From Pirellulales bacterium (GTDB lineage Bacteria > Planctomycetota > Planctomycetia > Pirellulales > Lacipirellulaceae), in assembly GCA_016930815.1 (NCBI GenBank), contig JAFGFZ010000083.1:1-44839 (forward strand): a stretch of 44,839 bases of DNA, read 5' to 3'. Below, piece by piece: positions 1-44,839 of this stretch. How positions within the stretch are numbered: position 1 is the stretch's first letter; every line of letters begins with the position of its first letter. The notes beneath the pieces were generated by a model. The model had not been told where the DNA came from, did no database searches, and saw only the letters and a list, made by a program, of their open reading frames with translations. A program made the position numbers and the translations under genes.

Positions 1-22
1 CCGGCTTTTCATAAAAGCCGGG
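1..22. repeat. Palindromic repeat, copy A (KPGF-type)
   Basis: A perfect 9-bp inverted repeat, CCGGCTTTT (1-9) and AAAAGCCGG (13-21), encloses the trinucleotide CAT. The 22 bases are identical to the core of the longer palindrome at 37032-37053, so this is the cut-off right part of the same repeat family. It begins at the window edge and probably extends to the left. Confidence 0.8.
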
Positions 23-42
23 ATTCTAGATTCGCCCCAGTT

Positions 43-128
43 GTGTCGTGGTCTCCTGACCACGACACGGCACAACAGTCTTGACCACGACGGCGAGTGG
101 GCAGGTCGGGAGACCTGCCCACAACAGT
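43..128. repeat. Two tandem hairpins with a shared tail (REP-like)
   Basis: There are two perfect 11-bp stems with 4-base loops. Hairpin one is GTGTCGTGGTC (43-53), loop TCCT, GACCACGACAC (58-68). Hairpin two is GTGGGCAGGTC (97-107), loop GGGA, GACCTGCCCAC (112-122). The outer stems differ, but both end in GGTC next to the loop, and both hairpins are followed by the same word CACAACAGT (71-79 and 120-128). An extra half-arm, GACCACGAC, lies at 83-91. Stems with different sequence but the same geometry suggest compensated changes in a REP-like family. They lie just upstream of the ribosome binding site of the LOG-family gene and could also fold in its leader RNA. Confidence 0.75.
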
Positions 129-171
129 GATTCAGTTGATACGAATTTCAAGAAAGGAGCCTCAAGAAGCG

Positions 172-1014
172 ATGGCCAATTCTGCCCATGGAGACAACTT
201 GCAAGCCATATTGAATTCGTCCAGTTATCGCCCGGCCTATCAGGATGAGGATTTTATCGGTCGCGATGATCTCCGGCCATTGCGGATGCAACTTGAGCTC
301 TTGAAGCCGGAGATACTTTTTGAGGAGGCGGGAGTCAAATCAACGATTGTCGTCTTTGGAGGATCCCAGGTGGTTGAAAGGCCGGAAGCGGAATTGCGGG
401 TTCAGGAAGCCGAGGAGGCCCTAGCCAGGAATCCAGGGGATCGGGCCGCTTTGCGATCCGTGGAACGGGCGAAGCGTTTGTTGGCCAAGAGCTGCTATTA
501 TGATGCCGCGCGGGAATTCTCGCGACTCGTCTCAACCACTTGCCAGGTGTCTGGCAAGTGTGATTACGTCATCGTTACGGGCGGCGGTCCTGGGATTATG
601 GAGGCTGCCAACCGAGGGGCCCATGATCTGGGGGCCAAGAGTATCGGCCTGAATATCACGCTTCCGCATGAACAAGTTCCCAATGCCTACATCACGCCAG
701 GCCTTTGCATGCAATTCCAGTACTTTGCATTACGGAAATTTCACTTCCTGCTCCGTGCCAAGGCCCTCGTCATTTTTCCTGGTGGATTTGGAACCATGGA
801 CGAGCTGTTCGATGCCTTGACGCTGCGTCAGACGCTACGCATGCAAGAGATCCCAATCATCCTGTACGGCCGCGACTACTGGGAGCATGCCATTCACTTC
901 CAATTCTTGGCCGATGAGGGCGTTATCGACGATGGGCACCTCGAGTTGATCCAGTTCGCTGAAACGCCCGAGGATGCATGGAAGATCATCGAGAGATTCC
1001 ATGCGCCGAAATAG
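172..1014 (+). CDS. LOG-family protein (TIGR00730-like nucleoside monophosphate phosphoribohydrolase)
   Basis: The 280-residue Rossmann-like protein carries both hallmarks of the LOG/lysine-decarboxylase-like family: GGGPGIMEAANRG (about 137-149) and the PGGxGTxxE motif as PGGFGTMDE (about 203-211). Characterised members split nucleoside 5'-monophosphates (cytokinin ribotides or AMP) into base and ribose 5-phosphate in the cytoplasm. The substrate cannot be told from sequence. The start at 172 is chosen because AAAGGAG lies at 153-159; a GTG at 97 falls inside a hairpin repeat and is rejected. An Ala/Glu/Arg-rich helical insert at about 70-115 lies between the first strand (VVFGGSQ) and the GGGPG loop. 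The gene converges on glgC with a 17-bp gap and no visible terminator. Confidence 0.88.
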   Translation: MANSAHGDNLQAILNSSSYRPAYQDEDFIGRDDLRPLRMQLELLKPEILFEEAGVKSTIVVFGGSQVVERPEAELRVQEAEEALARNPGDRAALRSVERAKRLLAKSCYYDAAREFSRLVSTTCQVSGKCDYVIVTGGGPGIMEAANRGAHDLGAKSIGLNITLPHEQVPNAYITPGLCMQFQYFALRKFHFLLRAKALVIFPGGFGTMDELFDALTLRQTLRMQEIPIILYGRDYWEHAIHFQFLADEGVIDDGHLELIQFAETPEDAWKIIERFHAPK

Positions 1015-1031
1015 GATTCATTCTTACCAAA

Positions 1032-2264
1032 TCAATTCGCCATGACCGGGTCCCCCTTGGCAATCACGACGATGCCACCGGGACTGACATGGAATCCGCG
1101 TTTGATATCCTTTTGGTGGTCATAACCGAGTTCGAAACCGGCTGGAATGGAGACATCCTTATCAATAATGGCCTTCCGGATTTTCGCATGGCGGCCGATA
1201 TCGACGCGTTCGAATAGAATCGAATCCTCCACGTGCGAGTAGCTGTTGATTCGGGAGTTGGGTCCGACGATCGTCCGCGCGATGCGCCCACCAGAAACGA
1301 TGGAGCCGAGGCAAACGATACTATCGAGGGCTTCGCCGCGCCGAGCCATGTCGCCATGTTCGGCGAAAACGAACTTGGGTGGCGGTAGATTCGGATGATA
1401 GGTGCGAATTGGCCAAACATCATCATACATGTTCAGTTGCGGATCGACGCTAATCAGGTCCATATTTGCTTCGAAGTAGGCGTCGAGGGTACCGACATCA
1501 CGCCAGTAGGCGTCGGTTTTCCTGTTTTCGTCCAGGAATAGATGGGCGAAAACACGGCTCGAATCGATCACGGACGGGATGATATCCTGGCCAAAGTCGT
1601 GGGCACTGTTGGCATGCGTGGCATCCTGGCAGAGATGTTCAAACAGAAAACGAGCCGTGAAGACGTAGACGCCCATCGAGGCCAAGGCATGATCTTTGTC
1701 GCCAGGGATCGGTTTCGGATTGTCCGGTTTTTCCTCGAAACCGATGACGAGATTGTTGTCATCAACCTGCATGACGCCAAATTGTTTTGCAGCCTCGCGA
1801 GTGACTCGCAAAGCGGAGATCGTCAGATCGGCTTGTTGTTCGATATGATAATCAAGGAGCTTGGCATAATCCATCTTGTAGATGTGGTCACCCGCTAAGA
1901 TGATGACATATTCCGGCCGCTCCTTTTCAATGGTGTAGATATTTTGATAGACGGCATCAGCAGTTCCCCGATACCAGTGTTCGCCAACCCGTTGTTGTGG
2001 TGGAACAATGTCAATGAATTCCCCGAGTTCGCGGCAGAGGTAGCGGCGCCATCCGCGCGAGATATGCCGATCCAAGCTCATGGCTTTGTATTGTGTCAGC
2101 ACGAGCATCTGGCGGATGCCGCTATTGAGGCAATTCGAGAGGGTGAAATCGATAATCCGGTAGGCTCCACCAAATGGAACGGCCGGTTTGGCACGATCTC
2201 GAGTGAGCGGTTCCAAACGGTGACCTTTCCCACCTGCTAATACGACCGCCAGCACGTCGTCCAT
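1032..2264 (-). CDS. glgC: Glucose-1-phosphate adenylyltransferase (ADP-glucose pyrophosphorylase)
   Basis: This enzyme makes ADP-glucose from ATP and glucose 1-phosphate, the committed step of bacterial glycogen synthesis. The nucleotidyltransferase signature VLAGGKGHRLEPLTRDRAKP is at the N-terminus, followed by FGGAYRIIDFTLSNCLNSG. Further on are the sugar-phosphate region (SMGVYVF, DFGQDIIP) and a C-terminal left-handed beta-helix rich in Ile/Val turns (IVGPNSRINSYSHVEDSILF). The length of about 410 residues fits the family. The frame stays open to 2360, but ATG 2264 is preferred: GGAGG sits 10 bases before it and the family starts close to VLAGG. No other glycogen gene is in the window. 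The gene is downstream of asnB on the same strand, with about 80 bp between them. Confidence 0.93.
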   Translation of the reverse strand: MDDVLAVVLAGGKGHRLEPLTRDRAKPAVPFGGAYRIIDFTLSNCLNSGIRQMLVLTQYKAMSLDRHISRGWRRYLCRELGEFIDIVPPQQRVGEHWYRGTADAVYQNIYTIEKERPEYVIILAGDHIYKMDYAKLLDYHIEQQADLTISALRVTREAAKQFGVMQVDDNNLVIGFEEKPDNPKPIPGDKDHALASMGVYVFTARFLFEHLCQDATHANSAHDFGQDIIPSVIDSSRVFAHLFLDENRKTDAYWRDVGTLDAYFEANMDLISVDPQLNMYDDVWPIRTYHPNLPPPKFVFAEHGDMARRGEALDSIVCLGSIVSGGRIARTIVGPNSRINSYSHVEDSILFERVDIGRHAKIRKAIIDKDVSIPAGFELGYDHQKDIKRGFHVSPGGIVVIAKGDPVMAN

Positions 2265-2346
2265 GGTGGATGCGCCTCCGAAACGATGTCTAAAAAAACG
2301 TTGGGTCATGCCGCTATTGTATCGATTAAGACCGGCCAGATGAACC

Positions 2347-4269
2347 TTAACTTGAGTCAATCCATTCCCGGTGCCAGAGTTCCAGGACCAGCAGCATCCA
2401 GAGTCGCTGAGCGTGGTTGAAAATGCCCTCCGTATGCTCTCGAATCAGGTTCCGCACGGCTTCTTCACGAAAGTAGCCCCGCGCAAGGGAGGTCGGGTCC
2501 AGGAGCATGTCGTGCGTGAAGGATTTCAATTCGTTACGAAACCAATCGTCCAGCGGCACTCCAAATCCCCTTTTGGGACGCCGAAAGACGCCGCGGGGAA
2601 CGAGGTTCCCGAACGCTTCCCGCAGGACCCATTTGGCCCGGATTCCATGCAGTTTCTCGTGGATGGGCATCCGAATCGCCTCCTCGACGATCCGGTGATC
2701 CAGGAAAGGTTGCCGGCATTCAAGCGAGTTCGCCATCGAGGCGATATCCACTTTGTGGCATATGTCGCATGGGAGATAACTTGCCATATCGACGAGCGAT
2801 ACGGTGGTGACGGCATCCCGATGCGATACGTGACGGAATCGTGCCTTGAAGAAGTCCAAGGGATCCTGGTCGGATAGCATTTCGATGAACGCATCGCTAT
2901 ACAATATTCCCCGCTGATGCTGTTTGAAAACACCAACCCAATCCGCGTACCGCGGCCCGCTTGACAAGGAGAGGGCTTCGAGGAAGCGTTTGAACATGCG
3001 TACACGGCTATGCTGGCGTGGACTGGATGGAATCCATTGCCAGAACCGGCTCGTAGCAACATGGCGGATGGGACTGGGGAGTCGATCGAACCAGTCGGCC
3101 AATCGAACGGCCCGGTACCGCCGGTAACCGGCAAAGAGTTCGTCGCCCCCGTCACCGGAGAGTGCGACCGTGACATAGTCGCGCGCCAGGCGTGCCAAAT
3201 AATAGGTTGGAATGGCCGAGCTGTCGCCGAAGGGTTCGTCAAAGAACCAGACCAGTTTCGGCAACATGTTGATACAGTCCGGATCAACCCGCAACGTCAG
3301 GTGATCGGTTCCCAAAGACTCGGCAACTTGCCGTGCCGCAGCCGATTCATCATATTCCTTGATCGGGAATCCAATGGAAAAGGTCTTGATGGGTTCGTCC
3401 GAGATCTTTTGCGCCAGAGCTGCGACGATGGAAGAATCCATTCCGCCCGAGAGAAACACGCCGAGCGGAACGTCGCTTTGCAGACGAAGGCGGACCGATT
3501 CGGTGGCCAGTTCACGGAGCCGTTTGGGATATTCCCCAGGTGGCCTTGCCACCTCTTCGTTCAAGTCCGGTACCCAATACGGCTCCATCGATAGCCGGCC
3601 ATCCTGATAGATTCCATAATGGGCCGGAGGAAGCTTGCGAATACCGCGGAAAATCGTATTTGGGTAGGGAATGTACTGGTAAAGCAGGTACTCGTCGATC
3701 GCGTTCGGATCGATGTCCCGCGGAATATCCGGTACCTGCAACAGGCTTTTCAACTCGCTTGAAAAAAAAAGCCGGTTTGCATCCTGGTAATAGACCAGAG
3801 GTTTTTGGCCTAGCCGATCTCTGGCCAGAATCAAACGCCGCTTATTCCGGTCCCAGATCGCCAGAGCAAACATGCCGACGAGGTGGTTTAAGAAACCGAG
3901 ATCTTCATCTTCATAGAGGTGGATAATCGTTTCCGTATCGCCGTTTGTCGAAAAGCAATGCCCATTCCCTTCCAGGCGCCGGCGGAGGTCCCGGAAGTTG
4001 TAGATTTCCCCGTTGAAGACGATCCAGATGGAGCCATCTTCGTTGGCCATCGGCTGGTGGCTGCCAGTCAGATCGATGATGGAGAGCCGGCGAAAGCCCA
4101 ATGCGACGCCAGGTGTCATCGGATAAGGGGCTTCCATGTGCACAGCGCTGGTGAATGTCCCCGCGTCATCCGGGCCACGATGCGTCAGTACGCCAGTCAT
4201 CCGCTGCAAAAGGGCAGCATCGATTGCTTGACTTGAATCCGTCCAGACTGCGCCAGTGATTCCGCACAT
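2347..4269 (-). CDS. asnB: Asparagine synthase (glutamine-hydrolysing)
   Basis: The start is fixed by the N-terminal nucleophile: Met-Cys-Gly-Ile, where Cys2 becomes the glutaminase catalytic residue. The Ntn amidotransferase domain (about 1-210) shows the family words RGPDD, GFRRLSIIDL and NGEIYN. The synthetase domain follows with the PPi-loop FLSGGMDSSIVAAL and SGDGGDELFAGY. At 640 residues it is longer than E. coli AsnB and has the length of the AsnB-like amidotransferases often found in exopolysaccharide clusters. A GT4 glycosyltransferase sits immediately upstream, which makes modification of a cell-surface sugar a fair alternative to bulk asparagine synthesis. The catalytic residues appear intact. 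Confidence 0.9.
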   Translation of the reverse strand: MCGITGAVWTDSSQAIDAALLQRMTGVLTHRGPDDAGTFTSAVHMEAPYPMTPGVALGFRRLSIIDLTGSHQPMANEDGSIWIVFNGEIYNFRDLRRRLEGNGHCFSTNGDTETIIHLYEDEDLGFLNHLVGMFALAIWDRNKRRLILARDRLGQKPLVYYQDANRLFFSSELKSLLQVPDIPRDIDPNAIDEYLLYQYIPYPNTIFRGIRKLPPAHYGIYQDGRLSMEPYWVPDLNEEVARPPGEYPKRLRELATESVRLRLQSDVPLGVFLSGGMDSSIVAALAQKISDEPIKTFSIGFPIKEYDESAAARQVAESLGTDHLTLRVDPDCINMLPKLVWFFDEPFGDSSAIPTYYLARLARDYVTVALSGDGGDELFAGYRRYRAVRLADWFDRLPSPIRHVATSRFWQWIPSSPRQHSRVRMFKRFLEALSLSSGPRYADWVGVFKQHQRGILYSDAFIEMLSDQDPLDFFKARFRHVSHRDAVTTVSLVDMASYLPCDICHKVDIASMANSLECRQPFLDHRIVEEAIRMPIHEKLHGIRAKWVLREAFGNLVPRGVFRRPKRGFGVPLDDWFRNELKSFTHDMLLDPTSLARGYFREEAVRNLIREHTEGIFNHAQRLWMLLVLELWHREWIDSS

Positions 4270-4368
4270 GCTTTTTACAGATATTCCGATGAAAAATGCT
4301 TAACGGCGTTGCCTCACAACCTCGGCCACTCTCCCCGCAAGTAAGGTCGTGCAGCTTTTAACGTGTTA

Positions 4369-5469
4369 TTAATCAAGCAGCTTCCGATACAATTGTCCAT
4401 AACGGTCCACCATCCGGCCGACGGTGAATTCTTGTTCAACGGAACGCTGGCCCTGCTTACCGAGTTGTCGTGCATGGTCTGGATCGGAGAGGATCCGATC
4501 GGTAGCCCGCCCGTAATCAGCGCGACCCGCGATTGGGACCAGGTATCCCGTTTCACCCGATACGATCATCTCGCGATGACCAGGGATATCCGTCGCGACA
4601 ACCGGTACTCCGGCAGCCATGGCTTCCAGCACGGCGTTCGGCATCCCTTCGTAATCGCTGCCTTGCCAGAGGACATCGAGGTGCGGCAGGATGCGCCATA
4701 CATCGCTCCGTTCGCCTAGGAATCGCACATGCTCCGTGCTGCTGACGAGTCGCGTATAACGTTCCAGTCCAGCGCGTTCGGGACCGTCGCCAATGATTAG
4801 TAAACGTGCATTCGGATGCAAAAGAACAACCAATTCATAGGCCCAAATGAGATCTTTAATGCGTTTCTGGGGCCAGAGACGTCCAATCGCGCCGATTAAC
4901 CTGGCATCATGGGGAATGTCCAATGTATCCAACAAAGCCTCCCGGTCCTGATCACTGGGCCTGGCTTTCGGAACGGCGTTGGGAATCAGATCGATCTTGT
5001 TGGCCGGGAGCCCGTGTTGGACGCAATAATCCCGGACTCCCCGCGCGTTGGCAATGAGACGATCGGTCGACCGGGCTAGCTGACGGTCCACCATCCACTG
5101 CCAATCCGATTTCCAGCGGTCGACACACCGCTCGGTATGGATCAGGTGACGTACTCCGCAGGATCGAGCTGCCAGGCGGCCGTAGGATCCGGCTGCAAAG
5201 AGCCAGGTCTGGACCAGATCCGGCTGGAGGTCCCGGATGATTTTTCGAAGACGCCAGAATGTCACCGGGTCGGCCTTCCATCGTTTCCCGAGTACCGTGG
5301 TGGGTATTCCAGCCTCGAGGAGATCCTTTTCCAGGGGGCCACCCCGAGTCATCGCGCAGACATGGATGTCAAATAGATCGCGCGGTAGTCCGCTGGCGAG
5401 TAAGACGAGCTGTTTTTCGGCTCCAGCTCGATCGAGTGTCGGTATGATATGCAGGATTTGGCGGGTCAC
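4369..5469 (-). CDS. Glycosyltransferase family 4 (GT-B fold)
   Basis: The 366-residue protein has the two-domain GT-B layout. The N-terminal acceptor domain begins HIIPTLDRAGAEKQL, a typical GT4 opening. The C-terminal donor domain carries AIGRLWPQKRIKDLI, the nucleotide-sugar loop SDYEGMPNAVLEAMAAGVPVVATDIPGHREM with the EX7E-type glutamates, and GETGYLVP. It should move a hexose from a nucleotide sugar onto a lipid-linked or polysaccharide acceptor on the cytoplasmic face; donor and acceptor are unknown. The start codon is GTG and no strong ribosome binding site is visible. It lies 99 bp upstream of asnB and 44 bp downstream of the hydrolase gene, all on one strand, so a shared transcript is likely. 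Confidence 0.88.
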   Translation of the reverse strand: MTRQILHIIPTLDRAGAEKQLVLLASGLPRDLFDIHVCAMTRGGPLEKDLLEAGIPTTVLGKRWKADPVTFWRLRKIIRDLQPDLVQTWLFAAGSYGRLAARSCGVRHLIHTERCVDRWKSDWQWMVDRQLARSTDRLIANARGVRDYCVQHGLPANKIDLIPNAVPKARPSDQDREALLDTLDIPHDARLIGAIGRLWPQKRIKDLIWAYELVVLLHPNARLLIIGDGPERAGLERYTRLVSSTEHVRFLGERSDVWRILPHLDVLWQGSDYEGMPNAVLEAMAAGVPVVATDIPGHREMIVSGETGYLVPIAGRADYGRATDRILSDPDHARQLGKQGQRSVEQEFTVGRMVDRYGQLYRKLLD

Positions 5470-5513
5470 CTTGGCTTCTATCCGGGCAGCGAGATGTCTC
5501 TTCTTTAAAAGTA

Positions 5514-7616
5514 CTATTCGATGGCATTTCCCAGGGCATCCAACGGCTCGACAACCACCAATCGATCGCCAATCGCGGCACGCAAGTCGGTAAGATCATA
5601 GGCCCGCAAGGCACCATGGACTAAATTGACGAGCTGCCGTTTATGGGCCCGTTGTTGGATCAGAGATGCCCAGGAGTCGAGTGTTCGCTCGATCCGAATC
5701 TGACCAAAAAGTCCCGGTTCGGCAACGGCTGCGTGCAAGGCGGGCACGCCAACATGGCCAACAGCCACCAGATCGATCGGTTCTCCTGTGGTTCCTGGAT
5801 GATCACGCAGCCATCGTGCTGCCAAAAGAAGATCGGTCGCCCGCATCCCAACGTAGGATTCGCCGAGTAAATAAGCGGTGACGTATTCCTTGCCGGCTTG
5901 GCCGAAATCATCGTGATAGAACTTTTGGTCCGGATTAAACGTTTCGCCGATGCCGCGGAGGTCAACGGCAAGGACCATGGTTCCGTTGCGAACCAGTGCA
6001 TCGATCGGGCCATTCAATCCCGCATCCTGGTCCTTGCCCTGTTCATGCACGTAAAGCACTCCGCGACAGGACGTGGAATTCGGGCCCGCCGGTTCGGAGC
6101 CATTCGACGGCACCTTCGGGACAAAGAGCAATGCGGGCAACAGAATCCCCGGCTTGCCATGGTCGGCTGGCTCCGAGCGGTGTCTGAGGATCAGTTGGAT
6201 GATTGTGGAACCATGATTCCACGGGATGCGGCCCACTTCCTGGCTATCGAGGGCAGGTTGCTTGCTCAATGCCGGGAATCCGGCTGTCTGCCGGACCAGG
6301 TCGGGGGTTAACTCCGGCCGGGCGGCGGCCAATTGGGATAGGTCATCCGTCATGAAATCGTAGACGCTGCGGGCGTCCGGAAGGCGCATGACCTGCCCTT
6401 CAGGAGATGCCCATAGATCTTTTTCACTGGCAACATTCAAATCATCCGGTTCCGTGACGGGTTCCAGATTGGACGATTGGCCGAGCCATTGGGCAAGGAA
6501 TCGAACGGCCGCTTCACGAGCCGGTTTGTGGTACCCGTGCTTGTCGTCGATTTCCACAAGATCGATATGGTGGGATGCGCCCAGGCGAGTGTAGAGACGT
6601 TTCGCGTACCGGAAGGTTTCCCAAGTCCCGCCGATATCGAAAAAATCTTGTGTATTTGCCGCAATGAGCGTCGGGCGGGGCGCCCGCATCAGTACATAAT
6701 CCGCATGATCCATGCCCCACCCGATCTGGCCAAAAATATTCTGTTCTGCGTCTTGCGGGCCAATCGTGGCCAGGAGCCGTTCGAAATTCGTCAAGTAACA
6801 GGACGGAACCGCGACATCGATTCGGTCGTCCAGGGCCATTGTGTAGGCCGTTTGTGTCCCGCCCCCGGAACAACCGGTCATGCCAATCCGCGCACTGTCG
6901 ATTTCAGGCCTGGACTGCAAATAATCTATCCCCCGCATGGCATCCCAGATTTCAAAACGAGCCGTATTCTGGCCGAGTAATGCGGCTGAAATGCCAATGA
7001 TCGTGTGACCATACGTGCCCCCTTGGATCCGGGCTTTGCCTGCGTCATCAAGCCATTGGAAACGTTCGCCCTGCTCAATCGGATCAATAATCAAGGCCGC
7101 CAGGCCGTTCAGCGCGCAGAGGATGGAAACACGCGCGTAGGGATCGGCGGCCTTCCCCGACGCGGAATGGCCGCAGACGACCACCACGCCAGGAACCGGC
7201 CGAGGGAATTTCGTTTCGTCAGGTAGATAGAGATTGCCTGAAACGTAGTGTTTGGGTCGACTCTCATAGAGGATCTTTTCAATACGATACCCGGCCGCCG
7301 GTAGACTGCCTGTCACGCGGGCGTTGAGAGGCGTTCTCTCGGGCAAACCGCCAATCTGTTTCAAAAATTGGACTCGACGTTCCTGCTGGTACGCAGCAAT
7401 ATCCGCCGGCGTCTTGAGACTTTCGTATGTTTTCCGCCATTGTTGAAATGCAGCACCGGTCCGCATCGCCAGATAGTGCTGCATCATGGCCCGCGGTTCC
7501 AGGCCGTCGATCTGGGCTGGCAAGACTTTCCAATTCTCTGGTCCCCTAGCCCACGACGAAAGAATCAGAATGTTTGAAAATAGTAAAATACCAATTCCAC
7601 CGATCATGCGATTCAT
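5514..7616 (-). CDS. Secreted tandem alpha/beta hydrolase (acetyl xylan esterase-like), second half degenerate
   Basis: A signal peptide (hydrophobic 5-22, ending SWARG) precedes a complete alpha/beta-hydrolase domain. This has the nucleophile elbow GCSGGG (Ser about 250), an acid candidate in NTQDFFD and a His candidate in DDKHGYHKP, and it resembles the AXE1/pectin-deacetylase group common in planctomycetes. After a linker at about 400-480, a second hydrolase-like segment begins with LYVHEQGKDQDAG and AVDLRGIGET. Its elbow reads GHVGVP (about 620-623), with valine where a nucleophile should be. The second domain is therefore probably structural or for binding. Start ATG 7616 has GAGGG at good spacing. 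The likely role is deacetylating or otherwise de-esterifying a polysaccharide outside the cytoplasm; the exact substrate is not visible. Confidence 0.8.
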   Translation of the reverse strand: MNRMIGGIGILLFSNILILSSWARGPENWKVLPAQIDGLEPRAMMQHYLAMRTGAAFQQWRKTYESLKTPADIAAYQQERRVQFLKQIGGLPERTPLNARVTGSLPAAGYRIEKILYESRPKHYVSGNLYLPDETKFPRPVPGVVVVCGHSASGKAADPYARVSILCALNGLAALIIDPIEQGERFQWLDDAGKARIQGGTYGHTIIGISAALLGQNTARFEIWDAMRGIDYLQSRPEIDSARIGMTGCSGGGTQTAYTMALDDRIDVAVPSCYLTNFERLLATIGPQDAEQNIFGQIGWGMDHADYVLMRAPRPTLIAANTQDFFDIGGTWETFRYAKRLYTRLGASHHIDLVEIDDKHGYHKPAREAAVRFLAQWLGQSSNLEPVTEPDDLNVASEKDLWASPEGQVMRLPDARSVYDFMTDDLSQLAAARPELTPDLVRQTAGFPALSKQPALDSQEVGRIPWNHGSTIIQLILRHRSEPADHGKPGILLPALLFVPKVPSNGSEPAGPNSTSCRGVLYVHEQGKDQDAGLNGPIDALVRNGTMVLAVDLRGIGETFNPDQKFYHDDFGQAGKEYVTAYLLGESYVGMRATDLLLAARWLRDHPGTTGEPIDLVAVGHVGVPALHAAVAEPGLFGQIRIERTLDSWASLIQQRAHKRQLVNLVHGALRAYDLTDLRAAIGDRLVVVEPLDALGNAIE

Positions 7617-7678
7617 GCTTGATACCCTCGTGTTAAGACTCTAGCGCGGCCGGAAGGTGTTTCGCGGCGCGAATACTA

Positions 7679-7771
7679 TTAATTGGGTCGGTTGGCCACG
7701 AGTTGCCTGCGGCATAGGACGGTTAAGATCAGCAGAAGGGCCTGCGTCAGTGCCACGGGTTCTGGGATAGC
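7679..7771 (-). other. PEP-CTERM sorting signal
   Basis: The last 30 residues of the metalloprotease read Ala-Ile-Pro-Glu-Pro, a stretch of about 15 hydrophobic residues, then Cys-Arg-Arg and a short polar end. This is the standard three-part exosortase signal. It is the only such signal seen in the window, and no exosortase gene is present here. Confidence 0.8.
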
Positions 7772-9166
7772 ATGCAACAGCGGGGTTTCGTTGAAACCGT
7801 TCGTCGGATTGGGATACGTGCGCTGCCATTCCAGGAAGTCGGCCCCGTCCACATCCCCGTCCCCGTCGGCGTCACCTTGTGTATGCATTGCACCGGTTTC
7901 CAAGCCGAAATGATCCTGCCAGGTGTTGAAGTCGAATGCGTCGATATCCCCGTCTTCATCGAAATCGGCTAAAGCCACGTCGATGATAGCCTCGACAGCG
8001 ATATCAAGACGATAGAATTGGATGTTGTCATCGGATGTGGCGGATACACGTACGAAATATTCACCTGCATCCTCCAGATGGATGCTCGATATTTTTTCGG
8101 CGCTACCCGTCCCCGTCTCATCCGCCATCGCCAGCAGGGACAGGCCGCCGAAATCATATAGCGACAGCGCCAGATCCCCGATTGCCATCGTGTTGATGGA
8201 GGTTTGGGCACCTCCTTCGGGACCTTGATCGAAGGTCGGCCCGCGGGGAATCAGCGTCACATCCACGATGGACGGTGCAGCAATCGTGAACGAGAAATAA
8301 TCAACGTCCGAGTTTCGATCGATACTCACAAAGTCCGCGGCCGTGGATGGAACATACGTGCTCGATCCGGCACTGAGGCCAATCCGCACCGTTTCACCGT
8401 CAGCAATCAATCCCAAATCCGACGCGGTCGCCGCGGAATCGTTCCCCTCTCCCAGATGTTCCTTTTCTAAAGCATCTCCGTAAAACCACTGCATTCCCCG
8501 GATATCATCAAACTGCGGGCCATCAAACAGAGTTGAAATGTAGGGCTCCATGAGAAAGTTGGATGTGTCCGATTCGACATGATCCAGCCCCAAGCCATGG
8601 CCGTTTTCATGCATGATTGTATTCCGCAGCCGAAGATAGTTTCCATATCCATTGGAAAAATAACTGGCGTCCCCCGTATCGATCACCATATCACCATCGT
8701 CAGGATAATAGTTGTAGGCCAATGTGCCGCTGGCGCCATCGATGGATGTTCCGCCAATCCGGATATCTCCTCTTCGTCCCAGCCAGCCGGAGAAAGAGCT
8801 GAGCGGGTGACCATCATCCTTCGGCTCGTAGATATAGGTGATCCCGGCCAGTTGGCTCCAGCGGTTGAACGATTGTTCGAAGATCTCAAACCAAGGGCGT
8901 TGCGTCAGATCCGAGCCGCCATCTCCGATGCCGAAGGTGGTGTCCAAAAAGGAAATGAGATCGCTCTTTTTCTTGACGGGGATATCCGTGCCGTCCGGAA
9001 TGAAACTCCATGTCAGCGTGATCGGATCTCCCGCGGAGCCAGTCCAACCGGATGCCGTATCCGTCCAGCGTTTGTAGGGAATGAAACCTGATGCAGATTG
9101 CACCGTCCAGAGGCCGATGAGCAGGGAGAGAATCCATGGCGGGTGCAGAAACCGGCTCATTTGCAT
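7679..9166 (-). CDS. Matrixin-like zinc metalloprotease with dockerin-like repeats and PEP-CTERM tail
   Basis: The 495-residue secreted protein has a signal peptide (about 1-27) and a metzincin catalytic domain with HENGHGLGLDH (186-196), matching HExxHxxGxxH. A domain of the kind found beside secreted peptidases (DVDYFSF, EYFVRVSA) follows. Two Ca-binding dockerin-type repeats come next, DFDEDGDIDAFDF and DADGDGDVDGADF, and the protein ends in a PEP-CTERM signal: PEP, a hydrophobic stretch, then CRRQL. The frame runs to 9247, but ATG 9166 is chosen: AAGGGG lies 5 bases upstream and the signal peptide begins there. ATG 9160 is also possible. The PEP-CTERM tail predicts processing by an exosortase encoded elsewhere. 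Confidence 0.88.
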   Translation of the reverse strand: MQMSRFLHPPWILSLLIGLWTVQSASGFIPYKRWTDTASGWTGSAGDPITLTWSFIPDGTDIPVKKKSDLISFLDTTFGIGDGGSDLTQRPWFEIFEQSFNRWSQLAGITYIYEPKDDGHPLSSFSGWLGRRGDIRIGGTSIDGASGTLAYNYYPDDGDMVIDTGDASYFSNGYGNYLRLRNTIMHENGHGLGLDHVESDTSNFLMEPYISTLFDGPQFDDIRGMQWFYGDALEKEHLGEGNDSAATASDLGLIADGETVRIGLSAGSSTYVPSTAADFVSIDRNSDVDYFSFTIAAPSIVDVTLIPRGPTFDQGPEGGAQTSINTMAIGDLALSLYDFGGLSLLAMADETGTGSAEKISSIHLEDAGEYFVRVSATSDDNIQFYRLDIAVEAIIDVALADFDEDGDIDAFDFNTWQDHFGLETGAMHTQGDADGDGDVDGADFLEWQRTYPNPTNGFNETPLLHAIPEPVALTQALLLILTVLCRRQLVANRPN

Positions 9167-9327
9167 AGAACCCCTTAAAATCTCCATGGATTCATTCGGA
9201 TGCTCAGAATCCAAAAATATCGAATTCACCCGCCAGCGGTAGGCCACGGTGGACTGTACCGATTAACCTCGATTATAACAGGTCCGAATAGAGTCCGCAT
9301 CGGATCTGTTTCACATTAACCGTTCAC

Positions 9328-9496
9328 GGGGACTGTCCCGATTTTCGCGGCGATCAGGCGCCAATGGCATGAAAATGCTCGATTCGCTGCGAGAATGGGA
9401 ATGTCCCCTTGGCCGCAAGGGGATAGGCACATTTTTCGGCCTTCACGCACGAACTAGCGGAAAGACCAAAACAGGCCGAAAATTGAGCCAGTCCCC
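9328..9496. repeat. MITE-like element with 20-bp terminal inverted repeats
   Basis: The arm at 9328-9347 (GGGGACTG, 5 bases, ATTTTCG) faces an arm at 9477-9496 whose reverse complement has the same two blocks; 17 of 20 positions match. Inside is a perfect 7-bp hairpin, CCCCTTG (9405-9411) and CAAGGGG (9416-9422), with loop GCCG. The whole 169-bp unit has no open frame of note and sits between the metalloprotease and TPR genes. It resembles a small non-autonomous or REP-type element. No flanking target duplication was found by eye. Confidence 0.55.
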
Positions 9497-9528
9497 GGCG
9501 GCCTGAGAGAGGATCGTGGTCCAATCGA

Positions 9529-11775
9529 TCACTTGCGCCTTGTTTCAGAACCGTGAGGAGGATTGCCTCGGGCGAGTTCCTGGTATTCGGTTGCCTCGAT
9601 CTCGTGGCCGAGTGCCTTGTGCATGGAAGCCAGGTTGCTGTAAGCGACCGTCAGATCCGAGGCTTCGATCAGTCCGTTACGGATCGCCTGATCGAGAATA
9701 TTCGAGCCCAATTCCGTCAGTTTGAGCCCTTCTGCTTTCTTGTTGGATTTCCAATAGGAAACGCCCATGCTGACCAGAGCGTCCCCGTGACGGCGGGGAT
9801 CCGCAAGTGGTGAAACGGGGACTTGTTTGCTGAGGAGCGGAGCCGCTTTGTCGTACCAAGCCATGGCCTTTTTATGGTCATTCTCATGGATGGCATAGAC
9901 GGCACCGATCCGGAAGTAGAGCCGGCCAACCAGGTGCTCCGAGGCTGGCAGGGCTTGCCGGGACAAGGCTCCGGCTCCCATGTTGGATAGAGCAAGCTGG
10001 CCATATTTGTGGGCAGTGGGTGCATCTCCGAGGACATGCGCGATATGCAGGGCATGAAAATAAGCGATTCCCAGATGCCAGCGAATACGCTGTTTCTGCA
10101 GTTCGTCCTCGGTCCCTTTCAGCAGCTGATTTGCCGTTTGCTGGGCCTCTTGAATCCAGCCAGATGGATTTGGCATCGGTTGGAAGTTGGAAAGCGCGGC
10201 CAGTGCGTGTTCCGCGACGCGAAGGCGGAGCTCCAGGCTGCCACCGTCATTTTCGATCATTTCTTCCGCGAATGCGGATGCGCGTCCGATCCACTGGGGG
10301 ACCACCCTCGGTTTCTGTTGCCAGGCCCCGTTGGCGATTTGTTCGGCGACAGCAAGGTGGCAATCGACTAAGAGTTCCTTCGCAACGTGCCGTTCTCGAA
10401 CATCTCGGCTGAGTGCCAGCTGGTCGGCAATCGCAATTGCCTGCGTGAATAGCGCAATGGCTCGTTCTGCATTATCCGAGGATCCAAGTGCAGCAATCCG
10501 GGCCAGCTGCGCGATGGCTTGGGCTTGGACATCTGGCGGGGGATCTTTCTCCAGGAGCGACTTCGTTTCGATGGTTGCCTGCTTGTACCGGCCGAGTGCC
10601 TCCATCGCGTGGGCCCAGCGAAGCCGATAGGCGGTGTTTTCCGGATCCATGGCGACCGCGGCAGCTGCCTCTATTTCCGCTCGGGTTGGCTGCCCAATTG
10701 CCAAGTAGATATCAGCAAGCAACCAGTGCGGGCGTGCCGAATCCGGATCCAGTTGTTGCGCCATCCGCAGGTCGCGTATGTTCCATAAATAAGGCCCGTG
10801 CAAATTAGCCTCGGCACGAAGCAAAAACGTTTCCGCATCAATCGGTTCCAGCAGGACATGCGAAACTCTGGATCTATCCTGGCTTGGGGTGAGTGTCATG
10901 AGCACACCCCGTTCTGGGTAGGCGACTCCTAGCGGTTCTCCAGCGGCATCCCGCACCACAACGGATCGGAACTCATCGAGGTGCAACTGCTTCGATAGCA
11001 TGGATGGATCGAATAATTTCTTCAATTCAATTTGGATATCGGTCACCACCTCACTGGTGGCATGGACGACAATTTCCTCGAATGGATCGAGATGATAATG
11101 GAGTGTCTTGGAATTGCCATCTTCGGTTGTGCTTTTGGGATCACCCCAGGCGGCAAGGAGCTCACCAACGGTCGTGGCGCCAGGTTCCACGCCATGGAAA
11201 TTCGCCGTTTTCGCCTTGGGAAGATCGGTAGGTTCCAGGAGCGCGGCGATGGATCGATCGAGCAATTGCGGTTGGTTGGGAACCGATCGTGGGGGCCTGG
11301 GCAATTCGACCGTGTAGGGCACCTGTTCGAGGATTGGTCTGGATGTGTTCGGACCTGGATCGGTCCCGGACGACTCGATCGGCTGCAATTCGGTCGGTAT
11401 TGGCTCGGCGGGAGTTGGTTCGGCGGGAGTTGGTTCCGCCAGGGTGGGTTCCGCCAGGATTGATTCAGCTGGAAATGATACATCCGAAGATGGAACTGCC
11501 GGCGTTGGTTCTTCCAGTGCGGTATTGGCCGGTACTGGTTCGGCGGGTTCATTCGGATCCTGGGTTCTTTTGGGAGACTCCGATTCGCCCGGCTGAATGA
11601 GGTTATTTCGATGCGATTTTCTTGAAGAAACGAGGACGGATCGCTCTTGGGCTTTCGTGGTGTCCTCGGCCAGGGTACGTCCAGGATCGAATCCAAATCC
11701 GCAGATCACGGCCAGAGCCATGGTTTCGATGAGTAGCCCTAGCTTCACAAACTGTTGGACCGCGGCAGGTTGCAT
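9529..11775 (-). CDS. Exported TPR-repeat protein with Pro/Glu-rich repeat linker
   Basis: There is an N-terminal hydrophobic segment (about 13-35: LGLLIETMALAVICGFGF). It is followed by a low-complexity region with five tandem five-residue units of the AEPTP type (about 100-125). Next is a small beta-rich domain with VEPGATTVGELLAAWGDP and LHYHLDPFEEIVV, resembling the SmpA/OmlA-type fold that begins with a G-x-T/S turn. The second half is helical TPR repeats with recurrent W-LLADIYLAIGQ and A-x-G-R-Y-K-Q patterns. ATG 11775 is chosen over 11802 because AGGAGG precedes it by 9 bases. The function is unknown; TPRs imply protein-protein contacts in the periplasm or at the membrane. An inverted repeat lies upstream (11801-11825). 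Confidence 0.75.
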   Translation of the reverse strand: MQPAAVQQFVKLGLLIETMALAVICGFGFDPGRTLAEDTTKAQERSVLVSSRKSHRNNLIQPGESESPKRTQDPNEPAEPVPANTALEEPTPAVPSSDVSFPAESILAEPTLAEPTPAEPTPAEPIPTELQPIESSGTDPGPNTSRPILEQVPYTVELPRPPRSVPNQPQLLDRSIAALLEPTDLPKAKTANFHGVEPGATTVGELLAAWGDPKSTTEDGNSKTLHYHLDPFEEIVVHATSEVVTDIQIELKKLFDPSMLSKQLHLDEFRSVVVRDAAGEPLGVAYPERGVLMTLTPSQDRSRVSHVLLEPIDAETFLLRAEANLHGPYLWNIRDLRMAQQLDPDSARPHWLLADIYLAIGQPTRAEIEAAAAVAMDPENTAYRLRWAHAMEALGRYKQATIETKSLLEKDPPPDVQAQAIAQLARIAALGSSDNAERAIALFTQAIAIADQLALSRDVRERHVAKELLVDCHLAVAEQIANGAWQQKPRVVPQWIGRASAFAEEMIENDGGSLELRLRVAEHALAALSNFQPMPNPSGWIQEAQQTANQLLKGTEDELQKQRIRWHLGIAYFHALHIAHVLGDAPTAHKYGQLALSNMGAGALSRQALPASEHLVGRLYFRIGAVYAIHENDHKKAMAWYDKAAPLLSKQVPVSPLADPRRHGDALVSMGVSYWKSNKKAEGLKLTELGSNILDQAIRNGLIEASDLTVAYSNLASMHKALGHEIEATEYQELARGNPPHGSETRRK
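11399..11473. repeat. Five tandem 15-bp repeats inside the TPR gene
   Basis: Five consecutive 15-base units start at 11399, 11414, 11429, 11444 and 11459. The units are close variants of GTTGGTTCSGCSRGR on the + strand. They encode the A-E-P-T-P-like pentapeptides of the protein on the - strand. Because each unit is a whole number of codons, copy-number change would alter the linker length without shifting the frame. Confidence 0.85.
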
Positions 11776-11800
11776 CGCGTTGTTCCTCCTGAACAGATGC

Positions 11801-11825
11801 AATCGGCGCAGAATCTGTGCCGATT
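11801..11825. promoter_or_regulatory. Dyad upstream of the TPR gene (possible operator)
   Basis: The 12-bp arms AATCGGCGCAGA (11801-11812) and TCTGTGCCGATT (11814-11825) are inverted copies with a single mismatch around one central base. With so short a centre the site looks more like a binding site for a dimeric regulator than an RNA hairpin. It ends about 26 bp before the chosen start codon of the TPR gene. The regulator is unknown. Confidence 0.4.
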
Positions 11826-11860
11826 ATGGTCGGCCTAGAATAGCGATTGGTCTGAAATGG

Positions 11861-12388
11861 TCAAGAGCAATTGGCATCCAAGAGCGAGCTAATGACAGCC
11901 CTTGCATAACTGGCCGCTTCCGGTTCCATGGACGCTCGGGGCCCGGCAACATTCAATCGCTTCACCTGATTCTCTTGCAGGAATGCATGCAGTCTTTCGG
12001 CTGCGTTTTTGACTGGATCCTGTGTTCGGATTAGATGCAAGCATGGTTTACCCAGCCGCTTGGCCAGTTGGATCGTCAAGGCCGTACCCCCTCGAACCTT
12101 GCGATCGTCGCTGAAGATCACCGTGGCATCGGAGTCGCGGATATTCCATTGGGTACGCTGCGCGTATTCGGTGGAAGGGGTTTCAGACAGGGCATAGCAT
12201 GCTGGAATCATACCGTCCTCAGCATGGCGGCCCCGTGGACACCACCCATCGTGCGCAAGACCCATTTCAATGGCCAGATCCAACGCCGCGCGATCCACGC
12301 CGGTTTGGCCACCTGAGACGATCGTTAGTTTTTTTCTGAAATTTCCTTTGAATAAAGAAGAAGCATCCTTGTCACGTTTCTTGTTCAT
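11861..12388 (-). CDS. YpsA-like SLOG protein (putative molybdenum carrier family)
   Basis: The 175-residue cytoplasmic protein has a Rossmann-like fold. Its opening word SGGQTGVDRAALDLA and the later GWCPRGRHAEDG, ATVIFSD and GGTALTIQLAKRLGKPCLHL match the circularly permuted YpsA/SLOG family (annotated as putative molybdenum carrier). That family is thought to bind nucleotide-like ligands; metal carriage is not well proven. ATG 12388 is preferred over 12421 because AGAGGA precedes it. It overlaps the end of the small membrane protein gene by 17 bases, which suggests coupled translation. Confidence 0.8.
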   Translation of the reverse strand: MNKKRDKDASSLFKGNFRKKLTIVSGGQTGVDRAALDLAIEMGLAHDGWCPRGRHAEDGMIPACYALSETPSTEYAQRTQWNIRDSDATVIFSDDRKVRGGTALTIQLAKRLGKPCLHLIRTQDPVKNAAERLHAFLQENQVKRLNVAGPRASMEPEAASYARAVISSLLDANCS

Positions 12389-12581
12389 GCGAATCGTTTT
12401 CCTCTTCCATGGGTTCCTCATCCGGGGGAAAATCCGGATGAAAACCGGCGGCGATCATGGCCATGCGTTCCCGATGTTTATGGAATCGTACGATGATCGA
12501 TGTGATCGATCCGCACAAGATGGCTATTATCGGGATGAAAACCCAAATAATTTCCGGTGAGAGGAGTCGATTCCAGTCCAT
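12372..12581 (-). CDS. Small single-span membrane protein
   Basis: The 69-residue protein has one membrane helix (about 10-32: IIWVFIPIIAILCGSITSII) and a cytoplasmic tail with HKHRERMAMIAAGFHPD, ending in an acidic stretch. Small proteins with a helix followed by a basic RMAMIxxGxxPD segment occur in several phyla without a settled function. AAAGGA lies 7 bases before ATG 12581. Its end overlaps the YpsA-like gene, so the two are probably co-expressed. Confidence 0.7.
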   Translation of the reverse strand: MDWNRLLSPEIIWVFIPIIAILCGSITSIIVRFHKHRERMAMIAAGFHPDFPPDEEPMEEENDSHEQET

Positions 12582-13223
12582 GGCAAGGTCCTTTATGAGA
12601 CAGCCAGTTGGTGAGAACTACGAATGGTTGCCAGAATATGGTCCGTTCCAAGAATAGATAGCGTATGTAAACTCAGATGCCAGGTTTTGCGAAAAGTCGG
12701 GCTTCTTCACGGTTATCATTTCATAAGTACAATCCATAATGAACGCCCGGAGGTGTGGAATTCGGAAGATAGAAGCTCCTGCCGAACCGCAAGCCCCTAA
12801 ATGATTTATGGATAGCCTGGAGGTTTGCCCTTCCATGCAATCGGATATACAAGATATACCCAATCATAATTCGTTCTGAAATACTGGATCTTGGTATCAA
12901 GCCTCTTCGAAAAAATTCTCCTGCGATCGCCGGGGCGGTCATGAAATGATGGGAACAGAAAGATCCAGTTCTATGATCTTTATGATAGATCCAGGGGAAA
13001 TGGACGACGTCGCTTCGCGAAGTCCCGAAATCACGGTACGAATTCAACCAATCCTGCGCACCGCCCATGTGCCATCCAAAGAATTTCCTTTCAAAGCACA
13101 GGACGATCCAGGCGGGTGAACTCAAACGGCAATTCAAATACCAAAACGGCTTGGAGGATTTGGGGCACAGCGCATACCCCGACCGTCCAAGATCCCTGCC
13201 ATTGGTATGGATTTGCAGAGAAC
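12582..13223. other. Gene-poor gap of about 640 bp
   Basis: No frame here looks like a real gene. The longest, on the - strand at 12721-13137, has no ribosome binding site, no recognisable motif and an odd composition rich in Trp, His and Arg. No tRNA, tmRNA, RNase P or SRP RNA features were seen by eye. The gap contains a degraded copy of the KPGF-type palindrome (12680-12705) and a 10-bp palindrome CTTCGCGAAG near 13012. An unrecognised small RNA or a decayed gene remains possible. Confidence 0.5.
12680..12705. repeat. Degraded KPGF-type palindrome, copy B
   Basis: Compared with the intact palindrome at 37032-37057, 20 of 26 positions match. The TTTT/AAAA inner stem and the GGGCTTC right end are preserved, while the central CAT is GCG. 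It lies in the gene-poor gap. Confidence 0.5.
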
Positions 13224-13421
13224 CTATCTTCCGAATAACAGCCGCTCACGTCGAGCACGGCGTTCGGCGCGGATTCGGGCGCGCCGCTTGATTTCGCTTG
13301 GCTTTTCGTAGAATTCGCGGCGGCGGATTTCCTTCTTGATACCACTCCGCTCGACCAACTTCCGGAAACGGCGAACCGCTTCTTGAGCGCTTTCACGATC
13401 ACGTAACGTCATTTTGACCAT
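13224..13421 (-). CDS. rpsU: 30S ribosomal protein S21
   Basis: The 65-residue, very basic protein has the S21 pattern: [44 protein letters not shown], ending in Arg-rich sequence. S21 sits on the small subunit near the anti-Shine-Dalgarno region. The second ATG (13421) is chosen because GAAAGGA is 9 bases upstream of it but only 2-3 bases from the ATG at 13427. It is the last gene of the NfeD/FloA run on this strand. Confidence 0.93.
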
Positions 13422-13497
13422 AGGCATGTTCCTTTCGGAAATGGAATTGTGCTAGGAACGGACACTCTTTGTATTATGCATTCGATGGGCTTATTTG

Positions 13498-14310
13498 CTA
13501 CCACCGCTCCCCCGGACGTCGCAAGATTTCATTCAGCAGGATGACCTGCTGCATCGACTCGGGACTCTGCAGCATCTTAACAATTGATTCGGCGAAAGGC
13601 GATGCCTCCTGTAGCTGGACATCACCGGGACTTAAAACCCGATGAACGAGGCGGCTGACCGAGTGATCGAATGTTTGCTGGAGATGCGATTCGAGTCGCT
13701 CGTCGGCATATGCGATATCTTCCCCAAGTTGCGAAGTCCTTGCTGCGAAGGAACTTGCGCCGATATGCTCGTTAACGTGTCTGGCCACGCCTCTTCCAAG
13801 CTCAGCGGCTGAATCATCCGGCTTGGTGGCAACGTGCGTTGGTTGGGTGCCCAGTTTTCCGACCTGGGGACGGGTGACGGCCACGGCAGGTCGCACGATG
13901 GCCGCTTCAACCGGTCGTCCCTTCTTGATTGGATCCGGGACGAGGACCTCGACCTCCTCCACCTGCCCCCGCTGACGTCGGTTTGCCGCTCGGCGGAGGA
14001 ACTCTTCGATCTCGTTGGCAATTGGATTTGGCACGGCCTGTTGTGGCCCACGAGCGGGTCGGGGGGCTGCACCAGGGCGGGGTTGGCCCGCCGCCGGTTG
14101 AGGCCGATCGATGGGGCGGGGTTGGCCTAATCCAGGTGGATGGCCGGGAGGACGAGGCGCCTTCGGAGGAGGTGCGGGACGTTCCTTCGCCTGTTGCTTG
14201 ATCCCGGCAATCTGCCCAATAAGCCAGATGACGAAAAGGACCGCACCTACGAGGAAACCCAAGATATCGCCAATGTCGGCTAGCATGGTTGGATCCGCGG
14301 GGATTAACAC
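13498..14310 (-). CDS. Hypothetical membrane protein with Pro-rich linker
   Basis: One N-terminal membrane helix (about 10-35: ADIGDILGFLVGAVLFVIWLIGQI) is followed by a Pro/Arg/Gly-rich linker (about 40-95). The C-terminal part is soluble and helical, ending PESMQQVILLNEILRRPGERW. The latter phrase, a helix that stops right before the terminus, recurs as an uncharacterised planctomycete pattern. The start is either GTG 14310 (GGAG 9 bases upstream) or ATG 14286. The gene lies 66 bp downstream of floA on the same strand, which hints at a role in the same membrane-domain system; that is inference only. Confidence 0.65.
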   Translation of the reverse strand: MLIPADPTMLADIGDILGFLVGAVLFVIWLIGQIAGIKQQAKERPAPPPKAPRPPGHPPGLGQPRPIDRPQPAAGQPRPGAAPRPARGPQQAVPNPIANEIEEFLRRAANRRQRGQVEEVEVLVPDPIKKGRPVEAAIVRPAVAVTRPQVGKLGTQPTHVATKPDDSAAELGRGVARHVNEHIGASSFAARTSQLGEDIAYADERLESHLQQTFDHSVSRLVHRVLSPGDVQLQEASPFAESIVKMLQSPESMQQVILLNEILRRPGERW

Positions 14311-14376
14311 GGGTGTGGCTCCACGTGGAAACAGGAGATTTTGGGAAACTTGTGCATCTTGTTATGGTTCTGGGAA

Positions 14377-15450
14377 CTACTTCCTGCTTGTCTTACCCGT
14401 ATTGGCAATCGTCTCACGCATTTCGGTATCGGCTTGAACGTTCTTCAACTTGTAGTAATCGAGAATTCCAAGCCGGCCACTTCGGAAGGCATCCGCGATG
14501 GCCTTGGGAACCTCGGCCTCCGCCTCGACCAATTTGGCTCGGCTCTCTTCGATGGTTGAGATGTTTTCCTGTTCGAGGGCTACGGCCATCGCCCGCCGTT
14601 GTTCGGCTTTCGCCCGCGCCACGCGTGTGTCGGCTTCGGCCTGATCGGCTTGCAGCCGGGCACCGATATTGTCGCCCACATCGATATCGGCAATATCGAT
14701 GGAAACGATCTCGAATGCTGTTTGCGAATCGAGCCGGCGTGAGAGGACTGCCTTGGAGATGGTATCCGGATTTTCAAGAACATGGGCATGCGTTTCCGAG
14801 GAACCAATCGCACTGACGATCCCCTCGCCAACACGCGCGACGATGGTCTCTTCGGTTGCCCCGCCGATGAGTTGGTCCAGGTTGGCCCGGACCGTGACGC
14901 GGGCTTGCACCTTGAGCTGAATCCCGTTCTTGGCAATGGCGTCGAGGGATGGGCGTTTGCTGCCACGTGCGGGGCAATCGATGACGCGGGGATAGACGCT
15001 TGTTTGAACCGCCTCCAGAATATTGCGGCCGGCCAGGTCGATCGCGGTTGCCTTTTTGAAACTGAGGTTGATAATTTTGGCCTTGCGGGCGGCAATCATG
15101 GAACGAATGACCAGAGGAACATTCCCGCCTGCCATGTAGTGGGCCTCCAAGGCCTTCACGGTAATCCCCTCATCATCCCCCAGACCCGCCTGGACGGCCA
15201 TAATCTTGCTCCGTGTAATGACGGACGGATTAACCTTGCGAAGTGTCATGCGAATCAGATCAAAAATTCCGATCCCGGCGCCGGTTGTCACGGATTGGAT
15301 CCACAGGCGGAAATACCGCGCGAAAACCGCAAAGATGATTAAAGCAAAGAGCAAAACAGCAACTAGAACAACTAATTCCCAGTTCTCGAACACAGCGAGC
15401 ACACCGATTGCCTTGACAGTGCCAGGTGCAATGGTCGAAAAAGCATCCAT
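14377..15450 (-). CDS. floA: Flotillin-like protein FloA
   Basis: The 357-residue protein matches the FloA/YqfA family along its length. It has an N-terminal membrane helix (about 25-45) and the family words [25 protein letters not shown]-like (here [17 protein letters not shown]), [27 protein letters not shown] and [24 protein letters not shown]. Then follows a Glu/Ala/Arg-rich coiled-coil region and the ending ADTEMRETI. Flotillins organise functional membrane microdomains. AAGGGG lies 8 bases before the ATG. NfeD-family genes upstream are the usual partners. About 180 bp without a gene separates it from the short NfeD gene. Confidence 0.95.
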
Positions 15451-15630
15451 GAATTTACCCCTTAAAGAGACGATAGATTTTTATACAACAGACTCTCTCC
15501 GCCGGATGTGGAAACTGGGAGGTTCATTAAAGCGCCGACCTTTCTCCGCACGCGTCTGGATCGACCACCGTTGTACATAGTGTCCCTGAATGGTCGCAAT
15601 AGCCTACGCTATCCCTTTTCCCTCATTTTT

Positions 15631-16212
15631 TCAACCCAGTGAATCGTTGAGGGGCTCGATTCCAAGTTCATCGATCGGTTGGGTAAGGATATCGCCGGGG
15701 TGTTGGCCAGATGGGCGCTCATCTGGCGCGGCGGGACGGACCACCACCCGATTGCCACGGACCTCCAGGACAACGACCCGTTGTCCTGGATCGATGATGT
15801 GTCCCTGGCTGACGGCATCGATGGTCTGGCCATCAATTTCAATGGCTCCGCTGGGGAGCATTTTGCACTTGGCCACCCCGAATCGGCCAACCAGATCCTT
15901 CCGTTCATCCTCGGGCACAATATCATTTGCATCCGGTAATTCGCCAAGGAAGGCTTTCCCCATCGGTGTCATAGGCCAGTATTTGATCGTCAGGCCAAGG
16001 ACCACTGGAACCACGACGAGGGCCGTGACGACAAAAGAAAAACCGGCAATTGGGCCATAATGATAAAAAGCCAGGACAATCGAAGCGACGATGGATGTCG
16101 CGGCCAGAAATCCGAGAATACCGCCAGATGGGATAAAGAACTCCAATACGACTAATCCGCACCCAACCAGCATCAGGATGCCTGCCCAGTGAATTGGATC
16201 AAGAGCGTTCAT
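15631..16212 (-). CDS. Short NfeD-family membrane protein
   Basis: The 193-residue protein has three to four membrane helices in the first 85 residues (IHWAGILMLVGCGLVVLEFFIPSGG is the typical opening). A C-terminal OB-fold domain (about 115-180) follows, with LVGRFGVAKCKMLPSGAIEIDGQTIDAVSQG and GQRVVVLEVRGNRVVVRP. This is the NfeD-short form that works with flotillin/stomatin proteins, and floA is the next gene. Its ATG overlaps the stop codon of the long NfeD gene (ATGA), a strong sign of coupled translation. It lacks any protease domain. Confidence 0.92.
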   Translation of the reverse strand: MNALDPIHWAGILMLVGCGLVVLEFFIPSGGILGFLAATSIVASIVLAFYHYGPIAGFSFVVTALVVVPVVLGLTIKYWPMTPMGKAFLGELPDANDIVPEDERKDLVGRFGVAKCKMLPSGAIEIDGQTIDAVSQGHIIDPGQRVVVLEVRGNRVVVRPAAPDERPSGQHPGDILTQPIDELGIEPLNDSLG

Positions 16213-18449
16213 TGTGGGATTGATGCCTTGTCAGCCGGTCGAACCAGGATTCGGGTACCTTGAACGTGGATCACCTTGATTGGATGCCCACGGTCGATGG
16301 GATCGCTATCGGCGATGACATCGATGAGCTCTCCAGCGAATTCCCCCTTCCCGGAGGGACGCAGATTGGTGGAAGCCGTTCCGATCTGACCCAAGAGATG
16401 CGAAAGATCGGCGAGTGTTTCTCGGCAACCAATATCCTCCTGCTCCCCTGGGGGCGGTGGATTGAGTAGCAGCCGGTTGAACATCGGTGCCTGTGGTAAA
16501 AAGTGCCTGAGCAACATCGCGGCAACAATGACAAGGACGCCTGCTACTGTCAAGTTGGTCAAGGATTGGCGTAATTCGATCAGGTCCTTGGTATTGTGTG
16601 GCAAGAAACCGGCCGTTTGACTTGCCAGGATGAGCGAGATAATGACCATCAATCCGCCCCCCAGGCCAAAAATTCCAAAGCCGGGAATCACGAAGATTTC
16701 CAACAGGATAAAACAGGCCCCGCCGACAAAAAGGAGTACCTCGAGCCAATCGGCCGTACCTTGTAAAAAATTACTCCAGAAAAAAAGGAGAAATGCCACA
16801 CTGGCGATGAATCCACCAATGCCGATGCCCGGCGCATGCAACTCAACATACAAGCCGATGAACCCGATTGCCAGGAGCATCATGGCAAAGCCAGGCGAGG
16901 CGAGTGCTTGGACAAGATCAAGGGCCCAATTCGGTTTGACGACCCGGGGTGTTTCCTCCAAGTGATAAAAGTTGGCGAGGATCTCGACATTATCCGCAAT
17001 CTGCCAGGCGATTCCCAGTTTTTTTGCCGACTCGGCGGTCAATTCCCACGGCTTCCCATCCACGGTGAGCGCAGCATCCTGTTTCATCCAGGCGGCTGCA
17101 TCGGGCAATTCGTCCTTTTCTGCTTCGGAGAGGATTCGTTCGCGGCCGGTCTCTTTGTGCTTATATCGGAAGATCTCAAGATGAGGGTCCAGCATGGCGA
17201 GGGGGATGGACCAATCGCGTTTGGCGCCCTGGGCCAATCCGTTGGCGCTGCGAATCGATTCCCGCAAGGCGGCCAGTTGTCCAGGCTCCAGGGGTGCTCC
17301 GCCATCGCCGCCAATCCGCGACTCGGGACGCATCACGAGTTGATCGCAGGCCAAGGCAACCAGGGCTGCCCCCCCGGCCGCTTCCACGGTGACAAACGCG
17401 ACCGTTTGGACCTCCGCCGGATCCTGTTTTGCGAACAGGTCCGCCAATGCAAGGCAGTCCTTGATTTCACCACCTTGACTATTGATCCTCACACAGATCC
17501 ATCGCGTCCCGCGTGCCTTCTGTTCGCCAATCATCGTGCTGAATTGACTCACGGTTCGAGGCGTGATAGGGCCATCCAAGACCATGAGAATCGGCCGGAC
17601 TTCGCCAAAGAGAGCTTGATTTTCAACGACCGCGGTCGGCGGCAGATTGAGGGCGGCGGCGAGACTTTCGCGGTCGCTGACAAGAGCTTTGACAAAACCG
17701 AGCGAGCGGGCCTTGTTGGCCTCAAAGATTCCGAGTGAACCGCCGGCAATCAGTCTCTCCGGATCACCTAGAAAGGAATGGTTTTCCCGTAAGGTCTCGA
17801 GCTTTTCCTTGGACGCAAAATGCGTCTGGCCATCTTCGGTCTGGACCTTCCAGACCTCAATCGCCGGATCGACCATGCCAAGTGCAATCGGTTCCTCAAT
17901 CGTCCGCATCGCCCTTGCAATCTGTTCGTAGCCGGTCCGTACAATCGGACGGAGAGTTGCCCGGCCCTCTTCATCGATGCCTGCTTCCCCTATTTCAGCG
18001 TCAGGGGCCATGTAGATTTCCGCGCAGGCCATTGCGATGAGTACCCCATGTCCCTTGATGGTTTGAGGGAGATAGGCAACACATTTCGTACCGGCCAGTT
18101 CCGGACTGGTGAGATATTCCGCCAATTCATGCGCCGCGTGGAATGAACAGCTTTCTCCATATTTGGAGGACTCCATCGGCACCAGTTCCAGCAACAGAAT
18201 CGGACGTGTCCCGTCAATCCGCGTGGCGGGATCGAGCAAGCCGTCAACGGTTCTCTGAATGCGATCAATGGTTGCTTGGGCACTGGTTCCCGTAAGTGGA
18301 AGTGCGATTTGGACCAGGGCGCCACGATGGATCGAAGTGCCATCCGCCGCGATGGCAAAACCAGGTCCGAAGACGGCCCCCAAGATGCAAAGAGCTGCAA
18401 AACGCATCGCAAGAAGGATCGAGATCTTGGGATAGGACTTGCGGCGCAT
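16209..18449 (-). CDS. Long NfeD-family membrane protein with two ClpP-like domains
   Basis: With ATG 18449 the protein has 746 residues. It has a signal peptide (about 12-35), a first ClpP-like domain (about 80-260), a second (about 285-495), four to five membrane helices (about 512-650) and a C-terminal OB-fold (about 680-742). The two ClpP-like halves are an internal duplication: LGMVDPAIEVWKV near 190-201 pairs with LAMLDPHLEIFRY near 417-429. At the position of the catalytic Ser (SAGxxIAL in active NfeD) both halves show Gly: KGHGVLIAM (132-140) and AAGGAALVAL (357-366). The frame is open to 18842, but its first part has no export signal and looks non-coding. ATG 18497, with a G-rich stretch upstream, is another possible start. 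Confidence 0.85.
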   Translation of the reverse strand: MRRKSYPKISILLAMRFAALCILGAVFGPGFAIAADGTSIHRGALVQIALPLTGTSAQATIDRIQRTVDGLLDPATRIDGTRPILLLELVPMESSKYGESCSFHAAHELAEYLTSPELAGTKCVAYLPQTIKGHGVLIAMACAEIYMAPDAEIGEAGIDEEGRATLRPIVRTGYEQIARAMRTIEEPIALGMVDPAIEVWKVQTEDGQTHFASKEKLETLRENHSFLGDPERLIAGGSLGIFEANKARSLGFVKALVSDRESLAAALNLPPTAVVENQALFGEVRPILMVLDGPITPRTVSQFSTMIGEQKARGTRWICVRINSQGGEIKDCLALADLFAKQDPAEVQTVAFVTVEAAGGAALVALACDQLVMRPESRIGGDGGAPLEPGQLAALRESIRSANGLAQGAKRDWSIPLAMLDPHLEIFRYKHKETGRERILSEAEKDELPDAAAWMKQDAALTVDGKPWELTAESAKKLGIAWQIADNVEILANFYHLEETPRVVKPNWALDLVQALASPGFAMMLLAIGFIGLYVELHAPGIGIGGFIASVAFLLFFWSNFLQGTADWLEVLLFVGGACFILLEIFVIPGFGIFGLGGGLMVIISLILASQTAGFLPHNTKDLIELRQSLTNLTVAGVLVIVAAMLLRHFLPQAPMFNRLLLNPPPPGEQEDIGCRETLADLSHLLGQIGTASTNLRPSGKGEFAGELIDVIADSDPIDRGHPIKVIHVQGTRILVRPADKASIPQ

Positions 18450-18967
18450 ACAATTCGGCTGGCTCGGATCGTATCGATTACGCGATCCAACATGCATCTT
18501 TGCCACCCCCCGTTCACAGACGAACTGGACCATGGAATGGAAGCCCATTTGAAGCGTGCACGTGCGCGTAAGTCGATCTTGTGATAAATCTTCCTGTTTC
18601 TTTCCGGAATTATAGATCGAAGCCTGTCGTCGGAAAAGCCTTGTCTTACTGGCTGACCAGGGGATGAAAACCATCGGCTGCCAGTCCAGGCATTGGCAAA
18701 CCGACAAATGAAAAAAGGGTTTCTTGGGATCCGATTCTTTGGATCTTTTAGGGCAGATTGCCATTGCGATTTGTATTTCAAGGACTGGACGTTCCTGGAC
18801 TCGAAGCCCCCCATTGCACCAGGCATGCCATTCAGTTGCCAAATTCTTATCTCGTCCGTTATGATGGAGAGAGAGACGGAAAATCCGGTATATCGGCTAA
18901 ACAATATAAACAATAAAAATGCTACAATTGCCTTGAATGAAGGACCGGCGTTGGGAGTAGGGCAGGC
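18450..18967. other. Divergent intergenic region, NfeD operon / prenyltransferase-fold gene
   Basis: About 520 bp separate two divergent genes. Neither strand shows a convincing gene; the long - strand frame through it is an N-terminal extension of the NfeD reading frame without coding character. Both promoters should lie here. The A/T-rich stretch 18890-18935, with TACAAT near 18921, is a possible -10 for the + strand gene, but no matching -35 is clear. Confidence 0.45.
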
Positions 18968-20575
18968 ATGGCAAAGAATGACATCAACCACGATAATCCA
19001 ATGCCCTTGAAAGCGGCACCAATCCCCCATCCTGATGACGCCGCGGACCATCCAAAGAATCCCAAGAATCCAAGCCCGAATTCCGGGAATCAGCCATCCG
19101 AAGATGCGCTAGATGACCGGCACCTCCTGGTCCAGCTGTGGCGCGATAGTCCGAGCTGGCTATCCAGCCTCGTGATGCATATGGTCGTGCTCTTGATTCT
19201 TGCGCTCTGGATCATACCCGCACCGGAAGAGCCTGCAAGTGCGGAACTTCTGTTTTCTAAAACAGACGCTGAAGCGGACGCGCCGCAGGATATTGAAGAT
19301 CCGGACGATGTGCCGGATTTTAACCTGGACGAAGCCCTGGATGCCCCCCAGCCTGACACGGATATCATCGAGGATATCCCGAGTTTTTCACCGTATGATG
19401 ATATCGAGGAAGCTGCGGCATCCGTGGAGTTGGTTGAATTCGGCACCGAACTAGGCCCCGATAGTCTGCTGGGAGATGCCAGTGGTTTCGAAGGCAACGC
19501 CCTATCGGGCCGGGGTCATAAGGCCCGCAGCCGGCTGGTACGTCGCGGTGGGGGTGGAAAAGGGACCGAAGATGCAGTCGCTCTTGCCCTGAAATGGCTC
19601 GCTGCCCATCAGCGGGCCGATGGGAGTTGGAGCTTCGATCACCAACTGGGACCCTGCCAAGGCCGGTGCCCGAATCCAGGGAACCTTACGACGGCCTGCA
19701 ATGGGGCAACGGCCATCGCCCTCCTTCCGTTCCTCGGAATGGGACAAACACATCTGGAAGGGGAATACAAGGATGTTGTCCGGCGTGGATTGTATTTCTT
19801 GACACGATCCATGAAAGTCACCCGCAACGGGGGGAGCTTAATGGATGACGGCAATATGTACTCCCATGGCTTGGGATCGATTGTTCTGTGCGAGGCCTAT
19901 GCCATGACTCAGGATCGGAGCCTCCACCAACCCGCCCAACTTGCCTTGAATTTCATCGCCTATGCCCAGGATCCGGTTGGTGGTGGCTGGCGTTATCGGG
20001 TCCAGGAACCAGGCGATACCTCGGTCGTCGGCTGGCAGATCATGGCCCTGAAGAGCGGCCACATGTCCTACCTGACCGTACAAGCAAGCACGGTGCGCGG
20101 AGCATCCAAATTCCTCGATTCCGTTCAGGCTGAAAGTGGTTCGTTCTATGGGTATACCGAACCAGCACGACGGACTTCCACAACGGCGATTGGATTGTTA
20201 TGCCGGATGTATCTGGGGTGGAAACAGGATAATCCGGCACTTCAAGGGGGTATTGCGCATCTCGACCAAACAGGACCCAGTGATACCAATTTCTATTACA
20301 ATTATTACGCCACCCAGGTGATGTTCCAGTACACGGGTGGAAAGACCAGCAATCCGATGTGGGATCGGTGGAATACCAAGATGAAGAATCAACTACTGAC
20401 AACCCAAGCGAAAGAGGGACATGCGGCAGGGAGCTGGTTCGCTGGCAACGACCACTGCGTCCAAAAAGGCGGGCGACTCTACTGTACAGCCATGGCGGCA
20501 ATGATTTTAGAAGTCTATTACCGGCACATGCCCATCTATCGGGAAGAAGCAACCACCGATGATTTCCCGGAATAA
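18968..20575 (+). CDS. Membrane-anchored prenyltransferase/squalene-cyclase-fold protein
   Basis: The 535-residue protein has a short Pro-rich cytoplasmic N-terminus, one membrane helix (about 65-82: SLVMHMVVLLILALWII) and an acidic periplasmic linker (about 90-175). An alpha/alpha-toroid domain (about 200-510) follows with repeats such as ALKWLAAHQRADGSWSF and FIAYAQDPVGGGWRY. The W-x-x-x-x-Q-x-x-DGSW words are those of the terpenoid-cyclase/prenyltransferase superfamily. The DxDD acid motif of true squalene-hopene cyclases is not seen, so terpene cyclisation is not claimed. Planctomycetes carry many such anchored proteins of unknown role. GGGAG lies upstream of the ATG. Confidence 0.78.
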   Translation: MAKNDINHDNPMPLKAAPIPHPDDAADHPKNPKNPSPNSGNQPSEDALDDRHLLVQLWRDSPSWLSSLVMHMVVLLILALWIIPAPEEPASAELLFSKTDAEADAPQDIEDPDDVPDFNLDEALDAPQPDTDIIEDIPSFSPYDDIEEAAASVELVEFGTELGPDSLLGDASGFEGNALSGRGHKARSRLVRRGGGGKGTEDAVALALKWLAAHQRADGSWSFDHQLGPCQGRCPNPGNLTTACNGATAIALLPFLGMGQTHLEGEYKDVVRRGLYFLTRSMKVTRNGGSLMDDGNMYSHGLGSIVLCEAYAMTQDRSLHQPAQLALNFIAYAQDPVGGGWRYRVQEPGDTSVVGWQIMALKSGHMSYLTVQASTVRGASKFLDSVQAESGSFYGYTEPARRTSTTAIGLLCRMYLGWKQDNPALQGGIAHLDQTGPSDTNFYYNYYATQVMFQYTGGKTSNPMWDRWNTKMKNQLLTTQAKEGHAAGSWFAGNDHCVQKGGRLYCTAMAAMILEVYYRHMPIYREEATTDDFPE

Positions 20576-20598
20576 AATCAGATCAACTTGCGCGGATT

Positions 20599-21627
20599 CT
20601 ATATCTTCCACAGTAGTAATACCGCGTAGTTCAACAGATGCGGCTCGGCTCCGTTGGGTGTGCTGTCGTAGCGGTCGATGACCGACAGCTTCAAGCTCAT
20701 ATTCGTTTCGGCGTCCAGGAGCATTTCCCAGCCGATGTCGCTAATCAGCCGGTAACTTGAATAATCCTCCCAATCCGGGAAGTAGTCGACTTTCGCGGCG
20801 AATTTTTGATGGCGGTTGATTTGGTATTTATACTCGGCGCCAAAGAGTGCTTCGGGAACCCAGCGTTCGTCCGGCCCGCCAAATTCCCGTGATGTGCCGG
20901 CACCGAAGCGTCCAATCAGGTTGGCGCGTTCCGTTTCAATCAGCTGATACCCAACACCGCCATTGGCCGCCCATCGGAGATCAAATGCTTGAAACTCGTC
21001 GTAAAGAACGGAGGTCGATATAAAAAGCGTCCATGGCGATTCACCAAGAAACCAGTCATGGCGGGCATCGAGCATCGCATTGTTTTGAGTTTGAATGTTG
21101 TTGGACGAAGTCTGATTGTAGACCATATCCACGTCCAGCTGGTTCCAGTCGGTCTTCCGATCGATGGTTCCGCCAACCCGCATGCTCATCGACTCGCAGG
21201 TCCCATCCGATCCATTGATGCCAACCTCGATACTTGTATCCCAAGGTGTTGGGCCAAACCAATAGGCTGGCTGGTACCAGGCTGGAGCGAACGCGTCTTC
21301 GTACGTCATCGGCTTGATGGATTCGGCAGTTGCCGATGGTAATTCCATCGGGAGCTGAGTCGGGCCGGGAATCGGGGTCAGAGATGACGGGCCCATCCCT
21401 TGAGGACTGCCTACCGCGGAATCCATCGGTAGCAGAGGTGTGATCCCAGGCTCTTGCGATTGGGCTGGTATGGTACAAGCCAGTACCAAGACCAGCCAGA
21501 TCATGCTCCCAGTCCCCATGGATCGCCGCATGAAGAATAAAGTCAAGCGAACCGGGGAGGCTGCGATTGGACGGCCGATGCAGGAGCCGTTTGGCAACCT
21601 GATCATCCATTTAAAACAATTCAACAT
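20599..21627 (-). CDS. DUF481-like outer-membrane beta-barrel protein
   Basis: An N-terminal export signal (hydrophobic run MIWLVLVLACTIPAQS) and a Pro-rich spacer precede a strand-rich C-terminal half. There, VGGTIDRKTDWNQLDVDMVYNQ, VLYDEFQAFDLRWAANGGVGYQLIETE and FGAGTSREFGG follow the DUF481 (YdiY-like, salt-induced outer-membrane protein) pattern. It probably forms a small barrel in the outer membrane. Start ATG 21627 has GGAG 9 bases upstream but gives a long pre-signal region; ATG 21531 lies closer to the signal peptide and has no binding site. It converges on the preceding + strand gene with a 23-bp gap. Confidence 0.8.
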   Translation of the reverse strand: MLNCFKWMIRLPNGSCIGRPIAASPVRLTLFFMRRSMGTGSMIWLVLVLACTIPAQSQEPGITPLLPMDSAVGSPQGMGPSSLTPIPGPTQLPMELPSATAESIKPMTYEDAFAPAWYQPAYWFGPTPWDTSIEVGINGSDGTCESMSMRVGGTIDRKTDWNQLDVDMVYNQTSSNNIQTQNNAMLDARHDWFLGESPWTLFISTSVLYDEFQAFDLRWAANGGVGYQLIETERANLIGRFGAGTSREFGGPDERWVPEALFGAEYKYQINRHQKFAAKVDYFPDWEDYSSYRLISDIGWEMLLDAETNMSLKLSVIDRYDSTPNGAEPHLLNYAVLLLWKI

Positions 21628-21797
21628 TCATTCGATCTCCACGAACTCCGTGTTCCACGCGTCCTCAAGAGGTCGGATTCGACTTCCACCGAGGAGAGGA
21701 TAGGAGGAGAACCCATGCATCGAGAAAAGCGTCCAAGGCTTATAGCAGCCGATGATTGGCCAATCAAGAGAAACTGGGAAAGAAAGATGCTGTTGAA

Positions 21798-22436
21798 CTA
21801 CCGGCTCTTCAACTGGAAAACAATGCCACGTTGCAGATTGGGATCATCGAACGCAATCTCTTGGCCCAGCGTTGTTTGCGTGTTGTATTTCGAGGGGATT
21901 TTCTCGGTTTGACCAACCATTTTGGAAATCCGAACTTTGTAGAGCCCGAAGTACATCCCGGCTGGCGAATTCGGACTGGCCCGTTTCTCTCTGGGAATCG
22001 AAACGAAGGCAGTACCCCCGTCCCGTGTCTTGCCAGTGCCGGCTTGAATCTGGGCACCTAGGAAAGGTTCGGGTTCAAAGGTGATCACGGCCCCTGGGAG
22101 GGGTTGGTTATCTAGATAAACCTGCACGCTCACAGGAATGCTGCCGAGCTTATTGGCCTGCCATGTTTCGACGCGAGAGGCCACTTCGTCTGCCGTCACC
22201 CTCCCATCCCCATCTTGATCAAGCCGCTTCAAGGCAGCTTTTAAACCAGGCGCTTTCACGAATTCATCACCGGCAACGGCCCCATCGCCGTTCGCATCAT
22301 AGAGTCTCATCGCCTCCGCGCCGGCCTCGCTGGGACGGATGGCCGGCGGTGGCGCAATATCGGAACCGCCAAAACAACCCACCAGCGATACGATGATGAT
22401 AGAAAAACCGGTAGATCGGAAAAAACAATGGCTCAT
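21798..22436 (-). CDS. EF-hand lipoprotein with carboxypeptidase-regulatory-like domain
   Basis: The 212-residue protein starts with a lipoprotein signal whose lipobox is VSLVGC (Cys about 21). Two EF-hand loops follow, DANGDGAVAGDE and DQDGDGRVTADE (about 48-83), with all Ca-ligand positions filled. The rest is a beta-sandwich-like domain beginning VSVQVYLDNQPLPGAVITFEP, similar to the transthyretin-like domains of many planctomycete lipoproteins. AGGAG lies 6 bases before ATG 22436. It is transcribed away from the cardiolipin synthase gene. The function is unknown. Confidence 0.8.
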   Translation of the reverse strand: MSHCFFRSTGFSIIIVSLVGCFGGSDIAPPPAIRPSEAGAEAMRLYDANGDGAVAGDEFVKAPGLKAALKRLDQDGDGRVTADEVASRVETWQANKLGSIPVSVQVYLDNQPLPGAVITFEPEPFLGAQIQAGTGKTRDGGTAFVSIPREKRASPNSPAGMYFGLYKVRISKMVGQTEKIPSKYNTQTTLGQEIAFDDPNLQRGIVFQLKSR

Positions 22437-22482
22437 GGGGGACTCCTAGAGGCATGAGGCAATTCAGCAGGTAAACTATAAG

Positions 22483-23997
22483 ATGATGGTTGCTAAAAAT
22501 CTAGCGATGTCCGTGATCCACCACGACTTGGTTCTGATGCTTTCCGCGCATGAAAGCTCCTGGCTTTCCGACTGGTTTTCTCGTGTCTCCATTGCAGCCT
22601 TTGTGCTGGCCCTGTTTTCAATCCCTTCCGTGCTGATGCAACGTCGCGGCCGGCCGCAGTCAGCCCTGACATGGGTTCTCGTTCTCTTCTCGGTTCCCAT
22701 CATCGGTCTGGTGCTATGGTGGGCTGTCGGAAGACGCCATCTGGTTCGGAAACGGCGCCGGCGCCGGCTAGCGACGGGTCAACGATCCGAGCGTCTGACA
22801 GATCTGCGGGACGAATTACCGATCCAGCCTGAAGCCGACTGGGATTTTCTCTCCGTTCGGCGTCTACCTCCGGAGGAAGCAGAATGGGTTTTTGTACCGA
22901 CGCATGGCAATACCGTGGAATTGCTAGTGGATGCCGCCCAGGCCTATCCGGCCATGCAGCAGGCAATCCAGTCGGCCGACCAGTACATCCATGTCCTGTA
23001 CTACATCTGGGAAGCCGACCCGACTGGCCGCCTGTTTCGCGACCTGCTGGTCGAGCGGGCTCGGCGGGGTCTTGAAGTGCGGGTGCTCTACGATGCCATT
23101 GGAGGCTCAGCCGTCCGTGGAAAGTTCATGCGGCCGCTCATCGAAGCCGGGGCCCAGGTGGCGGCGTTCATGCCGCCGAAACTCTTCCGGCGTTCGCTAG
23201 AATTGAATTTCCGGAACCACCGGAAAATCATTGTCGCGGATGGCCGCGAAGCGATTGTCGGTGGACTGAATATCGGGGACGAATATCAATCGAATTGGCG
23301 GGACGCGGCTGTCCGGTTGACTGGGCCGGTTGTCGATCAACTTCAAGAAATCTTTGCCGACGATTGGCATTTTACCACCCATGAGGATTTTGCCTCACCC
23401 AACTATTTCGGAGCCTGGTGCGAGACCATCCCACCCCCCCAGGCGCACCCCGCGATCTGCGGTGTTGTTGCCAGCGGACCGCACACGCATATCAACTTGA
23501 CCCATGAAGCATTCTTCACGGCAATCACTCGAGCTAGCGAACGGATCTGGATCACGACACCATACTATATCCCCGACCCGGTCATCATGGCCGCTCTGCG
23601 GACAGCCGTTTTCCGGGGAGTCGATGTCCGCATGATTGTCCCGCAACGCGGGGATAGCTGGTTCGTCACATGGGCCGGCCGATCATTCTATCCAGAACTG
23701 CTCCGTGCAGGAGTTCGCCTCTTCGAATATGGGCCTGGTTTTCTCCATGCGAAAACCGTATTGATCGATCAAAATCTATCCATCATCGGTAGTGCCAATA
23801 TGGATATCCGCAGCTTCCGTCTGAATTTCGAAGTGAGCTGCTTGATCCAATCCACGGAATTCGCTTCCGACGTGGCGAAATTGTTTGAGTCGTATTTGAA
23901 AGAAAGCCGGGAGCTCTCCCTGGCGGAAGTGGAAAGCCGACCCTATTTAACACGTCTCGGTGAAGCCGTTGTCCACCTGCTCAGCCCGATTCTGTGA
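22483..23997 (+). CDS. cls: Cardiolipin synthase (phospholipase D family)
   Basis: Two N-terminal membrane helices (about 31-50 and 62-83) are followed by two phospholipase-D catalytic motifs: HRKIIVADG in NHRKIIVADGREAIVGGLNIGD (about 246-265) and HAKTVLID in HAKTVLIDQNLSIIGSANMD (about 423-442). Both HxKx4D sets are complete. Bacterial Cls condenses two phosphatidylglycerols, or phosphatidylglycerol plus another phospholipid, into cardiolipin at the inner membrane. The length of 504 residues and the order helices-HKD-HKD fit ClsA. Internal ATG codons (22486, 22507) are alternative starts. Confidence 0.92.
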   Translation: MMVAKNLAMSVIHHDLVLMLSAHESSWLSDWFSRVSIAAFVLALFSIPSVLMQRRGRPQSALTWVLVLFSVPIIGLVLWWAVGRRHLVRKRRRRRLATGQRSERLTDLRDELPIQPEADWDFLSVRRLPPEEAEWVFVPTHGNTVELLVDAAQAYPAMQQAIQSADQYIHVLYYIWEADPTGRLFRDLLVERARRGLEVRVLYDAIGGSAVRGKFMRPLIEAGAQVAAFMPPKLFRRSLELNFRNHRKIIVADGREAIVGGLNIGDEYQSNWRDAAVRLTGPVVDQLQEIFADDWHFTTHEDFASPNYFGAWCETIPPPQAHPAICGVVASGPHTHINLTHEAFFTAITRASERIWITTPYYIPDPVIMAALRTAVFRGVDVRMIVPQRGDSWFVTWAGRSFYPELLRAGVRLFEYGPGFLHAKTVLIDQNLSIIGSANMDIRSFRLNFEVSCLIQSTEFASDVAKLFESYLKESRELSLAEVESRPYLTRLGEAVVHLLSPIL

Positions 23998-24018
23998 CTG
24001 CGGGAAAGATGCATTCCA

Positions 24019-24052
24019 CGAAAAAAGGGCGGCGGACTTGAAAGGCCGCCGC
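24019..24052 (-). terminator. Rho-independent terminator of the BBP2 porin gene
   Basis: On the - strand a perfect 7-bp G/C stem (GCGGCGG 24046-24052 pairing with CCGCCGC 24029-24035) with a 10-base loop is followed by CC and six T residues (24026-24021). It lies 57 bp beyond the porin stop codon. Read on the + strand it has no U-tract, so it would serve cardiolipin synthase only weakly. Confidence 0.8.
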
Positions 24053-24108
24053 ATGCCATGTGACTGGCGATGGAATACCGGTTCGTAATACGAATGGTTC
24101 AATCGGGA

Positions 24109-25497
24109 TCAGTATGTCAAAATCAGATCCATTCCGAAGAGGAACTGATCGTCACGCGTGCCATCATCAAACGGCAGACCGGTTGGGCCCGCAAGACCGT
24201 CGTACCAATCATAGCGGACTTCGGGGCGGAAAATGACGTTCGGATGCGGCTGCCATGTCAGACCGGCGGTCACTTCATAGAAATGACCGGCAAATCCACG
24301 CCCATCCCAAGCACGGACCCCCGGAATGTTGCCAGGGCCAGCGATCCGAACCCCATCGTCGTCGCGGAGCCATTCGACGCGAAGGTTGGCTTGCCAACAC
24401 GGATTGATTGTGTAAAGGAAATACTGGTTGATCCCATACCATTCGGCATCATCCGCAGCATTCGGAACCTCTTCAAGGCCAAGGTTCTGGATGAAAACAT
24501 ACTCGAATTTTTCAGTGAACTTGTGTGTTGCCACAAAACTGTGGACGAACCGGTTCTCCTCGCCGGCCGGATCCTGAGGGCCACTCGATATGGCATAGGC
24601 AAGAGAACTCCGCTCGTCATCACTCAGCCATTTAAATCCACCCATGAAATCCATGTCGTTGTTGTTATCTTCAAACATTGACCAACCCCGCGTGAAACCG
24701 GCTTGGACCGACCACTGATCATTCAATTGATAGTTGGCCAGCACACCGGTCACCAATTGGGGCACTGTGTAGCCATAGGAATAGGAGTGCGAGTAGAACG
24801 GATTGAAAATGGCCGGGACGACTTCGTAATCGAGGATTGCTGCAAAGTGCCCTAGCTTGACAGATAAATTATTGTAGGCAATCTCCAAATAGGCCTGCGG
24901 AATTACCAGGCCATAGGTCTGACCATTCAAGCCATTGATCCGATCTTCCAGGCCACGATTGATGCCGAATCGCCAGTCCGTTCCGTAGGTCATATCCACG
25001 TGCCCGCCAATCGCCCAACCATACCCTTCATTGTCCGCGGGCCGTGTCAGGTATAACCAGAGTTGGTTCATCTGATATTCGTTATCCAAGTCGTTGGTAG
25101 CAACCGGCCCATTGAATCTGCTTGCCGGACTGTCTCCATTGAATGTAATCCCTTGTTCGAGCCAGCCGCCCATTTTGATACCTAAATTCTGCAGAATGTA
25201 GGGCTGCCAGATGGTCCGCGGCTCGGAAGGTGATCCGCCCAAAGAAGGGCCCGGATCGTAGCCATCGTATCCAGATTCATATTCCTTGGAATATTCGGAT
25301 GATAAATCTAGATCATTCACCGGGGCTTTGGATGGCGTTGGAGCCACTGGATCGGCCAGGACCGGATCCGCGGGTCTGTCCGAAGGGGATGCTGACGGTG
25401 GCTGGAGCAAATATCCAAGTGAATCATAGGCCCATGCGGTCGCCGTGGACAAACTTGCCAGAACGACGAGTGGGATCATGTAGCGTGGGATTTTCAT
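24109..25497 (-). CDS. BBP2-family outer-membrane porin
   Basis: The 462-residue exported barrel protein has a signal peptide (about 5-24), a Pro/Asp-rich spacer, and then the BBP2/OmpL-like pattern: MGGWLEQGITFN, SPASRFNGPV, GGHVDMTYGTDWRFG, YLEIAYNNLSVKLGHF, EVVPAIFNPFYSHSY, AGFTRGW and FRPEVRYDWYDG. It ends in FGMDLILTY, where the terminal aromatic is typical of outer-membrane barrels. It should allow solute passage; the solute is unknown. ATG 25497 has GGAG 9 bases upstream, while the longer frame to 25572 lacks this. A clear terminator follows at 24019-24052. Confidence 0.88.
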   Translation of the reverse strand: MKIPRYMIPLVVLASLSTATAWAYDSLGYLLQPPSASPSDRPADPVLADPVAPTPSKAPVNDLDLSSEYSKEYESGYDGYDPGPSLGGSPSEPRTIWQPYILQNLGIKMGGWLEQGITFNGDSPASRFNGPVATNDLDNEYQMNQLWLYLTRPADNEGYGWAIGGHVDMTYGTDWRFGINRGLEDRINGLNGQTYGLVIPQAYLEIAYNNLSVKLGHFAAILDYEVVPAIFNPFYSHSYSYGYTVPQLVTGVLANYQLNDQWSVQAGFTRGWSMFEDNNNDMDFMGGFKWLSDDERSSLAYAISSGPQDPAGEENRFVHSFVATHKFTEKFEYVFIQNLGLEEVPNAADDAEWYGINQYFLYTINPCWQANLRVEWLRDDDGVRIAGPGNIPGVRAWDGRGFAGHFYEVTAGLTWQPHPNVIFRPEVRYDWYDGLAGPTGLPFDDGTRDDQFLFGMDLILTY

Positions 25498-25753
25498 GAA
25501 CGGGAACTCCATTGAAATCAGGGTGGGGGGGAAGCAGGTCGGACCATTGCGCTCCGGCAGCGGATCAATCACTTACTCCCGCAAATTTTTGAAACTTTGG
25601 GTGGATGATCTTTGTCAACCCGAAGGCGACACCTTCTAAAATCGGAGTGTTTGATGGCCTGTTTTTATCGAATCTGACGGTTAGAACAGGGTCTGGATCG
25701 ATCCGGCCCGGCTTGCGACGGGTTGTAGTGATTAGGCAAGCTTTAGCGCAGTA

Positions 25754-26758
25754 CTATCTGCCAGAGTCAAGTGGCCGAGCCGGTTTTTTGTCATCCAGTT
25801 CTCGGCCACCGAGCCTGTGCAATATGGCGCATACTTCGAGGCCGAATAGGACCGCCAACCACATGAGATAGACCCAGAACATGAAGAGAGGTACCAGTCC
25901 CAAGGAGCCATACAGCTGGCTGATGGAGAAGGCATGCCCGAGATAAACATCGAGAAACCGCTTCCCAATTTCGATCAAGAGGGCGGCCACCAAGGCCCCG
26001 GCCATCGCGGGTTTCCAGGCAACCCGTGTATTGGGTACGAGGATATAGACGGCAAACAGTACCAGCCAACCTACCACGACGCTCCATGCCACGCTGGCAA
26101 AGATCAGGAGTAACTGCCAACCCCGAAACAGTTCGATCCACGTTTCCACGTAGCGGTTCAGGTACCATGTGATTCCCAAGGCAACGGGGCTGGCGGTCAG
26201 TACGAACCAGTAGAGTGGAATCCGCTGGGTCCAGGGGCGTGCCTCGGGCGCTCGATAGATTGCATTAAAACTGTTTTCGATTGTCACCATCAAGCTGATC
26301 GCTGCATATCCGATGACTGCTACACCGATCCACCCCACCGCGGCCAGGTTCACATGCGCTGCCTGCCCGATCAGTTTTTCCAGCCACACCGCCAGAGAGA
26401 TTCTCTCTCCGGTCGAACCTGCCGCGAGATTTCCTGGCGGTATTACGTGGATTTCATTTAAATTCCACGAACCAAATAGATCTCGAACCAAGCGGAGAAA
26501 AGATTCTGTGCCTTTCGTCGCTTTGACAACGATCATCGATACGACAAGGACCGGAATTAAGGCAAAGAGCGTCCGGAATGCCAAGGCAGCTGCCATTTGC
26601 GGGGCATTGTCCTGCTTGAGTTGCTGGCCCCCATGACGCCCCAAATCGTACGTAAACCGGGCAGCCCGTTGCCAGCGATCGAGTTCTTCACGGGGTTGGG
26701 TGATGACCCGCCGCAACCAGCCCATCAGTGATTCGATCCGTTGGCGGAACACCGGCAT
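25754..26758 (-). CDS. YihY/virulence factor BrkB family membrane protein
   Basis: The 334-residue inner-membrane protein has about six helices. Its opening is AAALAFRTLFALIPVLVV, where the family has A-A-A-x-A-F/Y-x-x-x-x-x-x-P. The later words SLMVTIENSFNAIYRAPEARPWTQRIPLYW and SQLYGSLGLVPLFMFWVYLMWLAVLFGLEVC fit the family. These proteins were once called RNase BN and are not nucleases; their function is unknown. It begins 18 bp after the ABC ATPase gene and is the last gene of that run. Confidence 0.9.
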   Translation of the reverse strand: MPVFRQRIESLMGWLRRVITQPREELDRWQRAARFTYDLGRHGGQQLKQDNAPQMAAALAFRTLFALIPVLVVSMIVVKATKGTESFLRLVRDLFGSWNLNEIHVIPPGNLAAGSTGERISLAVWLEKLIGQAAHVNLAAVGWIGVAVIGYAAISLMVTIENSFNAIYRAPEARPWTQRIPLYWFVLTASPVALGITWYLNRYVETWIELFRGWQLLLIFASVAWSVVVGWLVLFAVYILVPNTRVAWKPAMAGALVAALLIEIGKRFLDVYLGHAFSISQLYGSLGLVPLFMFWVYLMWLAVLFGLEVCAILHRLGGRELDDKKPARPLDSGR

Positions 26759-26776
26759 CCCTCGCGAATGAAAGCT

Positions 26777-27709
26777 CTATTCTTCTTTTAACCGATCTTG
26801 GGTGAGTTTCATAAATGCGGTTTCAAGATTCAAATCTTCTTCCCGAAGGAGCGTCAAGCGATGTCCGGCTTCGACTAACAGCGTGGCTAAACTACTGTAA
26901 TCCGTGATGCCTTCCGAGAGGGTAACCTGGATATGGTTCTCGTTGGCCTGCGCTTGATCGACCAAATCGCTCTGGTTGAGAATCGTGGCCGCTGCCTGGC
27001 GGTCGCTGGCCACATCGATCAATAGTACCGTGCGGTTTCGGACACGCCGCATCACATCGTCCACCGCGGCATTCGCTCTCATTTCACCATGGTCGATAAT
27101 CCCGATTTTATTGCAGATGTCCGCGAGTTCCGGCAGGATATGGCTGGAAACGATGATGGTTTTACCTGTGGTGCCCAACTTCTTGATCAGGCCGCGCATC
27201 TTGATTCGTGCCCGGGGATCCAAGCCACTCGCCGGTTCGTCCAGCAGCAGCACTTCTGGATCATGCAATAAAACGCGCGCCAATCCCAGCCGTTGCGTCT
27301 GGCCACGTGAGAGTGTGTTGGCATACGCGTCCCTTTTGAAGTCGAGATCCACCAATTCCAGTACGTCGTCGCAGACCTTGCGTCGAGCTGGCGGATGGAT
27401 CCGATATGCGGCGGCGAAGAATTCAAGATATTCGATCACACGCATGTCATCGTACACACCAAAAAAGTCGGGCATGTAGCCGATGATCCGGCGGATTTCT
27501 TTAGGTCTTGTGTAAATTGAGTAGCCGCCAACATAGGCTTCACCCCATGTCGGGTTGAGTAAGGTTGCGAGAATCCGCATGGTGGTTGTCTTGCCGGCGC
27601 CGTTGGGACCAATGAAACCGAAGACATCTCCCTTCTCCAGTGCAAGATCGATCTCTTTGATCGCGAAAAAATCGCCATACTTCTTCGTTAGGTCTTTTGT
27701 CTCTATCAC
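26777..27709 (-). CDS. ABC transporter ATP-binding protein
   Basis: The protein has a complete ATPase domain: Walker A GPNGAGKTTTM, Q-loop region GYMPDFFGVYDDM, signature LSRGQTQRLGLARVL (reading L-S-R-G-Q), Walker B VLLLDEPASGLD and switch His in VSSHILPEL. The C-terminal 90 residues form an accessory domain, ending EEDLNLETAFMKL, as in ABC-2/DrrA-type exporters. Its partner permease is not recognisable nearby unless the upstream large membrane protein serves. Start choice is uncertain: GTG 27709 gives the usual N-terminus (IETKDLTKKYGDF); the frame also allows TTG 27754. Neither has a clear ribosome binding site. Confidence 0.88.
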   Translation of the reverse strand: MIETKDLTKKYGDFFAIKEIDLALEKGDVFGFIGPNGAGKTTTMRILATLLNPTWGEAYVGGYSIYTRPKEIRRIIGYMPDFFGVYDDMRVIEYLEFFAAAYRIHPPARRKVCDDVLELVDLDFKRDAYANTLSRGQTQRLGLARVLLHDPEVLLLDEPASGLDPRARIKMRGLIKKLGTTGKTIIVSSHILPELADICNKIGIIDHGEMRANAAVDDVMRRVRNRTVLLIDVASDRQAAATILNQSDLVDQAQANENHIQVTLSEGITDYSSLATLLVEAGHRLTLLREEDLNLETAFMKLTQDRLKEE

Positions 27710-27832
27710 TGGAAGAACTGTTGTTGGAGTGTCACTTGGCCGCGGTCCGCGCAACGCGGGTCTTTGGAGATCCCGCTTGAACAGCGGGGCCTGCCTGGTT
27801 GTGGTAGCGCCGGGCCCAATCTAGGGATTTGT

Positions 27833-30055
27833 TTATTTTTCCGCCCGTACTGGCAAAACGAACCGGCAGACTACCAGGTGCTTGTCATCTGGCGTGCCCA
27901 GTGGTTGGCCGGATTCCAGTAAACGGCTCCCCGATCGATCGGGGACGCCCGTCAAGACAGCGCGACCTAAATCGAGCTGCCAGCTCATATCACAGAAGGC
28001 CTGATATCGATGGAAAAGCCGCACATAACTGGGACCACCCATCTGCTGGTACCACATCATCCTATCCAGGATAGCATCCATTTGGGTAGATGCTGGATCG
28101 GAGGTTTCCGAATCGCCGGGGATTGGAATCCCCGATGCCTTGCTGGTAAGTACGGTTCGTATGGAGAGTGGATCCCGAACCGAGTCCAAATCGATGGTTC
28201 CACCACTGGCAAGATCACCCAGCGTCCAGGCTCGATGTCCATAGAGAAGGCGAACATTCGAGAGATTGCATCCGGAAGTGTTCTCAATGGAGCCATCCAA
28301 CAGGCCGTCTCCTCCGTCCACCAGGTCGGACCGTAGGGACCGATTGGTACGCGCGAACCAGCGGCATGCGAGACTCTTCGTGGACGATACGGATAGGGGG
28401 AGTTCCTCGAGGATCCCACGGATTGGGTCAATCCGGTAACCCCGTGCGAATGGTGAGTCGTCGCCCGTTGCCTGCATGCCCCCCAAAGCATTCCCTGGCA
28501 ATCCCAACCAGGCAACCACCGATTCCGGATTGCGTGGTTGGCTCCCATCGGGGAGTGACGGCGCGAGTGAAAGATTGAATGTCGTAATCTGCGGGCTGAA
28601 CAGATGCACCCAAACAGTCCCTCGAACCTGCCCTGTCGTCCCGTCGATATCCACGAGCTCTGCATGATTGGCCCGCACTTGATCACTTTTATACTTCCAG
28701 CCAATCCACCATGCCAGCAGAGAAAAGAGGACAATCCACACAGGGAGTGTGATCCAAGTGAGCGCCGGACGAGCAAGCCAGCGCCGGACAATCAGATAAT
28801 CGAGTGGCCCAATCAGTGCGATATAAAGAACAGCCAAGAGGGTGACGAGCGCGAAGGGAACGATATGAACTCCAGGAAATTCATCGAGTGAAACACGCAG
28901 CTGCCCGGTCAAGTCGTTGTAGCCAAGGGACGTCAGTCCACCGGAAGTTGCCGCGATGGATTGATAAATGTCCTCTGGAAGTCTTGTGAACAGGCGTGCG
29001 AGCAAATGGGATCTGCCTGCCCAATCGGATAATGGAGGTGCAGCCAAATCAAAGGCGATCCATGTCACCTCACCCAAACCACAAGGTTCTCGAACCAAAA
29101 GTGGCAAGTCCGAAGGACGATTGCCTTCGTAAATGAGCACTTTCCCGCGGACTTCCGTAATACGTGGAACCTTCAGTTCCATCTGGCCGCTGCTGACGCG
29201 AATCGCATACTTGCTATCGCAAAAGGCTTCGATGGCTGTTCCCTGGAGCAAAGATTCCATCTGGGCGAACTTTCCCGGGACGAATGGAGCTAGTAGCCCG
29301 CCAGATGCCAAGAGCGCTTCGCAATCTGGACCCGCAACGAGCACGACACGTCCACCCTGGACCATCCATTCCAGGAGAGCATCGCGCTGATCGGTGGTGA
29401 GTTTCGCGGCGGCTGAATTGACTTGACCGATCGCTAGAATAATCCCATCGATCCCATCGTAGGCGAGAGAGTCTCTGGGTAAACCGGTTTGGTTGCGGAT
29501 CGGAACGACGTACGTGGCCACGCTGGGATCGAGGGCTGGATTGTCCAACGCTTCGGCCAGGCCAACGGGAGGACCAATCGAAAGGAACAGTCGGCTTGTT
29601 CCGGCCAATCCTTGACGGACACCTGCCACCTCAGACGCTCCCGTGAAAAATGCCTTTTCAACCAAGGACTTCCCATCGCGGACGAGCCGAACGCCGAACG
29701 TTGCATCCACGCGGCCGACTCGAATCAGAAAGAACACCTTCCTCCGTTGCCTGGTCCCCGCTGATTCCGGCAAGGGTGCCACCGATGGATAGGTTACGAT
29801 CGCGCCATCGCTATCGGGTGCATCGACCTCAACCTGATAATCGACGGGATCCGACCCGCCTTCAATCGTTACCGTTGCAGGTGTCCAGAAGCCGAGTTTG
29901 TAATACCCATTGAATCCGATCGTGAAATCCGCGATACGCGGATTCGATGCCAGAGGTGCTGCCGATGGTTCTAGAGTCCAGGCGCTTGGAGTGAAGAACA
30001 CCAAGAAGAACAGGCCAAGAATACAGATCCATGCTTGTTTTTCAGAAATCATCAC
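27833..30055 (-). CDS. Large exported membrane protein, function unknown
   Basis: The 740-residue protein has a signal peptide (about 8-28). A periplasmic beta-rich part opens TIGFNGYYKLGFWTPATVTIEGG, and a Rossmann-like part follows with DGIDGIILAIGQVNSAAAKLTTDQRDALLEWMVQGG, resembling the glutamine-amidotransferase-like domains of membrane-associated gliding/ABC accessory proteins. Two helices at about 400-460 contain ALIGPLDYLIVRRWLARPALTW, a phrase typical of an uncharacterised planctomycete family. A second soluble domain ends the protein. Start GTG 30055 overlaps the stop of the MazG-like gene (GTGA); ATG 30052 (TGATG) is equally likely. The ABC ATPase follows after about 80 bp, so a transport-accessory role is a guess from context. 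Confidence 0.7.
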   Translation of the reverse strand: MMISEKQAWICILGLFFLVFFTPSAWTLEPSAAPLASNPRIADFTIGFNGYYKLGFWTPATVTIEGGSDPVDYQVEVDAPDSDGAIVTYPSVAPLPESAGTRQRRKVFFLIRVGRVDATFGVRLVRDGKSLVEKAFFTGASEVAGVRQGLAGTSRLFLSIGPPVGLAEALDNPALDPSVATYVVPIRNQTGLPRDSLAYDGIDGIILAIGQVNSAAAKLTTDQRDALLEWMVQGGRVVLVAGPDCEALLASGGLLAPFVPGKFAQMESLLQGTAIEAFCDSKYAIRVSSGQMELKVPRITEVRGKVLIYEGNRPSDLPLLVREPCGLGEVTWIAFDLAAPPLSDWAGRSHLLARLFTRLPEDIYQSIAATSGGLTSLGYNDLTGQLRVSLDEFPGVHIVPFALVTLLAVLYIALIGPLDYLIVRRWLARPALTWITLPVWIVLFSLLAWWIGWKYKSDQVRANHAELVDIDGTTGQVRGTVWVHLFSPQITTFNLSLAPSLPDGSQPRNPESVVAWLGLPGNALGGMQATGDDSPFARGYRIDPIRGILEELPLSVSSTKSLACRWFARTNRSLRSDLVDGGDGLLDGSIENTSGCNLSNVRLLYGHRAWTLGDLASGGTIDLDSVRDPLSIRTVLTSKASGIPIPGDSETSDPASTQMDAILDRMMWYQQMGGPSYVRLFHRYQAFCDMSWQLDLGRAVLTGVPDRSGSRLLESGQPLGTPDDKHLVVCRFVLPVRAEK

Positions 30056-30372
30056 GGTTTTCCGGCATCATCACAGGTACAAATAAACCCTCCACATCCA
30101 GGGCAACCGGTCCCATATTTTTGAACCACTGCTTCTGTCAGATCCACGCCAACGACATTGGCGATTGTTGTCAGCCAGGCAAGCACATCGGCAAACTCAC
30201 TCATGCGATCTTCGTGGGAGCCGTCCCGCAGCGCGGCTGCGAGTTCACCGATTTCTTCCATCAGCCACATGAAGGTCCCATCCACGCCCCGCGCCATGTC
30301 TTTTTTCAAGTACATATCACGGATAAGACGCTGGAAATCACCGAGTAGAATATCATGTCGTGTTGGATTCAC
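30052..30372 (-). CDS. MazG-like nucleotide pyrophosphohydrolase
   Basis: The 106-residue protein is of the compact MazG/all-alpha NTP-pyrophosphohydrolase type. The EEIGELAAALRDG helix and EFADVLAWLTTIANVVGVDL form the acidic Mg-binding set (ExxE and ExxD). Such enzymes cleave NTPs or dNTPs to NMP and pyrophosphate, often clearing damaged nucleotides. The C-terminus carries CPGCGGFICTC, a four-cysteine cluster that may bind zinc. The start is GTG with AAGGAG 8 bases upstream and overlaps the preceding stop codon (GTGA). It is enclosed by genes of unrelated function and shares their transcript. Confidence 0.87.
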   Translation of the reverse strand: MNPTRHDILLGDFQRLIRDMYLKKDMARGVDGTFMWLMEEIGELAAALRDGSHEDRMSEFADVLAWLTTIANVVGVDLTEAVVQKYGTGCPGCGGFICTCDDAGKP

Positions 30373-33275
30373 TCTTCCATCTCCTTGGTCAATTGTTGTG
30401 CTTGACCGTCTCCTTGGTGGACCAGTGGGAGCAGCACATTTTTGGCACGGTCCCTATCACCGGCCCGGAGACATGCCTTGGCCCAATCGATTCTAAGATC
30501 GTGGCGGTCTGGGGCCAGGTCGACACAGATTTCGTACGCGTCGGCCGCCTCGGCATGGCGGTCGAGTTGTTCCAGCGAACGGGCTGCCAGCAGGTGCATG
30601 TCCAAGTCGAGTACATCGATGCAGGTCGCATCCTCGGCCCATCCGACGGCTTCCGCATAGTCGCCCCGTTCCGCGGCCAGCAGTGCGAGCTTCTTTCGGA
30701 TCGTCGAGTTGTCACCTTCCGCCAGAGCCAGCTTTTCAAGCGCGTCGGTGAGTGTCTTTTTGGCTCCGCTGGTAAGCGCCATGGCAGCCAGCCGGCGCGT
30801 CCACGCCAGGTCATTCGGCCAGCGGCTGGCGCCGAGTTTCACAAGCCGTTCCGCTTCGGCGGTCGCGCCGTCCTGGTATCGGAGCCCCGCGAGTAATTGC
30901 ACGATTTCCGGTTGCGGATTCGTTTCATCCAAGCAGGCAACAAGCCGATCCACGGCAGCTTGGCGATTTCCGGCAACGAGCAGCAGCTTCGCCTCCACAT
31001 ATGCCGCGCGAGGATGGTTCGGATGTTTTTCCAGAATCGGCTCGATCAATTCGCGCGCTGTTGGATAGTCCTTGTGTTCGATATACGCAATGGCTAGCGC
31101 AGAAGCGATGCCAGGATCCTCAGGATTCTCTTCGTGGGCTTGTTGAAGATCCGTGAATCCGCGGGGGATCTCGACGCGATCCGATAACGATGCAGTTACC
31201 TTTTTCAAATACTCCGAGTATCCCTTCTCGAATTCAGCCACGGACCCGCCAAAACAGTTCCTGATGGCATTCTCGGTTTGCATATTGTCGGCGTATGCCG
31301 CAAGGAGCCGGATTAGGGAATCGTCCCCGAAGCGTTCGAGCATATACTCGGCATACAATTCCGCCTGGCAATAGGCCATCTGCCAATCGTCGTGCGAACC
31401 GGGCCGGATGAATCCGAGATGGATCGTATCCAGAGTGAAGACTTGATTACCTGGCACGCGATGCGAGAGGAGGGTATTCCATTCGGCTGGGCGGGGTTGG
31501 TCCTCCAGTAGAACCGCCAAGGCTTCCGTGTACCAGTGCGGAATATTGAAATCCGTCTGATGGAAATTGATGGCATGGACGATCTCGTGCCGGAGAATGC
31601 GAGCCCAGTGGACGCGAAGATCCGATCTTGAAGTCGGTGAAACCATGGCCACCGTATTTCCAGTACAGGCACCGATCGTATCGATCCGAGGCAAACCGAC
31701 AATGCGAGCGCTGAACCAGCCATGACCGTCGGTGTTCTTTGCCTGGTTGAACAGTTCGATCAGTATACGCCCCGAAGGTTCGTCATGGAGCCTGCGAACC
31801 AGTTCAGGATAAATCTTTTCCAGATAGCGAGCCGCGCACTTTGCTAGAACACGATCGTAGTGCGGGTCATACCGGATGATGAAATGCTCTGTTGTTAAAT
31901 CTTCGTAACCGGACAGGACATCAAGGACAGCCAGTGTGTTTTTGACACGAACATTGAACGGATCGATTTTAAAGGACTCCTCGAGAACGATCCGAGCCGA
32001 GGATTCGTCGCCCATTCGCATCTGCATCAAGCCGAGATGGGCCCGCGGGCCGATGCACTGGGGCATGACTTCGACTGCCTTGGCAAAATACCTCGCGGCC
32101 GCGGGGTATCGCCGGTTCTTGTCAAGAGCCAATCCGAGCTCGAAATAGAACGAACCTGGATGCGGATTGCGGCCCGTGACCTCCCGGATGATCGATGCCA
32201 TCCGATCGCTTGCATCCGAAACGGCTGGTAGCCGTTTCTCCTTGCCGTCCGCGCCGCGGGAGTTCTCTGGGCCGGCTTCTTTCTTTGGGGAGTTCCTGCC
32301 GGACTGCTCCGTGAGCGAGCCATCCATCAATCCGTAGGCTGCAGCAAGCCGTCCAAGCGTGGGTTCGTGAAGTGGATGGATGGCACGAGCTTGTTCGAGG
32401 AATGATATTGCCGTTACTGGATCGCATAAGAAAAAAGCAATATCAGCTTCCAATAGGAAGGCATCAAGATACCTCGGATTGATTTCACGCGCTCGGCTCA
32501 AAAGCTGGCGCCCCTTGGGCAAATCAAAATTTTGAATGGCCAATTGGGCCAGGGCCGTGAGCACATCGGGGGAATTCGGATTGATCTTCCGTGCTGCGGC
32601 CAGTTCCCGAGCGGCATCATCCGCGTTGAACTTCTCTAGAAACAACTTGCCAGTTGCCAGGACTGCCGGCCAGTAGTTGGCCTCCGCGGTCAATGCGTCT
32701 GGGTAGAATTCCTTGACGAGAAATGAGAACTGGTCGCTCAGACGGTTCCATCGCGCATATTCGGCAGCCGCCAGCCCAATCCAGTGCAGATCATCGGGCG
32801 AAAATCTTTCGTCGGCTGCATTGTAATAATCGATGAACCATTGATACGCCCGGTTGGCTTCCTCCAGTCTTCCGGATCTTCGGCAGAGTTCTGCCTTGAC
32901 CCATCGAGCGGCAAGTTGATTCGATTGGTTGGCAAGGGCTTTACCAGCTGACTGACTCGCCGCGTCATAGCGGCCTTGGTCCAGATAAAGCAAGGCCAGC
33001 CCGGCCAGGGGCCGCGGATCGAGTGGGAACGATCCGGCGGTTGCCTCCAACAATTCCTCCGCGGCATCATCGCAGCCCGTCTCCCGCAATGCAGACGCTT
33101 CACCCATCGCTGCATCCACTGGCTCTGACTCGCGAAGAGCACGATACTCCGCGATTGCCTCGCGGTAGCGGCCAGTCAAGCGGAGCTGCCGGGCCCGATC
33201 CAGCGCCGGTGCGTCGGCCTGCGATTGACCGAATGTCACAAATACAATGGCAACGGCAACAAGGATATTTCGCAT
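30369..33275 (-). CDS. TPR protein with peptidase-MA-like (gluzincin) domain
   Basis: The 968-residue exported protein has a signal peptide at 1-20 (ILVAVAIVFVTFGQSQA). A long array of TPR helices follows with recurrent A-G-L/A-x-x-Y-x-x-G-R-Y patterns. A zinc-peptidase-like segment in the middle reads HEIVHAINFHQTDFN (563-577), with the third ligand candidate Glu584 in HWYTEALAV. More TPR repeats come after it. The HExxH plus downstream Glu fits the peptidase MA family, so the active site looks complete; the substrate is unknown. ATG 33275 is chosen from the signal peptide, although no ribosome binding site is obvious. It heads the overlapping chain of genes down to 25754. Confidence 0.82.
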   Translation of the reverse strand: MRNILVAVAIVFVTFGQSQADAPALDRARQLRLTGRYREAIAEYRALRESEPVDAAMGEASALRETGCDDAAEELLEATAGSFPLDPRPLAGLALLYLDQGRYDAASQSAGKALANQSNQLAARWVKAELCRRSGRLEEANRAYQWFIDYYNAADERFSPDDLHWIGLAAAEYARWNRLSDQFSFLVKEFYPDALTAEANYWPAVLATGKLFLEKFNADDAARELAAARKINPNSPDVLTALAQLAIQNFDLPKGRQLLSRAREINPRYLDAFLLEADIAFFLCDPVTAISFLEQARAIHPLHEPTLGRLAAAYGLMDGSLTEQSGRNSPKKEAGPENSRGADGKEKRLPAVSDASDRMASIIREVTGRNPHPGSFYFELGLALDKNRRYPAAARYFAKAVEVMPQCIGPRAHLGLMQMRMGDESSARIVLEESFKIDPFNVRVKNTLAVLDVLSGYEDLTTEHFIIRYDPHYDRVLAKCAARYLEKIYPELVRRLHDEPSGRILIELFNQAKNTDGHGWFSARIVGLPRIDTIGACTGNTVAMVSPTSRSDLRVHWARILRHEIVHAINFHQTDFNIPHWYTEALAVLLEDQPRPAEWNTLLSHRVPGNQVFTLDTIHLGFIRPGSHDDWQMAYCQAELYAEYMLERFGDDSLIRLLAAYADNMQTENAIRNCFGGSVAEFEKGYSEYLKKVTASLSDRVEIPRGFTDLQQAHEENPEDPGIASALAIAYIEHKDYPTARELIEPILEKHPNHPRAAYVEAKLLLVAGNRQAAVDRLVACLDETNPQPEIVQLLAGLRYQDGATAEAERLVKLGASRWPNDLAWTRRLAAMALTSGAKKTLTDALEKLALAEGDNSTIRKKLALLAAERGDYAEAVGWAEDATCIDVLDLDMHLLAARSLEQLDRHAEAADAYEICVDLAPDRHDLRIDWAKACLRAGDRDRAKNVLLPLVHQGDGQAQQLTKEMEE

Positions 33276-33421
33276 CGCGGAAAGAGGAATACTCCCCCGG
33301 ATGCATTGGAAGGGAACAATATAAAAAAATAGGATGAACAAAGCGTTGACTTGCGATTCATGAACTGCCACAGAGGCCGCGGAGTCCACAACGGACTAAG
33401 CAATAGGTCGAAAGACGGCAC

Positions 33422-34114
33422 CTAAACAGTCACATGTTCCCCCGGTTCCAGAAGGATCGGATCGGCAGCCGAATGACGCTGGACCTTCGCTGCCCAAGCC
33501 TCCGCATCTTGGACGATGGGGGGCCATGTATTGTAGTGGCATGGGACGACTTTTTTCGGATTGAGGAACTTGATTGCTTCCACCGATTCGTCGGGGCCCA
33601 TGGTAAAGAGATCGCCAATGGGTAGCATGGCCATGTCAATCTTGTTCATGCCGATCAGTTTCATTTCAAGGAAAAGGGCGGTATCGCAGGCAAAATAGAT
33701 CCTGCCGCCCGAAACAAACTGGATCAAGAATCCGCAAGCAGTCCCGCCATAGGTACCGTCTGGGAGACTGGAACTATGATGGGCGAGTGTCATCGTCAGG
33801 CGGCCAAATGGCAGATGGACACTTCCGCCAAGATTCATGGCGAGCGTTTTTTCCTCCGCGACGCCCTGCTTCTTGAGCCACTGGCAAATCTCGTAATTCC
33901 CAATGACCTGCGCCCCAGTCCGCGCGGCGATGTTCACCGCGTCGGATAGATGATCGTAGTGGCCATGCGACACTAGAATCGAATCCGTCTCAATGGCTCC
34001 CGCTTTTCTTGGCGCAGTCGGCGAATCGTCCAGGAATGGATCGATCAGAATTCGATGGGATCCCGATTCCACGAACCAGGTATTGTGCCCTAGCCAGGTG
34101 ATTTCGGTTGCCAT
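33422..34114 (-). CDS. UPF0173 metal-dependent hydrolase
   Basis: The 230-residue protein has the metallo-beta-lactamase fold of the UlaG/UPF0173 kind. It shows WLGHNTWFVESGSHRILIDPFL, the metal-binding HGHYDH (about 50-55), the later His in LAHHSS, Asp in ACDTALF and His in PCHYNTW. It should hydrolyse an ester or lactone-type substrate with bound metal; the substrate is not known. GGAG precedes ATG 34114 by 7 bases. The first 25 bases overlap the end of pgi, so the two are probably translated together. Confidence 0.9.
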   Translation of the reverse strand: MATEITWLGHNTWFVESGSHRILIDPFLDDSPTAPRKAGAIETDSILVSHGHYDHLSDAVNIAARTGAQVIGNYEICQWLKKQGVAEEKTLAMNLGGSVHLPFGRLTMTLAHHSSSLPDGTYGGTACGFLIQFVSGGRIYFACDTALFLEMKLIGMNKIDMAMLPIGDLFTMGPDESVEAIKFLNPKKVVPCHYNTWPPIVQDAEAWAAKVQRHSAADPILLEPGEHVTV

Positions 34115-35529
34115 GATGATTCTCCACGTAAAATCGCGTTCATATTCCGTTTATACATCTCAACACCAGGCTGTCCATATGGATTGATCTTGATGAGTCG
34201 GCCCTCCACCACGGTGGCGAGCATCAACATTTGAAAGAGTTGGCCGAGCCAAAATGCGTCGAGTTTCGGCAGAATCAGGTCAGCGGTTGGACGGTCAACA
34301 TCCCAGTAGGCTTGATTCGTCCCTGCGAAAGCGGCGTTCAGGATATCAGGGAGTGTTTTATCGGCCAATGCATTCAGAGCGTCCTGATCATGTTCACTCA
34401 CACCAACGGATAATGGTTTGCGGTTCGATTCTTCCACGACCAGGTTCGTAATCAACTTATCACGCCGGCCGTCCTGGTGTTGTTGGCCACGCGAGTGGAG
34501 ATCTCGGGTATTGACGATCGTTAACGGCGTGGCCCCACGTTCCTCTTTTCCGAGGCTCTCGGCAAGAAGTTGGTCGTACCATAATCCGACGGCCTCAAGT
34601 CGCTTTCCCCAGGTCGACAAGATTCGGATTGGGCAATGCCCCTCCTTTTCCATCCAATGGGAAACACCGACAAATTGGAGGACACAATTGGTTTCTGGAT
34701 CGGCAGTACGAAAATGCCGGTTCATGGCAGATGCGCCATCAAGCAGCTGGATGATATCCAGGCCCATCGTTGCCGCTGGAAAGAGACCCACAGGCGCCAG
34801 GACCGAGAATCGGCCACCGACACCATCCGGAATTCGGAAGACGTCCGGGCATCCCAGGGCCTCGGACAGGTTATGAAGCCGGCCATCCGGCCCGGTGATC
34901 GGCACGATACGTTGGGCGATTTCCGCCGGATCGCCGCCACATTCGTTCGCAAGTTGCCGAAGCAAGATGCGGAAGGCGACTGCCGTTTCCAGGGTGCCGC
35001 CACTTTTACTGATCACCACGATCATCCATCGCCGGTTGGCCGATGGCTGGGGCGCCTCTTGCTCAAGCAGATCCAGCAGACCGGCCAGACTGTCATTGTC
35101 GACATTGTTTCCTTCGAAATAGAATCTTGGCCGGTTATTCCGTCGCGCGCGGGAAAGCTCGTTGTGGTACGGGTGGCAAAGGGCTTCAAAAATCGCCCTG
35201 GCACCCATGTACGAACCGCCGATCCCTAAAAGGACGACACGATCGAATTCCTGGGCCACCCAGTCGGCCTTCGCCATGATTTGACCGACTTGGCTATTTT
35301 CTTTGTCCTTCTGGAAGTCCGTTAACAGACGATCGGGAAGGTCGATGAAGCCGGCATCCAAAGGCCTTTTTTCCTCGGGGACCGGCGTTCCAGCCGCCCA
35401 CTGATCGGCATCGGCTAGCACTTCGCGGCGGGCCGCGGCAAGCTCAGGCACGAGTTCCGCCAGCCTTTTTTCATTCAAACCGTGCCGGTCCGTCATCACG
35501 CCGCGCGCGCCAAAGCGTAGGCATTTCAT
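34090..35529 (-). CDS. pgi: Glucose-6-phosphate isomerase
   Basis: The enzyme interconverts glucose 6-phosphate and fructose 6-phosphate in glycolysis and gluconeogenesis. The 479-residue protein carries the SIS-domain phosphate-binding words LLGIGGSYMGARAIFEAL and VVISKSGGTLETAVAFR, and the family signature GVGGRFSVLAPVGLFPAATMG. The shorter length fits the bacterial form. ATG 35529 is taken because AAGGA lies 7 bases upstream, and the open frame above it (to 35643) looks non-coding. It ends 25 bases inside the UPF0173 gene. Confidence 0.93.
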   Translation of the reverse strand: MKCLRFGARGVMTDRHGLNEKRLAELVPELAAARREVLADADQWAAGTPVPEEKRPLDAGFIDLPDRLLTDFQKDKENSQVGQIMAKADWVAQEFDRVVLLGIGGSYMGARAIFEALCHPYHNELSRARRNNRPRFYFEGNNVDNDSLAGLLDLLEQEAPQPSANRRWMIVVISKSGGTLETAVAFRILLRQLANECGGDPAEIAQRIVPITGPDGRLHNLSEALGCPDVFRIPDGVGGRFSVLAPVGLFPAATMGLDIIQLLDGASAMNRHFRTADPETNCVLQFVGVSHWMEKEGHCPIRILSTWGKRLEAVGLWYDQLLAESLGKEERGATPLTIVNTRDLHSRGQQHQDGRRDKLITNLVVEESNRKPLSVGVSEHDQDALNALADKTLPDILNAAFAGTNQAYWDVDRPTADLILPKLDAFWLGQLFQMLMLATVVEGRLIKINPYGQPGVEMYKRNMNAILRGESSWQPKSPG

Positions 35530-35682
35530 CGATTTTTCCTTATTTTTCCAGAGGATAAGATTCTTGTGTTGATTGTATCGACCAAGGGGTGCACGGCTAG
35601 TGCTTCGTCCACCGGCTTCTCCACGGCTTCCAGTAGAAAACAACGGGAATTGGCAGAGCGAGTCAATCGGTCCAGAGCCTTG

Positions 35683-36903
35683 TTAATGCACTGCGATGGG
35701 CATGAGGCCTTGAGATTTGCGCAGCTTTATTTCAGCGATGTGGACCGCGGCAATGCGTTCGATGAGGCTTGATTTCGCGGCCAAAAGTTCGAGCTCTGTC
35801 TTTGTGATATCAAGCCATGTGGTGTCGGTGATATCACGTTTTTTAATGAGTTCGTCGCGTCGTGCTTCCCAGCTAGCCAGCACCTGGTCCGCCAGGATGG
35901 CTCGAGTGTATTCCACCTCGAGCCGTTTTAATCCAGAACGGATCTCGGCGGCTGCCAATTCCTCACTCGTTGCAAGCAGATGCATGAGTTGCTCGTTTCG
36001 GACGGCAAGCTCGTCCCAATCGAAGCCACGGCACCGCAAGAACGATGGGCCCGGCTTGGTGACAATACCAGTCGATGCGTCCACGGATTTGAGAACACCT
36101 TGGGCGACCGGTAGCGTGTCCGTGTCCAGCCGATTCAGGACCAGTCGCACGGCTTGGAGCCCATGACGGTTCGAAAGGCCATTGCTGACTTCGGAATCCA
36201 TATCGATGGAAATGGGCTGGAGTTTCCAATCAATATCCGGCCAGTACTCCTGATGGACCTGACCGCCGGCACAACCGAGCAGAACATGGAGTTGATCATC
36301 CAGTTGTTGCCGAGCGAGCACCAGTTGGGCCTGTTGATCCAGAAGCGTCCATTGCTGGCGATCCATCAACCGCCGATCCACATCGGGGAGCAGTCCCTCA
36401 CGGTGCAACCGGTCGAGCCGGTCCGTGGCGTTTTGGGCGATCTTGATACCCTGCTCCAACTGCTGCCGGCGTCCATGGAATTCGGCGAGCCGATAAAACA
36501 TTTCCAGGGCGTCGCATGCCGCTGCATGACGTTCCTCTGCCACGCGGAGGGCCAAGAGGTCCCGAGTCAGGAGCATTGCGCAGGCAGCTTTACGCGATGC
36601 GCAACATGCCAGCGCTTGGGCGAGTGAACGCTCCAACTCAATCAGGTCCGCGGACATGGCCGCTGCCACGGCCCGCGACTGGCATTCGGCCGCTGTCAGA
36701 CGACCGAATGTTCCGTTGGCAATCGATGCAGTCTCCTGACTGGCTGCGATCTCTTCGATCACCGGTTCGATCTTCTGCTCAGAAACCGGCTCCTCAACAC
36801 ATGCCGGAACACCCCAACAAGGCCAAGAAATTCCCACCCGCCGCGCGCAGCCTGACTGCAGCAGGAAACCGAAGACAATAGCTACTAAGGCGATCCTTCG
36901 CAC
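35683..36903 (-). CDS. TolC-like outer-membrane lipoprotein
   Basis: With a GTG start at 36903 the protein has 406 residues and opens MRRIALVAIVFGFLLQSGC, a lipoprotein signal with Cys19. The remainder is long coiled-coil helices with repeated Gln/Arg/Leu/Ala heptads (EFHGRRQQLEQGIKIAQNATDRLDRLHREGLLPDVDRRLMDRQQ) and a second similar half near the C-terminus. This is the layout of TolC-like efflux channel proteins, here without the full barrel pattern being clear. The frame continues open to 37122, but that part reads KPGFYEKPGF, which is a translated palindrome array and not protein. No inner-membrane efflux partner is nearby. Confidence 0.7.
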   Translation of the reverse strand: MRRIALVAIVFGFLLQSGCARRVGISWPCWGVPACVEEPVSEQKIEPVIEEIAASQETASIANGTFGRLTAAECQSRAVAAAMSADLIELERSLAQALACCASRKAACAMLLTRDLLALRVAEERHAAACDALEMFYRLAEFHGRRQQLEQGIKIAQNATDRLDRLHREGLLPDVDRRLMDRQQWTLLDQQAQLVLARQQLDDQLHVLLGCAGGQVHQEYWPDIDWKLQPISIDMDSEVSNGLSNRHGLQAVRLVLNRLDTDTLPVAQGVLKSVDASTGIVTKPGPSFLRCRGFDWDELAVRNEQLMHLLATSEELAAAEIRSGLKRLEVEYTRAILADQVLASWEARRDELIKKRDITDTTWLDITKTELELLAAKSSLIERIAAVHIAEIKLRKSQGLMPIAVH

Positions 36904-37273
36904 GGTATCATCTGACAGCGGTAATCCATTACCGCGGTCTGTCGTGGGGAAACGAGGGGTTGTTGAAAGCGGAGAGGCCCGGCTCTTCGAAAAAGCCGAA
37001 GACGAGAAGCCCGGCTTTTCCGAAAAGAAGCCCGGCTTTTCATAAAAGCCGGGCTTCTTAACAAGCCGGCTTCTTCGCAGCATGGGCTTCTTCGCTACTG
37101 CATTCTTCCTGAAACGGGCCATGTCCTATAGCCGTTGGCGCGTATCAACGATCCAGAATCGTTTATCGCCTCTACCCCCCACCTCAGTAAGCTTTTTTCG
37201 GATTCGATCGCTTGGGGAATATGGAGAAGGTTTTCCGTTCAGGGAGAGCGTTGTGGACACGATGGAGGTACGT
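36904..37273. other. Intergenic region with palindrome array
   Basis: The 370 bp between the TolC-like and PPC-domain genes contain the palindrome array at 36976-37100. Beyond it, from about 37101 to 37273, no gene or clear terminator is seen. The promoter of the TolC-like gene is likely here but was not identified. Confidence 0.6.
36976..37100. repeat. Array of KPGF-type palindromes
   Basis: The central copy is a perfect 14-bp stem, GAAGCCCGGCTTTT (37027-37040) and AAAAGCCGGGCTTC (37044-37057), with CAT as its loop. A partial copy at 37006-37026 keeps the left arm. A weaker hairpin CGGCTCTT/AAAAGCCG lies at 36980-36998. Further fragments (AAGCCGGCTTCTTC near 37063, GGGCTTCTTCGC near 37085) lie to the right. 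The core at 37032-37053 is identical to bases 1-22. Read in one frame on the - strand it gives KPGFYEKPGF. Confidence 0.85.
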
Positions 37274-39532
37274 TCACTCAATCTCGAATGGAATGGCAGG
37301 GAGTGTTCCGATTTGGATGCGCTGATTTCGACCCTGGGTCGTCCGTTCGGTAAAGGCGTCCACAATCAAATTTCCTTTCAATCCCGATTGGACTTTGTGG
37401 GGCTCCGCGTGGAATTGGATGGCAACACCGGTTGGAATTGGCGTCATCTTCTGGATGGTGATCCCGTCAGGTGGTTCGTTTAAGACCAATTGAATCTGGT
37501 TTGGAATCGGTCGGCCGGCCATGGCGATTTGGACATCTGCCGTTTTACCTGCGGAGAATTTCACCGGTTGTTGTTCCGCAAGACGCATGGGTCCCCGAAA
37601 TCGCCGCCCCGGCATCGTGGCAACGACGAGCGCATCCGCCGGGACCAGATGGCGATAAAAAAAAGCTTGCATCCGATCATCGGCTGGAATAGCCTGGCGG
37701 GAAATGGTGCGTCCATTGACTTCGGACTGTCCCACCAGAGAGATCCGGCATGGCTTTTCCAACGGGGTGGGCGGTATGGTCAAGGTGAGCCGGACCTTGT
37801 CTGTTCCGGCGGGAATCCGACCGCCGCTGAGCATGAATTTTGGAGGCGGATTTTCTAACGTGAGCCGGATATCACCCTGGAATCCGTTCTTGCGCAAGGC
37901 ATACACGGTGATCGGGATGGTTTCACCGGCACGCACATTGAGTGTCGATGGCACAACACGTAATGCAAAATCGGGCTCGTGACCATTCAAATAAAGCCGA
38001 TATCCATAGGCGGGCCCACCCTTCTTTTGGGTATCGCCCACGAAAAGATAATAGAATCCGTCTTTCGGTATCGTAACGCTGAATCGAGAATCGGCATGGT
38101 GGGTTAGCAAGCCGGCTCCTGGATCCTCGTGGTCGTCATTGGTACCCAACAACTGGCCGCTTGCATCGGTTAGCTTGAGGATGGAATCGAGTGGCCAGCC
38201 GAGCCGGCGCGCCATGATTTCTGCGTTCAATATCTCTCCAGAACGGCACTGGAAACGAAAAATGTCCCAATCACCGGAGTAATCCATCCGCCCGTTGAGG
38301 ATCTGCGGGAACTCCACCTGTTGCGCTTCTTCCGGGCAATTGTTCGGTTCCTTTTCGAGGCAATTCGGCCGCGTGTCAACGGCGAAGGAGACCGGATTGC
38401 ATAAGGGTACGTCATTGAGTTGGGTGATCGCATGTACCTGCGATTCCATTGCATTGCTTTCCCAAATCAACCTGTCCGTTGGCAAGTTCCAGCCCGTCAA
38501 CTCCACGATCGTTGCATCGCCCGCATGGCCGCCGAGCGGGAAGATACTCGTGACCAAGGGGATCTCTCCTAGTGTCAGACGATAGACGAAATCCTCGCGA
38601 CCGCGATAGATCGCGTCTTTCATTTCCAAGATATAGTGGCCATCCTTGGGGATCTGGCAAACGAGCACGGGATCGGGATCGAATCGGAAATCGTCCGAAT
38701 ATGCGATTTCCTTGCCATCCGCGTCATACAGCGTCAGCACACCTTGAAACCAGCCGGGAACGGCATCCGCCAGATAGGGAATCAATTGCCGCGCCCGGAC
38801 GGCTGCCACGAGCTGGTATCCTTTCCGGGCCTTGAAACGAAACCGGTCGACATCGCCCGGCAGAATCTGACCATTCACAACACAGGGAAGTGAATCCTGG
38901 ATGCCAATATCAGCCAGCCGATCGTTTGGTTCCATTTCCAAATACTCCGGATACTGCCCGACAAAGAACCGGACTGGATTCGAGAGACCGGAGGCCGTCC
39001 ATAAACGTAGTTCGTATTTGCCCGGATTGGTTGCCGGATCGATCGTGACTTGGAGCGTGACCAATTCTCCCATTTGTGGATTCGGTTGGTATTTCGGATC
39101 GTTGCGATTCCTCCGGAACTCGTCGAAGGCGGATAAATCCTCCTGGCGAACTCCCATTTCCAGGACGATCTTCCGGATTGCTATCTGGAAACCGGCCTGG
39201 CCAGCTGGCCGGTTCCCATTCTTGATCTCGGTTTGCAGGCGTTCTCGAGCTTCCTCCAGTTTCTCTCGAATCTCGTTCATCTGTTTCTGAGTCAAGGGCG
39301 GTGAGTACTTCACGACGGTTCCTTGGAGCCCTTTTCCGGAAAAGAGAACATCGGTCGAGCCGTTGAGGAATTGCCCGCCGACGACCACTTGGAATGTGGT
39401 GCCCTGGCAGCCGCCAGCAGGGCAGACATATCCAATCTCTGCGATGCGTGGCACGGCCTGGCCCCAAACATGGGGCATTGCCACGGGAAAGAGACCGAAC
39501 CCTAGGAGGATATGCCACGGTCGTGGTTTCAT
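37274..39532 (-). CDS. Exported protein with two PPC (pre-peptidase C-terminal) domains
   Basis: The 752-residue protein has a signal peptide (about 1-25, ending HVWGQA). An Ig-like opening domain begins PRIAEIGYVCPAGGCQGTTF, with a long Lys/Glu helix at about 80-130. Two PPC domains follow: the first around DRFRFKARKGYQLVAAVRARQL, the second around GDWDIFRFQCRSGEILNAEIMARRLG. The C-terminus is strand-rich. No protease motif was found. This type of protein usually sits next to DUF1549 and DUF1501 genes in planctomycetes, as it does here. The CGGAG upstream of ATG 39532 supports the start. It is probably periplasmic or at the surface; its partner is unknown. Confidence 0.82.
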   Translation of the reverse strand: MKPRPWHILLGFGLFPVAMPHVWGQAVPRIAEIGYVCPAGGCQGTTFQVVVGGQFLNGSTDVLFSGKGLQGTVVKYSPPLTQKQMNEIREKLEEARERLQTEIKNGNRPAGQAGFQIAIRKIVLEMGVRQEDLSAFDEFRRNRNDPKYQPNPQMGELVTLQVTIDPATNPGKYELRLWTASGLSNPVRFFVGQYPEYLEMEPNDRLADIGIQDSLPCVVNGQILPGDVDRFRFKARKGYQLVAAVRARQLIPYLADAVPGWFQGVLTLYDADGKEIAYSDDFRFDPDPVLVCQIPKDGHYILEMKDAIYRGREDFVYRLTLGEIPLVTSIFPLGGHAGDATIVELTGWNLPTDRLIWESNAMESQVHAITQLNDVPLCNPVSFAVDTRPNCLEKEPNNCPEEAQQVEFPQILNGRMDYSGDWDIFRFQCRSGEILNAEIMARRLGWPLDSILKLTDASGQLLGTNDDHEDPGAGLLTHHADSRFSVTIPKDGFYYLFVGDTQKKGGPAYGYRLYLNGHEPDFALRVVPSTLNVRAGETIPITVYALRKNGFQGDIRLTLENPPPKFMLSGGRIPAGTDKVRLTLTIPPTPLEKPCRISLVGQSEVNGRTISRQAIPADDRMQAFFYRHLVPADALVVATMPGRRFRGPMRLAEQQPVKFSAGKTADVQIAMAGRPIPNQIQLVLNEPPDGITIQKMTPIPTGVAIQFHAEPHKVQSGLKGNLIVDAFTERTTQGRNQRIQIGTLPAIPFEIE

Positions 39533-39552
39533 CGGAGGCTCCGCGCAATGGT

Positions 39553-40878
39553 TTACATGATTTCTTTCAAGTGGCCACCGATATCAACGCCATCCGCTGC
39601 AGACGGTGTGGCGTGAATGGTGAGTCCGAGGGGATTTGGCAGGGTTGCCTCGGGATCGATTCCGAGTAATTCGTACATGCTGCCAATCAGATCCCAAGGG
39701 TAAACGGGCCGTTCCTGGACGTGTTCCCCTTTCGCATCCGACGCACCCACGACATGGCCACCTTGGAAACCACCGCCCGCGACCACCGCCGAGAAGACGT
39801 GCCCGTAGTGGGATCGGCCACCATTCCATGGCGGTTCCCACTGCACTTTCGGACCACGGCCGAACTCACCACTCCACCAGACGATGGTGCTTTCAAGCAA
39901 TCCGAGGGCGGACAGATCCTCAAGGAGCGTTGCCATGCCCTTGTCCATCTCCGGTAATTTGCGACGCATGATTTGGAAGTGCTGTTTATGCGTATCCCAG
40001 CCTTTATAGTTGATCGTGACAAATGGGACTCCACGTGCAACGAGCCGGCGGGCCATGAGGCAAGATTGCCCAAACGTGTTGCGGCCATACCGGTCCCGCA
40101 AGCCATCCTCTTCCTGGGAAAGATCAAATACTTTGCCGGCATCGCCGAGAATCATGTCATACGCTTCTTTCTCACAGGTGTCCCAATCTGCCAGTTGCGG
40201 ATCCCCCGGCATGGCGCGCCCGAGCCCATTGAGCTCGTGCAATAGATTGCGCCGTTGCCGCTGCTGCAATTCGGAGATGCCTGGCGCGATGACGCCTTCC
40301 ACGGCAAATACTTTCTGTCCTGGATCACCACCCGTCGCAAAGGGTTTGTAACGTGGACCAAGAAATCCGGCCTCGGAAAATCGTCCCTGAGGTTGAGTCA
40401 GCACGATATAAGGCGGAAGGAGCCCTTCGTATCCCGCGTCATACCCTTTGAAAAGCGAAACCACGGCACCAACACTCGGATAAACGACTCGGCCGCCCGG
40501 TTGACGTCCGGTTTGAACGATATAGGACGCGGTTTCATGCGAGTTCACCCCGTGGGTCATGCTGCGAATGATGGAATACTTGTCGGCTTGTTTTGCCAGT
40601 TCGGGGAGTAATTCACCGATCACAATCCCATCCACATTGGTTGGGATTGGCTTGTTCAGTGGGCCGCAATAGTCGTACCCGGCATCGGGCTTGGGATCAA
40701 ACGTATCCAGATGCGACGGTCCACCCCACATCCAAATTTGGATCACCGCCTTGGCCTTTGCCGGGCGTGGGGCTGCGAAGGCTGGGGCACCGAACCGGCC
40801 GGCGAGCAGGAGGCCGGCGGCTCCGCCAAGACCACGCCGCAAGACGGCCCGCCGCGAGAGCATTCTTGTTGAATCCAT
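39553..40878 (-). CDS. DUF1501 family protein (sulfatase-like fold, Tat-exported)
   Basis: The 441-residue protein starts with a Tat-like signal (SRRAVLRRGLGGAAGLLLAG, twin arginine at the second and third residues of that phrase). It then has IQIWMWGGPSHLDTFDPKPDAGYDYCGP, DKYSIIRSMTHGVNSHETASY and later WWSGEFGRGP and HYGHVFSAVVAGGG. This is the DUF1501 pattern, related to alkaline-phosphatase/sulfatase folds. ATG 40878 is favoured over 40899 because GAGG is 8 bases upstream. It lies between a DUF1549/DUF1553 gene and the PPC gene; such a triad is abundant in planctomycetes, of unproven function. Confidence 0.93.
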   Translation of the reverse strand: MDSTRMLSRRAVLRRGLGGAAGLLLAGRFGAPAFAAPRPAKAKAVIQIWMWGGPSHLDTFDPKPDAGYDYCGPLNKPIPTNVDGIVIGELLPELAKQADKYSIIRSMTHGVNSHETASYIVQTGRQPGGRVVYPSVGAVVSLFKGYDAGYEGLLPPYIVLTQPQGRFSEAGFLGPRYKPFATGGDPGQKVFAVEGVIAPGISELQQRQRRNLLHELNGLGRAMPGDPQLADWDTCEKEAYDMILGDAGKVFDLSQEEDGLRDRYGRNTFGQSCLMARRLVARGVPFVTINYKGWDTHKQHFQIMRRKLPEMDKGMATLLEDLSALGLLESTIVWWSGEFGRGPKVQWEPPWNGGRSHYGHVFSAVVAGGGFQGGHVVGASDAKGEHVQERPVYPWDLIGSMYELLGIDPEATLPNPLGLTIHATPSAADGVDIGGHLKEIM

Positions 40879-40933
40879 CTCGAAGACCTCATGAATCATG
40901 AATGATCTGGCAGAATATCAGGTTCCCATCCTG

Positions 40934-42514
40934 CTAATGCCGGTAAATAAACTCCGCACTATTGATCAATGCCCACGCGAGATCCGTGAATGGATTACGG
41001 CCTTTCACTTCGCCAGATTGAGAATACGCGCGTACGATCTGCAACTCCTCCTCGGTCGGGAACCGGGAGAGGATCGTCAAGTAGAGATTCCGAACCACCT
41101 CCACTTGATTACGGCCCGACCGGATCAATTGATTGAGTTGATCACCGCGTTCGATTTTTTGTCGGATATGGGTTGAGTTGAGTAAATGCAGACGCTGTTC
41201 GGCCGTGGGCCGGTTGTTCCGTTCCGATACCAAGCCTGTGTCGCGGGGTGGGCGTCCGAACATTTCGAGGAAGGAACTCGTGATGCTTCCATCCGCCAAG
41301 GCAATGGAACGCTGATGTTCCGGGATGATTGTATACGGTTCCGGGATCAGACTGTAATATTCCTCCGTGGTCCCGGATATCTGGCAGAGGGCGTCCATGA
41401 GCACTTCCGCGTCCAGTCGGCGTAATGGATAGGATGCAAAATAGGCTGCCGCTTGCGGGTGCTCGGATCTGGAAATGGAAGAGAACTGGTACGTTTTTGA
41501 ATTCAGAATCAACCGGTAAATATGCTTCAAATCGTATTTTGAAGAGGTCAATTCCTGTTCAAGAAAGGCCAGTAATTCGGGATGGCTGGCCGCCTGATCG
41601 GGGCGTATGGCATCCGGCTCATGGATGATCCCACGCCCTAAAAGCCAATACCAGATGCGATTGACAATATTTCGATTAAACCATGGATTCTCCGGACGGA
41701 TCAGCCAGTCGGCAAAGACCTCGCGGGGATCCTTTTCCACGGACAATGGAATTCGAGTGCCATCCGGAAGGATCCCTTCGATGGCTCCACCCGCGGCCGC
41801 CCGAGTCATGGCCACGGTATCGAAGAAAATAATCTCTTCTTTCCACTCGGTGGTCTGTTTGTAACCGACGTAGGAAAAAAAGCTGGCCATTCCTGCCAAT
41901 CGATCTGCTTCCCAGGATTCCGCGCGCGTGCCCATGAATGTCAACCCGACGGCACGAGCCAGGGTTTGGGGATCGCGGCCCTGAACCGCGCGATAGAAAT
42001 TAACCTGCGGGACGCGGAAATTGCTGCCACTTCCGGTGAGCAGTTCCCGGGCAAACCGATCGTACGGCATGTTCTCCCGGAGGCTTGCCCAGATCCAACG
42101 ATGATAGGCTTGCACCGCATTGGGCCACAAATTGATCGGAAATTCCGCCTTCACCCGCAACAGATCGCCCCACTTCATGGCCCAGTAGTCAGCAAATTCC
42201 TCGCGTTCGAGCAAGTGTTCGATCAAGGCACTTCGCTTATTGGAATCCGGGTTCTGCAGGAAATGGCGGGCCTCTTCCAGTGTTGGTAGTGTGCCGAGGA
42301 GATCGATATAAACCCGCCGCACGAAAACCGCATCCGAACAGATCCGCGCCGGTTGAATTGCCAACTGCTTGAGCTGATCGAATACCAGGCTGTCAATAGT
42401 GCCCGCGGGCGTTGGTTCCTCATCGCTCTGGTACAGACTCGAAACAGGCAGTTCCGCCGCCATTCCGGTCGAAACTGGGAAGAGGAGAACTGCGGCAACC
42501 AGGGAATTCTGCAT
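40934..42514 (-). CDS. DUF1549/DUF1553 domain protein
   Basis: The 526-residue exported protein (signal peptide about 1-20) has a DUF1549 half with FVRRVYIDLLGTLPTLEEARHFL, LLEREEFADYWAMKWGDLLRV and FARELLTGSGSNF. The DUF1553 half has NPWFNRNIVNRIWYWLLGRGIIHEPDAIRP, YPLRRLDAEVLMDALCQISG, FLEMFGRPPRDTGLVSERNN, and ends ALINSAEFIYRH. It lacks the cytochrome-c-like domain found in longer relatives. ATG 42514 gives the signal peptide; ATG 42535 is also possible. It is the first gene of the triad, divergent from the polysaccharide lyase gene. Confidence 0.9.
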   Translation of the reverse strand: MQNSLVAAVLLFPVSTGMAAELPVSSLYQSDEEPTPAGTIDSLVFDQLKQLAIQPARICSDAVFVRRVYIDLLGTLPTLEEARHFLQNPDSNKRSALIEHLLEREEFADYWAMKWGDLLRVKAEFPINLWPNAVQAYHRWIWASLRENMPYDRFARELLTGSGSNFRVPQVNFYRAVQGRDPQTLARAVGLTFMGTRAESWEADRLAGMASFFSYVGYKQTTEWKEEIIFFDTVAMTRAAAGGAIEGILPDGTRIPLSVEKDPREVFADWLIRPENPWFNRNIVNRIWYWLLGRGIIHEPDAIRPDQAASHPELLAFLEQELTSSKYDLKHIYRLILNSKTYQFSSISRSEHPQAAAYFASYPLRRLDAEVLMDALCQISGTTEEYYSLIPEPYTIIPEHQRSIALADGSITSSFLEMFGRPPRDTGLVSERNNRPTAEQRLHLLNSTHIRQKIERGDQLNQLIRSGRNQVEVVRNLYLTILSRFPTEEELQIVRAYSQSGEVKGRNPFTDLAWALINSAEFIYRH

Positions 42515-42744
42515 CGAGAGGATCCAACCATGCATTCTATGGATTCTTGCGCCACTGCGGGGCCAGGGCGACCATCAGGAGCCCGATGTTTTACCGGTCC
42601 AAGGCCTGGACTGGATTCATTGGTTGCGTAACCCTCAATCAATACATCGAGTCTTCCCCAATCGCAAGATATCTTGATATTTTATACCATGAATCTCGTT
42701 CACTTGCACTGACATAGTATTTGATTTGTTCGGGGGAGTTGAAA

Positions 42745-44839
42745 TGATGGGCCGGTTGAACATTTGCAGACTATGGATGGCCGTGGCCTTCTTGGGTGCT
42801 GGTGCAGGGGCCATCGCCGTCGTTGCGGCTGAATTGGCGTTGGATGAGAGCCCCGCGGGCGACGGGGAATGGGGTTACCGCCCGGCCGCGGGTTCTACCG
42901 TCCAAGTCAGCCCCCCCAGTTTCTGCTGGCGGCCGCAAAAAGATTGCGTTGCCTGGGAAATTGAGTGCAGCCTGGATGAAAATTTCCGTGCGATCCAATA
43001 TCATGCACCAGAGATACGGATGAATGTCCACTGCCCGGCACACCCTTTTCCTCCGGGCACGTATTTCTGGCGCTACCGTGGCGTCGATCAAGCCGGAAAT
43101 ACAACAGCATGGAGCCAAGCGCGATCGTTTGCCATACCGGCAACAGCATCCCCTTTCCCGATGCCATCGCGTGAAGAACTGATCGCCCGAATTCCGCGGA
43201 GTCATCCTCGGTTGTTCATCCGGCCAGAAGATCTACCTCGTCTGCGCGAACTGGCCGATGGGGCACTCGCCGAGCAATACCAAAAACTGATATCCCGATG
43301 CGATAAGCTGGTTGCCAATCCACCGCCGACCGAGGAACCGGAAAAGTATCCCCCCGGCATGGTTCGTGGAAGCTCCGAATGGCGCGATCTTTGGTGGGGT
43401 AATCGCACCTACACCATCACGGCCCTCGATGGCGCGGCCACGCTTGGTTTTGCACGGCTTCTGAGCAAGAAGGAAGAATACGGGCAACTGGCCAAACGGA
43501 TCCTGTTGGATTGTGCCCAATGGGACCCTCAAGGTGCCACTGGGTACCAATACAACGACGAGGCCGGGATGCCGTACGCATACCATTTCGCGCGGACCTA
43601 CACGTTCATCCATGACCTCCTCACCGAAGAAGAACGCTCCCGGTGCCGTCACGTGATGAAAATCCGTGGCGAAGAGATGTATCGGCACCTCTACCCGCGC
43701 CACCTGTGGATGCCTTATGCGAGCCATAGCAATCGGGCTTGGCATTTCTTGGGCGAGGTCGGCATCGCCTTTCTTGATGAAATTGAAGCCGCCGACGATT
43801 GGGTCTGGTTCGCCATGAACGTTTTCTATAACGTGTACCCCGTCTGGTCCGACGAGGATGGAGGTTGGCACGAAGGGATCAGCTATTGGTCCAGCTACAT
43901 GGGCCGCTTCACGTGGTGGGCGGATGTGATGCGAACCGCGATGGGGATCGATGCCTATCAAAAACCCTATTTCAAGAAGGCCGGTGACTATCCGCTCTAC
44001 CTGATGCCACCCGGGACGATCGGCGGAGGATTCGGCGATGGAGCCAATCGGTACAAGGCATCCCAAGTCGTCCCGCTCTGTAGTCAGCTTGCGGCACAAG
44101 CCGGCAATGGATATTGGCAGTGGTATGTCGAACAGATGGGCGGCCCGATCCCCGAGGCCGGCTATATCGGCCTGGTGCGAGGCATGCTGCCGCCAGTGAA
44201 GTCGGTCGCACCCGACAACCTACCTGTTTCCCGGCTTTTCCGCGGTACCGGCCAGGCTTATCTGAATACAACGCTTTTGAACGCGGATCAAAATGTCCAA
44301 ATCGTCTTCAAATCGAGCCAAATGGGTACACAATCCCATGGCAATGAAGGAAACAATTCGTTTGTGCTCTGGGCTTATGGCCAGCGCTTGCTGGTCCGAT
44401 CCGGCCATTACTACAACTACGGTGGAGACCATCATCGGGGTTGGGTCTGGAGTACCCGGTCACTCAATAATATTACCGTCAATGGCATGGGCCAGATCCC
44501 ACGATCGCCCAGCGCCAAAGGAAACATCATCGCCTTCCAAACCACGCCTTCGATCGATTCCGTGGTGGGAGAGGCGGGGAGTGCGTACCGCGATCTCAAA
44601 AGGGATCGCCCGGATGATCGAATATTGGAGAGATATACCCGAGCAATCCTCTTCGTGAAACCGGAACTGGCCATCATTTTCGACCGGCTCGAAGCATGCG
44701 AACCCGCGACATTCGAATACTGGCTCCACGCAGTCAATGCATTCCAGCTGCATGACCAACAAAAGATCACGGTGCAGGCTGAGAATGTGGCTTGCCAAAT
44801 CCAGATCCTGACCCCGCAAGAATTAGTCATTTCCCAGAC
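42745..44839 (+). CDS. Heparinase II/III-like polysaccharide lyase with DUF4962 domain (partial)
   Basis: The frame is open from ATG 42745 (GGGGGAG 5 bases upstream; ATG 42748 also fits) to the window end, 698 codons, with no stop. A signal peptide (about 10-32) precedes a beta-rich DUF4962-type region with CWRPQKDCVAWEIECSLDEN and FPPGTYFWRYRG. The phrase HPRLFIRPEDLPRLRELA opens the helical toroid. Candidate catalytic residues lie in HSNRAWHFLGEVGIAF and WHEGISYWSSY. The last part, from about SSQMGTQSHGNEGNNSF, is the beta-sandwich domain. Family members split uronic-acid glycosidic bonds by beta-elimination; which glycan cannot be told. The end of the protein is missing. Confidence 0.85.

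Follow-up and report, generated by a model that had tools for sequence, protein, structure and literature searches.

The long NfeD encoded in a flotillin operon of this Pirellulales bacterium is an NfeD1b membrane protein and probably a pseudoprotease that serves FloA as a non-cutting module for client binding or assembly. The protein carries two ClpP-like domains in tandem, and the alignments described below give good support for both sites being catalytically dead. This dead tandem is a variant within the known NfeD1b type. Within the window, the whole stretch of 44,839 nucleotides that was analyzed, the operon and the parts of its first gene are as follows:

16209..18449 (-), long NfeD with a tandem ectodomain, NfeD1b type; 746 aa, read from ATG to TGA
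18345..18449 (-), signal peptide, residues about 1-35, hydrophobic stretch 9-27; this N-terminus has low confidence in the predicted model
17640..18323 (-), ClpP-like domain 1, residues 43-270; Gly133 in place of the Ser, Lys absent, His134 and Tyr174 invariant
18048..18053 (-), Gly133-His134 codons, the pseudo-active site of domain 1, conserved in 78/78 and 75/75 members of two overlapping Pirellulales sets
17928..17930 (-), Tyr174 codon, invariant in Pirellulales and mostly co-occurring with His134
16950..17594 (-), ClpP-like domain 2, residues 286-500; Gly359 and Gly390 in place of the catalytic Ser and Lys, loop before the Lys position shortened
17373..17375 (-), Gly359 codon, in the column aligned with PH1510 Ser97
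16470..16928 (-), NfeD membrane segment, residues 508-660 (PF24961), helices in the predicted model
16230..16397 (-), NfeD C-terminal OB domain, residues 685-740 (PF01957), beta strands 689-738 in the predicted model
15631..16212 (-), short NfeD (PF01957 and PF24961); its start codon runs into the stop codon of the long NfeD (ATGA)
14377..15450 (-), FloA flotillin (PF12127, E=8.7e-145; NCBIfam FloA equivalog, 492 bits)
13498..14310 (-), conserved fourth operon gene, matching no Pfam or NCBIfam family

The operon runs on the minus strand in the order long NfeD, short NfeD, FloA and conserved fourth gene, and the Pfam and NCBIfam matches place FloA two genes downstream of the long NfeD. The order of long NfeD, short NfeD and FloA is kept in most named Pirellulales loci with enough flanking sequence. 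The long NfeD reading frame stays open upstream of its ATG, as far as a TTG at 18842; the ATG at 18449, which yields a signal peptide, is a plausible start.

The original prediction, made from the sequence of the window, had described an internal duplication with two ClpP-like cores. The open reading frame, coordinates and motifs that it gave were all exact when the sequence was checked again, and the duplication is real: in a profile-profile comparison, domains 1 and 2 matched each other at E about 1e-32 over about 208 columns. Domain 1 matched single-domain NfeD at E=7.5e-33 and domain 2 did so at E=2.4e-51. The repeated halves span about residues 40-285 and 284-500, indicating that the whole ectodomain, beyond the ClpP core, was duplicated. 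PF25145 (NfeD1b_N) matched two stretches of the long NfeD (62.8 bits vs a cut-off of 40); domain 1 alone fell below this cut-off, with 67 of 78 relatives matching at E<=0.01. PF24961 (NfeD_membrane, 88.6 bits) and PF01957 (44 bits) both scored above cut-off, and PF01343 (S49) fell below it (15 bits vs 24.9). The parts that characterize an NfeD1b protein are therefore present, namely a ClpP-like NfeD1b_N domain, a membrane segment with an OB domain, and an operon shared with FloA.

The predicted structure is in keeping with this architecture. AlphaFold2 gave a mean pLDDT of 88.5 for the full protein, and of 93.4 with a pTM of 0.90 for domain 1 alone. Foldseek matched both models to 1510-N and SppA, with E. 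coli SppA as the best match of the full model and enoyl-CoA hydratases also among the matches of domain 1. The full model superposes on SppA in the PDB with an rmsd of about 21 A, suggesting that the relative placement of the domains is either unlike that of SppA or not reliable.

The residues on which cleavage by PH1510 depends are missing from both halves. In PH1510, S97A, K138A and deletion of the L2 loop each gave an inactive protein, and both residues and the loop are needed (PMC3795559). When a profile of the relatives was compared with 2deo, 3bpp and 6m4b, the Gly359 column fell opposite PH1510 Ser97 (E about 1e-8), and profile-profile alignment put Gly133 at the same catalytic Ser of single-domain NfeD. 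The catalytic Lys is gone from both halves, where Thr165 (domain 1) and Gly390 (domain 2) occupy its position. In addition, the loop before the Lys position of domain 2 is about 9 residues shorter, leaving 31 residues between the Ser and Lys positions compared to medians of 39-40 in forms that keep the dyad. Neither the loss of the Lys partner nor the shortened loop was part of the original prediction. A short loop, with a Ser-to-Lys spacing of 30-34 residues, was found in 53 of 75 Pirellulales domain-2 copies, compared to 36-44 in single-domain forms. Both marks of an active NfeD1b serine protease, the Ser-Lys dyad and the L2 loop before the Lys, are thus lacking. The claim of a protease-dead tandem is supported, as no Ser or Lys occupies the catalytic positions of either half and none of the 75 sampled Pirellulales tandems has the pair. 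Position 359 in Pirellulales is Gly, Ala or Ser (with one Cys). A Ser stands at this catalytic point of domain 2 in 8/75 and 20/78 Pirellulales tandems (two overlapping sets), never with the Lys alongside, and the reading of the protein as protease-dead stands.

Relatives were sampled within the phylum. A contig search returned no matches with a single protein as query and did return matches with an alignment as query. A match to the query was present in all 60 relatives and in all 149 sampled class members; the tandem form occurs in every sampled family of Planctomycetia and is not unique to this genome. Across the order, 277 of 297 genomes had a match to the tandem profile, though weak matches there may be short NfeD. 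Pirellulales genomes that do not match the tandem NfeD profile belong to family f17 and genera g292, g294 and g317, where gene loss is possible.

Domain 1 lacked the Ser in every tandem seen. Domain 2 had both Ser and Lys in 14 of 111 class tandems, which came only from families f21 (13/13) and f102 (1/1); the count was 0/75 in Pirellulales, 0/9 in f99, 0/8 in f100, 0/3 in f101 and 0/2 in f103. Single-domain paralogues within the class kept Ser-Lys in 12/12 cases. Elsewhere in the phylum, single-domain forms had Ser-Lys in 14 of the first 15 and in 35 of a further sample of 40. Single-domain long NfeD proteins at four loci elsewhere in the phylum (L270, L272, L295 and L296) apparently do not have the pair, suggesting that sporadic loss occurs.

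A quick tree placed the class-wide domain-1 copies in one supported clade, pointing to a probable single duplication within the class. The tandems of other parts of the phylum seem to be of separate origin; five outside the class (L078, L079, L093, L271 and L273) have domain-2 Ser-Lys intact and a domain 1 without Ser. In a tree of domain 2 with the membrane and OB parts, the f21 tandems grouped with single-domain Ser-Lys paralogues, and the dead groups were scattered. A single shared dead clade was disfavoured (AU p=0.0235), which is moderate evidence because the group was named after the tree was seen. Since the dead groups are not a single clade, loss of the domain-2 dyad probably recurred. 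It had been proposed that the two halves lost their nucleophiles in parallel. Both did lose the dyad, but the loss was not simultaneous: it came later in domain 2, apparently more than once, and the dyad survives there in f21 and f102. The sequences thus show a probably single duplication of the NfeD ectodomain, no later than the base of Planctomycetia, with loss of Ser and Lys from domain 1 throughout the sampled class and a later loss of both from domain 2 in most lineages, this one among them. We also considered a strict rule by which FloA-linked copies are dead and unlinked copies live. This rule is broken by Ser-Lys single-ClpP forms that lie beside FloA elsewhere in the phylum and by two f99 loci that are dead without an adjoining FloA.

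Several known systems resemble the tandem in part. PH1510 (1510-N, STOPP) and other NfeD1b proteins share with it a ClpP-like ectodomain, a membrane segment, an OB domain and an SPFH-type operon partner, a likeness seen by both sequence profile and fold. PH1510 has one ectodomain with a Ser97-Lys138 dyad and an L2 loop, whereas the protein described here has two ectodomains, no dyad and a shortened loop in domain 2. The f21 tandem of the same class has two ClpP-like domains, the same order of parts and a domain 1 without Ser, but it differs in its domain-2 dyad and full loop, and none of the six genomes inspected has it next to FloA. A pair of ClpP-like domains in a single membrane-bound chain is also the build of E. 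coli SppA, of peptidase family S49. The two halves of SppA share out one functional Ser and one functional Lys, one residue to each half, whereas the long NfeD has neither; an SppA-like split active site was ruled out, as half 2 has no Ser and half 1 no Lys. ClpR and other inactive ClpP-fold subunits have, like the tandem, kept the ClpP fold and lost the catalytic residues. These subunits are soluble, belong to rings and pair with active ClpP (PMC6508832), whereas the tandem NfeD is one chain in the membrane, encoded in an operon with flotillin. A literature search, with most subscription journals outside its scope, found no description of a tandem or dead form of NfeD.

We propose that the dead ectodomain holds its clients without cutting them. 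Based on the signal peptide, both ClpP-like domains would lie outside the cytoplasm. PH1510 acts as a homodimer in which one peptide is held in a shared tunnel, suggesting that domains 1 and 2 may form an intramolecular pseudo-dimer. This pseudo-dimer could hold hydrophobic or unfolded segments of membrane clients with no cleavage, and the membrane helices and OB domain, together with the translationally coupled short NfeD, could dock the module onto FloA. The long NfeD would then be no protease but a holdase, or a factor that helps flotillin microdomains assemble. The nearest experimental parallel is in Staphylococcus aureus, where NfeD is a binding partner of FloA and contributes to the holding of unfolded proteins, but that NfeD is different from the tandem long NfeD (PMC11222466). 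A scaffold or binding role for FloA and the short NfeD, as the original prediction suggested, would be consistent with this report and with the conserved operon.

Other explanations of a dead tandem were weighed against this one. The long NfeD could be the non-catalytic member of a complex with an active long NfeD from another locus, in the manner of ClpR with ClpP. Some Pirellulales genomes have a second long NfeD with a single ClpP domain (L061, L062, L063, L064, L141, L144 and L146-L149); the Ser-Lys pair was intact in all 10 sampled, and these paralogues lie away from FloA in the loci looked at. However, a Ser-Lys copy was found in only 4 of the 60 relatives and no second long NfeD was found in the source genome, the assembly of which is 89% complete, and we consider such pairing quite improbable. 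The idea that the ectodomain is a decaying remnant, and that just the membrane and OB parts matter, draws on the lower mean entropy of the membrane (1.42 bits) and OB (1.54 bits) parts compared to domain 1 (1.90 bits) and domain 2 (1.98 bits). This explanation is very improbable, since the open reading frame is kept in 20 families with neither domain truncated, both domains contain invariant residues, and their folds are predicted with confidence. Entropy and retention of the reading frame indicate that both halves remain under purifying selection. The chance that domain 2 or domain 1 still cleaves peptides through another residue is slighter still. Conserved Cys142 and Cys368 each lie 9 residues past the Ser position, and in some relatives position 359 is a Ser with an Asp behind it, or position 358 is a Ser. 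However, Cys is ruled out as a replacement nucleophile because the same Cys is equally common in Ser-Lys forms, Ser at 359 always occurs without the Lys, and position 358 is variable.

Conservation within domain 1 raises one more alternative. In an alignment of 78 Pirellulales rows (the query and 77 named loci), Pro51, Ala110, Ala125, Gly133, His134, Leu137, Gly154 and Tyr174 were invariant in this domain, His134 and Tyr174 being its only fully invariant polar residues. His134 directly follows the former nucleophile position, and Tyr174 is in the helix past the former Lys. It is conceivable, though in our estimation unlikely, that domain 1, and perhaps domain 2, was rebuilt as a ligand-binding or catalytic site centred on these residues and not merely silenced. 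Consistent with such a site, His134 and Tyr174 are present together in f100, f102, f103 and one f101 row and are mostly both replaced in f99 and f21. However, the coupling held in 3 of 4 independent pairs, which is not significant (p=0.25), one f21 row pairs the His with Ile in place of Tyr174, and the two residues may simply fill the emptied pocket. An equally tentative extension is that Gly133-His134 and Tyr174 of the dead first half became a new conserved site that serves flotillin microdomains by binding a ligand, a metal or the end of a peptide, with proteolysis repeatedly abandoned in the FloA-linked copy.

The non-cutting module for FloA remains our preferred explanation. The sharing of a dead form across a large order, in the FloA operon, with relatives in the class that have the dyad, suggests that the NfeD-flotillin partnership can do without proteolysis. 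The matched natural forms, with and without the dyad, are nature's own test of whether NfeD has to cut proteins to work with flotillin. In addition, annotation of such genes as "protease" is likely wrong for most of the class Planctomycetia.

Other features of the genome were recorded along with the operon. An anti-phage defence role was rejected, as there was no PADLOC match. A second FloA gene of the same genome (G000:C226:15277-16173) lies away from the NfeD operon. The fourth gene (13498-14310, -) is kept after FloA in many Pirellulales loci. A divergent gene with weak squalene-hopene-cyclase-like repeats (18968-20575, +) adjoins the NfeD operon in L175, L178, L179 and L185.
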